The notes beneath the pieces were generated by a model. It was not told the DNA's origin and searched no databases. It saw only the letters and a program-made list of their open reading frames with translations. A DNA stretch of 64,000 bases from Ectothiorhodospira lacustris (GTDB taxonomy: Bacteria; Pseudomonadota; Gammaproteobacteria; Ectothiorhodospirales; Ectothiorhodospiraceae): NCBI RefSeq assembly GCF_022227845.1, contig NZ_JAJNQN010000019.1, positions 1 to 64,000 of the forward strand, given 5' to 3'. Positions 1 through 64,000 of the stretch are shown piece after piece; the first letter of the stretch is position 1; the number at the start of each line of letters is the position of its first letter. The translations under genes and the position numbers were made by a program.

Positions 1-224
1 CCACTGGCCAGGCCCACCAGATAGACGAATAGGGCCAAGCCCAGTTGCAGGACGAATTCCGGCAACCGCAGGGCTGGGTCCAGGGCGCCGAAGCCCAGTC
101 CGGCAAACAGCACGGCGGCCATCCCGATGCGGGTGCCCAGCAGTCGGATGCTGCCCAGCAGCATCCCCGTGGCGGCCACGGCAAAGAGCAACAGCAGTGG
201 ATTGTCGGCGAGGATCTCGATCAT
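1..224 (-). CDS. AspT/YidE-family transporter, N-terminal fragment (cut by window edge)
   Basis: On the minus strand an open frame starts at an ATG at 222-224 and runs off the left edge, giving 74 residues that begin MIEILADNPLLLLF. It shows two hydrophobic stretches, glycine-rich turns and an LFVYLVGL segment, which matches the N-terminal membrane repeat of the YidE/YbjL/aspartate-alanine exchanger family (ten to twelve membrane segments with TrkA-C domains in the middle). Only this first repeat is visible, so the substrate cannot be judged. No clear ribosome binding site precedes the ATG. The family call rests on the pattern alone. Confidence 0.6.
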   Translation of the reverse strand, partial: MIEILADNPLLLLFAVAATGMLLGSIRLLGTRIGMAAVLFAGLGFGALDPALRLPEFVLQLGLALFVYLVGLAS

Positions 225-450
225 GGCGCGGTCCGGTGTTCGTGGATTACAGACTCATCGGGTGACGCCCCCGCGGCTTGACCCGGTAGAGGACTTCGTC
301 CGTGATAGGTGAATATGATGCAGTGATACTCTGGCCTGTTTTGCAGTTTGCGAAGATGGGATAGTGATTTCTGTTTCAATTGATCCTTGTTTCGCGCTGG
401 CGGACCTTTGTGAACGCCCGCTTTCAGGTCACAGTTCAGGTTGATGTGGG

Positions 451-1335
451 TTACTCGAACAAGGTAAAGCGGTAGTCATGCCGCTCAAGTGGCGTATTGC
501 CCGCACCGGCTTCATAGGTATCCACGACAACCTTGCCATCGGCGTACAGAGAAACCACGCGAAACATCGTGATATGCCTGGTTTCGTCCGGAATCTTGGT
601 GCGTTCCAGGGCGGGAATGTGCAGATAGTGCACATGGCCAATCTTCTTTGAGTGTTGGACGCGATCCATATCCATGTGCAGATCACCGGAAATGATCGCG
701 GCCAGATTCTCCTTGCGGGTGACGCTGTCAAAAGTCGTGTTGCGGATGCCCTTGTCCGCATTCTCCGGAAAGATACCCACCTGGGCGCCATGCACGACCA
801 GGAAAACCGGCTTGGGATGCAGGTGGTCGATCTGTTCGGCGATCCATTGCACGCCGCTGTTGTCGAAGTCGCGGCCGTGATCCGGTGAGGCAAGGACCAG
901 CGCCACCTGCTCTTGCTCTATGACGTAGCGGGCGTTGCCGATATGGGCCTTGTCGGCGTTCCAGCGATTGGCGTAGTGCAGGAAGCGGGCGACGCTGGCG
1001 TGGTGCTCTTCGTTACCCATGATCGGATAGAAGGGCAGGCTGAGACGTTCCAGCTCCAGGCTGGCATTGTCGTACTGGATCAGGGTGCCTTTGTGGGCAA
1101 TGTCACCGACGCCGATAACGAAGTCCATCGGTTGCTCCGCGAGCAGCGTATTGACGTGATCGACGGTACTGGCCAGGCCTGGGAACTCGGCCAGGGGCTT
1201 GGGTTCGGCGTCGCCGAGCACGGCAAAACGCAGCACGGGTTCAGCGTCTGCGATCGAGCCGGCCTGCAGTGTGACCGGGCCGATCATCAACAGGAAAGCG
1301 GCCGCATAGGCTCGCGAATACGTAAAAATAGTCAT
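451..1335 (-). CDS. calcineurin-like metallophosphoesterase, exported
   Basis: The 294-residue protein begins with a hydrophobic leader (FLLMIGPVTLQA) that looks like a signal peptide, so it probably acts in the periplasm. Motifs of the calcineurin-like phosphoesterase fold appear in order: LGDAE (usually GDxH), GVGDIAHKG, MGNEEHH (usually GNHE), VVHGAQ and ISGDLHMD (usually GHxH). Several metal-ligand positions therefore differ from the canonical set. I chose the ATG at 1335 because AAGGTG lies just upstream; an ATG eight codons earlier (1359) has no such site. The gene lies downstream of the TonB/phytase operon on the same strand after about 100 bases, so a role in phosphate scavenging is possible but unproven. 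Confidence 0.65.
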   Translation of the reverse strand: MTIFTYSRAYAAAFLLMIGPVTLQAGSIADAEPVLRFAVLGDAEPKPLAEFPGLASTVDHVNTLLAEQPMDFVIGVGDIAHKGTLIQYDNASLELERLSLPFYPIMGNEEHHASVARFLHYANRWNADKAHIGNARYVIEQEQVALVLASPDHGRDFDNSGVQWIAEQIDHLHPKPVFLVVHGAQVGIFPENADKGIRNTTFDSVTRKENLAAIISGDLHMDMDRVQHSKKIGHVHYLHIPALERTKIPDETRHITMFRVVSLYADGKVVVDTYEAGAGNTPLERHDYRFTLFE

Positions 1336-1439
1336 ATAACACCTTGTTTTCAATTTCATTCAGGTAGGGATGATTGAATCGGTGGTTGGTGAGGTGGATT
1401 AGGTCAGACGGCGAGGCCGCCTTTGCTCTGGAGGCATCT

Positions 1440-2276
1440 TCATTGCTCCAAACGAAAGCGGAAGGTGTTGCGCACGCCGGGCACCGCGACCGCCACGCCG
1501 TCGACCATCCGCGGCTTGTAGCGGAAGCTCCTGGCGGACGAAAGGGACGGACGGGCAAAAACCGGGTCATCACAACCACCCTCGACCACCACGGGGTTGT
1601 GCACCGTGCCCTGTGCGGTCACGGTATATTCCACGGTGCAGTCGCCTTCCTTGCGCTGGTCCAACGCGCGTTTCGGATAGGCTGGCGGCTTCTTGCTGAT
1701 GGGCTGGTACTGAGTGAGGCGGGCGGCTTCTGCTCTGCGCCTCTCCTCTGCAGCCCTTTGCCGTTGTGCCTCCGCTGCCTGAGCCGCTTGTGCCGCGGCC
1801 TGTGCTGCAAGAAGCTGTTGTTGCTCCTGCTCTACTTGCTCCTGACGCCGCTGCTCGGCCATCCGGCGTTGTTCCTGGGCACGGGCCAACTCCCGTTGCT
1901 CGGCTTCCCTGGCTCGCTGGCGAGCAATGGCGCCCTGATCGATCGTCGGCTTGGGTGGCTCCGCCGGCCGTTCTACGACCGGGGCAGGTGAGGGCGTTGG
2001 TGCAGGCGCCTGTGGTGGCGGTGGCTCAACGCGCGGTATGGAAAGGGGGGCCGGCTCTGGTTGCGGGGCAGCATGGATCGTCACCCATTGTGTCTTCAGC
2101 AGTTTCTCGTTCGCCACGACCGGCTCACCCGGCGACCAGTGGCCCAGTAACAGGGTGAGGATTGCCCCGTGCAGCACCAGGGTGACGGCGGCTGGCCAGA
2201 GAAAATCCCCGAATTTTTCGGCTGGCGGTGCAGACGATGCCCGCAACGACGGGTGCGGTGGCAGCATGGCAGTCAT
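1440..2276 (-). CDS. tonB: TonB-family energy transducer
   Basis: This 278-residue protein has one N-terminal membrane segment (about residues 26-46), a proline-rich spacer (about 70-110), a long Q/A/E/R-rich coiled coil (about 115-190) and a C-terminal TonB domain with YPKRALDQRKEGDCTVEYTV, then a final FRYKPRMVDG-type strand. TonB spans the periplasm and passes proton-motive force from the ExbB/ExbD complex to outer-membrane receptors. It follows the TolR-like gene by 4 bases and is last in a run of receptor, phytase, TolQ, TolR and TonB genes, so it is probably dedicated to that receptor. The coiled coil recalls TolA, but the C-terminal domain is TonB-like. Confidence 0.85.
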   Translation of the reverse strand: MTAMLPPHPSLRASSAPPAEKFGDFLWPAAVTLVLHGAILTLLLGHWSPGEPVVANEKLLKTQWVTIHAAPQPEPAPLSIPRVEPPPPQAPAPTPSPAPVVERPAEPPKPTIDQGAIARQRAREAEQRELARAQEQRRMAEQRRQEQVEQEQQQLLAAQAAAQAAQAAEAQRQRAAEERRRAEAARLTQYQPISKKPPAYPKRALDQRKEGDCTVEYTVTAQGTVHNPVVVEGGCDDPVFARPSLSSARSFRYKPRMVDGVAVAVPGVRNTFRFRLEQ

Positions 2277-2280
2277 GGTC

Positions 2281-2721
<441 letters not shown>

Positions 2722-2726
2722 GTCGA

Positions 2727-3413
2727 TTACCTCTGCCCAGGGGTGTGCAGGCGACGATGCAGCTGGGTGGCCAGTTCGTCCGCCACGGTGTAATACCCAG
2801 CGATAATGTCCTCACTGCCTGCGGTGAAGCGGTTGTAGGCAATCACCGCAGGAATGGCAGCAAACAGGCCGATGGCGGTGGCAATGAGTGCCTCGGCGAT
2901 GCCCGGAGCGACCGCCGCCAGGGTGGCCTGTTGAGCCTGGGACAGGCCGATGAAGGAGTTCATGATGCCCCACACCGTGCCGAACAACCCGATATAGGGG
3001 CTCACCGAGCCGACCGTGGCGAGGAAGGGCAGGTTCTTCTCCAGGCGTTTTTCTTCCCTGGCGATGGCGATCATCATGGCGCGTTGGGTACCTTCCATAA
3101 CGGCCGCCGATTCGGTGGTGGCATGTTGGCTCAGCTGCTGATACTCGCTAAAGCCGACCCTGCATACCTGCTCGGCGGGATTTCTCTGCTCGGTGGGTTG
3201 GGCAAAGAGGCGATCCAGGTTGCCCTCGGCCCGAAACTGCGCCTCAAAACGTTGCAGTGAGCGTCGGGCAGAGGCCAACAGACGGCTACGCTGCACGATG
3301 ACGAACCACGACGCGAGAGACGCCGCGACCAAAATCAGCATGACAATCTGCACCAGCACGCTGGCGTCTTCCACGAGTGCCCAAATGGACATACTGTCTA
3401 CCGCGGTAGGCAT
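2727..3413 (-). CDS. TolQ/ExbB-family proton channel
   Basis: The 228-residue protein has an N-terminal membrane segment (about 18-40), a long cytoplasmic stretch and two further membrane segments (about 130-150 and 165-190) holding the MotA/TolQ/ExbB signature GLFGTVWGIMNSF and GIAEALIATAIGLFAAIPAV. The N-terminal half (SIWALVEDASVLVQIVMLIL) is closer to TolQ than to ExbB. It forms the pentameric channel of the Ton or Tol motor in the inner membrane. AGGAG lies 8 bases before the ATG. It stands between the phytase gene and the TolR-like gene, inside the putative phytate operon. Confidence 0.88.
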   Translation of the reverse strand: MPTAVDSMSIWALVEDASVLVQIVMLILVAASLASWFVIVQRSRLLASARRSLQRFEAQFRAEGNLDRLFAQPTEQRNPAEQVCRVGFSEYQQLSQHATTESAAVMEGTQRAMMIAIAREEKRLEKNLPFLATVGSVSPYIGLFGTVWGIMNSFIGLSQAQQATLAAVAPGIAEALIATAIGLFAAIPAVIAYNRFTAGSEDIIAGYYTVADELATQLHRRLHTPGQR

Positions 3414-3494
3414 GTTGTGTTGCTCCTGTCAGGGGCCAGGTGGAGGCCCCGTTAAGCCATTGAATGACGATCCCGTGACGCGTTAACGGGCGGG

Positions 3495-5492
3495 TCAATC
3501 CAGGTTCAGCGCCTCGGCAACGTCCTGCCAGGCCACATACTTGTAGTTCTGGTGACCCTCCGGCATGCGCTTGCGCCCATCCTGAAGCACCACAAGACCG
3601 CGGCTCCAGGGGCCGCCCAGGTCATGTGAGCTGACTTCCAGGCCGTCTGTTTCAGAGACGCCATCGATGCCGCGCTCGGCGTTGAGCCCGATCCGGAAGG
3701 CGCCACGCAAGGCGTAGGGGGCTTCGCCATCAAAGACCACGAAGCTGTCGTTGCCCTGACTGGAGATCACCAGATAGGGGTGCTCGGGGTGTTGATAGAA
3801 GGCCAGGCCCTCGATGTCAGCCTTGACCAGGCCGCCGATGCCGACCACTTTGTGCAGGGTGGTCGGGGCATCGGGGCCGGCGTCCAGGGCCCAGACCGCC
3901 ACGTCCTCTTCACCGATAAAGAGTGTCTGGCGCTGATCATCCGCAACGCAGCCTTCAGGCTGGGTCTGGGTGGCGAATTCGCGCACCAGCTCGCCCCGTA
4001 TCTGGTCGGTCTCGGCGGTGATCCGGTATTGCTGGAAACGGCCGTCCTTGTCGTTGGGGATCGCGTAGAGTTCGCCCTCGGGCGACTGGCTCATGCACAA
4101 GCCGTAAATATCGTTCAGGGAGGTGGGAATCTGGCCTATGTCGGTCAGTTCGCCGCTGGATGGGTCAATGGCGAACAGGTGCAGGCTGTTCTCGTCGCGG
4201 TTGCTGGCGACGGCCAGGTCGACGGTATGGCCAGCGAAGGTAAAGCCATAGCGCAGGTCGACGTTATTCAGCCGTCCCGCTGCGAGGAACTGCAATTCCT
4301 TGCCCTGCAGGTCGTATACGCCCAGCCCGGCGCGTTTGTCGGTGCCCAGCACGCGGCTCAGCTCGGGCTGTGCAGTATGGATCCAGATGGCAGGGTCGTC
4401 GGCCGCATCGCCAGTGGTAGGCACCGGGTCGGTATGCACCCGAGGCAACAACACGGGCAGGGTAGTTGGCGTCGCCGGTGGTTCTGGTTGCCACTGCCAT
4501 TGGCCGACATGCAGGGCGACGTCGCCATCGTTGACCAGCAGCACGTCTACGCCCGTGGCCGTCAGTCGGCTGCTGATGCGTTCCGGTTCCTCCAGTCCGT
4601 GAAGCACAATGGAGGGTAGGGCAGACCAACCGCCGTCAGTCTGCTGATAGCGGTGCAGTCGTGCGGTCTTCGCATCCAGCACCAGCAGTGCGCCAGGGAT
4701 GGACGACAGGCCTGCTGCGTTTCCTGCGATGGCGCCAAAGGGCGCAACCATGTCGATCGGTGTGCGACTCAGCTCGGCTTCCGGGTGTGCGCCATAGGCC
4801 CAGACGCCGACGGACTCTTCATTGACGAACAGCAGGTGCTGCTGATCATCCACAGCACAGAACTCGCTTTCCGGGGGCATGCTCAGGCGCCGCACCGGCA
4901 AGCCGCTGTCCAGCAGGTGCTGGTTACTGGCGGCCAGCCACTGTTCGCCCATGCCTTCTTCGCCCAGCAGGAACACGAACAGGTTGAGCGCCTCGTCCCT
5001 GTACAGACAGAGGCTTTCAATCTTGTAATTGGTTGCGGGCAGGTACAGGGGGTTGCCAAAGCTCAGGTCTTCCCGGTTCAAGTTAATCAGCATGGGCCGT
5101 CCGGTGCTGGTGTCGACGGTGGCCAGGGTCAGCCTGCCTTTGGACAGACGCAGGTCCAGGGTGGCGAAGCGCCCCGGCAGATGGGCCTGGACCTCACCCT
5201 GTGCATCCAGCAGCCACAGCCCACGACTGTCGGCGGCCGCACGGTCAATCTCACCGAAGTCGCTGCCGGTAGGTAGCCATTGCCAGCTTTCAGCACGCTG
5301 ACCGGCTGCAGGTCGCCACTCGGCCAGCATCAGATCTGGTCTCCCTGTGAGGGCAGGGCTATCAACGGCGTCAGCGGCAGGTGGTTGCTTGCTGTTGCTT
5401 TGACTTTCGGCTGGGCTGCAGCCATTGAGCAGTAATCCGCCGGCCATCAGGGTGGCAGCCAGGGAGAGTGCGAGGCGGTGAGTCATTATCAT
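3495..5492 (-). CDS. beta-propeller phytase, lipoprotein, tandem domain
   Basis: The 665-residue protein begins with a lipoprotein signal ending at Cys25 (LLNGC), so it is probably anchored to a membrane. The C-terminal half (about 350-665) is a typical beta-propeller phytase with DDPAIW, TDKRAGLGVYDLQG, NNVDLRYGF, GLCMS, PEGCVADD and ADIEGLAFY, acidic segments that bind calcium and phytate. The N-terminal half repeats part of this plan in weaker form (SEFCAVDDQQHLLFVNEE against EGCVADDQRQTLFIGEE), so this is a two-domain enzyme whose first propeller is degenerate. It hydrolyses inositol hexakisphosphate to release phosphate. It lies directly downstream of a TonB-dependent receptor, a pairing known in other proteobacteria. 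Confidence 0.88.
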   Translation of the reverse strand: MIMTHRLALSLAATLMAGGLLLNGCSPAESQSNSKQPPAADAVDSPALTGRPDLMLAEWRPAAGQRAESWQWLPTGSDFGEIDRAAADSRGLWLLDAQGEVQAHLPGRFATLDLRLSKGRLTLATVDTSTGRPMLINLNREDLSFGNPLYLPATNYKIESLCLYRDEALNLFVFLLGEEGMGEQWLAASNQHLLDSGLPVRRLSMPPESEFCAVDDQQHLLFVNEESVGVWAYGAHPEAELSRTPIDMVAPFGAIAGNAAGLSSIPGALLVLDAKTARLHRYQQTDGGWSALPSIVLHGLEEPERISSRLTATGVDVLLVNDGDVALHVGQWQWQPEPPATPTTLPVLLPRVHTDPVPTTGDAADDPAIWIHTAQPELSRVLGTDKRAGLGVYDLQGKELQFLAAGRLNNVDLRYGFTFAGHTVDLAVASNRDENSLHLFAIDPSSGELTDIGQIPTSLNDIYGLCMSQSPEGELYAIPNDKDGRFQQYRITAETDQIRGELVREFATQTQPEGCVADDQRQTLFIGEEDVAVWALDAGPDAPTTLHKVVGIGGLVKADIEGLAFYQHPEHPYLVISSQGNDSFVVFDGEAPYALRGAFRIGLNAERGIDGVSETDGLEVSSHDLGGPWSRGLVVLQDGRKRMPEGHQNYKYVAWQDVAEALNLD

Positions 5493-5541
5493 CTCTCGTA
5501 AATACGGTGGGTCCGCGGCTGCCGATGGCCGGGGTCGCTGG

Positions 5542-8067
5542 TCAGAATTGGCTGAGTCTCAGCCCGACCTTATAGGTTGGGCCGTATTCTTCGTACTGGG
5601 CGTTGAAACGGCGGCTACCGGTGTAGACGTAGTAGGATTCATCGGTCAGGTTCTGCGCCTCGAAGAACACCTGAAGGGTGTCGGTGAGGAAATAGCTGGC
5701 GCTGAAATCGACGAACAGCTGGTCATCAACCTGATAGTCGTAGCGCTTGTCGAGGATATCGCCTACTTCGTCGAGGTAGGCGGACTTGTAGTTGCTGGAC
5801 AGGCGCAGACTGAGCCTGTTGTTTTCCCAGCCGAGGGTCAGGTTGCCGGTGATGTCGGACTGGCCGGGCAGGCTGATATTACGCCCCCGTTCAGCACCCA
5901 GGTCCGGATCGAATTGGTCGATGCGCGCCTTTGAGCGGGTAAAGGTCGAGTTGCCACTGAGCAGCAGCCCGTTCCACGGACTAGGCAGCCAATTGAATTT
6001 CTGTGAATAGGCCAGCTCCAGACCGTATACCTTGGCCTTGTCGCCATTGATTGAGGTAAAGGCCTCATCAAAGTCGACAAAATCGCCCGTGCCGGCAACA
6101 TCAGCGGCATAGATGAAGTTCTCAATGTCTTTGTAAAACACGAAGGCAGATACGGCACCGGCACGACCCATGTAGTGTTCGATACCCAGGTCGAAGTTGG
6201 TTGATTCCAGCGGCTCCAGTCGTGGATTGCCGAACTCGGCCTCGTCGCCGTCAAGTACAAAACCCGGGAACAGCTGGCCAAAGGTGGGGCGCACCACCGT
6301 GTTGGTCCAGGCGGCGCGAATCTGTGTGTCCGGGTTGAGCTGGTAGATGCCATGCAGTCCAGGCAGCCAGTGATGGTAGTCGTTGGTTATCCTGCTGGCT
6401 TCAAAGACGCCTTCGTTCAAACCCGTTCCGCGCGCATCAAGTTGGGTACCTTCATAGCGCACGCCGGCGATGATGCGCAGCGCGTCGATATCCAGGGTGT
6501 TCATGATATAGGCGGCGTTGATGTCTTCGCGAATATCAAAGTCATTGATACGTGACTTCTCTTCGTCAAAGAAGTCATCACGGGCAAGCCCACCAATCAG
6601 ATTCTGTACGGCGTTCGAAGAGGCCCTGGGTCCGAAGCGTCCCAGCCCGGAACTCGCGTTGCCGTCGCTGAAGCGGGTCATATTGAGCTGTTCATCGCCA
6701 AAACCCAGCTCATCGAAATCCTCAAAGACCCAGACATCCAGGTCATTGTCCTTCTTGCGTCGGCTGACCTTGGCGCCAAACTGCAATTGGGACGGCATCG
6801 TGCCGGCGTAGAAATCGCGGCTCAGGTCGACGCGGATATTGCGCTCGGTATCGGTGGTGGTCTGCTTTTCCAGCTCGACCTCTTCCAGGGTAAAGTGGGA
6901 GGGGTCGTAAAAACGCTCTTCGATGCTCAGGCGCGGTTTGCGGGTGCCGTTGAATCCGGCAGCACTAAAGCCGTCATTGCCGACAAAGGCGGCATTGGCC
7001 AGACCTACGGGGCTCTTTTCGCTGGCCTGGCTGTATCCGCCCTGGGCGCTGAGCGTCCAGTCGCCCACACGCCGCTTGCCACCCAATACCAGGCTTTTGA
7101 CTTCCTGGGTCTCCTCGCGGGCCTTGAGCTCACGGGCCGCCTCGGCCGTGCCCAATTGCCCCGACATCTGCGGTTCTTCAAACTCGACAATGCTGGCCTG
7201 GCGCACCTCGTCATCCTGGTAGCGGCTGTACAGGGTGCGCAGATAGATCTCACTGTCTTCATCCGGTCGGTAATCGAAGTTCAGGCCAAGGCCGGCGCGT
7301 TCACGGGTAATGTCGTAGCGACGCTGCTCGACCTCTTCCAGTCCCGGTCCGTTGTCAAAATCCCAGGCGCCCCCGGTTTCAACGTTGTCGGAGCCAAAAT
7401 CGCGCCTCTGCCAGCTGAAGGCCGCGGCGACGGCAAGGTTATCAACCCCGCCGCCGAGGCTGAAACGGTTGCTGAAGGCGCCTGACAGCTTCGGACTGGT
7501 CTGGCTGGTGTTATCGTCGTAGCTGCCTTCGGCATTCAGGCTGTAGAACAGTCCGTCATGGTCGAAGCCGGACAGGCTCTCCACCTCGATGGTCCCACCT
7601 ATCGAGTTGGCATCCATGTCCGGTGTCAGGGTTTTGACCACGGAGAGCGACTGAATCAGCTCACTGGGCAATACGTCCAACGCCACCGCCCGGCGATCGT
7701 CTTCTGGCGCCGGCACCAGGGTGCCGTTGATGGTCACGCTGTTGAGGTCCGAACCCAGCCCGCGCACCCGAACAAAACGTCCTTCGCCCTGGTCGCGCTC
7801 AACCGACAGACCTGGCACACGTTGGAGGGCTTCGGCGGCATTGTCATCGGGTAACTGGCCTATGCCATCGGCGTGAACAACGCTCTTGATGGCGTTGGAG
7901 CGGCGCTGGTCTTCGAGCGCCTGTTCCAGCTGAGCGGCCTGACCGATGACCTCGACGATCTCTGGCTGACGATCTGCAGCCCATGAGTGGCCGCACGCAC
8001 CGATGGCGAAGGCCATCAGGCTGATCCTGAATCCGCTACCCCTAACCGCATACGTGTGTTCCGACAT
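5542..8067 (-). CDS. TonB-dependent receptor (probable phytate or inositol-phosphate uptake)
   Basis: The 841-residue outer-membrane protein has a signal peptide ending near HSWAAD, a TonB-box-like EIVEV, a plug domain (about 50-170, with VRVRGLGSDLNSVTINGT) and a 22-strand barrel ending in aromatic F (GLRLSQF). It resembles the large receptors of the TonB-Xanth-Caul type. The frame is open further upstream, but the ATG at 8067 is chosen because GGGGAAAGGA lies 4-13 bases before it and it is followed at once by the signal peptide. Receptors of this type next to beta-propeller phytases are proposed to import phytate or its products; here the receptor, phytase, TolQ, TolR and TonB genes run together. 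The substrate is inferred from context. Confidence 0.87.
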   Translation of the reverse strand: MSEHTYAVRGSGFRISLMAFAIGACGHSWAADRQPEIVEVIGQAAQLEQALEDQRRSNAIKSVVHADGIGQLPDDNAAEALQRVPGLSVERDQGEGRFVRVRGLGSDLNSVTINGTLVPAPEDDRRAVALDVLPSELIQSLSVVKTLTPDMDANSIGGTIEVESLSGFDHDGLFYSLNAEGSYDDNTSQTSPKLSGAFSNRFSLGGGVDNLAVAAAFSWQRRDFGSDNVETGGAWDFDNGPGLEEVEQRRYDITRERAGLGLNFDYRPDEDSEIYLRTLYSRYQDDEVRQASIVEFEEPQMSGQLGTAEAARELKAREETQEVKSLVLGGKRRVGDWTLSAQGGYSQASEKSPVGLANAAFVGNDGFSAAGFNGTRKPRLSIEERFYDPSHFTLEEVELEKQTTTDTERNIRVDLSRDFYAGTMPSQLQFGAKVSRRKKDNDLDVWVFEDFDELGFGDEQLNMTRFSDGNASSGLGRFGPRASSNAVQNLIGGLARDDFFDEEKSRINDFDIREDINAAYIMNTLDIDALRIIAGVRYEGTQLDARGTGLNEGVFEASRITNDYHHWLPGLHGIYQLNPDTQIRAAWTNTVVRPTFGQLFPGFVLDGDEAEFGNPRLEPLESTNFDLGIEHYMGRAGAVSAFVFYKDIENFIYAADVAGTGDFVDFDEAFTSINGDKAKVYGLELAYSQKFNWLPSPWNGLLLSGNSTFTRSKARIDQFDPDLGAERGRNISLPGQSDITGNLTLGWENNRLSLRLSSNYKSAYLDEVGDILDKRYDYQVDDQLFVDFSASYFLTDTLQVFFEAQNLTDESYYVYTGSRRFNAQYEEYGPTYKVGLRLSQF

Positions 8068-8405
8068 GGTCCTTTCCCCTAGTGGCTTGCCGCTGAACCC
8101 GGCGTGTTCAGCTTGCTGCCGACGGACCTTAGGGGCGGCAGATTTCACTGTGGTGACAGATGCGCCGACAAATCCCGGTTTTTGGGGTATTTGACCCACT
8201 ATCGCGGCTGTTTTGAGCTTATTTGACTCACGAAAAACCTGTTTGCCCAACGCTTTTATGCGGCTTGGTGGCACTGGTGCCGGGTAATAGCCCTATTTGC
8301 GTAAGAGGCAACCGAAATCGCCTGAGCCAAATTGACCCGGGGGTTGCCATCTCCCTGTCATCTGCATCTGGTGTTGTGAGTCCCATGCTCTGGCCGGAGG
8401 ACACC
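8068..8405. other. divergent intergenic region, receptor gene against GGDEF gene
   Basis: This 338-base gap carries the promoters of the minus-strand receptor/phytase operon and the plus-strand GGDEF/AraC pair. I see the receptor gene's ribosome binding site at 8071-8080 and GGAGG before the GGDEF gene at about 8396-8400, but no convincing promoter boxes. I found no good two-half Pho box. The plus-strand frame is open through most of the gap, but without start signals. Confidence 0.5.
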
Positions 8406-9323
8406 ATGCCACCCTTGTTTGCGCTGCATCGCATGAAGCTGCTGACGCTGCTTTTAGTGTCGAATTTCGGTTTGATGCTGCACCTGTCCGCCGGCGACAT
8501 GAAGCCGCTGTCGGTTTGGGATTGGCTGGATATTGTCGGCGAGGGCGGCTCAGCGATGCTGCTGCTGATATGGATAGGCCTACTGTTGAAGAGTCGTCCG
8601 GCAGGGCGGGTGACCGACCTGCTGTTCGCCGGGCTCGGTTGCCTGTTCTTTTCGTTATTGATGGATCTGGCCGACGAATTCGTGAGGATGCCGGACAGCG
8701 TCAGTTGGGACGCATGGCTGGAGTCCGGTCCCATGCCGGTGGGTTTTATCCTGCTTACGTTGGGTATCTATCACTGGCATCGGGAACAGCTGGCGATCAG
8801 TGCTCAGATGCGTAATCGGGAACGGTTGTATCGTGAACATCTTCACTTTGACACGTTGACGCCCCTGGGGGGGGCGACCTATCTCAAAAATCAGATTGAG
8901 ATGAGTATCAAGCAGGCAGTGACAGAACGGCAGCCCTTGTCACTGATCATGCTGGATATCGACGCGTTCAGTGTGATCAACCGAGATTATGGTCAGGCTG
9001 AAGGTGATCGTGTACTCCAGGTGATTACCCAGCTGGTACTGCTGAATCTGCGCGAGCATGATCTGCTCTGTCGTCTGGCAGGCGATCGCTTCGTGATTGT
9101 CTTGCCCAATACGTTGGAGTCCCAGGCAGCGGCTATTGCCCACGATCTGGCGTTGTCGATCAAGCATCTGGCCTACCGAACCATCCTGCAGGGTGAGCGG
9201 CTGGCGCTGAGTGCCACCACCGTGGCCGTGATGGCCAGACAGGAAGGTGCGGAGTGCCTGCTGGAACGACTAAACACACGTCTGGCCCATGCCAAGCAGA
9301 CGTCTTTGTTCCGTAGCGCATGA
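8406..9323 (+). CDS. membrane-bound GGDEF-domain protein, degenerate
   Basis: The 305-residue protein has about four to five N-terminal membrane segments (roughly residues 8-125), a short linker and a C-terminal GGDEF fold (about 145-300). DTLTPLGGATYLKNQ replaces the usual DxLTGLxNR segment, IMLDIDAFSVINRDYG is the conserved metal-binding strand, and the signature loop reads AGDRF instead of GG(D/E)EF. The arginine in the loop suggests weak or no cyclase activity, so it may bind GTP or act as a sensor. The frame is open 61 codons further upstream; the ATG at 8406 is chosen because GGAGG lies 5 bases before it. It overlaps the next gene by 4 bases, so the two are probably translated together. 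Confidence 0.8.
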   Translation: MPPLFALHRMKLLTLLLVSNFGLMLHLSAGDMKPLSVWDWLDIVGEGGSAMLLLIWIGLLLKSRPAGRVTDLLFAGLGCLFFSLLMDLADEFVRMPDSVSWDAWLESGPMPVGFILLTLGIYHWHREQLAISAQMRNRERLYREHLHFDTLTPLGGATYLKNQIEMSIKQAVTERQPLSLIMLDIDAFSVINRDYGQAEGDRVLQVITQLVLLNLREHDLLCRLAGDRFVIVLPNTLESQAAAIAHDLALSIKHLAYRTILQGERLALSATTVAVMARQEGAECLLERLNTRLAHAKQTSLFRSA

Positions 9324-10366
9324 ACGCGGGCGCGGTCCGGCAACGGGCATGGTATGAGCGGGAGGCGCGCTTTATTCCGGCGCATCATCAGCCTGCTGGC
9401 TTGATTGATCTGGCCCTGATGCGCGGGATAGAGAGCCATCGCCTGTTGCGCGGAACGGGCCTGTTTTACCAGGATATCCTTGGCGGTCGGCAATTCATCA
9501 GTGCGGAACAGTTCCTGCGACTGATCGACAACGTTCGGCAACTGCGGGGCGGTGATGACTGCAGCTTTCTATTCGGTCAGCAGTTGCTACCGGGCCACTA
9601 CGGTCATGCCAGTCATGCGTTACGTCATGCACAGGACCTGCAACAGGCCCTGGATCGACTGGTGTTGCTGCGGCGCAGGCTTTCACCCTTGCTGACGCCA
9701 CGCGTCAGAGTCGATGACAGGTACGTGTATCTGCACTGGTTTGACAGCTGTGGCGCGGGCGCGCGCGAGGTGTTTTTGATGGAGGCCTGCATGACCGCCG
9801 TGACCGCCATGTGTCGGTGGTTGTCTGGCGGTCCTTTGCCCTGGGAATACCAACTGCGTCATTCGCAACCTGATTATATTGAGCAGTACTGGGTGCACCT
9901 GAGTGAGGCGGTGCGCTTCGGCTGCCCGCAGAATGTGATGCGATTACCGTGCGAGTATCTGTTCAAACCCTGGCCGCACGCCTCCTTGACGGTGGGCCAG
10001 GTTGCCGAGCAAACCGGTCTTGATGAACTGGCTGCCGCAGACGAGATGGCCCCCAGCCTGCTCGAAGCCCTATTCGACTATATCCACAAGCACGTTCGCC
10101 AGCCGCTGGGGCTTGAACGCCTGGCCGAGGCCCAGGGTATGAGCGTAGCCACCCTCAAGCGCAAACTGAAGCACCACGACACGCACTTTCTGCAGCAACT
10201 GGACCAAGTCAGGACCTATGTGGCGCTGGATCTCTACCTGAGCAAGGGTTTTACCAGTGATGAGGTGGCGACCTATCTGAACTTTAATGACAAGGCGAAC
10301 TTTCGCCGATCTTTCAAGCGCTGGACCGGCTTGCTGCCCAGCGAGGTGCCGGGCCGGTTGGCCTAA
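9320..10366 (+). CDS. AraC-family transcriptional regulator (OruR-like)
   Basis: The 348-residue protein has an N-terminal ligand-binding domain of the arabinose-binding-domain-of-AraC type found in OruR/ArgR-like regulators (about 15-205) and a C-terminal double helix-turn-helix (about 245-345) with LERLAEAQGMSVATLKRKLK and the FNDKANFRRSFKRWTG signature of AraC proteins. It probably regulates a nearby or distant operon in response to a small molecule. Its ATG lies within the stop codon region of the GGDEF gene (ATGA overlap), so membrane sensing and regulator are coupled in translation. The ligand is unknown. Confidence 0.87.
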   Translation: MNAGAVRQRAWYEREARFIPAHHQPAGLIDLALMRGIESHRLLRGTGLFYQDILGGRQFISAEQFLRLIDNVRQLRGGDDCSFLFGQQLLPGHYGHASHALRHAQDLQQALDRLVLLRRRLSPLLTPRVRVDDRYVYLHWFDSCGAGAREVFLMEACMTAVTAMCRWLSGGPLPWEYQLRHSQPDYIEQYWVHLSEAVRFGCPQNVMRLPCEYLFKPWPHASLTVGQVAEQTGLDELAAADEMAPSLLEALFDYIHKHVRQPLGLERLAEAQGMSVATLKRKLKHHDTHFLQQLDQVRTYVALDLYLSKGFTSDEVATYLNFNDKANFRRSFKRWTGLLPSEVPGRLA

Positions 10367-10786
10367 AAATCAACAGCCCCCCATCGAGTCAGCTTAAACG
10401 GGATATGGAGTTGGTAGGTGGTTGACAACCAGAGGCGACGGCCTTCTTCCTGGGTGTCTGTGGGCGGATGGAAAGTGACAAGTCCGATGCCTTAAAGTGG
10501 ACCCCATCGTTGGACCCCTGACAGGCTCTGAGAAGTGAAATCCGGTGCCTCGGGGTTTCATGGATCCGGCATGGAGGTCCAGTGGACTTCATCCGGGGTT
10601 TGTTGGTCAAGTCCCCTGTGGGGCCGGTAGTTGTTGTTGAACTGGATGTGGTCTTCCAGCCCCAGCTCAGCATCACGCCCGAGTTGGTGGACGCCGTGTT
10701 CGACCTTGGCACTAAGCGCGATACCGCACATCAATGCTCGGGCTGACGTGCTATACCGATCATGCGCCATGTTGGAGGATTTCAGG
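10367..10786. other. intergenic region with insertion-sequence debris
   Basis: This 420-base stretch between the AraC regulator and the baeRF gene contains the transposase remnant described separately. The segment near 10480-10560 has the look of the end of an insertion sequence (a repeated GGGGTCC/GGGTCC motif), but I cannot define inverted repeats or a target duplication. The ribosome binding site GGAGGA of the next gene is at 10774-10779. Confidence 0.5.
10558..10665 (-). pseudogene. remnant of an IS3-type integrase-core transposase
   Basis: The last 35 codons of a short minus-strand frame read HIQFNNNYRPHRGLDQQ then TPDEVHW, which is the C-terminal signature of rve-type (IS3/IS481) transposases (usually YNxxRPHxxLxxxTPxEVY). 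Nothing upstream resembles the DDE catalytic core, so this is a truncated relic. It lies just in front of the baeRF gene and may mark a past rearrangement that brought that gene here. Confidence 0.6.
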
Positions 10787-11947
10787 ATGCTAATGAACAG
10801 TGTCAACCAAGACGCCGCCGCGGGGCTATGGGATGAATGTGGTCCGCCTTGCCTTTCGCTTTTTCAACCGACGCACCGAAATCATCCGGACAATCAGCAG
10901 GATCCGATACGCTTCAAGAATCTGGTGAAAGTGCTGGAGGAATCCCTGCGGCAAAAGTTTGAGTGCGACGAGATCCAGCCCTTGCTCGAACCCATGCTGG
11001 CCCTCGCTGAAGATCACGACTTCTGGAACTGCACTTTCGACGGACTGGCAGTGTTGCGTGACAAAAATATGTTGCGGGTCTACAAGCTCCAGCGCCCCGT
11101 CGCCGAACTGGCGGTGGTGGCGGACAGCTTCCACACCAAGCCCTTGCTGCGCATCCTGCAATCAGCAGATCGGTACCAGGTACTGGCTTTGAACCGGCAC
11201 GAGATGAGATTGTTCGAGGGGAACCGCGATGCCCTGGACGAGATCGCGCCCGCCGATGGCGTGCCGCGGACGATCACCGAGGCGCTCGGTGAAGAACTCT
11301 CTGATCCCCGCCAGACGGTCTCGGCCTACGGCGGCACCGGCGGCGGCCAGGCCCCCATGCACCATGGTCATGGCGGCAGAAAAGACGAACTGGATCATGA
11401 CGCGGAGCGATTCTTTCGTGTTGTCGATCGGGCGGTCCTCGAACACCATTCCAAGCCCTCCGGCCTGCCATTGATTCTCGCCGCCCTGCCGGAGCACCAT
11501 CACATGTTCCACAAGCTCAGCCACAACCCTTGTCTGATTTCCGAGAGCCTGGACGTGCATCCGGATGCGCTCGCATCGACCGACGAGTTTCGCGAGCGGG
11601 TCTGGCAAACCATTGAGCCCCGCTACCTCGCGCGTCTGGCGGGGCTGGTGGAGACTTTCGGCAGTCACAAGTCCAAGGGCCTCGCCGCCGACGACCTGGC
11701 AGAAGTGGCCCGGGCCGCCGTGGGCGGGCGCGTGGCTACCCTGCTGATTGAAGCGCGCCGGGAAATCCCCGGTCGGGTCGATGGGTCGACCGGGGAGCTT
11801 GAATTCGATGACCTCTCCCACCCGGAACTTGACGATGTGCTCGACGACTTGGGCTCAGTAGTGCTCAAGATGGGTGGAGAGGTGGTCGTCGTGCCGCCGG
11901 AACGGATGTCGACTGAAACGGGAATCGCCGCAATCTATCGCTACTGA
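10787..11947 (+). CDS. bacterial aeRF1-like protein, baeRF family 3
   Basis: The 386-residue protein matches the bacterial archaeo-eukaryotic release factor (baeRF) family 3 in its order of parts: an N-terminal segment with LSLFQPTHRNHPDN, an RFKNLVKVLEESL helix, VLRDKNMLRVYKL and DSFHTKPLLRI, a glycine/histidine loop at 181-197 (TGGGQAPMHHGHGG), a helix FFRVVDRAVL and a C-terminal domain with ATLLIEARREIPG. These proteins are relatives of eRF1 and Pelota and are thought to act at the ribosome A site; a related bacterial protein, Balon, binds dormant ribosomes. The start at 10787 is chosen because GGAGGA lies 7 bases before it. The next gene is an HPF-type hibernation protein 10 bases away, which supports a ribosome role. 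The exact function is unknown. Confidence 0.75.
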   Translation: MLMNSVNQDAAAGLWDECGPPCLSLFQPTHRNHPDNQQDPIRFKNLVKVLEESLRQKFECDEIQPLLEPMLALAEDHDFWNCTFDGLAVLRDKNMLRVYKLQRPVAELAVVADSFHTKPLLRILQSADRYQVLALNRHEMRLFEGNRDALDEIAPADGVPRTITEALGEELSDPRQTVSAYGGTGGGQAPMHHGHGGRKDELDHDAERFFRVVDRAVLEHHSKPSGLPLILAALPEHHHMFHKLSHNPCLISESLDVHPDALASTDEFRERVWQTIEPRYLARLAGLVETFGSHKSKGLAADDLAEVARAAVGGRVATLLIEARREIPGRVDGSTGELEFDDLSHPELDDVLDDLGSVVLKMGGEVVVVPPERMSTETGIAAIYRY

Positions 11948-11957
11948 GGCACGTGAC

Positions 11958-12275
11958 ATGCTCATTCAAATCAATACCGATGACAACGTCAGTCATTCCA
12001 ATACGCTGATGGAGTGGATCGAAACCACGCTCACAGAGGTGCTGGAGCGCTTTGCGGATCAGGTGACGCGTCTGGAAGTTCACCTCAGCGACGAGAACAG
12101 CGACAAGAAATCCGGCGGCTCCGACATGCGCTGCCTGTTGGAAGCCAGGCTCAAAGGCCGCCAGCCCGTCGCCGTGACCGATGCAGCGCCGACCGTGGAG
12201 CAGGCTGTCGACGGTGCAGTACACAAGATGAGGCGTTCCCTGGACAGCACCTTCGGACGGCTGAATAAGCGCTGA
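11958..12275 (+). CDS. HPF/RaiA-family ribosome-associated protein, short form
   Basis: The 105-residue protein begins MLIQINTDDNV, continues with a helix LMEWIETTLTEVLERFADQV, a strand LEVHLSDEN and CLLEARLKGRQPVAVT, and ends in a helix with AVDGAVHKMRRSLD. This is the beta-alpha-beta-beta-beta-alpha plan of HPF/RaiA (sigma-54 modulation protein family), which binds the small-subunit decoding channel of resting ribosomes. GAGG lies about 8 bases before the ATG. It follows the baeRF gene by 10 bases and is followed by the CrtA-like gene after 21 bases, so the three are probably one transcript. The low similarity to E. coli HPF leaves its exact class open. Confidence 0.82.
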   Translation: MLIQINTDDNVSHSNTLMEWIETTLTEVLERFADQVTRLEVHLSDENSDKKSGGSDMRCLLEARLKGRQPVAVTDAAPTVEQAVDGAVHKMRRSLDSTFGRLNKR

Positions 12276-12296
12276 ACACCCACGGCGCCCCCCCAC

Positions 12297-13052
12297 ATGT
12301 CGACCGATCGCGTCATCTTCAGCTTTTTCCGTTATCCGCTCGGCTACAGTCCGGTCGCCTTCCTCTTTATGGGTTTTCGCCGCCTGTTCATCGGCCCGGA
12401 TGTGCCCGTTGGCGATATCCGACTCATGGGCTGCGGCGGCGGCGATGGCTTTTCGATCCTGCCCGATCCGCGCACCTACTGCCTGTTAAGCGGGCTACCC
12501 GATCCTGCCGATGATCAGCGTCTACGGCAAAGTCGTTTCTATCAGCGCATCGCCGCACCCAGTCAAGCACAACTGCATATCGAACTGCAGCCGATCTCGG
12601 GTCACGGCACTTGGGATGGGCGCGAGCCGTTCGAGTACAGCGGCGAGCGTGCAACGGGTGGGCCAGTCGCGGTCCTTACCCACGCACGCGTGCGTAACAA
12701 CCGGCTGCGGTCCTTCTGGCGCGCCGTGCCGGCGATCCGCCGGCACCTGCGCCAAACCCCTGGTTGCCGGTTCCATATCGGTTTTGGTGAGGGGCCGGTG
12801 CGCACGCTGGCCACCTTCAGCCTGTGGCAGGATGCCGAGCAGATGCGCGCCTTCGCCTACCACGAGAGCCCGCACCATCGCACCCTGCGTGCAGCACGTC
12901 AGGAGGATTGGTTCTCGGAGTCAATCTTCGTGCGTTTTCGGGTGCTGAATGTTACCGGCGATCTCAGTGCCTGGTCGCCGCGCTCAGCGCGAGAGGCGTT
13001 GCCTGCTCAAGGAATCGATCCACACGTTGTGAGAACGACAGCCGATGACTAG
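12297..13052 (+). CDS. crtA: spheroidene monooxygenase-like protein (CrtA family)
   Basis: The 251-residue protein shows the CrtA pattern: GGGDGFSILPDPRTY, then FYQRIAAPSQAQL, GTWDGREPF, GPVAVLTHARVRNNRLRSFW, FHIGFGEGPVRTLATFSLW and a C-terminal histidine-rich HESPHHRTLRAARQEDWF. CrtA is a haem-type monooxygenase that adds a keto group at C-2 of acyclic carotenoids such as spheroidene or spirilloxanthin. The family length is usual. The start has no good ribosome binding site, so it may depend on the upstream HPF gene. It converges on the detached pufB2A2 pair and lies about 24 kb from the main crt genes. CrtA-like proteins also occur in non-phototrophs, so the substrate is inferred. Confidence 0.72.
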   Translation: MSTDRVIFSFFRYPLGYSPVAFLFMGFRRLFIGPDVPVGDIRLMGCGGGDGFSILPDPRTYCLLSGLPDPADDQRLRQSRFYQRIAAPSQAQLHIELQPISGHGTWDGREPFEYSGERATGGPVAVLTHARVRNNRLRSFWRAVPAIRRHLRQTPGCRFHIGFGEGPVRTLATFSLWQDAEQMRAFAYHESPHHRTLRAARQEDWFSESIFVRFRVLNVTGDLSAWSPRSAREALPAQGIDPHVVRTTADD

Positions 13053-13193
13053 GTGGGTTGTGACAGGGTCGGGTCGGGGGGGCATTGCACATGGTCAGCT
13101 CAGCCGCTGGCTAAGTGGCTTATAGCTGGATGACTGGGGGCAGGCTGTGAATATTCATGCTTCGAAATCACTGACGCACTAGCGCAGCTACCA

Positions 13194-13224
13194 AGCGGGA
13201 TGCAAATTGCACAGCCATCCCGCT
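13194..13224 (-). terminator. stem-loop between crtA-like gene and pufA2
   Basis: AGCGGGATG at 13194-13202 pairs with CATCCCGCT at 13216-13224 around a 13-base loop. It lies 49 bases past the stop of pufA2 (minus strand) and 142 bases past the stop of the convergent crtA-like gene. No U-run follows in either direction, so it could be a 3' stabilising hairpin rather than an intrinsic terminator. Confidence 0.5.
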
Positions 13225-13272
13225 CGGAAGCGTAGGCATCAGACGATTTCAGGCCAGGCTGAAATTATTTGT

Positions 13273-13446
13273 CTAAGCCTGTACTGCGACTTGCTCAGTC
13301 GTATCGATCAGGGAGGCGCTGTGCATCCAGTTGAAGCGCTCGGTGCTCAACAGGATGAAGTGGATCAGAAGAGCCAGTACGGCCAGGAACGTAAACAGGG
13401 CAACCAGCGCTCTGCGTGGATCGAACAGCAGCCAAGTACGCCACAT
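13273..13446 (-). CDS. pufA2: LH1 alpha polypeptide, second copy
   Basis: This 57-residue protein starts [18 protein letters not shown] and has one membrane helix with His29, the usual ligand of bacteriochlorophyll, in [16 protein letters not shown]. It matches the main PufA (50621-50806) at 44 of the first 45 residues (Val4 becomes Thr); after that the C-terminal tails are unrelated. It forms the inner ring of the LH1 antenna with PufB. The ATG is preceded by AGGAG at 13455-13459, as in the main copy. It is second in the pufB2A2 pair, convergent with the crtA-like gene. Confidence 0.93.
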
Positions 13447-13505
13447 ATTGAAATCTCCTATATCGGAAAGAAACTGCTTTGCCTAAAGTACAACTTGAGA
13501 CTTGA

Positions 13506-13522
13506 TTCGCCGTTCAGGCGAA
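13506..13522 (-). promoter_or_regulatory. pufB2-pufA2 intercistronic hairpin
   Basis: TTCGCC at 13506-13511 and GGCGAA at 13517-13522 form a 6-base stem with a 5-base loop just past the pufB2 stop codon. The main pufBA pair has a hairpin of different sequence at the same place (50535-50551), so the position is kept although the sequence is not. It may set the ratio of transcripts or slow decay. Confidence 0.55.
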
Positions 13523-13527
13523 AAGTC

Positions 13528-13686
13528 TTACCAAGCCACACCCCAGGGACGCCACATCCAGGCCAGAACGTGGGCGACGGCGGCAACCGCCAGAAAACCC
13601 ATCATGCTGGTCATGAAGACACCATGAAACTCCATGGCCTCATCTTCGCTGAGCCCCGAGAGTGAACCTTTCGTTTCATCAACCAT
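13528..13686 (-). CDS. pufB2: LH1 beta polypeptide, second copy
   Basis: This 52-residue protein ([18 protein letters not shown], ending in WRPWGVAW) differs from the main PufB (50371-50529) at only one residue, Ser13 for Thr13. His39 in AVAHVLAW is the expected bacteriochlorophyll ligand, with a second histidine at 21 near the membrane surface. GGAGGG lies 7-12 bases before the ATG. It begins the minus-strand pair pufB2A2, whose 57-base leader is also a near copy of the main puf leader. Together they suggest a duplication of pufBA with its 5' end. Confidence 0.95.
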
Positions 13687-13743
13687 TTAAATTCCCTCCA
13701 AATGAGGACGTATTGGCAAACACCGCGTTGATTGGACGCGATC
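13687..13743 (-). promoter_or_regulatory. pufB2 leader, duplicate of the main puf leader
   Basis: Read on the minus strand, this 57-base leader matches 50315-50370 in nearly all positions, including AACGCGGT, TTTGCCAATA, CTCATTTGGAGGG and ATTTAA just before the start codon. The 8-base inverted repeat of the main copy is reduced here to CGCGT/ACGCG. Further upstream the two copies are unrelated, so transcription control probably differs while the RNA leader is shared. Confidence 0.75.
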
Positions 13744-13926
13744 ATGTAGGTCGCAACGAACAGTACACTACGACAAGTTCCACGATCGTGATCTAGCACA
13801 AGTAAAATCCAAAATCGGGTCAAAGCCATCCGGGAGCGGTGGCTTTGCTGTTCCAGCGTCGGTGGGGTTCGGGCGGTCAACCGGCCGTGGGCGGGTGATG
13901 CGGGGATGGGGGTAAGCGTGAGGGCA

Positions 13927-13949
13927 GTTTTCGGCTTTTGGCCGAAAAC
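13927..13949 (-). terminator. second hairpin downstream of tRNA-Arg
   Basis: GTTTTCGGC at 13927-13935 pairs with GCCGAAAAC at 13941-13949 around a 5-base loop, directly after the terminator at 13954-13986. It may be a backup terminator, or the terminator of an element read on the other strand. Confidence 0.5.
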
Positions 13950-13950
13950 G

Positions 13951-13986
13951 AAAAAAGGCTTAGCACCTGAATGATGCTAAGCCTTT
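13951..13986 (-). terminator. rho-independent terminator of tRNA-Arg
   Basis: AAAGGCTTAGCA (13954-13965) and TGCTAAGCCTTT (13975-13986) form a 12-base stem with a 9-base loop, and the minus-strand RNA continues with a U-run (13951-13956). It lies 9 bases after the tRNA. Confidence 0.88.
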
Positions 13987-13994
13987 GATCTATA

Positions 13995-14071
13995 TGGCGC
14001 GCCCGGAAGGATTCGAACCTCCGACCACCTGGTTCGTAGCCAGGTACTCTATCCAACTGAGCTACGGGCGC
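13995..14071 (-). tRNA. tRNA-Arg (anticodon ACG)
   Basis: The minus strand folds as a complete 77-base tRNA: acceptor stem GCGCCCG/CGGGCGC, D arm with AGCTCAGTTGGATAGAGT, anticodon stem-loop CCTGG-CTACGAA-CCAGG with ACG at positions 34-36, T arm GGAGG-TTCGAAT-CCTTC, discriminator G and an encoded CCA. It is followed by a strong terminator. Confidence 0.96.
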
Positions 14072-14114
14072 TGAACAACTGAAGCGCGCATTCTATGGAC
14101 GAGGTTGGGGGGTG

Positions 14115-17100
14115 TCAAGGGGTTTTTTGCGGGGCCGTGAAACTTTTTATGGTTGACGGGTTTTGCCCGGTCAGGGCCTGTTTCAGGCGCAGGGCGTTGC
14201 CCGCCAGGATCAGGTACAGGCAGGGGACCACCAGCAGGGTGAGCAGCATGGAGACCAGCAGGCCGCCGATCACGGTCAGGGCCAGGGGTTGCATGATCTC
14301 CGTGCCCTGGCCGATGCCGACGGCCAGCGGGGTCATACCCAGGACGGTGGTGGAGGTGGTCATGAGGATGGGCCGCAGCCGCACACCGCCGGCACGGACC
14401 ACCGCCCGGGCCATGCCCAGGCCCTGTTCCCGTTGCCCGATCTCGATGTATTCCACCAGCAGGATGGCGTTGTTCACCACGATGCCGATGAGCAGGACCA
14501 CGCCGATCAGCACCGGTGCGGAAAGCGAGGTCTGGGTCAGCCACAGCATGCCCACCACACCCATCAGGGACAGGGGCGCGGCGGCCAGGATCACCAGGGG
14601 GTTGCTCAGGCGCTCATACTGGACCGCCAGCACTACGAAGACCAGGAACACCGCCAGCAGGACCACCGTGAGCAGTTCCCGCCGGGTCTCTTGGATGGTC
14701 TCCCACTGGCCGGAGAAGATCAGGCTGTAGTCGTCAGGCAGGTCCAGATCCGACAGGCGGGATTCCACCGCGGTCATGACCGTGCCGATATCGGCGACGG
14801 CGGTATTGATGTCGCCGTTGACCCGGGCGATGCGAGTCTGGTTTTCCCGTTCGATGTGGGCCGGTCCTTCTCCCAGTTCGAAGCGGGCGATGTCCCGCAG
14901 CAGGATGGGTTCGCCGCCGGCCCGGAACAGCAGCAGGCCGCCCAGGGCCTCGGTGTCCGCCACCTGTTCTCGGGGCAGGCGCACGCGGACGTCGTATTCC
15001 TGGTTCCGGGTCAGGAAACGGGTGGGCACGGCCCCGTCCACCGCGTCGCGGATGGCCCGGCCCACGTCCGCGACCCGCAGGCCCAGGTCCGCGGCCCGTT
15101 CCCGGTCCACCCGGATCCGCAGCAGGGGGCTGCGGTCCTCCCGGCCCACCTCCACCCCTTCCAGGCCAGGGATCCCCTCCAGGCGGGCGCTGATCTCCTG
15201 GGCCAGGCGCTGGAGCTGGTCCAGGTCCTCCCCGACGATGCCGATGGACAGGTCCGCATCCCCGGCGGTCAACCGCAGGCCCTGGATGGCGGGCGGTCTC
15301 ACGCTGATGCGCGCACCGGGCAGGTCCAGCCGGTTGAGGGCATCCTGGGCCATGGCCACCCATTGGCCGGCGGGCAGGTCGGGTCGGCCGCGGGCCGGCG
15401 TGAGCTGCACCCGCAGATTGGCGGTGCCCGGGCGCTCGTTGATGATGCCGCCGCTCAGGTGGCCGCCCACCATGCTGAACACGGTCTCCACGTGGGGCAG
15501 TTCCTGGAGCAGGGCCTCGATGCGGCGCACGGCGGCATCGGTCTCCAGGGGCGGGGTGCCGGGAGGCAAAACCATGCGGACCCCCACGTTGCCGTCATCC
15601 ACCTGGGGCAGGAACTCATTGCCCAGCTGACCGGCAATGTGGATGCTGCCCGCCAGTCCCAGGGCGGCCAGGGCCAGCACCGCCCAGCGCAGCCTGAGCA
15701 GCCGGGGGAGTCGGCGGCGGTAGCCGTGTCGTAGCCGATCGATCCCCCGGTTGAAGTATCGCAGGGGCGGGCTCTGTTCCAGGCCGCTGTGGAATTCGAT
15801 GCGGCTCAGCAGGGCCGCCAGCATGGGCACCAGGGTGAGTGCCGCCGCCAGGGTGGCGATGATGGCAAACGATAGGGTGAGGATCAGTTCCCGGAATACC
15901 AGGGCTGCCAGGCCGGTGATGAGCAGGAAGGGCAACACGGCGGCCAGGCTGGTGAAGGTGGAGGCGGTGATGGCCGAGACCACCTCGCGGGCGCCGTCGT
16001 GGGCGGCATCCAGGGGGGATTTGCCGAACTGTTCCCGGTGGCGGTAGATGTTCTCCAGCATGACGATGGCATTGTCCACCAGCAGACCCACCCCCAGGGC
16101 CAGCCCGCCCAGGCTGATGATGTTCAGGGTCAGACCGCTGGCCCCCATAAGGGCGAAGGCGGCCATGATGGCAATCGGGATGGACAGACCGATGATAAAG
16201 CCCTTGCGCAGGCTGCCCAGGAACAGCAGCACCACAAGCATGGCCAACACGCCGCCGAGGATGGCCGCCGTGGCCACGCTGGTGATGGCGCCGCGGATGA
16301 AGAAGGCGGGATTGCCCACGACCTGGTAGCGAATATCCTCGGGGATGAAGCCGGATCGCTCCAGCCGTGCCAGGGTGGCCTGGATGTGGTCCACCACCTC
16401 CACGGTGTTGGCCTGGGGCAGCTTGAATACGGTGATCTGGGCGGCGGGGATGCCGTTCAGGCGCACGAACAGCCGCTGTTCCCGGTGACCGTCCCGCACC
16501 ATGGCCACCTCGGACAGGCGGATGTGCCGCCCCTGGCCGCCGGGCAGATCGATGAGGACGTTCTCGATGTCCTCCACGTCGCGGAACAGGCCGTCGGTCT
16601 TGGCCATGACGTCGAAGCTGCTACCGGTGATCCAGCCTGAAGCGATGTCCACGTTCTCGGCCGCCAGGGTGGTGGTCAGGTCGGTTAGGGTAAGACCGTA
16701 GGAACGCAGTCGGGCCTGGTCCACGATGATCTCCATCTCCCTGACCATGCCGCCGGCGGCGGTGACGCCGGAGACCCCGTGGATGGCCAGGAGCTGGGGA
16801 GCCAGACGATGTTCCACCCAGTCCCGCACCTCCACTTCGGAGCGTAGGGTGGAGCTGAAGCCGGCGATCCAGACCGGGTCCTGGGAGGGATCGAACTTGT
16901 ACAGACGCGGGGGTTCGATGTCCGGCGGCAACTGGGTGCGAGCCAGTTCCAGATAACGGGAGGCATCCTGCAGAGCCAGGTCCAGGTTGGTGCCGTACTC
17001 GAACGTCAGATTGACGTTGGTGCGTCCTTCCGAGGCCCGGCTGTCGATGCGGGTGAGGTTTTCCGTGGCCGCCAGGTTGCGTTCCAGCACTCGGGTGACC

Positions 17101-17294
17101 TGCTGCTCCATCACCTCCGGGGCCACGCCGGGGTAGTTCACGGTGACGCGGATGTGGGGGTATTCGATGCCGGGCAGCAGGTCGATGGGGAGACGGTCGA
17201 CGAAGAACAGCCCCAGCACGAAGACCACCGAGGCGATAGCCAGGGTGCCCACCGGCCGTCGGATGGCCAGGTTGGACAGGCTCAGCCGCGCCAT
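14115..17294 (-). CDS. RND efflux pump, permease subunit
   Basis: The 1059-residue inner-membrane protein has the RND plan: one N-terminal membrane helix (IRRPVGTLAIASVVFVLGL), a large periplasmic loop (about 35-330), membrane helices 2-6 with GVGLLVDNAIVMLEN in the fourth (the proton-relay region; AcrB has two aspartates, here D-N), a second periplasmic loop and helices 8-12 with IGIVVNNAILLVEYI. It exports hydrophobic compounds together with an adaptor and an outer-membrane channel. It overlaps its adaptor gene by 13 bases; no TolC-type gene is nearby, so it presumably uses one encoded elsewhere. The substrate cannot be predicted. Confidence 0.92.
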   Translation of the reverse strand: MARLSLSNLAIRRPVGTLAIASVVFVLGLFFVDRLPIDLLPGIEYPHIRVTVNYPGVAPEVMEQQVTRVLERNLAATENLTRIDSRASEGRTNVNLTFEYGTNLDLALQDASRYLELARTQLPPDIEPPRLYKFDPSQDPVWIAGFSSTLRSEVEVRDWVEHRLAPQLLAIHGVSGVTAAGGMVREMEIIVDQARLRSYGLTLTDLTTTLAAENVDIASGWITGSSFDVMAKTDGLFRDVEDIENVLIDLPGGQGRHIRLSEVAMVRDGHREQRLFVRLNGIPAAQITVFKLPQANTVEVVDHIQATLARLERSGFIPEDIRYQVVGNPAFFIRGAITSVATAAILGGVLAMLVVLLFLGSLRKGFIIGLSIPIAIMAAFALMGASGLTLNIISLGGLALGVGLLVDNAIVMLENIYRHREQFGKSPLDAAHDGAREVVSAITASTFTSLAAVLPFLLITGLAALVFRELILTLSFAIIATLAAALTLVPMLAALLSRIEFHSGLEQSPPLRYFNRGIDRLRHGYRRRLPRLLRLRWAVLALAALGLAGSIHIAGQLGNEFLPQVDDGNVGVRMVLPPGTPPLETDAAVRRIEALLQELPHVETVFSMVGGHLSGGIINERPGTANLRVQLTPARGRPDLPAGQWVAMAQDALNRLDLPGARISVRPPAIQGLRLTAGDADLSIGIVGEDLDQLQRLAQEISARLEGIPGLEGVEVGREDRSPLLRIRVDRERAADLGLRVADVGRAIRDAVDGAVPTRFLTRNQEYDVRVRLPREQVADTEALGGLLLFRAGGEPILLRDIARFELGEGPAHIERENQTRIARVNGDINTAVADIGTVMTAVESRLSDLDLPDDYSLIFSGQWETIQETRRELLTVVLLAVFLVFVVLAVQYERLSNPLVILAAAPLSLMGVVGMLWLTQTSLSAPVLIGVVLLIGIVVNNAILLVEYIEIGQREQGLGMARAVVRAGGVRLRPILMTTSTTVLGMTPLAVGIGQGTEIMQPLALTVIGGLLVSMLLTLLVVPCLYLILAGNALRLKQALTGQNPSTIKSFTAPQKTP

Positions 17295-18361
17295 CCGACG
17301 ATCCGTACCCGCTGGCCCTCGCGCATGTCGATGGGGTTGGTGGCCAGGATGATGTCACCGGGGGTCAGGCCCTTCAGGATCTCGGTCCAGGGTCCTCGGG
17401 TCACGCCAATGTCCACGGTGCGCCGTACCAGGTGCTCTTCCTCAATCACATAGAGATAACGTCCCTCGCTGTCTTCGCCGATGGCGGCGGCGGGCACCGC
17501 CAGGGCCTCGGGGCGGGGATCGATGGGGGTCTGGATGCGGCCCAGAAAGCCCGGACGCACGCCGCCGGTCGAGGCCGATGCCGGCAGGGCCACTTCCACG
17601 GTGACCAGGCGGCTGGCGGCATCGGCCATGGGGAAGATGCGCCGGATACGGCCTTCAAGGACCCGTTCCGGCAGGGCATCCAAGCGGATGGGCAGTGTCT
17701 GGCCGACGCTCAGGTGGATCACGTCCATTTCGGAAACCCCGGGCCGCATCACCAGTTCGTCCAGGGCGGCCAGCTCGAACAGGGTGTCCTGGGCCTCCAC
17801 CGCCTCGCCGGGTTCCACATGGCGGGCGGTGACCACGGCATCCAGGGGGGCGGTGACCCGTCCGTAGGCCACCCGGGTCTCCCACAGCTCCCGCTGGCTG
17901 CGGCTGATGTGCAGGGCCACCCGGGCGCGCTGGTAATCGGCGTCACTCACCACGCCGCTGCTCCGCAGCTCCCGGGCGCGGCGATAGTCCAGGGTGGCCT
18001 CTTCCTCCTCGGCCCCGGCCCGGGCCAGTTCGGCCTGGTGTTCCGACAGATCCAGTGCCAGCAGCAGGTCTCCCTGCCGCACCCGGTCGCCGGCCTCCAC
18101 GGTGATGCGGTCGATGGTGCCGCTGGTGCGGCTGGCCAGCCGGATCACCACCCTGGGTTCTACGGTGGCCGACAGGGACAGGCTGCGGGACAGATCCCGA
18201 GGCTGGACTTCCATGGCGGCGATGGGCGCCCCGCGTTCGACCCGTGGGGCATCGTTCGATGCCGGGGTATCGCCTCCGCAGCCGATTGCCGACAGGGTGG
18301 CGGCCAGCAGCAGGAGGGAAAGGCAGCGGTATTTCGAGGCTGTGAATGGGCGTAAGGGCAT
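17282..18361 (-). CDS. RND efflux periplasmic adaptor, lipoprotein
   Basis: The 359-residue protein starts with a lipoprotein signal (SAIGC, Cys28), then has a lipoyl-like half (VVIRLASRTSGTIDRITVEAGDRV), a short helical hairpin (about 100-150), the second lipoyl half (RVTAPLDAVVTARHVEPGEAV), a beta-barrel domain and a membrane-proximal domain. It bridges the RND permease and the outer-membrane channel. It is first in a two-gene operon with the permease. Its start codon lies at the edge of a patatin gene remnant and has no evident ribosome binding site, so the true start is uncertain. Confidence 0.9.
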   Translation of the reverse strand: MPLRPFTASKYRCLSLLLLAATLSAIGCGGDTPASNDAPRVERGAPIAAMEVQPRDLSRSLSLSATVEPRVVIRLASRTSGTIDRITVEAGDRVRQGDLLLALDLSEHQAELARAGAEEEEATLDYRRARELRSSGVVSDADYQRARVALHISRSQRELWETRVAYGRVTAPLDAVVTARHVEPGEAVEAQDTLFELAALDELVMRPGVSEMDVIHLSVGQTLPIRLDALPERVLEGRIRRIFPMADAASRLVTVEVALPASASTGGVRPGFLGRIQTPIDPRPEALAVPAAAIGEDSEGRYLYVIEEEHLVRRTVDIGVTRGPWTEILKGLTPGDIILATNPIDMREGQRVRIVGWRG

Positions 18362-18379
18362 GACGGGTCAATATTGAGA

Positions 18380-18486
18380 ACCGTTTTCGTCCCGGATGCA
18401 AGCCCGTCGGTCATGACCACGGCGTTCATTGCCCCGGCGCTGGTGCCGGTGACGCTGCTGATATGTATGCGGGGATCCGCACCGGA
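18380..18486 (-). pseudogene. patatin-like phospholipase remnant
   Basis: A minus-strand frame reads SSVTGTSAGAMNAVVMTDGL, which is the nucleophile-elbow (GxSxG) region of patatin-like esterases. No oxyanion-hole glycine motif upstream nor catalytic Asp-Gly downstream is present, and the frame runs into the adaptor gene's start region. It is a short relic of a lost gene and is flanked on the other side by palindromic repeats. Confidence 0.6.
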
Positions 18487-18521
18487 AGAATGCCCAGTCC
18501 TTGGGGGTGCTCTCCCGGCCA

Positions 18522-18655
18522 CCGTCACTCCCACTCCCGAGAAAGCGGGAGCCCAGTTTTACACTGGATTCCCGCCTGCGCGGGAATGACGATTCACTTT
18601 CCCCGGTGCCTCAGGGTGGTGGTCCGGATGCCTGCTTTCGCGGGGATGACGATTA
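18522..18655. repeat. palindromic intergenic repeats (group near 18.5 kb)
   Basis: At least two imperfect inverted units of the type ATTCCCGCNNNCGCGGGAATGAC occur here (18569-18591 is the clearest, with related halves near 18523-18552 and 18628-18652). The same family occurs at 37317-37404 and 61908-62094. Such units are common dispersed palindromes in gammaproteobacterial intergenic DNA and may act as RNA hairpins or transposase-linked REP-like elements. Confidence 0.7.
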
Positions 18656-18673
18656 AGATGGGTGCTGGCCAGC

Positions 18674-18940
18674 TCAATCATCATCATCATCGTCGTCACC
18701 ATCGGACAGATCCACGGTGATGGGACGGTAGATCTCCACCCGGTCTCCTTCCTGCACCAGGTTGTCCAGCTTGCAGAATTTGCCGTAGATGCCCACCTTC
18801 TGGGTGTCCAGGTCGATGTCCGGGAACCGCTTGAGGATGCCGGACTGCTCAATGGCCTGCTGCACGGTGGCCCCTTCCGGCAACTCCACCTGCAGCCAGG
18901 CCTGGCCGTCGGGTTTACTGTAGGCTACGCCGACTTTCAT
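18674..18940 (-). CDS. rnfH: RnfH/RatB-family ubiquitin-like protein
   Basis: The 88-residue protein has a beta-grasp pattern: MKVGVAYSKPDGQAWLQVEL, a helix ATVQQAIEQSGILKRFPDI, VGIYGKFCKLDNLVQEGDR and VEIYRPITVD. RnfH is often encoded with rnf genes but its molecular role is unclear. It ends in a run of aspartates (DGDDDDDDD) that comes from an ATC/GTC triplet repeat at about 18676-18700, so the tail length may vary between strains. It is the last gene of the rnf operon, 30 bases after rnfE. Confidence 0.88.
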   Translation of the reverse strand: MKVGVAYSKPDGQAWLQVELPEGATVQQAIEQSGILKRFPDIDLDTQKVGIYGKFCKLDNLVQEGDRVEIYRPITVDLSDGDDDDDDD

Positions 18941-18970
18941 GAATCTGTTCCTCTCAAGCCCGTCATGTCA

Positions 18971-19666
18971 TCAGGATGTGGCCGGAGCTGCTGCCGCCGG
19001 GGCGGTCCGTGCCGCCAACCGAGCATCCAGCACCCGCTTGCCCGCCAGGATGAAACCCAGGGCCAGGAAGGCGCCGGGGGGCAGGATCATGAGCAAAAAG
19101 CCCCGGTAATCGGGAATCAGGGTCAGTTCCATCCAGGCAAAGCCTTCTCCCAGCAGCAGCTGTGCATCGGCGAACAGGGTACCGCTGCCGGGGATCTCGC
19201 GCACGGCCCCAAGGACCACCAGGATCACAGTGAACCCCACCCCCATGGCCAGGCCGTCCACCATGGCCCGGTGCACCGGCTGCCGGGAGGCGAAGGACTC
19301 GGCCCGCCCCAGGATGGCGCAGTTGGTGACGATGAGGGGGATGAACAGGCCCAGGGCCTTGTGCATCTCGTAAAGATAGGCGTTCATCACCAGGTCCACC
19401 AGGGTCACCAGACTGGCGATCAACAGGATGAATACCGGAATCCGCACCTCGGGTGTGATGATGGTGCGAAACATCGAAACCAGTAGCCCCGAGGCCACCA
19501 TGACGAAGGTGGTGGCCAGGCCCATGCCCAGCCCGTTGGTGGCGGTCCCCGTGACCGCCAGCAGAGGGCAGAGGGCCAGCATCTGGGCCATGACCACGTT
19601 GTTGTCCCAGATACCGTCCCGGAACAGACGGCGATAGTCTTCAAGTAATGCCTTGGCCTGACTCAT
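18971..19666 (-). CDS. rnfE: electron transport complex subunit RnfE
   Basis: The 231-residue protein has six membrane segments and family motifs such as NNVVMAQMLALCPLLAVT, PVFILLIASLVTLVDLVM and LIVTNCAILGRAESFAS. RnfE pairs with RnfA in the membrane core of the Rnf complex, which couples electron flow between NADH and ferredoxin to ion transport. The NCAILGRAE cysteine belongs to the intramembrane iron-sulfur site shared with RnfA. It overlaps rnfG by 4 bases. The alanine-rich C-terminus (AAAAPATS) varies in the family. Confidence 0.95.
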   Translation of the reverse strand: MSQAKALLEDYRRLFRDGIWDNNVVMAQMLALCPLLAVTGTATNGLGMGLATTFVMVASGLLVSMFRTIITPEVRIPVFILLIASLVTLVDLVMNAYLYEMHKALGLFIPLIVTNCAILGRAESFASRQPVHRAMVDGLAMGVGFTVILVVLGAVREIPGSGTLFADAQLLLGEGFAWMELTLIPDYRGFLLMILPPGAFLALGFILAGKRVLDARLAARTAPAAAAPATS

Positions 19667-20331
19667 GACTCGGTCTCCGGCAGGTTCTGTGCGGGCTGCG
19701 CCTCATCTGGTGCCCGTTGCAACAGTTCCGACTGATGGGCATGGAACAGGGTCAGCCCGTCCCGCACCGCGTTCACCACCGCCCGGGGGGTGATGGTGGC
19801 CCCGGTGAACTGGTCGAAGGGGCCGCCATCCTTTTTCACCGCCCAGCGGGGGGCGGGCAGGGCATCGAAGCTCAGGCCGTCGAAGGACAGGATCCACGGA
19901 TCACGGTTCACCTCGATCTTGTCGCCCAACCCTGGGGTTTCCTTGTGCTGCAGGACCCGCACGCCCAGAACCTCGCCGGCGGCATCCACGCCCATGAGGA
20001 CATGGATGGGGCCGGCATAGCCCCGGCCCTGGACCCGGAAGGCCACGCCGGATACCCGACCCTCCTGCCTGGCCCGGTAGACCTCCAGGGAACGTCCGTC
20101 TTCGATGCGCAGGGTATGGGTATCCTCCTGGGGGCGGTTGTCATGCATCTGTGCGGGCAGTACCTGCTCCAGGGTGCGGCGAAAGTCCTCGGCGCGGCGC
20201 TCGGCGATGGTGTCCCGGGTCTGCAGGTCGGCAATCACCAGCACGGCGCTGGCCAGCAGGGCGATGCCCCCCAGCAGGGTGGCCTGGTAGCCGACCCGCT
20301 TGCGATAGGTGGGTTGTGCCAGGGTGGTCAT
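19663..20331 (-). CDS. rnfG: electron transport complex subunit RnfG
   Basis: The 222-residue protein has one N-terminal membrane segment (TLLGGIALLASAVLVIADL) and a periplasmic FMN domain, with the flavinylation motif FTGATITPRAV where FMN is attached to threonine through a phosphoester bond. Other family parts are GYAGPIHVLMGVDAAGEVLG and HKETPGLGDKI. The start at 20331 is chosen because its ATG overlaps the rnfD stop by 4 bases and AGGAG precedes it; the open frame extends further upstream into rnfD. Confidence 0.95.
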   Translation of the reverse strand: MTTLAQPTYRKRVGYQATLLGGIALLASAVLVIADLQTRDTIAERRAEDFRRTLEQVLPAQMHDNRPQEDTHTLRIEDGRSLEVYRARQEGRVSGVAFRVQGRGYAGPIHVLMGVDAAGEVLGVRVLQHKETPGLGDKIEVNRDPWILSFDGLSFDALPAPRWAVKKDGGPFDQFTGATITPRAVVNAVRDGLTLFHAHQSELLQRAPDEAQPAQNLPETES

Positions 20332-21434
20332 GGGCGTTTCTCCTGGGCCGGTGCCGTCGCTTCCGGACTTTTCATCGGCAGGGGCTTCCCGCGCCGGGTG
20401 CGGCCATAGGTACGGGGGCGCAGGTAGTGATCGATCAGGGGCGTGAGGGCGTTCATGAGAATCACGGCAAAGGCCGCGCCTTCCGGATAGCCGCCCCAGG
20501 TGCGGATGACATAGATGAGCAAGCCGCATCCGGCGCCGAACAACAGCCGCCCCCCCACGGTACTGGGCGAGGTGACCGGGTCGGTGACGATGAAGAAGGC
20601 CACCAGCATGGCGGCGCCGGAGAATAGGTGCAGACCGGGTCCGGCATAGCGTTCCGGGTCGATGAGCATGAATACGGTGGACAGGATCACGAGGGTGCCC
20701 AGCATGGCCACGGGGATGTCCCAGGTGATGATGCGCCTGGCCATGAGCAGAAGCCCCCCCGCCAGTAGCAGCAGGGCGGAGCCTTCACCCAGGCTGCTGG
20801 GTACGAAGCCCAGGGCCTGCTGAAGCGGGGCGTAGACCCCGGGCAGGGTCTCGGACAGCCCCAGATCCCGGCTGAAGCCGGTCTGGGTCTCGCCCAGCAC
20901 GGTGGCGCCGGTGACGGCGTCGGGAACGGCGGTCAGGCCGAAGGTGATGGCCAGCCCTTCCAGAAAGCCGGGGGCGCCCGCTGAAAACAGAGGGGAAGGC
21001 GTGATCCAGGTGGTCATCTCCAGGGGAAATGACACCAGCAGGGCCACCCGCGCCAGCATGGCCGGATTGAACAGGTTCTGTCCCAGGCCGCCGAAGACAT
21101 GCTTGCCGACGATGATGGCAAAGGCCGCCCCCAGCACGCCGATCCACCAGGGCGCCCACGGCGGCAGGGTCAGGGCCAGCAGCAGGCCGGTGACGATGGC
21201 CGAACCGTCCATCAGGAACGGCGACACCGGGCGCCCGGCAATGCGCAGGGACAGGGCCTCGAACAGGACGGCGGCCAGGATGGTGATGAGCAGCAGGTTC
21301 AGGGCGGGCCAGCCGAACAGGTAGACGCCGAAGGCGGTGGCCGGGAGCAGGGCGAGGGTGACCCAGCCCATGTTCCAGGCCACGCTGCCGGGGGCATGGG
21401 TGTGGGGTCCGCTGACGGGGGTGGTCTGAGTCAT
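20328..21434 (-). CDS. rnfD: electron transport complex subunit RnfD
   Basis: The 368-residue membrane protein has about nine membrane segments and the second covalent flavin site of the complex, TGATVLGET. Other typical parts are SPFLMDGSAIVTGLLLALTL, VGKHVFGGLGQNLFNPAMLA and TDPVTSPSTVGGRLLFGAG. It resembles NqrB of the sodium-pumping quinone reductase. It starts 3 bases after the rnfC stop and overlaps rnfG. The C-terminal tail is basic and slightly longer than in E. coli RsxD. Confidence 0.95.
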   Translation of the reverse strand: MTQTTPVSGPHTHAPGSVAWNMGWVTLALLPATAFGVYLFGWPALNLLLITILAAVLFEALSLRIAGRPVSPFLMDGSAIVTGLLLALTLPPWAPWWIGVLGAAFAIIVGKHVFGGLGQNLFNPAMLARVALLVSFPLEMTTWITPSPLFSAGAPGFLEGLAITFGLTAVPDAVTGATVLGETQTGFSRDLGLSETLPGVYAPLQQALGFVPSSLGEGSALLLLAGGLLLMARRIITWDIPVAMLGTLVILSTVFMLIDPERYAGPGLHLFSGAAMLVAFFIVTDPVTSPSTVGGRLLFGAGCGLLIYVIRTWGGYPEGAAFAVILMNALTPLIDHYLRPRTYGRTRRGKPLPMKSPEATAPAQEKRP

Positions 21435-21437
21435 GGG

Positions 21438-22988
21438 TTAGGCCTTTGCCTCATCGGCGGCGGGGGTCTTGGGGGTCTCCTTGGCGGCGGCGGCCTTGGC
21501 GGCGCGGGCCGCCTTGGCTTCGTCGGCCTTGCGCTTGGCCGCCTCACGCTCGGCCTTGCGCCGTTCCGCCGCCTCGGCCTTGGCCCGGGCCTCCGCCTCC
21601 TGGCGTTCCCGACGTTGCTGGGCCAGGCGCTTGATCTCTTCCTGGCGGCGCTGCTGTTCCCGCCTGGCCCCCAGCACGCCCTTGGCGTGGTGGAAGAACT
21701 GCACCAGTGGGATATGGGAGGGACAGACATAGGAACAGGAGCCACAGGCCACGCAGTCCATCAGGCCGTAATCGACGGCGCCGTCCATGTCCTCCTTGCG
21801 AATCCTTGCCGCCATCTCCAGGGGCATGAGCCCGCAGGGGCAGGCGGCCACACAGCGTCCGCAGCGGATGCAGGGCATGGTTTCCCCGATGTTGATCTCT
21901 TCCGCGGTGAGGGCGATGATCCCGTTGCTGCCCTTGATGATGGGGACCTGGGCGTGGGGCATCACCTGGCCCATCATGGGGCCGCCCATCAGCAGGCGGG
22001 CCGGCGGTTGCCGGGTGCCGCCGCAATGGGCGAGCAGGTCCTCCACCCGGGTGCCCAGCAGGACCTCCAGGTTGGCGGGGCGCTGGACTGCGCCGCCGCC
22101 GACGGTGACGATGCGGGAAATCAGTGGACGGCGCATGCGCACCGCCCGATGCACCGCATAGGCGGTGCCCACATTGTGGACGATCACGCCGATGTCGGCC
22201 CCCAGCTTGCCGGCCGGGATCTCGCGGCCGGTGACCGCCTTGATCATGTGTTTTTCCGAACCCATGGGATAACGGGTGGGCACCGCCATGGCTTCGATGG
22301 TGTCCATCTCGTAGAGGCGTGCCTGCAGGGCGGCCAGGGCCTCGGGCTTGTTGTCCTCCACCACCACCAGGGCCCGTCTGGCCCCCAGGGCGTGACGTAT
22401 GATGCGAATGCCGTCCACCACCTCATCGGTACGTTCCCGCATCAGGCGGTCATCGCAGGTGAGGTAGGGCTCGCATTCGGAGCCGTTGATGATGAGGGTG
22501 TCGATGTGATGTCGGGACCCCAGGTTCAGCTTGATGGCGGCGGGAAAGGTGGCCCCGCCCATGCCCACCACCCCGGCCTCGGCCACCCGCTGGGCGATGA
22601 TTTCCGGTTCCAGATTCAGGGCATGTTCCGGGTCCGGCTCTTCCTGCCGGCGATCCTCGCCGTCCGGCTCGATGACGATGGTCTCCACCGGCAGGCCGCT
22701 GGGGTGGGGCGCGGGATGGGGTTCCACCGCCAGGATCCGTCCGGAGGTGGGGGCATGCACGGCCGCCGATACGGCGCCGTCGCCGCGGGCGATCATCTGG
22801 CCCTTAAGGACGGTGTCGCCGGCGGTGACCACCGGGCGCGCGGCGGCACCGATATGTTGCTGCACCGGCAGATAGAGCCGTGCCGGCAGGGGCAGGGGCT
22901 CGATCGGCAATCCGCTGGTGGCCTGTTTGCGGTCATCGGGATGGACACCGCCCTTGAACGCGGGCCGCTTGCGCATAAAAAAGAACAT
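21438..22988 (-). CDS. rnfC: electron transport complex subunit RnfC
   Basis: The 516-residue protein has the NADH/FMN-binding fold (VVGMGGATFPAAIKLN and NGSECEPYLTCDDRLM), two four-cysteine iron-sulfur motifs (CIRCGRCVAACPCGLMP and CVACGSCSYVCPSHIP) and a long A/K/E/R-rich tail (about 425-516) that probably forms a helix. It is the electron-input subunit for NADH on the cytoplasmic side. The frame is open upstream into rnfB, but the ATG at 22988 is chosen since MFFFMRKRPAFKGGVHP is the family N-terminus and GAAGG lies before it. Confidence 0.94.
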   Translation of the reverse strand: MFFFMRKRPAFKGGVHPDDRKQATSGLPIEPLPLPARLYLPVQQHIGAAARPVVTAGDTVLKGQMIARGDGAVSAAVHAPTSGRILAVEPHPAPHPSGLPVETIVIEPDGEDRRQEEPDPEHALNLEPEIIAQRVAEAGVVGMGGATFPAAIKLNLGSRHHIDTLIINGSECEPYLTCDDRLMRERTDEVVDGIRIIRHALGARRALVVVEDNKPEALAALQARLYEMDTIEAMAVPTRYPMGSEKHMIKAVTGREIPAGKLGADIGVIVHNVGTAYAVHRAVRMRRPLISRIVTVGGGAVQRPANLEVLLGTRVEDLLAHCGGTRQPPARLLMGGPMMGQVMPHAQVPIIKGSNGIIALTAEEINIGETMPCIRCGRCVAACPCGLMPLEMAARIRKEDMDGAVDYGLMDCVACGSCSYVCPSHIPLVQFFHHAKGVLGARREQQRRQEEIKRLAQQRRERQEAEARAKAEAAERRKAEREAAKRKADEAKAARAAKAAAAKETPKTPAADEAKA

Positions 22989-22999
22989 GGGGAGCACCT

Positions 23000-23539
23000 T
23001 CAGGCCGATTTGGGTTTGGGCCAGTGCCAGCGGCGCAGGCTGGGGGCTTCCGGCACCAGGGTCAGGCCCTGGGTAGGACAGACCTCCACGCATTTGCCGC
23101 AGCCGTTGCAGGCCTCGGTGAAGACCGTATGAATCTGCCGATTGGCACCCATGATGGCGTCGGTGGCGCAGACCTTGTAGCAGCGGGTGCAGCCGTTGCA
23201 GTGGTCGGGATCGATCACCGCAAAGGCGGGGACTTCCTCGCCCATGGCAGACAGGTCCACGGTGATGTCCAACTTGTCGGCCAGTTGCTGGGCCAGGAGC
23301 TTGCCGCCCGGCGGACACAGGGTCACCGGAGCCGTGCGGCTTGCCAGGGCCTGGGCGGCACTGGGGCAACCGGGCAGGCCGCACTGACCACAGTTGGTCC
23401 CAGGCAGCATGGCCTCGATCTCGTCAACCAGCGGGTCCTTTTCCACCCTCAGGTATTTGGCGGCCATGCCCAGGCCGTAGCCCAGGAGCAACCCCATGGT
23501 GGTGAGGATGAAAATGGCGGAAAGCAGGGAAGGTTCCAT
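23000..23539 (-). CDS. rnfB: electron transport complex subunit RnfB
   Basis: The 179-residue protein has an N-terminal membrane anchor, the four-cysteine Fe-S domain (GTNCGQCGLPGCPSAAQA) and two [4Fe-4S] ferredoxin motifs (CNGCTRCYKVCATDAI and CNGCGKCVEVCPTQGL). RnfB is the site of ferredoxin reduction or oxidation. It lies between rnfA (21-base gap) and rnfC (11-base gap) in the operon. Confidence 0.96.
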   Translation of the reverse strand: MEPSLLSAIFILTTMGLLLGYGLGMAAKYLRVEKDPLVDEIEAMLPGTNCGQCGLPGCPSAAQALASRTAPVTLCPPGGKLLAQQLADKLDITVDLSAMGEEVPAFAVIDPDHCNGCTRCYKVCATDAIMGANRQIHTVFTEACNGCGKCVEVCPTQGLTLVPEAPSLRRWHWPKPKSA

Positions 23540-23560
23540 CGGAAGTACCTCCTGTCGCGG

Positions 23561-26010
<2,450 letters not shown>

Positions 26011-26024
26011 CCCAGGGAAGCCTC

Positions 26025-27593
26025 ATGGTAATGTCTTCTTCAGCCTTAAGAGAGAATGGCGGGCAGCGCGCCGATTTGGTGGAGATGCAGCTGGACGCCC
26101 TCTACCAGGTGAGTCAGGTGCTCAGCCGTTCGGCGGATCTTCACGAGATCCTGTCCGACGTACTCCACGTACTGCACGAAGCCGCCGACATGCAGCGGGG
26201 AATGGTGTCGCTGCTGGACCCTTCCAGCGGTGAACTGATGGTGGGTGCCGCTCACACCGGCCATCGTGAGCAACTGGAAAAGGTGCGTTACCGTCCCGGT
26301 GAGGGCGTGGTCGGGGCGATCCTCAAGGAGGGCGATACCCTGGTGATCCGACGTATCGCCGATGAGCCCCGGTTTCTGGATCGCTTGCGTCTGTATGTGC
26401 CGGAGTTGCCCTTCATCGGCGTGCCCATCCAGGTGGGGGACGAAGCTCCCATCGGGGTGCTGGCCGCTCAGCCGGCTGCCGATGATGGGCTGCTCACCGA
26501 GCGGGCCCGTTTCCTGGAGATGGTGGCCAACCTGTTGGCGCAGACCGTGCGCCGTGCCTGGGACCTGGAAAAGGAGCGCCAGGCGCTGACCGATGAGCGG
26601 GACCGTCTGCGCCGGGAGGTGCGCAGCGGGTATCACCTGGATAACGTGGTGGGACATTCCCGGGAGATGCGCCGGGTGTTCGAACAGGTGCGTCAGGTGG
26701 CCAAGTGGCATACCACGGTGTTGATCCGGGGGGAGACCGGCACCGGCAAGGAATTGATCGCCAATGCCATCCACTACAATTCTTCCCGGGCCAATGGTCC
26801 CTTCATCAAGCTCAACTGCGCCGCCCTGCCGGATAACCTGCTGGAAAGCGAGTTGTTCGGCCACGAAAAGGGGGCCTTTACCGGTGCCGTGGCCCAGCGC
26901 AAGGGGCGCTTCGAGCAGGCCGACGGCGGTACCATCTTCCTGGACGAGATCGGCGAGATCTCCCAGGCCTTTCAGGCCAAATTGCTTCGGGTGTTGCAGG
27001 AAGGTGAGTTTGAGCGGGTAGGAGGTACCCGTACCCTCAAGGTGGATGTGCGGGTGGTGGCGGCCACCAACCGCAATCTGGAAGACGAAGTGGAGCAGGG
27101 GGAGTTTCGCGAGGATCTGTATTACCGCCTCAACGTGATGCCCATCTTCCTGCCCGCCCTGCGCAAGCGCACTGAGGACATCCCGGATCTGGCCCGTTTC
27201 CTGGTGGGCAAGCTGGCCAGGGCGCAGGGGCGCCCCCTGGATATCACCGATGGTGCCATCCGCACCCTGATGCGCCATGACTGGCCGGGCAACGTGCGTG
27301 AGCTGGAAAATTGCCTGGAACGGGCGGCCATCATGAGTGAGACGGGAAGTATCGATCTGGATGCGATCCAGCTCACGGGGCTGGAAGAGAAGCTGCCGTC
27401 GGCGCGCAAGGCCGTCGCCCCGCCTCCGGAAACGGATCTGGATGATCCGGAGCTGGACGAGCGGGAGCGGGTGATCGCCGCCCTGGAACAGGCGGGCTGG
27501 GTGCAGGCCAAGGCGGCCCGTCTGCTGGGGATGACCCCGCGCCAGATCGCCTATCGGATCCAGACCCTGAAGATCCGCGTCAAGCAGTTCTGA
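26025..27593 (+). CDS. nifA: nif-specific transcriptional activator NifA
   Basis: The 522-residue protein has an N-terminal GAF domain (about 25-180), a sigma-54-interacting AAA+ domain (about 205-440) with Walker A GETGTGKE, the GAFTGA loop in [15 protein letters not shown] and [10 protein letters not shown], and a C-terminal Fis-type helix-turn-helix ([19 protein letters not shown]). The linker before the DNA-binding domain lacks the cysteine motif of oxygen-sensing NifA, in line with control by the adjacent NifL as in Azotobacter and Klebsiella. It activates sigma-54 promoters from TGT-N10-ACA sites, two of which lie upstream of nifL. No nifHDK genes are in the window. Confidence 0.95.
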
Positions 27594-27668
27594 GACCGGC
27601 CGGCAACCAGCTGATGCCCGTTCCCTTTTCTGGTACGCTTGGCGACTCGGTTCACCAGGCTGGCCTTC

Positions 27669-28301
27669 ATGCGCACCCGTATCAAGATCTGCGGCATCAC
27701 CCGACCTGAGGACGCCCGGGCCGCCGTGCAGGCGGGCGCGGACGCCCTCGGGCTGGTGTTCTACGCGCGCAGCCCGCGCGCCGTCACCCCGGACCAGGCC
27801 CGCGCCATTGCCGCCGTGGAAGCCCCGTTCGTCACCCGGGTCGGCCTGTTCGTGAATGCCGATGCCCAATGGGTGCGCCAGGTGCTGGCTCAGGTCAGCC
27901 TGGACCTGCTGCAGTTCCATGGGGACGAACCCCCCGATTACTGCGAGTCCTTCGGCCACGACTACCTCAAGGCCATCCCCATGGCCGAGCCTGTGGCCGT
28001 CGGCGAGTACATGGATCGTCATCCCAGGGCTCTGGGCTTTCTGCTGGACAGCCATGGCGCCGGCCAGGTGGGCGGGACCGGCAAGACCTTCGACTGGTCC
28101 AACTGGCCTACCCGGGCAACGCGCCCCCTGGTCCTGGCCGGTGGACTCCATCCGGACAACGTGGCCGCAGCCGTGCAACAGACCTGCCCCTGGGCGGTGG
28201 ACGTGAGCAGCGGCGTGGAGTCGGCCCCGGGCCTGAAGGACCCGGAACGCATGACCCGATTCATCAGCGAGGTAGTACGTGTCGACCGTGATCAAGCCTG
28301 A
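27669..28301 (+). CDS. trpF: phosphoribosylanthranilate isomerase
   Basis: The 210-residue TIM-barrel enzyme starts [16 protein letters not shown], with the catalytic Cys8 in [25 protein letters not shown] and [15 protein letters not shown] near the C-terminus. It converts N-phosphoribosylanthranilate to CdRP in tryptophan synthesis. The ATG at 27669 is chosen over an open extension upstream, because it gives the family N-terminus. It overlaps trpB by 23 bases in the gammaproteobacterial order trpF-trpB-trpA-accD-folC. Confidence 0.97.
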
Positions 28302-29508
28302 ACAGACGCCGGACTGGCGCGCCTTCCCGGATGCCCGCGGGCACTTCGGACCCTATGGCGGCCGTTTCGTTTCCGAGACCTTGATGGAACCCCTGCTGGA
28401 GTTGCAGGAGGCCTATCAGCGTTATCTCCAGGATCCCCAGTTCCTGGATGAGCTTGACCGGGATCTGGTCCATTACGTGGGGCGTCCCAGCCCCCTCTAT
28501 TTGGCCGAGCGCCTGACTCGGGAGCTGGGTGGGGCCAGGGTCTATCTCAAGCGGGAAGACCTCAATCACACCGGTGCCCACAAGGTGAACAACACCATCG
28601 GCCAGGCCCTGCTGGCCAAGCGAATGGGTAAGACCCGCATCATCGCCGAGACCGGCGCCGGTCAGCACGGCGTGGCTACCGCCACCGTGGCGGCCCGCCT
28701 GGGGCTGGAATGCGTGGTCTACATGGGCGCCGAGGACATCCAGCGCCAGGCCCCCAACGTCTATCGCATGCGCCTTTTGGGTGCCCGGGTGGTGCCGGTC
28801 ACCTCCGGTTCCCGCACCCTCAAGGATGCCCTCAACGAGGCCATGCGGGACTGGGTCACCCACGTGGACAACACCTTCTACATTATCGGCACCGTGGCCG
28901 GCCCCCATCCCTATCCCGCCATGGTGCGGGATTTCCAGGCCATCATCGGCCGCGAGGCCCGCGAACAGTACCAGGCGGCCGAAGGCCGGCTGCCCGATGC
29001 CCTGGTGGCCTGTGTGGGCGGCGGTTCCAACGCCATCGGTCTGTTCCATCCGTTCCTCGCCGACGAGGGGGTGGCCATGTACGGTGTGGAGGCCGCCGGT
29101 GACGGCATCGACACCGGGCGCCATTCCGCACCCCTGTGCGCCGGCAAGCCCGGTGTGCTGCACGGCAACCGCACCTATCTGATGGAGGACGAGGACGGTC
29201 AGATCATCGAGACCCACTCCGTCTCCGCCGGTCTGGATTACCCGGGGGTGGGTCCCGAGCATGCCTGGCTCAAGGATGTGGGTCGGGTGCAGTACGTGCC
29301 CATCACCGACCGCGAGGCCATGGAGGCCTTCCACCGCCTGACCCGCACCGAGGGCATCATCCCGGCCCTGGAATCCAGTCACGCCATTGCCTATGGCCTC
29401 AAGCTGGCGCCTACCCTGGACCCGGCGCAGGGCATCATCATCAATCTGTCCGGTCGGGGCGACAAGGACATCAATACCGTAGCCCGTCTGGAGGGGATCG
29501 AACTGTGA
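28279..29508 (+). CDS. trpB: tryptophan synthase beta chain
   Basis: The 409-residue protein carries the PLP lysine in [11 protein letters not shown], the [11 protein letters not shown] substrate loop and the phosphate-binding [10 protein letters not shown]. It condenses indole with serine to make tryptophan in a complex with TrpA. It starts with GTG inside trpF (23-base overlap) and overlaps trpA at its stop, so the three are translationally coupled. Confidence 0.98.
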
Positions 29509-30329
29509 GCCGCATCGCCGCCCGTTTTGAAGCCCTTAAGGCCCGGGGTCGAAAGGCCCTGATCCCCTATATCACCGCCGGTGACCCGGAGCCGGGCAAC
29601 ACCGTGCCCCTGATGCACGAGATGGTGACCGCCGGTGCCGACATCATCGAACTGGGGGTGCCCTTTTCCGACCCCATGGCCGACGGCCCGGTGATCCAGC
29701 AGGCCTGCGAGCGGGCCCTGAAACACCGTACCAGCCTGCGCAAGGTGCTGGAGATGGTGCGTGAGTTCCGTCGCGACAACATCGAGACCCCGGTGGTCCT
29801 CATGGGCTATCTCAATCCGGTGGAGATCATGGGCTATGAGACCCTGGCCGAAGATGCCGCCCGGGCCGGCGTGGACGGTGTGCTGACCGTGGACCTGCCG
29901 CCGGAAGAGAGCGCGGAGTTGGCCGGCGCCTTGAAGCGCCACGGTATTGACCCCATCTTCCTGCTGGCGCCCACCAGCCATGAGGGGCGCATTCGCAGCG
30001 TGAGCGAAGTGGCTGCCGGGTTTGTCTATTATGTCTCCCTGAAGGGCGTCACCGGGGCGGCCACCCTGGATGTGGATGCCGTGGCGGAGAAGCTGGCCCT
30101 GATCCGTCGCCAGACCGCGCTGCCGGTGGGCGTGGGTTTTGGTATCGGCGATGCCGAAGCCGCCGCCAAGGTGTCCCGGATCGCCGATGCCGTGGTGGTG
30201 GGCAGTGTCCTGGTCAAGCGTATTGCGGCCAATGTCGATGATCCCGCCGCCGGGCGTCGCGAAGTGGCCCAGGTGCTGGCCGACATGCGCCGCGCCATGG
30301 ATCAGGCCACCACCACGACCCCAGCCTGA
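29505..30329 (+). CDS. trpA: tryptophan synthase alpha chain
   Basis: The 274-residue TIM barrel has the catalytic glutamate and aspartate in [19 protein letters not shown] and the loop [12 protein letters not shown]. It cleaves indole-3-glycerol phosphate and passes indole to TrpB. The GTG at 29505 overlaps the trpB stop (GTGA); an open frame further upstream in trpB is not used. A 42-base gap separates it from accD. Confidence 0.97.
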
Positions 30330-30371
30330 GCCGGGATCCCGATTCATTCATCAAAACGTTGACGATCGCCC

Positions 30372-31355
30372 ATGAGCTGGTTTGAAAAACTTGTTCCTTC
30401 CCGGATCCGCACCGACGCCACCAACAAGCGGGCGGTGCCCGAAGGCCTGTGGCTGCGCTGTGACGGCTGTTCCGCCACCCTGTATCGCCCCGAGGTGGAG
30501 CGTAATCTGGAGGTCTGCCCAAAGTGCGGTTTCCACATGCGCATCAATGCCCGGCGGCGCCTGGAGGCCTTTCTGGACGAAGGCGAGCGCCGGGAGATCG
30601 GTGCTCAGATCGAACCGGTGGACATGCTGAAATTTCGTGACAGCAAGCGCTACAAGGATCGCTTGGTAGCGGCCCAGAAGACCACGGGCGAGAAGGATGC
30701 CCTGGTGGTTCTGCAGGGCCAACTGTTCGGCATGCCGGTGGTGGCGGCGGCCTTCAACTTCAATTTCATGGGTGGCTCCATGGGCTCGGTGGTGGGCGAG
30801 CGCTTCGTGCGTGGCGTCAATGCCGCCATTGAGGCCCGCTGCCCCATGGTCTGCTTTTCCGCCAGTGGCGGCGCCCGCATGCAGGAGGCCTTGTTCTCCC
30901 TGATGCAGATGGCCAAGACCAGCGCCGCCCTGGCGCGCCTGAAGGAAGAGGGGCTGCCCTTCATCTCCGTCATGACCGACCCCACCATGGGGGGCGTGTC
31001 CGCCAGTCTGGCCATGCTGGGTGATGTCAACGCCGCCGAACCCGGTGCCCTGATCGGGTTTGCCGGTCCCCGGGTGATCAAGCAGACCGTGCGCGAGACC
31101 TTGCCGGAAGGCTTCCAGCGGGCCGAGTTCCTGGTAGAACACGGGGCGGTGGATCTCATCATCGATCGCCGGCAGATGCGGCCCCGCCTGGGCAAGCTGC
31201 TGGCCATGCTGACCCATCAGCCCGCCCCGGACGTGCCGGTACCGGTGGAGGAAGAAGAGCAGGCGGAGGGCGGTGCGGCAGAGAGCGGCCATGGCGCGGC
31301 GGATGGCGGTAGTGAAACGGGTACCCAGCCTTCGCCCCAGGGGCAGGGTAGCTGA
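30372..31355 (+). CDS. accD: acetyl-CoA carboxylase carboxyltransferase subunit beta
   Basis: The 327-residue protein starts [12 protein letters not shown], has a four-cysteine zinc site (CDGCSATLY and CPKCGFHMR) and the carboxyltransferase core with [27 protein letters not shown] and [16 protein letters not shown]. With AccA it makes malonyl-CoA for fatty-acid synthesis. It has a low-complexity C-terminal tail (about 280-327, E/G/A-rich) longer than in E. coli. It shares one base with folC. Confidence 0.97.
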
Positions 31356-32659
31356 TGACCGCCCCGGCCATGGCCCGGTCGCGTCACCCCACGTTGGCGG
31401 CTTGGCTGGCCTGGCAGGAACAGGCCCATGCCCGGCCCATTGACCTGGGCCTGGACCGGGTGGCCCAGGTGGCCGATCGGCTGCAACTCAGGCCTGCCGG
31501 CGTCCCCGTCATCACCGTCGGCGGGACCAATGGGAAGGGCTCCACGGTGGCCATGCTGGAGGCTATTTACCAGGCGGCGGGATATCGGGTGGGTTGCTAT
31601 ACCTCGCCCCACCTGATCCATTACAACGAGCGCATCCGCATCGACGGCCTGCCCGTGCCGGACAGTCCCATCTGTGAGGCCTTCGAGGCCATTGATCGGG
31701 CCCGGGGCGAGATCAGTCTCAGCTATTTCGAATTCGGCACCCTGGCCGCCCTGTGGCTGTTCCACCGCGAACGGGTGGACGTGATGGTGCTGGAAGTGGG
31801 GCTGGGCGGGCGCCTGGACGCGGTCAATATCCTGGATGCGGACGTGGCTGTGGTCACCGCCGTGGGGATCGATCATCAGGCCTTTCTGGGGGATGATCGG
31901 GAGTCCATCGGGTTTGAAAAGGCCGGCATCTTCCGGTCGGGCCGGGTCGCCGTCTGCGGTGACGCCGATCCCCCCGGCCGCTTGCTGGCCCATGGCGCCC
32001 GGATCGGGTCCCGTCTGTTGCTGGCCGGGCGGGACTTTGCCCCGCTGACCGGATTGCGCATGGACACATGGCAATATCGGGGTGCGGGCCTGGTCCTGGA
32101 GGGTTTGCCTGCGCCCGCACTGTCCGGCGGTGTGCAGTATCGCAACGCCGCATCGGCGATCACGGCGGTGCTGTCCTTGCGTGAACGCCTGCCCGTGACG
32201 CAGGAGGCGGTCGGTCAGGGATTGACCGCAGCACGCCTGCCCGGCCGTTTTCAGTTGCTCCAGGAAGCCCCGGCGCTGTGGGTGGATGTGGCCCATAATC
32301 CCCAGGGCGCGGAAAGCCTGGCTATGAATTTGCTTGGCGTGCCCTGCCGGGGCCGTACCCTGGCGGTCATGGGCGTGATGGCCGACAAGGATGTCAACGG
32401 CATCGTGCAGCCCTTGCTGGATGTCATGCGCGGATGGCATGTGGCGGCCCCCCGCACGGAACGCGCCCTGGGGGCTTCGCAACTGGCAACCTGCCTGGCG
32501 ACACTGACGCAGCAACCGGTGCAATCCCATGGGTCGGTGATCCAGGCCTGTCAGGCGGCGCTGGCGGAGGCGGGACCCGAAGACCGGGTAATCGTTTTTG
32601 GCTCCTTCTATACGGTGGCCGAAGTGCTTCAAGGGGATTTTTCCGGTCCGCCACGCTGA
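31355..32659 (+). CDS. folC: folylpolyglutamate synthase / dihydrofolate synthase
   Basis: The 434-residue Mur-ligase-like enzyme has the ATP-binding loop [17 protein letters not shown], then [27 protein letters not shown] and [13 protein letters not shown]. It adds glutamate to dihydropteroate and to folates. It is the last gene of the trp-acc-fol block and is followed by dps after 112 bases. Confidence 0.96.
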
Positions 32660-32771
32660 CCCATCATGGGTTATGATTGGGTATATGCCCATATCGGCCG
32701 GAATTTTCAGGCACCTTCAAGGTCTTTTCCATGTCTGGCCAATCCACCAACACCAACCAGGAGTACAATCC

Positions 32772-33242
32772 GTGACCCAGATCGATATCGGTATCAAAGA
32801 ACAGGACAGAGTCGAGATTGCCGAAGGCCTCAAGCGTCTGCTGGCCGATTCCTACACCCTCTATCTGCAGACCCACAATTTCCACTGGAACGTGGTGGGT
32901 CCCCAGTTCCGTGACCTGCACCTGATGTTCGAGGAGCACTACACCGAACTGGCCACCGCCGTGGATGACATCGCCGAGCGCATCCGCGCCTTGGACGTGC
33001 CCGCGCCGGGAACCTACAAGGAATTCGCCCGCCTGAGCAGCCTCAAGGAAGTGGAAGGCGTGCCTCCCGCCAAGGAGATGGTGGATCTGCTGACCGTAGG
33101 CCATGAGCAAGTGGTGAAGACCTGCCGCGACGTGCTCAAGCTCTCCCAGGAAGCCGGTGACGAATCCACCTCTGCGCTGGCCTCCGATCGCATGCGCACC
33201 CACGAAAAGACCGCCTGGATGTTGCGTGCACTGAACAAGTAA
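32772..33242 (+). CDS. dps: Dps/ferritin-like DNA-protection protein
   Basis: The 156-residue four-helix protein carries the Dps iron site: [26 protein letters not shown] with His, Asp and Glu ligands, then [18 protein letters not shown]. Dps shells oxidise and store iron with peroxide and protect DNA, which fits a phototroph's oxidative stress. The GTG at 32772 is chosen because AGGAG lies 8 bases before it; the upstream open frame overlaps folC. A large stem-loop follows at once. Confidence 0.93.
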
Positions 33243-33294
33243 GACCGCACCCGGGTCCCTCGGGCGTGCCGAGGGACCCGGTGCTTGTGCGGTC
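33243..33294 (+). terminator. long stem-loop after dps
   Basis: CCGGGTCCCTCGG (33251-33263) pairs with CCGAGGGACCCGG (33269-33281) around a 5-base loop, and the outer arms GACCGCAC (33243-33250) and GTGCGGTC (33287-33294) extend the structure to 21 base pairs with one bulge. No U-run follows, so it may also protect the dps mRNA from 3' decay. Confidence 0.75.
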
Positions 33295-33576
33295 GGCATG
33301 AATTTTCCCTTCTTTTTCCTTCAAAGTTCCGCATCACCCCTCCCGCGTCATTTCCATGGCAATCGCCCTTTGTCTTTTTGTGCCAATTAGGGGAACATTA
33401 CGCCCTTGATCTGGGAATGGGTCCCCGGGGCCGGCTGGGCCGGGATCCATATGGGGTATCTCTCAACGCTCGGCGTTGACCCGGTGCATGACCGGGCCAG
33501 GGCGGAGCCTCATCCCGGCATGGGCGCCGCTTGCGGCGGTTGCCCGGCCGCTACCTTAAGGCAGAACAGACAGACT
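33295..33576. other. upstream region of bchIDO
   Basis: This stretch must hold the promoter of bchI. It contains TGT-N13-ACA at about 33379-33397, one base longer than the PpsR/CrtJ consensus, and no obvious -35/-10 pair. The bchI frame is open through much of it, without a start signal. Confidence 0.4.
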
Positions 33577-34602
33577 ATGGCTTTGACGTTTCCGTTTTCA
33601 GCGATTGTCGCGCAGGACGAGATGAAACTCGCCCTCCTCATCTCTGCCATCGACTCCAGTATCGGCGGTGTGCTGGTATTCGGGGATCGAGGCACGGGTA
33701 AATCCACCACGGTACGTGCACTGGCTGCGTTGTTGCCCCCCATGGAGGCGGTCGTCAATTGCCCCTATGGCTGCGCTCCGGAAAAGCGGGCCGGCCTGTG
33801 CGGCGTCTGTGAAGGCCCCGGTGCCAAGGACAAGCCCAAGAGCCGCAAGGTGCCGGTGCCCGTGGTGGACATGCCCCTGGGTGTGACCGAGGACCGGGTG
33901 GTGGGTGCCCTGGATCTGGAGCGGGCCCTCACCCAGGGTGAGAAGGCCTTCGAGCCGGGCCTGCTGGCCCGCGCCCACCGCGGCTTCTTGTACATCGACG
34001 AGGTCAACCTGCTGGAAGACCACTTGGTGGACCTGCTGCTGGACGTGGCCGCCTCCGGCGAGAACGTGGTGGAGCGTGAAGGCCTGAGTATCCGTCACCC
34101 CGCCAAGTTCGTGCTCATCGGCAGTGGTAACCCGGAAGAGGGTGAACTGCGTCCCCAGTTGCTGGACCGCTTTGGTCTGTCCGTCGAGATCACCACCCCC
34201 ACCGACCTGCCCACCCGTATCGAAGTGGTGCGTCGCCGTGATGCCTTCGAGAAGGACCCGGAAGGGTTTACCCAAAAGTGGAAGCGCCATGACGCCAAGC
34301 TGCGCAAGCAGATCGTTGACGGTCGTGCCCTGCTGCCTGAAGTGGTGGTCCCCGATGCCGCCCTGGAGCGGGCCGCTCAGCTGTGCCTGAAACTGGGTAC
34401 CGATGGTCTGCGCGGCGAGCTGACCCTGATCCGCGCCGCCCGCGGCCTGGCCGCCTTTCTGGGTGACAGGGAAGTGACCGACGCGCATCTACGGCGTATC
34501 GCACCGCCGGCCCTGCGTCATCGTCTGCGCCGTAATCCGTTGGACGATGCGGGTTCCACGGTGCGTGTGGAGCGGGCCATCGCGGAAATGTTCGACGCAT
34601 GA
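33577..34602 (+). CDS. bchI: magnesium chelatase ATPase subunit I
   Basis: The 341-residue AAA+ protein has Walker A GDRGTGKST, LYIDEVNLLEDHLVD (Walker B), SGNPEEGELRPQLLDRFG (sensor) and an insertion with cysteines (NCPYGCAPEKR and CGVCEG). With BchD and BchH it inserts Mg2+ into protoporphyrin IX, the first step of bacteriochlorophyll synthesis. The ATG at 33577 gives the family N-terminus (MALTFPFSAIVAQDEMK). It overlaps bchD by 4 bases. Confidence 0.97.
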   Translation: MALTFPFSAIVAQDEMKLALLISAIDSSIGGVLVFGDRGTGKSTTVRALAALLPPMEAVVNCPYGCAPEKRAGLCGVCEGPGAKDKPKSRKVPVPVVDMPLGVTEDRVVGALDLERALTQGEKAFEPGLLARAHRGFLYIDEVNLLEDHLVDLLLDVAASGENVVEREGLSIRHPAKFVLIGSGNPEEGELRPQLLDRFGLSVEITTPTDLPTRIEVVRRRDAFEKDPEGFTQKWKRHDAKLRKQIVDGRALLPEVVVPDAALERAAQLCLKLGTDGLRGELTLIRAARGLAAFLGDREVTDAHLRRIAPPALRHRLRRNPLDDAGSTVRVERAIAEMFDA

Positions 34603-36386
34603 CCGATCTGCGCGCACCCGAACTGACACCGTGGGCGGCGGCCGCCATTGCGGCCGGTCTGTTTGCCGTCGATCCGGCCGGTTGCGGTGGTCTGGTGCTG
34701 CGTGCTCACGCCGGCCCGGTCCGTGAACGCTGGCTGGAACAGCTGCGTCAGCTGCTGCCGTCGACCTCTCCTATGCGCCGTCTGCCGCTGCACATCGCCG
34801 ATGGCCGTCTGCTGGGCGGGCTGGATCTGGCCGCGACCCTCAAGGCCGGCAAGCCCATCGCCGAGCGTGGGCTGCTGGCGGAATGTGACGGTGGTGTCGC
34901 GGTGGCGGCCATGGCTGAGCGCCTGACCGTGGCCACCGCCGGTCGTATCGCCGCGGTGATGGATTCCCATGAGGTCCTGCTGGAGCGGGACGGCCTGGGT
35001 CTGCGGGTGCCCACCCGATTCGGGGTAGTGGCCCTGGACGAAGGTGTCACCGATGACGAGGTGGTGCCGGTGGTGCTTACCGACCGGCTGGCCTTCCAGG
35101 TGGATATCGTGCCCGTGGGTATCCGGGATGTGGACGAGCCCTTCTGGACCGTGGACGACATCGTTGCCGCCCGCAATCTGCTGCCTCAGGTGGAAGCGGG
35201 AGACTCGGTGCTGGAGGCCCTGTGCGGGGCCGCCATGGCGCTGGGGATCGCTTCCCTGCGCATCCCGTTCCTGGCCCTGAGGGTGGCCCGTGCGGCCGCC
35301 GCCCTGGATGGCCGCACCCAGGTCTCCGACGAAGACGCCACCCTGGCCGGGCGGTTGGTGCTGGCGCCGCGAGCCACTCGACTACCGCCCATGGAGCCGC
35401 CGGAGGATCAGCAGGAGGAGGCGCCACCGCCGGAGCAGCAGCCACCGGACGAGCCACCGCCGGAAGGGGAGGATCAGCAGACCCAGCAGGATCTGGACAA
35501 GCCCCTGGAAGACCGGGTGCTGGAAGCCGCCAAGGCCGCTCTGCCGGCGGGATTGCTGGCCCAGTTGCAGCTGGGCGCCATGCGCAGCCGCTCCGGTTCC
35601 GCCGGCAAGGCCGGGGCCTTGCAGCAGGGCAAGTCCCGGGGCCGCCCCATCGGCACCCGCCGGGGCGAGATCCGTGCCGGTGCCCGACTCAACGTCATCG
35701 AAACCCTGCGGGCCGCGGCCCCCTGGCAGCCTTTGCGGCGTGCCCAGGCCCTGGCCGGCGGCACCGTCAAGGGGCCGCGGGTGCATGTGCGACGGGATGA
35801 TTTTCGCATCACCCGCTTCAAGCAGCGCACCGAGACCACCACCATCTTTGCGGTGGATGCCTCCGGTTCCGCCGCCCTGCATCGGCTGGCCGAGGCCAAG
35901 GGGGCGGTGGAGCTGTTGCTGGCGGACTGCTACGTGCGTCGTGACCGGGTCGGCCTGATCGCGTTTCGGGGGCAGGGGGCCGAGTTGTTGCTGCCGCCCA
36001 CCCGCTCCCTGGTGCGGGCCAAGCGCAGTCTGGCCGGGCTGCCGGGCGGCGGTGGTACGCCTCTGGCCGCAGCCATCGATGCCGTGCGTGAACTGGCCGA
36101 GGCGGTGAAACGCCGGGGCGAGACCCCGGTGGCGGTGTTCCTGACCGATGGTCGGGCCAACATCGACCGCGAAGGCAAGCCCGGTCGGCCCAAGGCCATG
36201 GAGGACGCCGTGGCCGCGGCGCGGGTGCTGGCGCAGGAGAACTTCACCACCATCCTGGTGGATACTTCTCCCCGACCCCAGCGTTCCGCCCAGGAACTGT
36301 CCCAGGCCATGAACGCCCGCTATCTGCCCTTGCCCTACGCCGATGCGGCCACGCTGTCCTCGGCGGTGCAGGCGGCCAGCAGTTAA
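34599..36386 (+). CDS. bchD: magnesium chelatase subunit D
   Basis: The 595-residue protein has an inactive AAA+ half (about 1-265, no Walker A), an acidic proline-rich linker (about 265-310, PPEDQQEEAPPPEQQPPDEP) and a von Willebrand A domain (about 405-595) with the MIDAS motif DASGSAA. BchD forms a double ring with BchI and drives Mg2+ insertion by BchH. It overlaps bchI by 4 bases, and bchO follows after 9 bases. Confidence 0.97.
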   Translation: MTDLRAPELTPWAAAAIAAGLFAVDPAGCGGLVLRAHAGPVRERWLEQLRQLLPSTSPMRRLPLHIADGRLLGGLDLAATLKAGKPIAERGLLAECDGGVAVAAMAERLTVATAGRIAAVMDSHEVLLERDGLGLRVPTRFGVVALDEGVTDDEVVPVVLTDRLAFQVDIVPVGIRDVDEPFWTVDDIVAARNLLPQVEAGDSVLEALCGAAMALGIASLRIPFLALRVARAAAALDGRTQVSDEDATLAGRLVLAPRATRLPPMEPPEDQQEEAPPPEQQPPDEPPPEGEDQQTQQDLDKPLEDRVLEAAKAALPAGLLAQLQLGAMRSRSGSAGKAGALQQGKSRGRPIGTRRGEIRAGARLNVIETLRAAAPWQPLRRAQALAGGTVKGPRVHVRRDDFRITRFKQRTETTTIFAVDASGSAALHRLAEAKGAVELLLADCYVRRDRVGLIAFRGQGAELLLPPTRSLVRAKRSLAGLPGGGGTPLAAAIDAVRELAEAVKRRGETPVAVFLTDGRANIDREGKPGRPKAMEDAVAAARVLAQENFTTILVDTSPRPQRSAQELSQAMNARYLPLPYADAATLSSAVQAASS

Positions 36387-36395
36387 GGGGTCGTC

Positions 36396-37274
36396 ATGAC
36401 AGGCCGGCTGGACTGGACGCGGGATGGTCATGATTGGCCGCACCGTGACGCCAGCCGGTTTGTCGAGGCCGGTGGTCTGCGCTGGCATGTGCAGTGTCTG
36501 GGGGAGGGGCCGCCGATCCTGCTGGTTCACGGCACCGGTGCCGCCTCCCATAGTTGGCGTGACCTCATGCCCCTGCTGGCCCATCACTTCACGGTGATCG
36601 CGCCGGATCTGCCGGGGCATGGGTTCTCCTCTCCACCGGCGCGCTTTGCCGGGTTTGCCCTGCCGGGCATGGCGGCGTCCCTGGCGGCACTGCTCAAGCA
36701 GATGCATCTGTCTCCGGTCCTGGTGGCCGGGCATTCCGCCGGGGCCGCGGTGCTGGCCCGGATGTGTCTTGACGGACACATCGCGCCCCGGACCCTGGTG
36801 AGCATCAACGGGGTCATGCTCCCCTTGCCGGGCACGGTGAGCCTGTTCTTCAGTGCCTCGGCGCGTGTCCTCTCCATGATTCCCTTCATTCCCCATTACG
36901 TGGCCTGGCGGGCCACGGATCGCCGCGCCCTGGAGGGCTTGTTGCGGGGGACCGGTTCGCGGTTGGATGCCCGGGGCCTGGAGTTGTACGGGCGTCTGGT
37001 GCGCAGTCCCGGGCATGTGGGCGGGGCCCTCAACATGATGGTGAACTGGGACCTGCATCCCCTGGCCCGGGATTTGGCCCGCCTGCCGGTGCCGTTGGTT
37101 CAGGTGGTCGGCGGCAATGACCGTACCGTGCCGCCCTCGGAGTCGCGACGGGTGCAGGCGCTGCTGCCTCAGTCACGCCTGGTGACGTTGCCCGGCCTGG
37201 GGCATCTGGCCCATGAGGAGCGCCCCGACCTGGTGGAGGCCCTGTTGCTGGAACAGTTTCCGCCATGTTCATGA
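36396..37274 (+). CDS. bchO: BchO, alpha/beta hydrolase of the Mg-chelatase operon
   Basis: The 292-residue protein has an alpha/beta-hydrolase fold with ILLVHGTGAASHSW (oxyanion hole), the nucleophile elbow VAGHSAGAAV and a C-terminal histidine in GLGHLAHEE. BchO is found next to bchID in purple bacteria; its role in Mg-chelatase or magnesium supply is not established. It ends the bchIDO operon. Confidence 0.92.
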   Translation: MTGRLDWTRDGHDWPHRDASRFVEAGGLRWHVQCLGEGPPILLVHGTGAASHSWRDLMPLLAHHFTVIAPDLPGHGFSSPPARFAGFALPGMAASLAALLKQMHLSPVLVAGHSAGAAVLARMCLDGHIAPRTLVSINGVMLPLPGTVSLFFSASARVLSMIPFIPHYVAWRATDRRALEGLLRGTGSRLDARGLELYGRLVRSPGHVGGALNMMVNWDLHPLARDLARLPVPLVQVVGGNDRTVPPSESRRVQALLPQSRLVTLPGLGHLAHEERPDLVEALLLEQFPPCS

Positions 37275-37316
37275 ATGAACATTGAACAAGTCCTCTGCCG
37301 TCACTTCTACGTCCAC

Positions 37317-37404
37317 CGTCATTCCCGCCTACGCGGGAATGACTGCCATATCGTGCAAAGCGTCCATGGCAAAGTCCTTGGATTCCCGCTTACGCGGGAA
37401 TGAC
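37317..37404. repeat. palindromic intergenic repeats (group near 37.3 kb)
   Basis: Two units with ATTCCCGCYTACGCGGGAATGAC lie at about 37320-37343 and 37382-37404, separated by 38 bases. Each is an inverted repeat of 8 base pairs (ATTCCCGC/GCGGGAAT) and belongs to the same family as the groups near 18.5 and 62.0 kb. They lie between bchO and crtI. Confidence 0.75.
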
Positions 37405-37509
37405 TTTTTCAGGGCATCCTGAAGGGAATGACGTGCCTCATGTAATGTGCATTTACCGCCCTCCAAGGTTCGATTTCCATATGGTGTGCCCCGTATCCCC
37501 CTGCTAGAC

Positions 37510-37527
37510 TGTCAAGCAATACTTACA
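37510..37527. promoter_or_regulatory. PpsR/CrtJ box upstream of crtI
   Basis: TGT (37510-37512) and ACA (37525-37527) are separated by exactly 12 bases, and the arms extend to ACTGT and ACAGT. This is the consensus bound by PpsR/CrtJ, the aerobic repressor of photosynthesis genes. It lies only 17 bases before the crtI start codon, so repression here would act close to the initiation site. Confidence 0.75.
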
Positions 37528-37544
37528 GTTGATAGGGTTGCTCT

Positions 37545-39092
37545 GTGTCCACGGTGGTAGAACCTCATTCCGCAACAGCCTCCTCTCACGCCAACCCGGA
37601 TGCCCCTCATGCCGTGGTCATCGGCAGCGGTTTCGGCGGCCTGGCCGCCGCCATCCGCCTGGGCGCCCGGGGATACCGGGTGACCGTACTGGAAAAGCTG
37701 GATGCACCCGGCGGTCGCGCCTATGTCTTCCGCAAGGACGGCTTCACCTTCGACGCCGGTCCCACCATCGTGACGGCCCCCTTCGTGCTTGAAGAGCTTT
37801 GGCAGCTGTGCGGGCGGCGCATGGAAGACGACGTGGACCTGCGCCCCATGGACCCCTTTTATCAGATCCGTTTCCATGACGGCGAGGTCTTCAACTACTG
37901 GGCCGACGTAGAGGCCGTGCGCGCGGAAGTGGCGCGTTTCTCCCCCGACGACCTGAACGGTTACGATGCCTACATGCGCGACAGTGAGGCCAACTACCGG
38001 GTCGGCTTCGAGAAACTGGCCCATATGCCCTTCAATTCCTGGACCGACATGGCCAAGGTGGTGCCGGAACTGCTGAAGTTGCGGGCTGATCGCAGTGTCT
38101 GCGGGCTGGTGGCCAAGCACATCAAGAACCCCCGTCTGCAGCAGGTACTGAGCTTCCATCCCCTGCTGGTGGGCGGCAATCCCTTCAGGACCACCTCGGC
38201 CTATTCCCTGATCTCCTATCTGGAGCGACGTTTCGGTGTTCACTCCGCCATGGGCGGAACCGGGCATATCGTCAAGGGTCTGGTCGGTCTGATCGAAGGG
38301 CAGGGCAATGTGGTGCTTTGCAATCAGGAGGTGCGGCAGATCCTGGTGGAGCATGGCCGCGCCACCGGTGTGCAACTGGCCTCCGGTGAGACTATCGCCG
38401 CCGATGTGGTGGTCTCCAATGCCGATTCGGCGTCCACTTACCGCTATCTGGTACCGGAAACCGCCCGTCGTAAGTGGACCAACCGGCGGGTCGAGCGTTC
38501 ACGTTATTCAATGAGTCTCATGGTCTGGTATTTCGGTACCAAGAAGCGCTATGAGGATGTCCCTCACCACTCCATCATTCTGGGGCCCCGCTACCGGGAG
38601 CTGCTGGATGACATCTTCGATCGCAAGGTACTGGCGGAAGATTTCAGCCTCTATCTGCATCGTCCCACCAAGACGGATCCTTCCCTGGCCCCGGAGGGTT
38701 GCGACACCTTCTATGTGCTGTCGCCCGTCCCGCATATGGAAAGCGGGGTGGATTGGCAGCAGCAGGCCGAACCCTATCGTCGCAAGATTGAAAAATATCT
38801 CTCGGAACACGTGCTGCCGGATCTGGAAAACCAGGTGGTGGCCTCCCACATGATTACTCCGCCGTATTTCCAGAACACCCTCTCTTCCTTCAGGGGGGCA
38901 GCCTTCGGGCTGGAGCCGATCCTGACCCAGAGCGCCTGGTTCCGTCCTCACAATCAAAGCGAGGATGTGGATCGGCTGTATCTGGTGGGTGCCGGCACCC
39001 ACCCCGGGGCCGGGATGCCGGGAGTCATTTCCTCGGCCAAGGTGCTGGATAGGGTGGTGCCGGATGCAGCGACTATCAAAGGTGCCTCATGA
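37545..39092 (+). CDS. crtI: phytoene desaturase
   Basis: The 515-residue flavoprotein has the N-terminal FAD loop VVIGSGFGGLAAAIRLGARG, PGGRAYVF and the C-terminal CrtI signature around LYLVGAGTHPGAGMPGVI. It desaturates phytoene, here probably to lycopene or neurosporene for spirilloxanthin-type carotenoids. It starts with GTG. crtB follows with a 4-base ATGA overlap. A PpsR box lies just upstream. Confidence 0.97.
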   Translation: MSTVVEPHSATASSHANPDAPHAVVIGSGFGGLAAAIRLGARGYRVTVLEKLDAPGGRAYVFRKDGFTFDAGPTIVTAPFVLEELWQLCGRRMEDDVDLRPMDPFYQIRFHDGEVFNYWADVEAVRAEVARFSPDDLNGYDAYMRDSEANYRVGFEKLAHMPFNSWTDMAKVVPELLKLRADRSVCGLVAKHIKNPRLQQVLSFHPLLVGGNPFRTTSAYSLISYLERRFGVHSAMGGTGHIVKGLVGLIEGQGNVVLCNQEVRQILVEHGRATGVQLASGETIAADVVVSNADSASTYRYLVPETARRKWTNRRVERSRYSMSLMVWYFGTKKRYEDVPHHSIILGPRYRELLDDIFDRKVLAEDFSLYLHRPTKTDPSLAPEGCDTFYVLSPVPHMESGVDWQQQAEPYRRKIEKYLSEHVLPDLENQVVASHMITPPYFQNTLSSFRGAAFGLEPILTQSAWFRPHNQSEDVDRLYLVGAGTHPGAGMPGVISSAKVLDRVVPDAATIKGAS

Positions 39093-40210
39093 TCAAGCTC
39101 AGATCCTCCGAAAAGCGCATGTCCCGGCGTGCCGCCGATGCGGCTGCCTGTCGGTCATTGCTGTGTGACGGCTCCCGGTCGTTCTATGCCGCTTCCATGT
39201 TCCTGCCCCAGCATATCCGACGGCCGGCAACCGCCATGTATGCCTTCTGCCGCCTGGCCGATGACGCCATCGACCTGGACGAGCGGGGGGATGGCCTGGA
39301 GCGCATGCAGGAGCGTCTGGATCGCATCTATGACGGCAATCCCCTGGATATTTCGGCAGATCGCGCCTTTGCCGAGGTGGTGCGGCGCTATTCCATTCCG
39401 AAGGCGCTGCCCCAAGCCCTGCTGGAAGGATTTGAATGGGATACCCAGGGGCATCGCTATCCTGATTTGGCATCGCTGGAGGCCTATGGCTCCCGGGTGG
39501 CCGGTACGGTCGGTGCCATGATGACCCTGGTGATGGGGGTGCGCTCGCCCGACGCCCTGGCCCGGGCCTGTGATCTGGGGGTGGCCATGCAGCTCACCAA
39601 CATCGCCCGTGATGTGGGTGAGGATGCCCGCAATGGCCGTATCTACTTGCCACTGAACTGGCTGCAGGAGAAGGGGATCGACCCGGAAGAATTTCTGGCC
39701 GATCCGCGTTTTACCCCGGAGATGGGGGAGATCGTGCAGCGCCTGCTCAAGGCGGCGGATGTACTCTATGAGCGGGGGGCCGTGGGGATTCATGCCCTGC
39801 CGCCGTCCTGCCGCAAAGGCATGCAGGCCGCCGCCGCCCTCTATTCCGAAATCGGTCGGGAAGTGGAGCGCAATGGGTGTGATTCCATCTCCCGGCGTGC
39901 GGTGACTTCTCCCGCCCGCAAGGTGCTGGCCCTGTACACCATGTCCCGACGCTGGGGCAGGGATGAGCTTCGAGTGATCAAGGAGATCCTTTCGGAGGAC
40001 CCGCTGGAGGCCAATCGTTTCCTGGTGGATGCGGTGCGGGAGCAGGAAGTGCTCAAGCAGGAGATTCGTCCCCAGGGCGTCGGCATGGGGCGCGTGGAGG
40101 ATCGCATCATGTGGCTGCACAACTTGTTTCAGCGGCTTGAGCAGCAGGAGCGCCGTTCACCACGGACTGCCCGCGCGCCCCGCTCCGGCAGGACGCCGGT
40201 AGCCGGTTGA
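39089..40210 (+). CDS. crtB: phytoene synthase
   Basis: The 373-residue enzyme has the two Asp-rich motifs of squalene/phytoene synthases: RLADDAIDLDERGDG near the N-terminus and TNIARDVGEDARNGRIYLP. It joins two geranylgeranyl diphosphates to make phytoene. It is coupled to crtI by overlap and converges on crtC across a strong terminator. Confidence 0.97.
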   Translation: MIKLRSSEKRMSRRAADAAACRSLLCDGSRSFYAASMFLPQHIRRPATAMYAFCRLADDAIDLDERGDGLERMQERLDRIYDGNPLDISADRAFAEVVRRYSIPKALPQALLEGFEWDTQGHRYPDLASLEAYGSRVAGTVGAMMTLVMGVRSPDALARACDLGVAMQLTNIARDVGEDARNGRIYLPLNWLQEKGIDPEEFLADPRFTPEMGEIVQRLLKAADVLYERGAVGIHALPPSCRKGMQAAAALYSEIGREVERNGCDSISRRAVTSPARKVLALYTMSRRWGRDELRVIKEILSEDPLEANRFLVDAVREQEVLKQEIRPQGVGMGRVEDRIMWLHNLFQRLEQQERRSPRTARAPRSGRTPVAG

Positions 40211-40237
40211 GCGGCTTTGTCCCACTGAGCGTGAACG

Positions 40238-40264
40238 TCGGGCCGGGTCTTGTACCCGGCCCGA
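40238..40264. terminator. bidirectional stem-loop between crtB and crtC
   Basis: TCGGGCCGGGT (40238-40248) pairs with ACCCGGCCCGA (40254-40264) with a 5-base loop. It lies 27 bases after crtB and just after crtC on the other strand, so it can stop transcription in both directions. The trailing T-run is short. Confidence 0.75.
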
Positions 40265-40270
40265 ATCGTT

Positions 40271-41182
40271 TCAGCCCCTTGCCCGGCGAGGCATCCGGAA
40301 CGGCAGCATGAGTTGCACCACGGCGGTCTCGAAGCGTTCCAGGGACAGGCTTTCATGGAATGCCAGCCCTGGTTCCCCTCCAATACGCGTGTCCAGCAGT
40401 GAGCGTACGTAGAAGGGGGTATCCGTCAGGGTCTGCCTGACGGCGGCGCGGCCATCGTCCGCACGGGTGGCCCGGTTGACCCGCCATCCCGAGATCGGGA
40501 GCCCCTGGCGTGGTGGTGGCTCGATATCCCGCACCCCGCCCCGAGGATCAAAGCGCAGAGTCAGCATGCGCTCCCGGTCGTCCCTTTGCGTGGCTTCGTA
40601 GAGCACCACGGTATCTCCGTTGGGCATGACGGCTCGTGACCAGTCCCAGTACCGAAAGCCCTGCTCCAGGGGTTCGGTCCCGATGTTGCTGTCCATGTAG
40701 CCGTGGCCCTGCCAGCGCAGCCCGGGTTGCTGCAAATCCACTTCCACTCGCGCACAGGGGGCGATGGGGCGCCACTGATGGCGTGCCTTTTGGTCCAGGG
40801 CATAGTGCCTGGTCGCCATGGCCTCGGGATGGAGCCGAATGGTGCCGCGAATGCGGCTGGGGAGCGGGGCGCTGACCTCGTTCAAGTGGACGGTCAGACC
40901 GTCCGGCCCCCATTCCAGGGCGCTGGGACCGATCACCAGATTGTCCTTGTCCCGTTGCAGATCGCCACGCCCGCGCTCGGTCATGGCCCAGCGCCGGGGT
41001 GTGTTGCCGTATAGGGCGACGTTGATCGACACGTGATGGCTGGGGTCTGCCGTGCCTCGCCGCCGGGCGAGGGCGTAATAGGGCGAAAAGACGCTGCCGA
41101 CGAAGGCAATCAGGGTGATGCCGTGGCAGCCGTCATCACTCCATGCATCCAGGTACCACCACAGATAGCCACCCGGAGTCAC
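40271..41182 (-). CDS. crtC: carotenoid 1,2-hydratase (hydroxyneurosporene synthase)
   Basis: The 303-residue protein has PGGYLWWYLDAWSDDG, VFSPYYALARRRG, GYMDSNIGTEPLEQGF and the RYWDWSRAVMP motif, all typical of CrtC. It adds water to the terminal double bond of neurosporene or lycopene. The start is taken as the GTG at 41182, which overlaps the crtD stop by 4 bases (GTGA) and gives the family N-terminus; the longer frame reads back into crtD. The operon is crtDC on the minus strand. Confidence 0.93.
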   Translation of the reverse strand: MTPGGYLWWYLDAWSDDGCHGITLIAFVGSVFSPYYALARRRGTADPSHHVSINVALYGNTPRRWAMTERGRGDLQRDKDNLVIGPSALEWGPDGLTVHLNEVSAPLPSRIRGTIRLHPEAMATRHYALDQKARHQWRPIAPCARVEVDLQQPGLRWQGHGYMDSNIGTEPLEQGFRYWDWSRAVMPNGDTVVLYEATQRDDRERMLTLRFDPRGGVRDIEPPPRQGLPISGWRVNRATRADDGRAAVRQTLTDTPFYVRSLLDTRIGGEPGLAFHESLSLERFETAVVQLMLPFRMPRRARG

Positions 41183-42681
41183 CACTTCCGAGAAGTCAGG
41201 TCCTGTATCACGGTCCGTGCCGCCAGTCGCCCCGACAGCGTTGCCATGGGAACGCCCGCTCCCGGATGCACGCTGCCCCCCGCCAAGTACAGCCCCGGGA
41301 CTTGGCTGCGACTCCCCGGCCGGTCGAACGACGCTCGCCATCCATGGCTCGCCCGGCCGTAGAGTGCGCCCCCCGTCGCCGGGAACAGGTGTTCGAAGTC
41401 CGTCGGTGTGGTGATCAGATGCGGCGATTCGTTCAGGTCGATCTTCAGACCACAGCGAGCCAGGAGCCTGAAGGTGCTCTCCTCGCATTGGGCAATCTCC
41501 GTGGGTTTGTAATGGTGTTGATCGCCGATTGGCGGGGCATTAACCAGGCAGAGTAACCGCTCCGCACCGGATTGTCCGTGACAATCATCATCCTGGCGAT
41601 CCTGGGCGCAGATATAAACCGTGGGTTCCTTGGGTAGGCGGTGATGTTCGAAGATGTCCCGAAACTCCGCCTGATAATCACTGGAAAAAAAGACGTTGTG
41701 CCTGATCAGGGGGAAGCCCTGGGGGGCGGCCTTCAGGCTCCAGGTCAGGGCCGACAAGGACCGTTGTCCTGGTTCCGGTCCCTGCACGGCACCGGCCACC
41801 TCGATCCCCAGGCGCCCCCGGGACAGGGCACCGATGTCTCCGTTGAAGACGACCAGATCGGCATCCAGTGATTCGTTCTCGTCGAGGGTGACCCCACAGA
41901 CGCGCCCGGCCCGAGCGTTGATGCGGCTGACCGGGGTGTTAAAGAGAAACTGCACACCCTGGGCGGCGGCCAGTTTGTAAAGTGCTTCAGGCAGGCGGGA
42001 CATGCCGCCCTCCACGCTCCAGACTCCCTCCTGTTCCACGTGGGTGATGAGCATCAGGGTGGCGGGTGCCTGATAGGGAGAAGAGCCGCAATAGGTGGAA
42101 TAACGACCGAACAACTGACGCAGTCGGGGGTTGTGAAAATGCCTGCCCAGGGCGTGCCAGAGGGTGTCATAGGGGGATATCCGGATCAGGTCGCCGATGC
42201 CCCTGAGGCCGGAGCGGCTTACCAGGCCGGCAGGGGTGGGGCGGGAATCGCGGATGAAGGTGTTTTCAAGGGTCCGGTAGGTTCGCCTGGCCCGCTGGCA
42301 GAACTCCTTGAACCGGCGCGCCTCGCCGGGGCCGGCGAATTCCCCGATGGCCGCAGCGGAACGCTCCGGGTCTGCAAACAGGTCCAGTCTCTCGTCCTCG
42401 CTCCAGGCGTGACGCGCCAGGATTTGAAGCGGTCTGAGGCAGAGATGATCGTCCAGACGAGTGCCTGCGGACTCAAATAGTTCATCGAATACCCAGCGCA
42501 TGGTGAAGACGGTGGGACCCGAATCGATGGGGACGCCGTCCACCATGACTTCCCTGATCTTGCCCCCGGGGGTGGCGGCCTTCTCCAGGACGAGAACCTC
42601 TATGCCTTGTCGGTTTAGTTCCAGTGCTGCAGACAGTCCGGCGATACCGGCGCCGACGATGATTGCCTTGGGATTTTGCAC
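41179..42681 (-). CDS. crtD: methoxyneurosporene dehydrogenase (CrtD)
   Basis: The 500-residue flavoprotein has the FAD loop AIIVGAGIAGLSAALELNRQG, LEKAATPGGKIR and the C-terminal LYLAGGSVHPGAGVPMA. It introduces the 3,4 double bond into hydroxylated or methoxylated carotenoids. The GTG at 42681 is chosen because the family N-terminus starts there, AGGAGG lies upstream and an earlier ATG (42759) would fall inside the divergent promoter. It is first in crtDC. Confidence 0.94.
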   Translation of the reverse strand: MQNPKAIIVGAGIAGLSAALELNRQGIEVLVLEKAATPGGKIREVMVDGVPIDSGPTVFTMRWVFDELFESAGTRLDDHLCLRPLQILARHAWSEDERLDLFADPERSAAAIGEFAGPGEARRFKEFCQRARRTYRTLENTFIRDSRPTPAGLVSRSGLRGIGDLIRISPYDTLWHALGRHFHNPRLRQLFGRYSTYCGSSPYQAPATLMLITHVEQEGVWSVEGGMSRLPEALYKLAAAQGVQFLFNTPVSRINARAGRVCGVTLDENESLDADLVVFNGDIGALSRGRLGIEVAGAVQGPEPGQRSLSALTWSLKAAPQGFPLIRHNVFFSSDYQAEFRDIFEHHRLPKEPTVYICAQDRQDDDCHGQSGAERLLCLVNAPPIGDQHHYKPTEIAQCEESTFRLLARCGLKIDLNESPHLITTPTDFEHLFPATGGALYGRASHGWRASFDRPGSRSQVPGLYLAGGSVHPGAGVPMATLSGRLAARTVIQDLTSRKW

Positions 42682-42724
42682 CTGAATTGCTGCCTCCTGC
42701 AAAGGCCTTTGACTCGGCCGGGGG

Positions 42725-42771
42725 TTGTGTCTATGCTGAGCACCAAGCATAAGTGACAACCTAACCTTACA
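42725..42771. promoter_or_regulatory. divergent crtD-crtE control region
   Basis: On the plus strand TTGTGT (42725-42730) and CATAAG (42748-42753) are 17 bases apart, a fair -35/-10 pair for crtE. The region around 42725-42760 is a hyphenated palindrome (TTGTGTCTATGCT against AGCATAAGTGACAA), so the minus strand offers TTGTCA and a similar -10 for crtD. At 42754-42771 lies TGA-N12-ACA, a PpsR/CrtJ box with one mismatch. Confidence 0.6.
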
Positions 42772-42791
42772 CTACGGGGCGGAGGCAAACC

Positions 42792-43661
42792 ATGGATGCC
42801 ATGACGCGGATTGAGCAGGCTTTGAACCAGGCGCTGGCCCGTGGGGAGACCCCGGCCTGTCCGCCGCTGCTCGCTGAGGCGTTGAGGTATTCGGTCTTTC
42901 CCGGCGGTGCCCGGATCCGGCCCCAGCTGTGTGTTGCCGTGGCCCAGGCCTGCGGCGATGATGCGCCGGAGCTTGTCGATGCGGCGGCTGCTTCCATTGA
43001 ACTCATGCATTGCGCCTCTCTGGTGCACGACGACCTGCCCTGTTTCGACAGTGCCGACATGCGTCGCGGCAAGCCCTCGGTCCACGCGGCCTACGGTGAG
43101 CGTCTGGCCGTGCTGGCGGGCGACGCGCTGATCATCATGGCCATGGAGGCGCTGGTGCATGGCGCTACCCGCAGGCCCGAGCGTCTGGCGCCATTGCTGC
43201 TGACCGTGGGACAGGGTGTCAGTGTGCCTTCCGGCATCATCCCCGGGCAGGCCTGGGAATGTGAACCGTCAGTGGATCTGGCCCAGTACCAGCGTGCCAA
43301 GACCGGTGCCCTGTTCGCCGCCGCCACCATGGCCGGGGCCGTAGCCGCAGGTCATGAGGCTGCTGGCTGGCGGGCGTTGGGCGAGAAGCTGGGTGAGGCC
43401 TTCCAGGTGGCGGACGATCTGCGCGATGTGGCGTCCAATCCGGAAGAGTTGGGCAAGCCGGTGGGTCAGGACGAGGCCCTGGGCCGTCCCAATGCCGTGG
43501 CGACCCATGGCATCAAGGGGGCCACCAAGTACCTCAAGCAGTTGCTTGATGAGGCCATGGCCTCCATCCCTTCCTGTCAGGGCGAGGCGGAACTGCGCGT
43601 GCTGCTGATGAAGAAGGCCGCCAAGTTCCTGCCCAAGGAACTGGCCCAGCAGGCGGCCTGA
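42792..43661 (+). CDS. crtE: geranylgeranyl diphosphate synthase
   Basis: The 289-residue prenyltransferase has the first Asp-rich motif in HDDLPCFDSADMRRG and the second in FQVADDLRDV. It makes the C20 precursor of carotenoids and of the phytyl tail of bacteriochlorophyll. GGAGG lies 8 bases before the ATG. crtF follows after 7 bases. Confidence 0.96.
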   Translation: MDAMTRIEQALNQALARGETPACPPLLAEALRYSVFPGGARIRPQLCVAVAQACGDDAPELVDAAAASIELMHCASLVHDDLPCFDSADMRRGKPSVHAAYGERLAVLAGDALIIMAMEALVHGATRRPERLAPLLLTVGQGVSVPSGIIPGQAWECEPSVDLAQYQRAKTGALFAAATMAGAVAAGHEAAGWRALGEKLGEAFQVADDLRDVASNPEELGKPVGQDEALGRPNAVATHGIKGATKYLKQLLDEAMASIPSCQGEAELRVLLMKKAAKFLPKELAQQAA

Positions 43662-43668
43662 TCCGATC

Positions 43669-44826
43669 ATGGCGCACAGGCCAGGGAAGGTGAGGGCCTT
43701 TTCCCGGGGCCCTGTCTGGCGGGGTCATTTCCTGGCCCTGCGCAACCGTATCCTTTCCAGTCCCCGTTTCCAGCGCTGGGCTGCCGCATTCCCCCTGACC
43801 CGTCCCGTCGCTCATCATCGGGCCCGCCGGATGTTCGATATCGTGGCGGGCTTCGTCTATTCGCAGGTCCTGTACGCCTGTGTCCATCTGCGGATTATTG
43901 AGTTACTGCATGAGTCGGGGCCGTTGACCATCGAAGAGCTGGCCGCCCGGGTGGATCTGCCCGAGGAGTCCTGCCTGCTGCTGGCAAAGGCGGCGGCGTC
44001 ATTGGAACTGATGGAGTACTACGGGCGAGGGCGCTGGGGGTTGGGGCGGCAGGGTGCGGCCATGATCGCCAATCCCGGGGTGGCTGCCATGGTCGAGCAC
44101 CATGTCATGCTGTATGAAGATCTGCAGGACCCCGTGGCCCTGCTGCGGGCCGGCAAGAACGGGCAGACGCGGTTGGGCCGTTTCTGGGCCTATGCCGGAC
44201 AGGAGCCGCCTGGTGGTCTGGATGGCGGGCGGGTTGACGAGTACACACGGCTGATGTCCGTCTCCCAGCAGCTGGTGGCCGAGGAGATTCTCGATGCCTT
44301 CACACCCAGGGGTTACACCCGGTTGATGGATCTTGGCGGCGGGAACGCCACCTTTCTCTCCGCGGTGGCCGGCAGGCTGCCGGATCTGGAGCTGGTGCTG
44401 TTCGACCTGCCGGCAGTGGCCGAGAAGGCCCGAACCCGTTTTGCCGAGCTGGGCCTGGCGCATCGGGCCACGGCCATCGGCGGCGATTTCTTTTCGGATC
44501 CGCTGCCCCGGGGGGCGGACCTGATATCCCTGGTGCGCGTGGTCCATGACCACAATGACAATCACATTCTCGGGCTCTTTCGCTCCATTCGGGAGGCATT
44601 GCCGGATCATGGCGCATTGCTGCTGGCCGAGCCCATGTCCGGCACCTCGGGGGCGGAACCCATGGGTGATGCCTATTTCGGCATGTATCTTTTTGCAATG
44701 GGGCGAGGACGTCCCAGAACCCCTTCAGAGCTGGAAGAAATGCTTTTTAAATCAGGGTTTACGCGTGTTCGCCTGATTCCCACCAGAACACCTTTATTGA
44801 CACGTGTCATGTTGGCTCAACCCTGA
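43669..44826 (+). CDS. crtF: hydroxyneurosporene/rhodopin O-methyltransferase
   Basis: The 385-residue protein has an N-terminal dimerisation region (FVYSQVLYACVHLRIIELL) and a C-terminal SAM-binding domain with LMDLGGGNATFLSAVAG and DLISLVRVVHDH. CrtF methylates the C-1 hydroxyl of carotenoids. It is the last gene of crtEF, separated from bchC by 99 bases with the bchC promoter. Confidence 0.93.
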   Translation: MAHRPGKVRAFSRGPVWRGHFLALRNRILSSPRFQRWAAAFPLTRPVAHHRARRMFDIVAGFVYSQVLYACVHLRIIELLHESGPLTIEELAARVDLPEESCLLLAKAAASLELMEYYGRGRWGLGRQGAAMIANPGVAAMVEHHVMLYEDLQDPVALLRAGKNGQTRLGRFWAYAGQEPPGGLDGGRVDEYTRLMSVSQQLVAEEILDAFTPRGYTRLMDLGGGNATFLSAVAGRLPDLELVLFDLPAVAEKARTRFAELGLAHRATAIGGDFFSDPLPRGADLISLVRVVHDHNDNHILGLFRSIREALPDHGALLLAEPMSGTSGAEPMGDAYFGMYLFAMGRGRPRTPSELEEMLFKSGFTRVRLIPTRTPLLTRVMLAQP

Positions 44827-44837
44827 CCTGGGGTGAG

Positions 44838-44877
44838 TGTTAGTTTGGGTTGACAACATCCGGGGTCACGCTAGACT
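44838..44877 (+). promoter_or_regulatory. PpsR/CrtJ box over the bchC promoter
   Basis: TGT (44838-44840) and ACA (44853-44855) are exactly 12 bases apart. The right half lies within TTGACA (44850-44855), a perfect -35 hexamer, and TAGACT (44872-44877) follows after 16 bases as a -10. A repressor on the box would cover the -35, the same arrangement as at the bchC promoter of Rhodobacter capsulatus. Confidence 0.82.
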
Positions 44878-44925
44878 TACACGCATATCTTGTAGGGCCA
44901 AGTCCGGTCACAGGCCAATATCCTT

Positions 44926-45885
44926 ATGAAAGCGACAGCCGTCGTCATCCAACAACCTGAATCCCTTGAAATCCGCGAACTGGAGCTGACCGCTCCCGGT
45001 GCGGCGGATGTGGTTGTGGCAATCGACTGGAGCGGGATCAGCACCGGCACCGAAAGGTTGCTCTGGACCGGCAAGATGCCCAGTTTCCCCGGTATGGGCT
45101 ATCCCCTGGTTCCCGGTTACGAGTCCGTGGGCCGGATCACTCAGGCAGGCCCTGACTCCGGTCGTCAGGAAGGCGAATGGGTCTTTGTCCCCGGCGCTTC
45201 CTGCTACGGTGAGGTGAAGGGGCTGTTCGGCGGTGCTTCGTCCCGCGTGGTGGTGCCCGGCAGTAAGGTGGTGCCCATCCCTGACCGTCTCGGCGAGGAA
45301 GGCGTGCTGCTGGCGCTGGCTGCCACCGCCTACCATGCCATTTTTCAGGGTCAGCCCGCGGATGAGGCGGCGTCTTTCCGGTTGCCCGACCTCATCATCG
45401 GTCACGGCGTTCTGGGTCGTCTGCTGGCGCGCGTCGCCGTGGCGGCCGGTGCTTCCCCGGTGGTCTGGGAGCTGAACGAGTCCCGTGCCGCCGGTGCCGA
45501 AGGCTATGCCGTCATGCACCCGGATCAGGATGGGCGTCGCGACTATCACACCATCGTGGATGTGAGTGGTGATAGCGCGCTGCTGGATACCCTGATTGCC
45601 CGCCTGGCACCGGGGGGGGAGGTGGTCCTCGCCGGTTTTTATAGCCAGCCGCTTTCGTTTGCCTTCCCGCCCGCGTTTATGCGCGAAGCCCGGATCCGCT
45701 GTGCTGCCGAATGGCGCGCGCCCGATCTGGCGGCGGTGAAGGCGCTCATCGATTCCGGCCGACTGTCTCTGGGCGGCCTCATCACACACCGCCGTCCCGC
45801 AGCTCAGGCCGATGAGGCCTATCGGACGGCATTCGGTGATCCCGAATGCCTGAAAATGGTGCTGGACTGGAGAGCCAGCCAGTGA
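44926..45885 (+). CDS. bchC: 3-hydroxyethyl bacteriochlorophyllide a dehydrogenase
   Basis: The 319-residue protein is an alcohol-dehydrogenase-like enzyme with a Rossmann region (IGHGVLGRLLARVAVAAG) and the N-terminal domain SGISTGTERLLWTG. It oxidises the 3-hydroxyethyl group to acetyl in bacteriochlorophyll a synthesis, which argues for a BChl a or b with an acetyl group. It is first of bchCXYZ and probably continues into puf. It overlaps bchX by 4 bases (GTGA). Confidence 0.95.
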   Translation: MKATAVVIQQPESLEIRELELTAPGAADVVVAIDWSGISTGTERLLWTGKMPSFPGMGYPLVPGYESVGRITQAGPDSGRQEGEWVFVPGASCYGEVKGLFGGASSRVVVPGSKVVPIPDRLGEEGVLLALAATAYHAIFQGQPADEAASFRLPDLIIGHGVLGRLLARVAVAAGASPVVWELNESRAAGAEGYAVMHPDQDGRRDYHTIVDVSGDSALLDTLIARLAPGGEVVLAGFYSQPLSFAFPPAFMREARIRCAAEWRAPDLAAVKALIDSGRLSLGGLITHRRPAAQADEAYRTAFGDPECLKMVLDWRASQ

Positions 45886-46907
45886 GTGGTGGCGGTCATA
45901 CGACTTCCGTATCCGTTGATAGGCTCAGGGAACCGATGGGTTCCGGAGCGGCGGGGACGATCCTTTCTGAAGGGGATGAGCGCGTGCAAAGTAGTACAGC
46001 CAAAGAAACCCAGATCATCGCAATCTATGGCAAGGGTGGTATTGGCAAGAGTTTCACCCTGTCGAACCTGTCCTACATGATGGCCCAGCAGGGCAAGCGC
46101 GTCCTGCTCATCGGCTGTGATCCCAAGAGCGACACCACCTCTTTGCTGTTCGGCGGCAAGGCCTGTCCCACCATCATCGAGACCGCTGCCCGCAAGAAGC
46201 TGGCGGGTGAGGAAGTGGAGATCGGCGATGTCTGCTTCAAACGCGGCGGCGTGTTTGCCATGGAACTGGGTGGCCCTGAAGTGGGTCGTGGCTGCGGTGG
46301 TCGCGGCATCATCCATGGTTTCGAAATCCTGGAAAAGCTGGGTTTCCATGACTGGGGATTCGACTACGTGCTGCTGGACTTCCTGGGCGACGTGGTTTGC
46401 GGCGGTTTTGGTCTGCCCATCGCCCGCGACATGTGCCAGAAGGTCATCGTTGTGGGATCCAATGACCTGCAGTCCCTTTATGTGGTGAATAACGTCTGCT
46501 CCGCAGTGGAATATTTCCGTCGTCTGGGCGGTAATGTGGGTGTGGCGGGTATTGTCATCAACAAGGATGACGGCACCGGCGAGGCCCAGGCCTTCGCCCA
46601 GGCGGCCGGCATCCCCGTCCTGGCCTCCATCCCTGCCAACGAAGACATTCGCAGAAAGAGCGCCAATTACCAGATCGTCGCCCATCCGGACGGCGAGTGG
46701 GGGCCGCTGTTCGAGGCTTTGGCGGCCCAGGTGGCTGAAGCACCGCCGCAGCGGCCCAAGCCGCTGACCCAGGATGAATTGCTGGGGTTGTTCTCCAGTG
46801 ATGCCGTGGGACGGGACGTGGTACTTGAACCGGCGACCTGGGAAGATGTCCATGGCCATGCCATGGTCAAAAAGCCCTCCCTTGAGGTGATCTATGACGA
46901 TGTCTGA
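45882..46907 (+). CDS. bchX: chlorophyllide a reductase iron protein subunit X
   Basis: The 341-residue protein resembles NifH: Walker A YGKGGIGKSFTLSNL, cysteine ligands of the bridging [4Fe-4S] cluster in GRGCGGRGI and GDVVCGGFG, and a C-terminal region around RRKSANYQIV. It passes electrons with ATP hydrolysis to BchYZ. The GTG at 45882 overlaps the bchC stop; the first 40 residues are an extension that is poorly conserved in the family. Confidence 0.96.
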   Translation: MSGGGHTTSVSVDRLREPMGSGAAGTILSEGDERVQSSTAKETQIIAIYGKGGIGKSFTLSNLSYMMAQQGKRVLLIGCDPKSDTTSLLFGGKACPTIIETAARKKLAGEEVEIGDVCFKRGGVFAMELGGPEVGRGCGGRGIIHGFEILEKLGFHDWGFDYVLLDFLGDVVCGGFGLPIARDMCQKVIVVGSNDLQSLYVVNNVCSAVEYFRRLGGNVGVAGIVINKDDGTGEAQAFAQAAGIPVLASIPANEDIRRKSANYQIVAHPDGEWGPLFEALAAQVAEAPPQRPKPLTQDELLGLFSSDAVGRDVVLEPATWEDVHGHAMVKKPSLEVIYDDV

Positions 46908-48528
46908 TCGACATCGCCACCTCATGGAGGCCAGTGATCCCGATGTCGGCCGTGCCGGCGGTGGTGCTGGGTCTCCGGATCATCCGCAAGATACCAAGCC
47001 TTCCGTGAAGATCGACCAGATTCCAGTGACCATTGAGACGAAGGCTTCTGCAAAAGATTCCGGTTGCCATGGCGGCCAGGAAACCTTGCGTGCGGCTGCA
47101 CGGGCCGCCGGTCAGAGCGAAACCCTGGACCAGTACGCCAGGGATTATCCGGCTGGCCCCCATGATCAGCCGCAAAGCATGTGCCCGGCCTTTGGCTCGC
47201 TGCGTGTGGGTCTGCGCATGCGGCGTACGGCCACGATCCTGTCCGGCTCTGCCTGCTGCGTTTATGGCCTGAGCTTCACCTCGCATTTTTACGGCGCGCG
47301 CCGCACCGTCGGTTACGTGCCCTTTGATTCTGAAACCCTGGTCACCGGCAAGTTGTTCGAGGATATTCGGGAATCCGTGTATCAGGTGGCTGATCCGGCA
47401 GTCAATGACGCCGTGGTCGTCATCAATCTCTGCGTACCCACCGCCTCCGGGGTGCCCTTGCGGCTGCTGCCCAAAGAAATCAACGGGGTGCGTATCATCG
47501 GGATTGATGTCCCGGGATTTGGCGTGCCCACTCATGCCGAGGCCAAGGATGTCCTGGCCGGTGCCATGCTGCGCTATGCCCGCGGCGAGGCCGAGCAGGG
47601 CCCGGTGCAGGCGCCTCGGGACGGACGCAAGGACAAGCCGACGGTCACCCTGATGGGCGAGATGTTCCCGGCTGACCCGGTGGGTATCGGTGCCATGCTG
47701 GAGCCCTTGGGGCTTGCTGCCGGCCCGGTGGTTCCCACCCGCGAGTGGCGTGAACTCTATGCCGCCCTGGACTGTGCGGTGGGTGCGGCCATCCATCCCT
47801 TCTATACCTCATGTGTGCGTGAGCTGAATGAGGCGGGACGCGAGGTGGTCGGTTCGGCCCCCGTGGGCTACGACGGTACCGCCGCATGGTTGGAGGCCAT
47901 CGGCGAGGCCTGTGGTGTGGCCAGAAGCGCCGTGGACAGCGCCAAAAACCGCTTTCTGCCTGCCATCAAGGGCGCTCTGTCGGCCGCGCCGATCAAGGGC
48001 CGCATCACATTGTCAGGCTACGAAGGCTCCGAGCTGTTGGTGGCGCGCCTGCTGATTGAAAGTGGTGCGGATGTGCCCTACGTCGGTACTGCCTGCCCCA
48101 GAACCCGCTGGTCCGATCCGGACCGCGAATGGCTGGAGAGCAAGGGTGTCCGTATCCAGTTCCGTGCATCGCTGGAGCAGGATCTGGCCGCCATTGAAGA
48201 ATTTGGTCCCGACCTGGCCATCGGCACGACGCCGGTGGTGCAAAAGGCAAAAGAGAAGGGTATTCCTGCCTTGTATTTCACCAACCTCATTTCCGCCCGT
48301 CCCCTGATGGGGCCTGCGGGCGCGGGTTCTTTGGCTCAGATCGTCAATGCCGCCCTGTCCAACCAGGCTCGCTTCGATCGCATGAAGGCCTTTTTCGAAG
48401 GTGTCGGCGAAGGCTATACGACCGGTGTCTGGGAAAAACTTCCGCAGGAGTACCCGGAATTTCGTGAGCGCATGAGACGTCAGCGGCAGCGTGTCGCCGG
48501 ACAGAACGGTCCGGGGGAGATGAGCTGA
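46894..48528 (+). CDS. bchY: chlorophyllide a reductase subunit Y
   Basis: The 544-residue protein is NifD-like with [30 protein letters not shown] and [13 protein letters not shown]-like [14 protein letters not shown]. With BchZ it forms the catalytic component that reduces ring B of chlorophyllide. The first 60 residues are a non-conserved extension. It overlaps bchX by 14 bases and shares one base with bchZ. Confidence 0.96.
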
Positions 48529-49982
48529 TGTTCATCCTGGATCTGGATCGTGCGGGTGGTTACTGGGGTTCTGTCTACGCCTTTACCGCCATCAAGGGGC
48601 TGCAGGTCATCATTGATGGCCCCGTGGGGTGTGAGAATTTGCCGATCACCTCGGTACTTCACTACACCGATGCATTGCCGCCCCACGAACTGCCGGTCGT
48701 GGTGACCGGGCTGGGTGAGGAAGAACTGGGGCAGACAGGGACCGAGGCCGCGATGAGGCGTGCGCACCAAGCCCTGGATCCGGATCTGCCGACCGTGGTG
48801 GTGACGGGCTCCATTGCCGAGATGATCGGCGGTGGTGTGACCCCTGAAGGCACAAATATTCAACGGTTTCTTCCTCGTACTATTGACGAGGATCAGTGGC
48901 AGAGTGCCGATAGGGCTCTAAACTGGCTGTGGACTGAATTTGGTAGCAAGAAGAAGGTGCCGGCCCCGAAAGCACGCAAGGCTGGCGAAAAGCCGAAGGT
49001 CAATATCATCGGTCCCATGTACGGCACCTTCAACATGCCATCCGATCTGGCGGAGATTCGCCGCTTGGTGGAAGGCATCGGTGCTGAGGTCAATATGGTC
49101 TTCCCTCTGGGGAGCCATCTGGCCGAGGTATCCGGATTGGCGGATGCGGAAGTCAACATCTGCATGTATCGGGAGTTTGGCAGGATGCTGTGCGAGACCC
49201 TGGATCGGCCTTATCTGCAGGCGCCCATTGGCCTTCATAGCACCACCTTTTTCCTGAGGAAACTGGGTGAATTGCTTGGATTGGATCCGGAGCCGTTCAT
49301 CGAAAAGGAAAAGCACACGACGGCCAAACCCCTGTGGGATCTGTGGCGGTCGGTGACACAAGATTTCTTCGGGACGGCGACCTTCGGGATCGTGGCGACC
49401 GAAACCTACGCCAGGGGTATCAGACACTTCCTGGAGGAGGAGATGGGAATGCCTTGCAACTTTGCCTTTGCGCGCAGCGCCGGGGCAAAACCCGATAACC
49501 AGTCGGTGCGCAAGGCAATCCATGAAAAGACGCCGTTGGTGCTGTTCGGCAGTTACAACGAACGCATGTATCTGGCAGAAATTGGAGGGAGGGCGATGTA
49601 TGTGCCGGCCTCTTTCCCCGGGGCGATCATACGGCGCCATACCGGCACCCCCTTCATGGGCTACGCCGGAGCGACGTATCTGGTTCAGGAAGTGTGCAAC
49701 GCGCTATTTGATGCGCTGTTCCACATCCTGCCCCTGGGGACGGAACTGGACAAGGTGGATGCCACCCCATCGCGACTCCACCGGGAACTGCCCTGGGATG
49801 ATGAGGCCAAGGCAGCCCTGGACAGACTGGTTGAAGCGTATCCGGTGCTGGTTCGAATCTCTGCCGCCAAGCGTCTCAGGGATGCCATTGAGGCAGACGC
49901 AAGACGCGAAGGCGAAGAAAGAGTCAGTGTGGACAGGGTCACCAAGACCCACGCGGACGTGGCTGCCGGCAGGGCAGCCTGA
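48528..49982 (+). CDS. bchZ: chlorophyllide a reductase subunit Z
   Basis: The 484-residue NifK-like protein has [21 protein letters not shown] near the N-terminus, [15 protein letters not shown] and the C-terminal DUF-like proto-chlorophyllide reductase helix ([15 protein letters not shown]). It is the second half of the BchYZ component. It ends bchCXYZ; the puf region follows after 388 bases. Confidence 0.96.
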
Positions 49983-50370
49983 CCCAGACACAAGCAGCAG
50001 GGCAGGGTAATTGAGCGCTGCCTTGAGACGGAAAAGAATGATGAAGTAACCACCGGGCAGAGGAAATTGCCGGTGTCAAGGTAACAGATTTGCGGTTTTC
50101 TGGGCGTCGCCGCCTGTGCGTGCAGTACCGCGAGGCGAAGTCGCCCCGACCTCCCAAAGTCTGGGGGGTTATGGGTCGATCGTGAATGTGCTGTGACGTG
50201 TATCTAGCTTGTTCATGTCTTCAGCCATCACCCGTTAGCCGAGTACTTAAACGGTATGACAGGTGACACGGTCGTGAGTTTCGTTGTGGAGGCAATTTTT
50301 TCCACGACGGTCGTGATCGCGTTGAGTCAACGCGGTATTTGCCAATAAGGCTCATTTGGAGGGTATTTAA
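49983..50370 (+). promoter_or_regulatory. puf operon control region and leader
   Basis: These 388 bases between bchZ and pufB hold no pufQ and no open frame of that type. Toward pufB there are a direct repeat GGTCGTGA (50268 and 50309), an imperfect stem GTTGTGGA/TCCACGAC around it, and at 50318-50334 an 8-base inverted repeat CGCGTTGA-G-TCAACGCG. The last 56 bases (50315-50370) are copied in front of pufB2. No TGT-N12-ACA box is present. Confidence 0.6.
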
Positions 50371-50529
50371 ATGGTTGACGAAACGAAAGGTTCGCTCTCT
50401 GGGCTCACCGAAGACGAGGCCATGGAGTTTCATGGTGTCTTCATGACCAGCATGATGGGCTTCCTGGCCGTTGCTGCCGTTGCTCACGTTCTGGCTTGGA
50501 TGTGGCGTCCCTGGGGCGTGGCTTGGTAA
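50371..50529 (+). CDS. pufB: LH1 beta polypeptide
   Basis: The 52-residue protein ([18 protein letters not shown] to WRPWGVAW) has one membrane helix with His39 as the bacteriochlorophyll ligand and aromatic WMWRPW at the periplasmic side. It forms the outer ring of LH1. GGAGGG precedes the ATG by 7-12 bases. A nearly identical copy lies at 13528-13686 on the minus strand. Confidence 0.96.
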
Positions 50530-50534
50530 GACTG

Positions 50535-50551
50535 CACACCCTTTTGGTGTG
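50535..50551 (+). promoter_or_regulatory. pufB-pufA intercistronic hairpin
   Basis: CACACC (50535-50540) and GGTGTG (50546-50551) pair around CTTTT just after the pufB stop. It probably affects the stability or relative translation of pufB and pufA mRNA. Confidence 0.55.
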
Positions 50552-50620
50552 TTAGTCAGTACCGAGTCTTTCGAACCGAAGTTGTAAAAGTAGTTCCCTA
50601 AAAACATAGGAGATTTCAAC

Positions 50621-50806
50621 ATGTGGCGTGTTTGGCTGCTGTTCGATCCGCGCAGAGCGCTGGTTGCCCTGTTCACGTTCCTGGCCGTGCTTGCACTGCT
50701 GATCCACTTCATCCTGTTGAGCACCGAACGCTTCAACTGGATGCACTCTGCGTCGGCTGTCGAAGCGACTCTGCAGGCTCAGGAAGGCGGTTCAGCACTG
50801 TCCTGA
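50621..50806 (+). CDS. pufA: LH1 alpha polypeptide
   Basis: The 61-residue protein starts [18 protein letters not shown], with His29 in [16 protein letters not shown] as bacteriochlorophyll ligand and a C-terminal tail [16 protein letters not shown]. It forms the inner ring of LH1 around the reaction centre. AGGAG lies 8 bases before the ATG. PufA2 at 13273-13446 shares the first 45 residues except one. Confidence 0.95.
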
Positions 50807-50829
50807 TAGCGTCTGTAGCCACAGGTGAT

Positions 50830-50862
50830 GGGCGGGGGCCGGCAGCGATGCCGGCCCCGCCC
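50830..50862 (+). promoter_or_regulatory. strong hairpin between pufA and pufL
   Basis: GGGCGGGGGCCGGC (50830-50843) pairs with GCCGGCCCCGCCC (50850-50862), with one bulged G and a 6-base loop. In Rhodobacter a hairpin at this place blocks 3' decay and keeps pufBA mRNA in excess over pufLM; the same role is likely here. Confidence 0.7.
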
Positions 50863-50910
50863 GGCATCCGCGGCCCTTCGCTAACAAGCGTGTTGAGAGT
50901 ATAGGGCTAG

Positions 50911-50927
50911 GGCCGGAATCTCCGGCC
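50911..50927 (+). promoter_or_regulatory. second hairpin before pufL
   Basis: GGCCGGA (50911-50917) and TCCGGCC (50921-50927) form a 7-base stem with a 3-base loop, 29 bases before the pufL ATG. With the larger hairpin it makes a tandem structure between pufA and pufL. Confidence 0.55.
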
Positions 50928-50955
50928 TATGCCTTACTGACCGGAGGTTCTAGGA

Positions 50956-51780
50956 ATGTCCATGCTGAGCTTTGAGAAAAGATACCGCGTACGCGGGGGG
51001 ACGTTGATCGGAGGCGACCTATTTGACTTCTGGGTCGGGCCTTTCTACGTCGGATTTTTTGGGGTCCTAACGGCGTTTTTCGCGTTGTTGGGTACACTCC
51101 TGATCGTCTGGGGTGCGGCTATGGGCCCAACCTGGAACATCTGGCAGATCAGCATCAATCCCCCCGACCTGAGTTACGGCCTTGGCTTTGCACCCCTGGC
51201 TGAGGGTGGTCTTTGGCAGATGATCACGATCTGTGCCTTGGGCGCATTCGTCTCCTGGGCGCTACGCCAGGCTGAGATTGCCCGCAAACTGGGCATGGGT
51301 CTGCATATCCCGATCGCCTTCTCTGTGGCGGTCTTTGCCTATTTCACGCTGGTTGTCATTCGCCCGGTGCTGCTGGGTGCCTGGGGCCATGGTTTCCCCT
51401 ACGGCATCATGAGTCACCTGGACTGGGTGTCCAACACTGGTTATCAGTTCCTGCATTTCCACTATAACCCGGCTCACATGCTGGCCATCGCCTTCTTCTT
51501 CACCACGGCTCTGGCGCTTTCACTGCATGGTGGTCTCATCCTGTCCGCTACCAACCCCAAGAAGGGTGAACCGGTCAAGACGCCTGAATACGAAGATACC
51601 TTCTTCCGTGACGTCGTCGGCTATTCCATCGGTGCCCTCGGCATTCACCGCCTGGGTCTGTTCCTGGCCCTCAGCGCCGCCTTCTGGAGTGCCGTCTGTA
51701 TCGTCATCAGCGGTCCTTTCTGGACGCAGAGCTGGCCGGAATGGTGGAACTGGTGGCTTGACCTTCCTATCTGGGCTTAA
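50956..51780 (+). CDS. pufL: photosynthetic reaction centre L subunit
   Basis: The 274-residue membrane protein has five helices and the family sequences [37 protein letters not shown] and [22 protein letters not shown], with histidines for the special pair, accessory chlorophyll and iron. It binds the primary donor and QA/QB iron together with PufM. Confidence 0.98.
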
Positions 51781-51795
51781 TGTAAGGGGACCACA

Positions 51796-52773
51796 ATGGC
51801 CGAATACCAGAACATATTTAACCGGGTGCAGGTCCAGGCAGAGCCTGAGGCTGGCGTACCCTTGCCGAATGGTGATCGCGAACGCATCGGGAAACCGCTG
51901 CTGTTCTATTGGGCCGGCAAACTAGGTAACGCCCAGATTGGGCCGATTTACCTGGGCTGGACCGGATTGGCATCCATCATGTTTGGTTTGATGGCAATCC
52001 TGATCATTGGTTTTAACTTCCTGGCCCAGGTCAACTGGGACGTCATTCAGTTCATCCGCCAGCTCTTCTGGCTGGGACTGGAGCCGCCGCAGGCGCAGTA
52101 TGGTCTGGGCATTCCTCCGCTGGCCGAGGGCGGCTGGTGGCTGATGGCCGGCTTTTTCCTGACCACCTCCATCCTGCTGTGGTGGGTACGGATGTATCGT
52201 CGTGCACGTGCGCTGAACATGGGTACCCATGTGGCCTGGGCATTTGCCGCGGCGATCTTCCTGTATCTGAGCCTTGGCTTCTTCCGTCCGATCCTGATGG
52301 GCGACTGGTCCGAAGCAGTACCGTTCGGCATCTTCCCGCACCTTGACTGGACCACGGCATTCTCTCTGAAGTACGGCAACCTGTACTACAACCCGTTCCA
52401 CATGCTCTGTATTGCTTTCCTGTATGGCTCTGCTGTGCTGTTTGCCATGCATGGTGCAACGGTGCTGGCCGTGGGCCGGTATGGTGGTGAACGCGAGCTT
52501 GAGCAGATCACCGACCGTGGTACGGCTTCCGATAGAGCAATGCTGTTCTGGCGCTGGACCATGGGCTTCAACGCCACCATGGAATCCATCCATCGCTGGG
52601 GCTGGTGGTTCGCGGTTCTCGTACCGATCACCGGCGGCATTGGCATTCTGCTCACTGGCACGGTAGTCGACAATTGGTATCTGTGGGCGATCGACCACGG
52701 CGTGGCGCCGTCTTATCCGATCGTACATCCGAACGTCGAAGATCCGGCCATGCTTCAAGGGATGTCTCAATGA
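51796..52773 (+). CDS. pufM: photosynthetic reaction centre M subunit
   Basis: The 325-residue protein has five helices with [19 protein letters not shown] and [20 protein letters not shown] and the C-terminal [20 protein letters not shown]. It pairs with PufL. Its stop codon overlaps the pufC ATG by 4 bases. Confidence 0.98.
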
Positions 52774-53876
52774 AAACGATGACGCGTAAAACGACGACAG
52801 TGGCGGCACTTGCCGGTGCCGCACTCCTGATGACCGGCTGCGAACTGCCCATCGGGATCGAAACCGAGCAGACCGGTTATCGCGGTCTGGGTATGGAGCA
52901 GGTGACCAAGCGGCATCTGGAAGCCATGAAGCGCAGCGGCATGGAAATTCCGGAGCCTGAGCGTCCCGCGGCTGCCGCCGGTCCCCGTGCCGGTGACATC
53001 TACGAGAACGTGAAGGTGCTGGGTGACCTGAACATCTCCGAGTTCAACCGTCTGATGAACGCCATCACTGCCTGGGTGGCTCCGGAAGAAGGTTGTAACT
53101 ACTGTCATACGCCGGGTAACTTCGCAGACGAAGACGTCTACACGAAGATTGTCTCCCGTCGCATGCTGGAGATGACCTACACCATCAACAACGAGTGGAC
53201 CGCCCACGTGGGCGAAACCGGTGTAACCTGTTACACCTGCCATATGGGCAACCCGGTACCGGAGAACATCTGGTATGAAGATTCGGGCATCAAGCATGCC
53301 GGTGGCCTTGCCGCCAGCCGCATGGGTCAGAATCTTGCGGGTAGCAACGTGGCTTCCACTTCGTTGCCGAATGATGTCTTCACGCCCTTCCTGCAGGGTG
53401 ATGGGCCGCAGAACATTCGTGTGACGCCGCGGACTGCCCTGCCGATGGGGGACAACCCCTATAACCTGGTGGACGCTGAGTGGGTGCATGGTCTCATGAT
53501 CCACTTCTCGAAGGCCCTGGGTGCTAACTGCACCACCTGCCATAACACGAACAACTTCCCGGAATGGCAGACCAGCCCTCCGCAGCGTGTGACGGCATGG
53601 CAGGGGATCGAGATGGTTCGTGCGCTGAACAATCAGTACCTGAACCCGCTGCAGCCCGAGTACCCGGATTACCGTCTGGGTCCCACGGGTGACGCGCCCA
53701 AGACCAACTGCGCCACTTGCCACAACGGCTTCCAGCTGCCGCTGGATCGTGCGCAGATGCTGAAGGATTATCCGGAACTGAATCGGGTGATCCATCGTGG
53801 TGACGAGCCTGCGGCCGCCACCAGCGCTGCTGCCGAACCTGCCGGTGATGCAGAAGGCGAGGCTGTTGAAGGGTAA
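52770..53876 (+). CDS. pufC: photosynthetic reaction centre cytochrome c subunit, tetrahaem
   Basis: The 368-residue protein has a lipoprotein signal (LLMTGC, Cys24) and four haem motifs: CNYCH, CYTCH, CTTCH and CATCH, with nearby methionine ligands. It reduces the photo-oxidised special pair from the periplasmic side. The acid/alanine tail ([20 protein letters not shown]) is a typical linker. The start at 52770 overlaps the pufM stop (ATGA); an open upstream frame inside pufM is ignored. A UUCG-loop hairpin follows. Confidence 0.97.
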
Positions 53877-53919
53877 TTTCACAGTTGTATCAACTGAATG
53901 ACCCGGACGGAACCGGGTG

Positions 53920-53945
53920 GACAGGGGACCTTCGGGTCCCCTGTC
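53920..53945 (+). terminator. terminator of puf operon
   Basis: GACAGGGGACC (53920-53930) pairs with GGTCCCCTGTC (53935-53945) around the stable loop TTCG. A short T-rich stretch follows (TCGTTCC). It ends the bchCXYZ-puf transcripts 44 bases after pufC. Confidence 0.82.
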
Positions 53946-54072
53946 TCGTTCCGGCCCGGAAACGGGTGCAAGGCATCATGGCTTTGTGTATGTTTTAGCG
54001 GCCTGAAGCTGACCATTCAGCCCTGACAGGCGCAGACGAGTGATGGCCCGAGCGGCCTTGTGAGGGATAGCA

Positions 54073-55125
54073 GTGGTCGGAAACCGAGGCGTGGGGATTG
54101 ACGGCTTTACCAGCTGGCACTGGCTGCTGGGCGCTGCGGCGATGGTGATCGTGCTGGGGGGGCTCAAGGCCGTCAGCCATATTCTCACGCCGTTTCTGAT
54201 GGCGGCGTTTCTGGCCATCATCTGCGCGCCGCCACTGGCCTGGATGCAGCGTCGAGGTGTACCCGGTGCCGTGGCGGTCATCATTTTGTTTTCCGTTGTC
54301 GGCTTCACCTTTTTTCTGCTGTTTCTGGCGCTCAGGGATGCGGCGGAAAGCCTCGCCGTTCAGGCTCCGGTATATCAGATGCGATTGACAGGGTGGTTGG
54401 AGCACTTGCGGGCCATCGCTGAAGCCCGTGGTTTGCCGGCGGATTTGTTACCGGAAAAACCGGCATTGCCCGCCACTGCGACCATTACCAATGCGGCCAG
54501 GGCGGTTGCCGGCGGAGTGGGGCAGTTTACCGCCAGTACCTTTCTGGTACTGCTGGCCTTCATGTTCCTGCTGATGGAAGAAAGGGCTCTGGAGGCCAAG
54601 CTCACTGCGGCTTTTCCCGGTCGCCGCCGTGCTCGTGTACGGATGCGGCGTTTTCTGCGCTCGGTCTATCGCTATCTGGCCATCAAGACGGGTGCCAGCG
54701 TGGTTACCGGGTTGCTGGTGGGTATCGGGCTGACGCTCATTGGCGTGGACTTTGCCATTCTCTGGGGCATCCTGGCCGGTTTGCTCAATTTCATTCCGAC
54801 CATCGGTTCGATCATCGCGGCAGCCCCGGCGGTGCTGATTGCACTGCTGGGCATGGGGGTGACGGAGGCTGTGCTGGTCCTGATCCTGTACGTGCTGGTC
54901 AACGTGGGTATCGGCAGCGTGCTGGAGCCCAAGTTCATGGGGCGCAACCTGGGCCTGTCGCCCCTGGTGGTGCTGGTATCCTTGCTGGTCTGGGGCTGGG
55001 TGTTTGGACCGGTGGGCATGTTACTGTCGATTCCTCTGACCATGATCGCCAAGCTGGCACTGGAGTCCAAGTCGGATACCCGATGGATGGGTATCCTCAT
55101 GAGTGACCGCGCCAGGGGGAGCTAG
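54073..55125 (+). CDS. AI-2E family transporter / permease
   Basis: The 350-residue protein has seven to eight membrane segments and the family motifs DFAILWGILAGLLNFIPTIGSIIAAAPAVLIALL and GSVLEPKFMGRNLGLSPLVVLVSLLVWGWVFG. Members include TqsA and PerM/YdiK, with roles in export or ion balance that are not clear. It starts with GTG, preceded by GAGGGA. It stands between the puf terminator and a sugar-nucleotide gene on the same strand. Confidence 0.9.
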   Translation: MVGNRGVGIDGFTSWHWLLGAAAMVIVLGGLKAVSHILTPFLMAAFLAIICAPPLAWMQRRGVPGAVAVIILFSVVGFTFFLLFLALRDAAESLAVQAPVYQMRLTGWLEHLRAIAEARGLPADLLPEKPALPATATITNAARAVAGGVGQFTASTFLVLLAFMFLLMEERALEAKLTAAFPGRRRARVRMRRFLRSVYRYLAIKTGASVVTGLLVGIGLTLIGVDFAILWGILAGLLNFIPTIGSIIAAAPAVLIALLGMGVTEAVLVLILYVLVNVGIGSVLEPKFMGRNLGLSPLVVLVSLLVWGWVFGPVGMLLSIPLTMIAKLALESKSDTRWMGILMSDRARGS

Positions 55126-55172
55126 TCGCCGGGGTGACCGGCTCTGTACATGATTTTCCCAGGAGATCCAAA

Positions 55173-56585
55173 TTGATTCCCTTGATTCTTTCAGGTGGTG
55201 CAGGTACTCGGCTCTGGCCCATGTCGCGCCAGTTGTATCCCAAACAGTTTCTACCTTTGGCGGACCCTCGGCGGACCCTCCTGCAGGCGACCCTTGAGCG
55301 CCTGCCCCAGGGCGATGATATGGCCCGTCCGGTGGTGGTGTGCAATGAAGAACACCGCTTTCTGGTCGCTGAACAGCTACGCGCCATGGGGGTGCAGCCG
55401 GCTCGGATCATCCTGGAGCCATTGGGACGCAATACCGCGCCGGCGGTGGCGCTGGCTGCTCTGGAACAGGTACAGGAGGGTGCGGACCCGGTGCTGTTGG
55501 TGATGCCGGCGGACCATGTGATCATCGACGTGGAGGCCTTCCGCCACGCGCTGTCCATTGCCCGGGTGCGGGCGGAAGCCGGGGACATGGTGACCTTCGG
55601 CATTGTCCCTTCCGAGCCTCATACCGGCTACGGCTACATCCGTGCCGGCGCCCGGAGTGAGGTGGAAGGTGCCGTACCAGTTCTGGAATTTGTCGAAAAG
55701 CCGGATCAGCAGACGGCGGAAGGTTATCTTGCCACCGGCGAGTATTACTGGAACAGCGGCATGTTCGTGTTTCGGGCCTCGGTGTTTCTGCAGGAGATGG
55801 AGGTCCATGCACCGGACATCCTGGCCGCCTGCCGCAAAGCGGTGGAGGGTGCGCAGGCTGATCTGGATTTTTTGCGTGTGAACCGGGAGGCATTTGTCGC
55901 CTGTCGCAGCGAATCCATCGACTATGCAGTCATGGAAAAGACCACCCGAGCCGTGGTGGTGCCGTTGCAGGCCGGCTGGAGCGATGTGGGCTCCTGGACC
56001 TCTCTGTGGGCCGTGGGGGAGAGGGATGTTGACGGCAACCTGGCCCAGGGAGACGTCATCACGGTGGGGGCCAGAAACTGCTACGTGCATGGTAACCAGC
56101 GTCTGGTGGCCGCCGTGGGGGTTGAAGACCTGGTGATCGTGGAAACGGCGGATGCAGTGCTGGTGATGCACAAAGACTGCGACCAGGAGGTCAAGGAGGT
56201 GGTCGCCCGACTGAAGTCCGGCGGCCGGGATGAGGCGGAGATCCATCGCTGCGTGGCCCGGCCCTGGGGCACCTATGAGTGCATTGATGCCTCGGACCGT
56301 TTCCAGGTGAAGCGCATCACGGTCAAGCCGGGACAGACCCTGTCACTACAGATGCATTATCACCGGGCGGAACACTGGATCGTGGTCCGGGGCACGGCGC
56401 GGATCACCCGGGGTGAAGAGATATTCGTGCTCACCGAGAACCAGTCCACCTTCATTCCCCTGGGCGTGACCCACCGCCTGGAAAACCCGGGCAAGATCCC
56501 CCTGGAACTGATCGAGGTGCAGTCGGGGAGTTACCTGGGCGAGGATGACATCGTGCGCTTCCAGGATACCTACGGTCGCAGCTGA
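55173..56585 (+). CDS. mannose-1-phosphate guanylyltransferase / mannose-6-phosphate isomerase
   Basis: The 470-residue bifunctional enzyme has the nucleotidyltransferase motif ILSGGAGTRLWPMSRQLYPK, then MPADHVI and FVEKPDQQTAE, and a C-terminal cupin isomerase domain with QMHYHRAEHWIVVRGTA. It makes GDP-mannose for surface polysaccharides. The start is taken at TTG 55173 since AGGAG lies 7 bases before it and the family N-terminus begins there; a GTG at 55134 is possible. It converges on mfd. Confidence 0.94.
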   Translation: MIPLILSGGAGTRLWPMSRQLYPKQFLPLADPRRTLLQATLERLPQGDDMARPVVVCNEEHRFLVAEQLRAMGVQPARIILEPLGRNTAPAVALAALEQVQEGADPVLLVMPADHVIIDVEAFRHALSIARVRAEAGDMVTFGIVPSEPHTGYGYIRAGARSEVEGAVPVLEFVEKPDQQTAEGYLATGEYYWNSGMFVFRASVFLQEMEVHAPDILAACRKAVEGAQADLDFLRVNREAFVACRSESIDYAVMEKTTRAVVVPLQAGWSDVGSWTSLWAVGERDVDGNLAQGDVITVGARNCYVHGNQRLVAAVGVEDLVIVETADAVLVMHKDCDQEVKEVVARLKSGGRDEAEIHRCVARPWGTYECIDASDRFQVKRITVKPGQTLSLQMHYHRAEHWIVVRGTARITRGEEIFVLTENQSTFIPLGVTHRLENPGKIPLELIEVQSGSYLGEDDIVRFQDTYGRS

Positions 56586-56603
56586 GGCCGAAGCGGCGCC
56601 GCC

Positions 56604-59600
56604 TCAGGCGGCATCCCGCTTCTGGCTCAAGGCATTGACCAGTCTCAGCACCGCCTGCACCCGCTGTTCCAGTGTGTCCATGGACTCAAAGAACCTCAGC
56701 TTGTCGGGGCCGTCGAGTCGATAGCCCTGAGGATCGGACTGAATCAGGCGGATGACGTCGGCCGGGTCCACGGCCGGGTCCGGGTGGAAGACCAACCGAC
56801 CGCCCTGTGGGCCCAGTTCCAGCTTGCGAACGCCCAGTGGCTGCAATCTGAGCTTGAGACGGGCGGCTTCCACCAGATTTTTCGCCTGGGCCGGCAGCAG
56901 TCCGAAGCGGTCGATCATCTCCACTTCCATTTCGCGCAACTGCTCCTGATCGCGGCAACTGGCCAGCCGCTTGTAGAGGATCAGGCGGCCGTGGACATCC
57001 GGTACATAGTTGTCCGGTAGCAGGGCCGGCAGCCCCAGGTCCACCTCGGTGGTCTCGCCGGCGCCGGTTTCCAGGTCCGGGATCTTGCCTTCCTTGAGCG
57101 CTTTCACCGCCCGTTCCAGCAGTTCGTTGTAGAGGGTGAAGCCGATTTCCTGAATCTGGCCGCTCTGTTCATCGCCCAGCAGTTCGCCAGCGCCCCGGAT
57201 CTCCAGGTCATGGCTGGCCAGGGTGAAACCCACCCCCAGATCTTCCAGGGATTCGATGGCCTCCAGACGCTTGACGGCATCCGGCGTCATGCCGGAGGGA
57301 TGCGGCGTGATGAGATAGGCGTAGGCCCGATGATGACTGCGTCCGACACGTCCCCTGAGCTGATGAAGTTGTGACAGGCCCAGCTTGTCTGCTCGGTCAA
57401 TGACGATGGTATTGGCCGTGGGTACGTCGATACCGGTCTCGATGATGGTAGTGCATACCAGGATGTTGTAGCGCCGGTGGTAGAAGTCCAGCATCACCTG
57501 TTCCAGTTCCTTCTCCCGCATCTGTCCATGGGCGATGCCGATGGTGGCGGAGGGAATCAGTTCTCCCAGTTCCCGTGCCGTCTTCTCGATGGTGTCCACC
57601 TGATTGTGTAGGTAGTAGACCTGACCGCCGCGCCGGATCTCGCGCAAGCAGGCCTCCTGGATCAGGGCGTCGTTGCGCTGGCTGACGAAGGTCTTGATGG
57701 CCAGCCGCTCTTCCGGGGGGGTGGCGATGATGGACAGGTCCCGCAGCCCCGACAAGGCCATGTTGAGGGTGCGAGGGATGGGGGTGGCGGTGAGCGTGAG
57801 CATGTCCACCTCGGCCCGCAGGGCCTTGAGCCGTTCCTTGTGCCGGACCCCGAAACGCTGTTCCTCGTCGATGATCACCAACCCCAGGTTCTTGAACTTG
57901 AGATTGCCCTGGATCAGCTTGTGGGTGCCGATGACGATATCCACGCGCCCGTCTTCCAGCCCTTCCATCACCGTCTGCTGTTGTTTCTGGGAACGGAACC
58001 GGGACATGGATTCGATGCGGATGGGCCAGTCGGCAAAGCGGTCGCGGAAGTTCTGATCATGTTGCTGGGCCAGCAGGGTGGTGGGTACCAGCACCGCCAC
58101 CTGCTTGCCGTCCTGCACCGCCACGAAGGCGGCACGCATGGCCACCTCGGTCTTGCCGAAGCCCACGTCGCCGCAGACCACCCGGTCCATGGGGCGTTCC
58201 GAGGCCATGTCCGCCAGCACGGCCTCGATGGCGGAGAGCTGGTCCGGGGTTTCCTCGAACGGGAAGGCGGCGGCAAAGGCCGCGTACTCATCGCCGTGAG
58301 GCTGGTAGGCATACCCTTTGCGGGCAGCACGCCGGGCATAGATGTCCAGCAGTTCCGCCGCCACGTCCCGTGCCTTTTCCGCTGCCTTGCGACGGGCCTT
58401 GACCCAGGCATCCGTTCCCAGTTTGTGCAGCGGGGCGTGTTCCGGATCGGCACCCGTGTAACGGCTGATCAGATGCAGGGAGGAGACGGGGACGTAGAGC
58501 TTGTCACCGCCGGCATATTCCAGGGTGAGAAACTCGGTTTCCTGACCGCCGACGGTGAGTGTCTGCAGACCCAGATAACGGCCCACCCCGTTGTCTTCAT
58601 GGACCACGGGCGCGCCGGGATGCAGGTCTGTCAGATTGCGGATGACTGCATCCGCATCCCGGGTGGGGCGGTTGCGGCGTCGTTCCTGACGGGCCCGCCG
58701 GCCGAACAGGCTGGACTCGGTGAGGACGGCCAGGCCGGCTTCAGGCAGATACAGGCCGTCATCCAGCGGCGCTACGGTCATGCACAGGGGATGTTCTGCC
58801 GTCAGGAAGGCCTGCCAGGAATCCACCGGGGTAGGCAGGATACCGAACGGACGCAGGGTATCCAGCAGGACTTCCCGCCGCCCGGCGGATTCGGCCGTGA
58901 ACAGGACGCGTCCTGTAAAGCTCTGCAGAAATTGCTGCAGGGCCAGGGCAGGATCGTTCTGGCGGGGATGAATCCGCAGGTCGGGCAGGGCCGCGGTTTC
59001 CAGGTTGCACAGGCCCGCTCCGATATCGGCCAATGCCATGGCCTGGATCTGCAGTTGCCGGCCTTGTGCCCATTGCCGGGACAGCGTCTCTTGATCCAGG
59101 AACAGGGTCGCGGGGGGCAGCAGGGGACGTTCCCTGTCGTGTCGGCGCTGTTCGTAGCGATGGGCCACCTGCTCGGCAAAGCTACGGGCGGCTGTGTCTG
59201 TGTCACCCGCCTGGATGAACAGGGTGTTGCCGGGCAGGTAGTCGAACAGGGTCTCGGTATGATCGAAAAACAGGGGCAGGTAGTATTCGATCCCCGCCGG
59301 GGCGGCCCCCTGGCTCACCTCGCGATAGATCAGACTGGCCTGGGGATCACCTTCAATGAGAGTGCGATAGCGCTGGCGAAAGCCCTTGATGCCGGCCTCG
59401 TTCATGGGGAACTCATGGGCCGGCAATAGGCGGATTTGGGGAACGGGGTCCTGGGAGCGCTGGCTCTCGGGGTCGAAGGTGCGGATGGACTCGATCTCGT
59501 CATCCATCAGATCGATACGATAAGGGACCCCGCTACCCATGGGAAACACGTCCAGCAGGGCGCCTCGGACCGTGTATTCACCATGCTCCATGACCTGATT

Positions 59601-60080
59601 CACATGCCGGTAGCCCGCCTCTTCAAAGCCGCTTCTGAGCTTTTCCCGGTCGATGCGTTCCCCCTGGGACAGGAACAGACACTGGGACTGCAGCCAGGCC
59701 CGGGGTGCCAGGCGCTGCATGAGGGTGTTCACCGGGATGATCAGTGCGCCGCGCTTGAGGGAGGGCAGCCGGTGCAGGGTTTCCAGACGTCGGGAGACGA
59801 TGTCTTCATGAGGAGAAAAGACATCGTAGGGCAGGGTCTCCCAGTCGGGCAGGGCGAGGATGGCCTCTGCGTCGTTCAGGAAAAAAGCCAGCTCCAACTC
59901 CAGGCGTTCGGCGATCTGGGTATCGGGAGTGACCACGACGGTCAGGCCCTGATGCCGTTCCAGGGCGGTAGCCACGGCCAGACCCAGGGCGGCACCATAA
60001 AGCTGCCCCCAATGGGCACACTGGGTTTCACGGGGCAGGGCGGGGGGATTGAGGGGGGTAAAGGTCTTTGACTGATCCAT
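56604..60080 (-). CDS. mfd: transcription-repair coupling factor Mfd
   Basis: The 1158-residue protein has an N-terminal UvrB-homology region, an RNA-polymerase-interacting domain (about 500-580, VHEDNGVGRYLGLQTL), and a RecG-like translocase (about 600-960) with Walker A GDVGFGKTEVAMRAAF, DEEQ box VIIDEEQRFGVRHKE and TATPIPRTLNMALSGLRD. The C-terminal D7 domain closes the protein. Mfd removes stalled RNA polymerase and recruits UvrA. It is transcribed alone. Confidence 0.97.
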   Translation of the reverse strand: MDQSKTFTPLNPPALPRETQCAHWGQLYGAALGLAVATALERHQGLTVVVTPDTQIAERLELELAFFLNDAEAILALPDWETLPYDVFSPHEDIVSRRLETLHRLPSLKRGALIIPVNTLMQRLAPRAWLQSQCLFLSQGERIDREKLRSGFEEAGYRHVNQVMEHGEYTVRGALLDVFPMGSGVPYRIDLMDDEIESIRTFDPESQRSQDPVPQIRLLPAHEFPMNEAGIKGFRQRYRTLIEGDPQASLIYREVSQGAAPAGIEYYLPLFFDHTETLFDYLPGNTLFIQAGDTDTAARSFAEQVAHRYEQRRHDRERPLLPPATLFLDQETLSRQWAQGRQLQIQAMALADIGAGLCNLETAALPDLRIHPRQNDPALALQQFLQSFTGRVLFTAESAGRREVLLDTLRPFGILPTPVDSWQAFLTAEHPLCMTVAPLDDGLYLPEAGLAVLTESSLFGRRARQERRRNRPTRDADAVIRNLTDLHPGAPVVHEDNGVGRYLGLQTLTVGGQETEFLTLEYAGGDKLYVPVSSLHLISRYTGADPEHAPLHKLGTDAWVKARRKAAEKARDVAAELLDIYARRAARKGYAYQPHGDEYAAFAAAFPFEETPDQLSAIEAVLADMASERPMDRVVCGDVGFGKTEVAMRAAFVAVQDGKQVAVLVPTTLLAQQHDQNFRDRFADWPIRIESMSRFRSQKQQQTVMEGLEDGRVDIVIGTHKLIQGNLKFKNLGLVIIDEEQRFGVRHKERLKALRAEVDMLTLTATPIPRTLNMALSGLRDLSIIATPPEERLAIKTFVSQRNDALIQEACLREIRRGGQVYYLHNQVDTIEKTARELGELIPSATIGIAHGQMREKELEQVMLDFYHRRYNILVCTTIIETGIDVPTANTIVIDRADKLGLSQLHQLRGRVGRSHHRAYAYLITPHPSGMTPDAVKRLEAIESLEDLGVGFTLASHDLEIRGAGELLGDEQSGQIQEIGFTLYNELLERAVKALKEGKIPDLETGAGETTEVDLGLPALLPDNYVPDVHGRLILYKRLASCRDQEQLREMEVEMIDRFGLLPAQAKNLVEAARLKLRLQPLGVRKLELGPQGGRLVFHPDPAVDPADVIRLIQSDPQGYRLDGPDKLRFFESMDTLEQRVQAVLRLVNALSQKRDAA

Positions 60081-60159
60081 CCTGACTGCGGCCCGGCGGT
60101 TTTATTGATGAGCGCAGATTATACCCTGATGGGCAGGAGGCGTCGGCAGAAGAGGAAGG

Positions 60160-60183
60160 GCCGCCCCGCCGGGGCGGGGCGGC
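60160..60183 (-). terminator. GC-rich hairpin after DUF2892 gene
   Basis: GCCGCCCCGCC (60160-60170) and GGCGGGGCGGC (60173-60183) are inverted repeats with a very short gap (a few inner pairs must open to form the loop). It lies 16 bases past the stop of the minus-strand DUF2892 gene and could stop that transcript. No U-run. Confidence 0.5.
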
Positions 60184-60198
60184 GGCGACTCAGGAGGA

Positions 60199-60402
60199 TT
60201 AGGATTCCTTGTCGTCGGTTCTGATGTTGAGCAGGGTGTAGGCCGGGCACCAGCTCATGAGGGCGCTGGCCAGCGGGATCAGACCCAGCCAGCCCCAAGG
60301 GGTCTGAGGGCCGACGAAGACGAGGGCAATCAGGCCCAGGCCGACCACGATACGGATCATACGATCAGTGGAACCCATGTTCTTCAGTTCTTCCAGATTC
60401 AT
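60199..60402 (-). CDS. DUF2892 small membrane protein
   Basis: The 67-residue protein starts MNLEELKNMGSTDRMIRIVVGLG and has two membrane segments with PWGWLGLIPLASALMSWCPAYTLL. This is the YgaP-type inner-membrane domain (DUF2892), often fused to rhodanese but here alone. The WCPAY cysteine is conserved. Function unknown. Confidence 0.88.
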   Translation of the reverse strand: MNLEELKNMGSTDRMIRIVVGLGLIALVFVGPQTPWGWLGLIPLASALMSWCPAYTLLNIRTDDKES

Positions 60403-60514
60403 CAGCGTGCTCCTTGGATTGGACAGCGTCGTACCATCATAGTGGTTATGGGGCTATTCTGATTGACGAAGGACAGGATTTTTGGAATTGATTCTTCTTT
60501 CCGGCGTCGCAGGA

Positions 60515-61390
60515 TTAGTCCCGGTAGCGCTTGAGAAGATCCCCGTAGGCATCGATCCGCCGGTCTCGCAGGTAGGGCCAGATTCGCCGCACCGCCTCGC
60601 TGCGTGCCTTGTCCACATCCACGACCAAGACCTGCTCCTCCGTCTCCGAGGCTTGGGCCAGGAACTCCCCCTGGGGACCGCAGACAAAGCTGGAACCCCA
60701 GAACCGGCTGCCGGCGGTGACCCCGGACGGGTCCGGTTCAAACCCCACCCGGTTACAGGCTGCCACCGGAATTCCGTTGGCCACCGCATGGGCGCGCTGC
60801 ACCGTGATCCAGGCCTCCCGCTGACGAGCCTGTTCATCGGCCCTGTCATTGGGGTCCCAGCCGATGGCGGTGGGATAGATCAGCAGCTCCGCCCCGGCCA
60901 GGGCCATGAGCCGCGCTGCCTCCGGAAACCACTGATCCCAGCACACCAGCACCCCCAGGCGTCCCACACGTGTGTCCACTGGCTCGAATCCCAGATCCCC
61001 CGGGGTGAAATAGAACTTCTCGTAATAGCCGGGATCGTCCGGGATGTGCATCTTGCGATAGACCCCGGCCAGGCGCCCGTCGCTGTCCAGTACCACGGCG
61101 GTGTTGTGATACAGGCCGGGGGCACGCCGCTCGAACAGGGAGCCGACGATGACCACCCCCAGCTCCGCCGCCGCCTCGGACAGGGCCTGAGTGCTGGGGC
61201 CGGGAATCGGCTCGGCCAGGTTGAACAGCTCGGTATCCTCCGTCTGGCAGAAGTACAGGCCGGTGTGCAACTCTTGCAGGATAACGAGCTCGGCCCCTTG
61301 GGTGGCGGCCTCGCGGATGCCCCGCAGGCTCTTGCCCAGGTTGGCCTGGGTATCGTCCGAGTTGGAATGCTGGATCAGTGCGATGCGCAT
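60515..61390 (-). CDS. aguB: N-carbamoylputrescine amidase / carbon-nitrogen hydrolase
   Basis: The 291-residue protein has the nitrilase-fold triad: Glu in LVILQELHTGLYF, Lys in YRKMHIPDDPGYYEKFYF and Cys in LGVLVCWDQWFPEAAR. The long HIPDDPGYYEKFYFTPG loop is typical of AguB, which converts N-carbamoylputrescine to putrescine. The partner agmatine deiminase (aguA) usually lies next to it but is not seen here. Confidence 0.92.
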   Translation of the reverse strand: MRIALIQHSNSDDTQANLGKSLRGIREAATQGAELVILQELHTGLYFCQTEDTELFNLAEPIPGPSTQALSEAAAELGVVIVGSLFERRAPGLYHNTAVVLDSDGRLAGVYRKMHIPDDPGYYEKFYFTPGDLGFEPVDTRVGRLGVLVCWDQWFPEAARLMALAGAELLIYPTAIGWDPNDRADEQARQREAWITVQRAHAVANGIPVAACNRVGFEPDPSGVTAGSRFWGSSFVCGPQGEFLAQASETEEQVLVVDVDKARSEAVRRIWPYLRDRRIDAYGDLLKRYRD

Positions 61391-61463
61391 GATGAGGGTC
61401 TGGGTCGGTTCAATGGTTGTGGAAGTTGTATAAAACAGGAGGGTATCGAGCCTCGTATCAACA

Positions 61464-61874
61464 TCAACCGGAGCGCAGGGAATGCCGGTCCGGTGCCCGC
61501 GGACCCTTGCGGGTCGCCAGATAAAAGTGGAACAGGGCCAGACAGAACATGAGCAGGCTCATCAGCATGGCGCCCCGGTAGGGGCCGAAGAAGATCCATG
61601 CGCCCAGCACCAGAAAGGCGATGCCTGTACTGCCCTGGATGATGAGTTTCTTCATGCGTCCCGTATTCCAGGTGGACATGGTGATGAACCACCAGCCCAT
61701 GGGCAGACCGGGGGCGCAGAACAGCACTACCAGCTGCCGGAGGACCCCTTCCAGATGTCCGAGGGCCAGGTGAATGCCCAGGCTACCGGCCATCAGCAGC
61801 ACTACACCGACGGCGGCGATCCGGTAGCTGGGCTGGCGGGAACGAAACCAGGGGCGTTTTACCGGTGTATTCAT
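61464..61874 (-). CDS. uncharacterised small membrane protein
   Basis: The 136-residue protein starts MNTPVKRPWFRSRQPSYRIA and has four hydrophobic segments (about 20-40, 46-64, 80-98 and 100-118) and a basic tail ending in RHSLRSG. I do not recognise the family. The frame is open further upstream, but the ATG at 61874 is preferred since GGAGG lies 12 bases before it. It follows aguB's upstream side on the same strand. Confidence 0.65.
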   Translation of the reverse strand: MNTPVKRPWFRSRQPSYRIAAVGVVLLMAGSLGIHLALGHLEGVLRQLVVLFCAPGLPMGWWFITMSTWNTGRMKKLIIQGSTGIAFLVLGAWIFFGPYRGAMLMSLLMFCLALFHFYLATRKGPRAPDRHSLRSG

Positions 61875-61907
61875 TGAGCTTGTATACCTCCAAGGATGTT
61901 CTGAACA

Positions 61908-62094
61908 AGTCATTCCCGCGTATTCCCGACCGTCACGCCTGTGCAATTCCCGCATCAAAATCGCCATTTCCACGCAGGCGAGAATCCTGAGTCAATCGAA
62001 AACAGACTACGTACCCTAAATCGTCATTCCCGCGAAAGCGGGAATCCAGTCACAGGCCGACAATTCCAGACTCCCGCTTTCGTGGGAGTGACGG
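61908..62094. repeat. palindromic intergenic repeats (group near 62.0 kb)
   Basis: Units of the ATTCCCGC/GCGGGAAT family occur at 61910-61930 (partial), 62021-62050 (GTCATTCCCGCGAAAGCGGG) and 62066-62094 (ACTCCCGCTTTCGTGGGAGT). The rest of 61875-62274 holds no gene that I can support. These units match those near 18.5 and 37.3 kb. Confidence 0.72.
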
Positions 62095-62274
62095 CAGTGG
62101 GGTTATTCGTGTGTCCCAAAAAATTAAATGCCCAAGCAGCAGATATTGGTAGATCCCAATGCGGGCTGAGCGCCATACCCCTTTGGATCAATCGGGGCAA
62201 AAAGCGTTCAGAGGCCGGACCTGTATGCCTTAATCAAGCCTTTGCAAAACAGGGTTGCACCATAACCGAATCAT

Positions 62275-62556
62275 GAGCAGGCTGACAGGGGAAAAGGCGA
62301 TGGCCCGCCGGGATCGTTGGGGGCCAGCAGCATCAATGCCTAGGCCAGGATGGGGATGAGCACAAAGTTGCCCAGCACGGCCGCGGCAAGAAACCGCCCG
62401 TCCCGGAAGGCATCTCGCAGGTGGTTCAGCGGCACCAGGGTGAAGGTGGCGTACAGCATCAGGCCCAACACGGGCCACAGCAGATGTTCCAGCACCGATC
62501 CGGCCGCCGGCAAGGTAGACGAAGACCTGGCGGCGTTCCAGGGCCTGGCGGTTCAA
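62275..62556 (-). pseudogene. decayed Acr3/bile-acid-symporter-like transporter
   Basis: A minus-strand frame begins LNRQALERRQVFVYLAG and breaks into a second frame that reads EHLLWPVLGLMLYATFTLV, then PLNHLRDAFRDGRFLAAAVL and GNFVLIPILA before a stop. Both pieces match the N-terminus of the bile acid:sodium symporter/arsenical-resistance transporter family. About ten residues are missing at the junction, and the rest of the roughly 320-residue transporter is absent. It is a broken relic upstream of the DUF364 gene on the other side. Confidence 0.6.
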
Positions 62557-62597
62557 GTGACACCTCTCTTTATAAGTGCTTTCTGAGGGCAAGAGTT

Positions 62598-63383
62598 TCA
62601 TCTTTCAGGGACGTGGTTACCGTTTTGTCCCAGAGAGGCCACAGCATAGCCGACACCGGTTTCGAAGATGCGGGTGCCGCCCCCTTCGCCTATCGTTCTG
62701 CGCAGACTCGTGCCGTCCACCACGCGGGCCCCCGCCAGATAATCCACGCCCCAGTCCGCCAACTCCCCGAGCCAGGGCAACGTGGGGCCCATGAGTACCA
62801 GAGTGGCCTCCCGGGCACAGGCGACCAGTCGGGGGAAAGTCTTGTTGATCAGGCTGGTGGCGGTGAGGAACACCCAGTCTGCTTCCGCCAGTACAAATTC
62901 GGCGGCCTGGGCGGGCAGATCCTCGGGGCCGGGCTGGCATTCCAGTACCGTGAGGTGCCAGTCCAGCTGAAGGCTGTCCAGGCCAGGATAGCGGCCCACT
63001 ACCACCACGCGGCGGCCGGCGAGTCGTGGGGCGAAATGCTCGAATACCGCCAGGTTGGCGGAGCCCTGAACATGGATGGGCATTGCCCTGGCCGCCAGCT
63101 GGGAGGTCGGGTTGATCACCGCGTTGATGGCGGCCATCCCCACACAGGCCTCGTGGGGATTCCAGGAACGTATCCACGGGCTCAGTGCCCCCACGGAGCG
63201 TCCGGCCAGTGTGCCCGGCCAGGGCAGGGTGCGGGTGCCCCGGGTTGGACTCATGGCCAGCCCAAACCCCCGATCCGTTTCGCACAGGGTCCAGGTCAGG
63301 CCGATGAGCACCTCGTGGATGCGAGCGTTGTCGGCGGCGGCATCTTCCAGCAGTTCGTAGATCGACCAAGGGCTCGCGTTCAT
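62598..63383 (-). CDS. DUF364 Rossmann-like protein with DUF4213 N-terminus
   Basis: The 261-residue protein has an N-terminal domain with the family signature GLAMSPTRGTRTLPWPGTLAGRS cut by loops, an acidic SWNPHEACVGMAAINAVIN segment, a Rossmann-like strand RRVVVVGRYPG and ADWVFLTATSLINKTFPRL followed by VLMGPTLPW. Members are proposed to bind heavy metals and occur near metal-uptake genes. It overlaps the following TauE/SafE permease gene on the same strand by 4 bases, so the two are probably one operon. Confidence 0.82.
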   Translation of the reverse strand: MNASPWSIYELLEDAAADNARIHEVLIGLTWTLCETDRGFGLAMSPTRGTRTLPWPGTLAGRSVGALSPWIRSWNPHEACVGMAAINAVINPTSQLAARAMPIHVQGSANLAVFEHFAPRLAGRRVVVVGRYPGLDSLQLDWHLTVLECQPGPEDLPAQAAEFVLAEADWVFLTATSLINKTFPRLVACAREATLVLMGPTLPWLGELADWGVDYLAGARVVDGTSLRRTIGEGGGTRIFETGVGYAVASLGQNGNHVPER

Positions 63384-64000
63384 CGGCCTGCCTTCCGGGG
63401 GGTACGCAATTTCACCATGGCCAGCTTCCAGGCAGAGATGAGCAGGATGATCCCCAGCAGGACATGCAGGGCCGTGCTGGGGGTGTACACCATCAGCAGG
63501 GCACCGATCAATGCGCCCAGGATCGAGCCCGCCGCCATCCAGCCGATGAAGCCGCCGAACTGCTGGAGTTCGCCGAAGGTCTGCCTCGCGCGATAGCGGG
63601 ACAGGCCCATGAGGATGGTGGGAATACTGATGGCCAGACTCAGGCTCCCCGCTACTTTGATGTCCAGCCCATACAGCAGCAGGATGGTGGGAATGATGAG
63701 TTCTCCACCAGCCACCCCGAGCATGCTGCTGAACAGTCCGATGACGATCCCGGCGAAAAACCCCAGTACCACCGCCACCGGTAGGGGAATGTCCAGCCCC
63801 AGTCCGCTGAATATGAACTCATGACCGATGAGTACCGCGCTGAGGAAGACCAGAAACACTACCACCACCTGGGTCAGCAGGCGCTCATTGACCCGGGTGG
63901 CGAAATGTACCCCCATCCAGGAGCCGATCAGGGAGCCGGAAAGGATGTTTGCCACCACCCACAGATAGGGCAGCAGTTCGGCGATGCCCGTCATGCCGAT
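63380..64000 (-). CDS. TauE/SafE-family permease, C-terminal part (cut by window edge)
   Basis: The visible part has about 206 residues and six membrane segments, with SSMLGVAGGELIIPTILLLYG and AGSLSLAISIPTILMGLSRYR, which are the second half-repeat of TauE/SafE (sulfite exporter-like) permeases. The first repeat would lie past the right edge, and the frame is open to base 64000, so the ATG at 63994 is probably internal. Substrates of this family include sulfite, sulfoacetate and metals. Its coupling to DUF364 may hint at metal or sulfur transport. Confidence 0.83.
   Translation of the reverse strand: MGMTGIAELLPYLWVVANILSGSLIGSWMGVHFATRVNERLLTQVVVVFLVFLSAVLIGHEFIFSGLGLDIPLPVAVVLGFFAGIVIGLFSSMLGVAGGELIIPTILLLYGLDIKVAGSLSLAISIPTILMGLSRYRARQTFGELQQFGGFIGWMAAGSILGALIGALLMVYTPSTALHVLLGIILLISAWKLAMVKLRTPRKAGR

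Follow-up and report, generated by a model that had tools for sequence, protein, structure and literature searches.

The window analysed here, a stretch of 64,000 nucleotides of Ectothiorhodospira lacustris DNA, carries on its forward strand a baeRF gene followed closely by a short HPF gene. The baeRF ORF (10787..11947, +) is read from an ATG at 10787 to a stop codon ending at 11947 and encodes 386 amino acids, and a GGAGG at 10774-10778 lies 8 nt 5' of the ATG; the gene is complete and has its own ribosome binding site, as had been claimed. The program-made ORF list places the start of baeRF at a TTG at 10631, and the resulting 438-aa ORF was rejected as the baeRF gene because its 5' part overlaps an insertion sequence remnant and has no similarity in the relatives. 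The start codons of the baeRF relatives line up with 10787, and blastn similarity to the Thioalkalivibrio and Wenzhouxiangella loci begins only at 10709-10713, with a later onset confined to L005/L024 and the partial L030. The stretch at 10709..10786 (+) is a 5' leader shared along with the gene pair, and according to blastn and the leader alignment it contains the GGAGG and a conserved CGTGCTATAC block. No sigma-70 consensus promoter was found in this leader. A conserved RNA element in it was also rejected, since single-sequence folds are unlike among the relatives and an Rfam search over the window gave tRNA only.

The HPF gene (11958..12275, +) starts with an ATG at 11958, exactly 10 bases past the baeRF stop as predicted, ends with a stop codon at 12275 and is preceded by a Shine-Dalgarno-like GAGG that overlaps the baeRF stop codon. 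Its 105-aa product scores 39-40 bits on Ribosomal_S30AE (PF02482; cut-off 23.7), well within the domain family, and 23.9 bits on the HPF/YfiA equivalog TIGR00741 (cut-off 40.9), which marks a divergent S30AE subfamily. A chance ORF was considered and discarded, because relatives occur in many genomes, the amino acids are conserved and the confident predicted fold resembles solved HPFs. The AlphaFold2 model (pLDDT 87) shows the beta-alpha-beta-beta-beta-alpha HPF fold, and the top Foldseek matches of this model are HPF/RaiA/pY structures. Chain v of 7m4z, the HPF observed on the Acinetobacter baumannii 70S ribosome, is the closest solved relative both by sequence (E 2.5e-21) and by fold (first Foldseek match, E 7e-11, TM 0.86), and it shares the TD-N, SDEN and C-EAR signatures; 8rd8_D, the RaiA on the Balon-bound ribosome, ranks fifth.

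The A. baumannii gene, whose product is identical to the compared 7m4z_v segment at 98 of 98 residues, differs from the gene in the window in its surroundings: in the record examined, its neighbours are allantoinase, ankyrin-repeat and transporter genes, with no baeRF. Since the 7m4z_v gene does not lie beside baeRF in that record, the linked HPF subfamily can bind ribosomes without a baeRF neighbour. The idea that this subfamily is always accompanied by baeRF is contradicted by A. baumannii and by three further genomes (G205, G241 and G399). In addition, the E. lacustris genome contains a second, canonical hpf gene beside rpoN (G000:C46:136147-136419). The two proteins share the S30AE domain and a similar length, but the canonical copy scores 105 bits on PF02482 versus 39 for the linked copy and occupies a separate locus, and it is missed in a search with a profile built from the linked subfamily. 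The HPF beside baeRF is a second, divergent paralogue, of a subfamily distinct from canonical hpf.

The baeRF protein scores 167 bits against Pfam baeRF_family3 (PF18845; cut-off 31.5), a family that also takes in Balon itself, at 106 bits. Its top NCBIfam match is NF052287, the AOC03_06830 family that corresponds to Balon, at 198.9 bits. Because this score lies below the equivalog cut-off of 330 bits, we name the protein a baeRF3 homologue of Balon and not a member of the NF052287 equivalog. Among PDB chains, 8rd8_B, the cryo-EM chain of Balon, matches best (phmmer E 1e-21); it was deposited under the name 'methyl-accepting chemotaxis protein' in an entry that contains the 70S ribosome of P. 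urativorans together with Balon and RaiA. This alignment is nearly full-length and co-linear over all three domains (window residues 19-386 against residues 13-369 of 8rd8_B). The original prediction had invoked Balon only as a related aeRF1-type protein, and the tie is closer than that, as the product is homologous to Balon itself and is predicted to be an A-site ribosome hibernation factor. As both proteins of the pair fall below their equivalog cut-offs (199 versus 330 for NF052287 and 23.9 versus 40.9 for TIGR00741), both are to be regarded as divergent. A search of the E. lacustris genome for baeRF family 10 gave no match. The AlphaFold2 model of the baeRF protein, built from a 7-sequence alignment, reached a pLDDT of 40 and was left out of the analysis.

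Residues 28-40 of the baeRF protein, PTHRNHPDNQQDP (10868..10906, +), are the counterpart of the HP decoding-centre motif of Balon (THREHPANDQDP). In the alignment to 8rd8_B, the window segment pairs with KTHREHPANDQDP of Balon, and the HP motif, THRxHPxNxQDP in both proteins, is retained; NIKS is absent from the baeRF sequence. Residues 180-199, AYGGTGGGQAPMHHGHGGRK (11324..11383, +), occupy the position of the aeRF1 GGQ loop in the alignment of relatives, where invariant columns mark the segment MHHGHGG, followed by K or R, that is common to most baeRF relatives. A literal GGQ is present at residues 186-188 of this Gly-rich loop. In the alignment, however, only the window protein and its nearest relatives have this Q, and beyond that clade the position holds H, G, S or other residues. 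GGQ was therefore rejected as a catalytic motif of this protein, and a conserved catalytic Q is found neither here nor in Balon. What sets the protein apart from the Balon of Psychrobacter urativorans (PDB 8rd8/8rdv/8rdw; NF052287) is the middle-domain loop, which is longer, rich in His and Gly and provided with the conserved MHHGHGG segment, and which might alter how the protein meets the peptidyl-transferase centre.

The adjacency of the two genes was followed across genomes, as the original prediction had proposed, and it is conserved in the family and recurs outside it, in further families of the Gammaproteobacteria and in one bacteroidete. Within the order, 47 genomes were searched, all of one family and including E. 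lacustris itself; a close baeRF (85-100% identity) was found in 6 of them, in each case with HPF 10 bases downstream, and one of these six copies (G036) is cut by the end of its contig. Both baeRF and the linked HPF are missing from the remaining nine genomes of the genus. In an even sample of 368 other genomes of the class, baeRF was detected (E 1e-8 or better) in 13 genomes and had a linked-type HPF beside it in 5, downstream at 467 (G293), 180 (G131), 26 (G132) and 44 (G227) bases and upstream in G074. The phylum sample added a pair in G690, again with HPF upstream, and among named genomes the pair is also present in Wenzhouxiangella (gaps of 10 and 11 bases) and in the bacteroidete Dyadobacter (53 bases). 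Gene order thus varies (compare loci L036 and L018 with L042 and L061), HPF lying mostly downstream, and the occurrence of both orders is most readily explained if the genes were paired repeatedly, or rearranged, under selection.

In the class and phylum samples, 6 of the 12 baeRF genes with at least 49% identity have an adjacent HPF, against none of the 11 distant baeRF genes (at most 31% identity) within 1.5-kb flanks. With the other half of the related genes lacking such a neighbour, the pairing cannot be called obligatory. Chance adjacency is estimated by us at approximately 0.1%, for a genome of roughly 3,000 genes with one or two copies of hpf. In the class sample, the linked HPF occurs in 7/13 genomes with baeRF and in 3/355 others (Fisher P 1e-9), a test that ignores shared ancestry, although the genomes involved belong to different families. 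Carriage of the pair by plasmids was considered and set aside: in plasmids, the only matches for either protein lie below 60% identity, and HPF was a neighbour in neither of the two regions examined among 15 baeRF plasmid regions. Three records filed as A. baumannii plasmids (NZ_CP077849.1, NZ_CP064203.1 and NZ_CP104448.1) are chromosome-sized, at 3.7-4.1 Mb, and are probably misfiled chromosomes.

By superposing the window on the Thioalkalivibrio loci with blastn, the limits of the shared DNA can be defined. The similarity covers only 10709-12281, that is, a leader of approximately 75 bases and the two genes up to and including the stop codon of HPF; the flanks are unrelated. On the 5' side, the unit is abutted by the C-terminal remnant of an IS3-type transposase on the reverse strand (10558..10708, -), recognised from its translation, FNNNYRPHRGLDQQTPDEV, and from a weak match to the end of the NF033516 transpos_IS3 profile (E 0.017). 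On the 3' side, the unit ends at 12281 and similarity to same-genus genomes starts at 12296 with the crtA side, so the junction falls within 12282-12295. Fourfold-degenerate sites of baeRF are 72-77% identical to those of Thioalkalivibrio, compared with 50% for rpoN between the same genera and 64.5% for rpoN within the genus; at the protein level, baeRF is 86-89% and rpoN 54-57% identical. Because the shared DNA is sharply bounded and the fourfold and protein identities of baeRF exceed those of rpoN, the pair was most probably exchanged between genera of the family after these genera had split. The Wenzhouxiangella copy, with 82% protein identity and 48% fourfold identity, would represent an old exchange if it is lateral at all. 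In the Thioalkalivibrio LCM1.Bin42 bin (L005/L024), HPF is joined after about residue 53 to unrelated sequence near a contig end, which is either an insertion or an assembly artefact.

The homologies, the retained HP motif, the fold of HPF, the conservation of the adjacency and the exchange between genera are shown by the present analysis; the mechanism proposed below takes ribosome binding, the EF-Tu contact and protection from published work on Balon and HPF. Balon binds the A site independently of mRNA, and its HP motif contacts A1492/A1913; it lies beside the peptidyl-transferase centre without a GGQ, its C-terminal domain binds EF-Tu-GDP, and it leaves room for RaiA, both having been seen on one ribosome (PMC10901736). 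By analogy, when the cell is stressed or runs short of energy, the Balon-type protein would enter the A site of the 70S ribosome with no need for mRNA. Its N-terminal HP motif would then touch the decoding centre, the middle-domain loop would lie against the peptidyl-transferase centre without peptidyl-tRNA hydrolysis, and the C-terminal domain would meet GDP-bound EF-Tu. On the same ribosome, HPF would fill the mRNA/P-site channel of the 30S subunit, and together the two proteins would keep the ribosome idle and shielded. The SD-like GAGG overlapping the baeRF stop codon suggests translational coupling, and the two genes are probably co-transcribed as well; similar expression is presumed as a step of this mechanism, and the gene pair would have been passed between bacteria as a single unit. 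That the two proteins occupy idle ribosomes together is the simplest reading because the baeRF3 protein retains the HP motif and the HPF belongs to a ribosome-binding subfamily. We put the probability that the two genes form such a ribosome-hibernation pair, as predicted from homology and published work, at roughly 80%. Points against it are the divergence of both proteins, the difference of the middle-domain loop from that of Balon, the related baeRF genes without an HPF neighbour, and the canonical hpf that the genome already has.

The original prediction left the choice between hibernation and rescue open. In a rescue role, baeRF would act on stalled ribosomes like Dom34/Pelota or an alternative release factor, and HPF would then store the freed ribosome; such roles were considered by Burroughs & Aravind (PMC6514570) and would suit both membership of the aeRF1 superfamily and the literal GGQ at the catalytic-loop position in this protein and its closest relatives. 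Outside that clade, however, the Q position varies while MHHGHGG persists, and Balon, which has no GGQ, leaves the nascent chain intact (PMC10901736). Burroughs & Aravind read a Q that is not conserved as pointing to inactivity (PMC6514570), and by this criterion peptidyl-tRNA hydrolysis by the window protein is argued against. The hibernation half of the prediction is well supported, by the homology to Balon and by the published structures with Balon and RaiA bound together (PMC10901736), and the rescue half is weak and unlikely to hold.

A functional link could also be denied altogether, the adjacency then reflecting two independent stress genes or a unit hitch-hiking passively on mobile DNA, as the abutting IS3-type remnant, the unrelated flanks among relatives and the 6 of 12 related baeRF genes without an HPF neighbour might be taken to indicate. 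This seems very improbable to us, because only the two genes are retained while the flanks change, and because the adjacency recurs in both gene orders and at gaps of 10, 26, 44, 53, 180 and 467 bases in several families and in Bacteroidota. A further proposal refines the hibernation reading and does not replace it: the linked HPF might do what the canonical HPF cannot, for example by pairing only with this baeRF or by acting only under haloalkaline or osmotic stress. The distinctness of the subfamily from the rpoN-linked hpf, its tendency to occur with baeRF, and the MgtC and MscS genes downstream of the pair in T. versutus and Wenzhouxiangella are consistent with such specialisation. It is nevertheless doubtful, since the same subfamily occurs without an adjoining baeRF in G205, G241, G399 and A. 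baumannii, where it binds 70S ribosomes, and since the window has no MgtC/MscS neighbourhood.

The baeRF-HPF pairing and its hibernation meaning are already published. Conserved baeRF-HPF neighbourhoods were reported by Burroughs & Aravind in 2019, who proposed insertion into the A site together with HPF (PMC6514570), and the window pair represents the same operon type and idea. RaiA/HPF was found to be the most frequent neighbour of Balon by Helena-Bueno in 2024 (PMC10901736), so that Balon, like the baeRF type of the window, commonly adjoins RaiA/HPF. The present case confirms, in a purple phototroph, what was predicted in 2019 and then observed on ribosomes in 2024. Where the 2019 study described a conserved neighbourhood (PMC6514570), the instance in the window is resolved as a laterally exchanged unit, and the modest addition made here is this compact unit, bounded by a short leader and the HPF stop and provided with its own second HPF; no description of such a laterally exchanged baeRF-HPF unit was found in the open-licence literature searched. 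The pair can thus pass between genera beside a resident canonical hpf. We suggest tentatively that it may be a transferable two-gene accessory module, composed of a Balon-type A-site blocker and a dedicated second HPF, which is exchanged among haloalkaliphilic bacteria independently of the core hibernation genes and which would give a dormancy mode, the MHHGHGG loop being placed at the peptidyl-transferase centre, beyond that of the resident canonical HPF alone. The names Thioalkalivibrio versutus and those of the CSBr/CSSed metagenome series presumably point to soda lakes. If the module works, it would offer a small portable system in which to test Balon and HPF acting together versus separately.

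The host is phototrophic, as had been stated, with two reaction-centre genes at 51043-52704 of the window and a crtA-type gene 21 bases past HPF. This orphan crtA-like spheroidene monooxygenase gene (12297-13052, +) scores 168 bits, below the equivalog cut-off, and occurs in 3/10 genomes of the genus; in G001 its neighbours are fap-type amyloid secretion genes and no carotenoid cluster surrounds it. Connecting the pair with phototrophy by way of crtA was rejected, as the shared unit ends at 12281 and the crtA-side similarity, from 12296, belongs beside a Fap-type amyloid gene in same-genus genomes; the crtA neighbourhood of the pair looks accidental. Among named genomes, the close relatives carrying the pair are Thioalkalivibrio, Wenzhouxiangella and Dyadobacter, which are non-phototrophic genera, and a specific link of the pair to light or phototrophy accordingly finds no support. 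On the other side of the pair lies a gene for an AraC-type regulator with an Arabinose_bd N-terminal domain (9320-10366, +), and a tRNA-Arg gene is located at 13995-14071. None of the other nine genomes of the genus has this regulator, so the stretch around the pair appears to be a mosaic of acquired genes close to tRNA-Arg. Genes for MgtC and a BON-MscS mechanosensitive channel lie directly after the pair in Wenzhouxiangella (L027 1975-3752) and after two other genes in T. versutus (L025 8868-10700), hinting at an osmotic or ionic stress setting.
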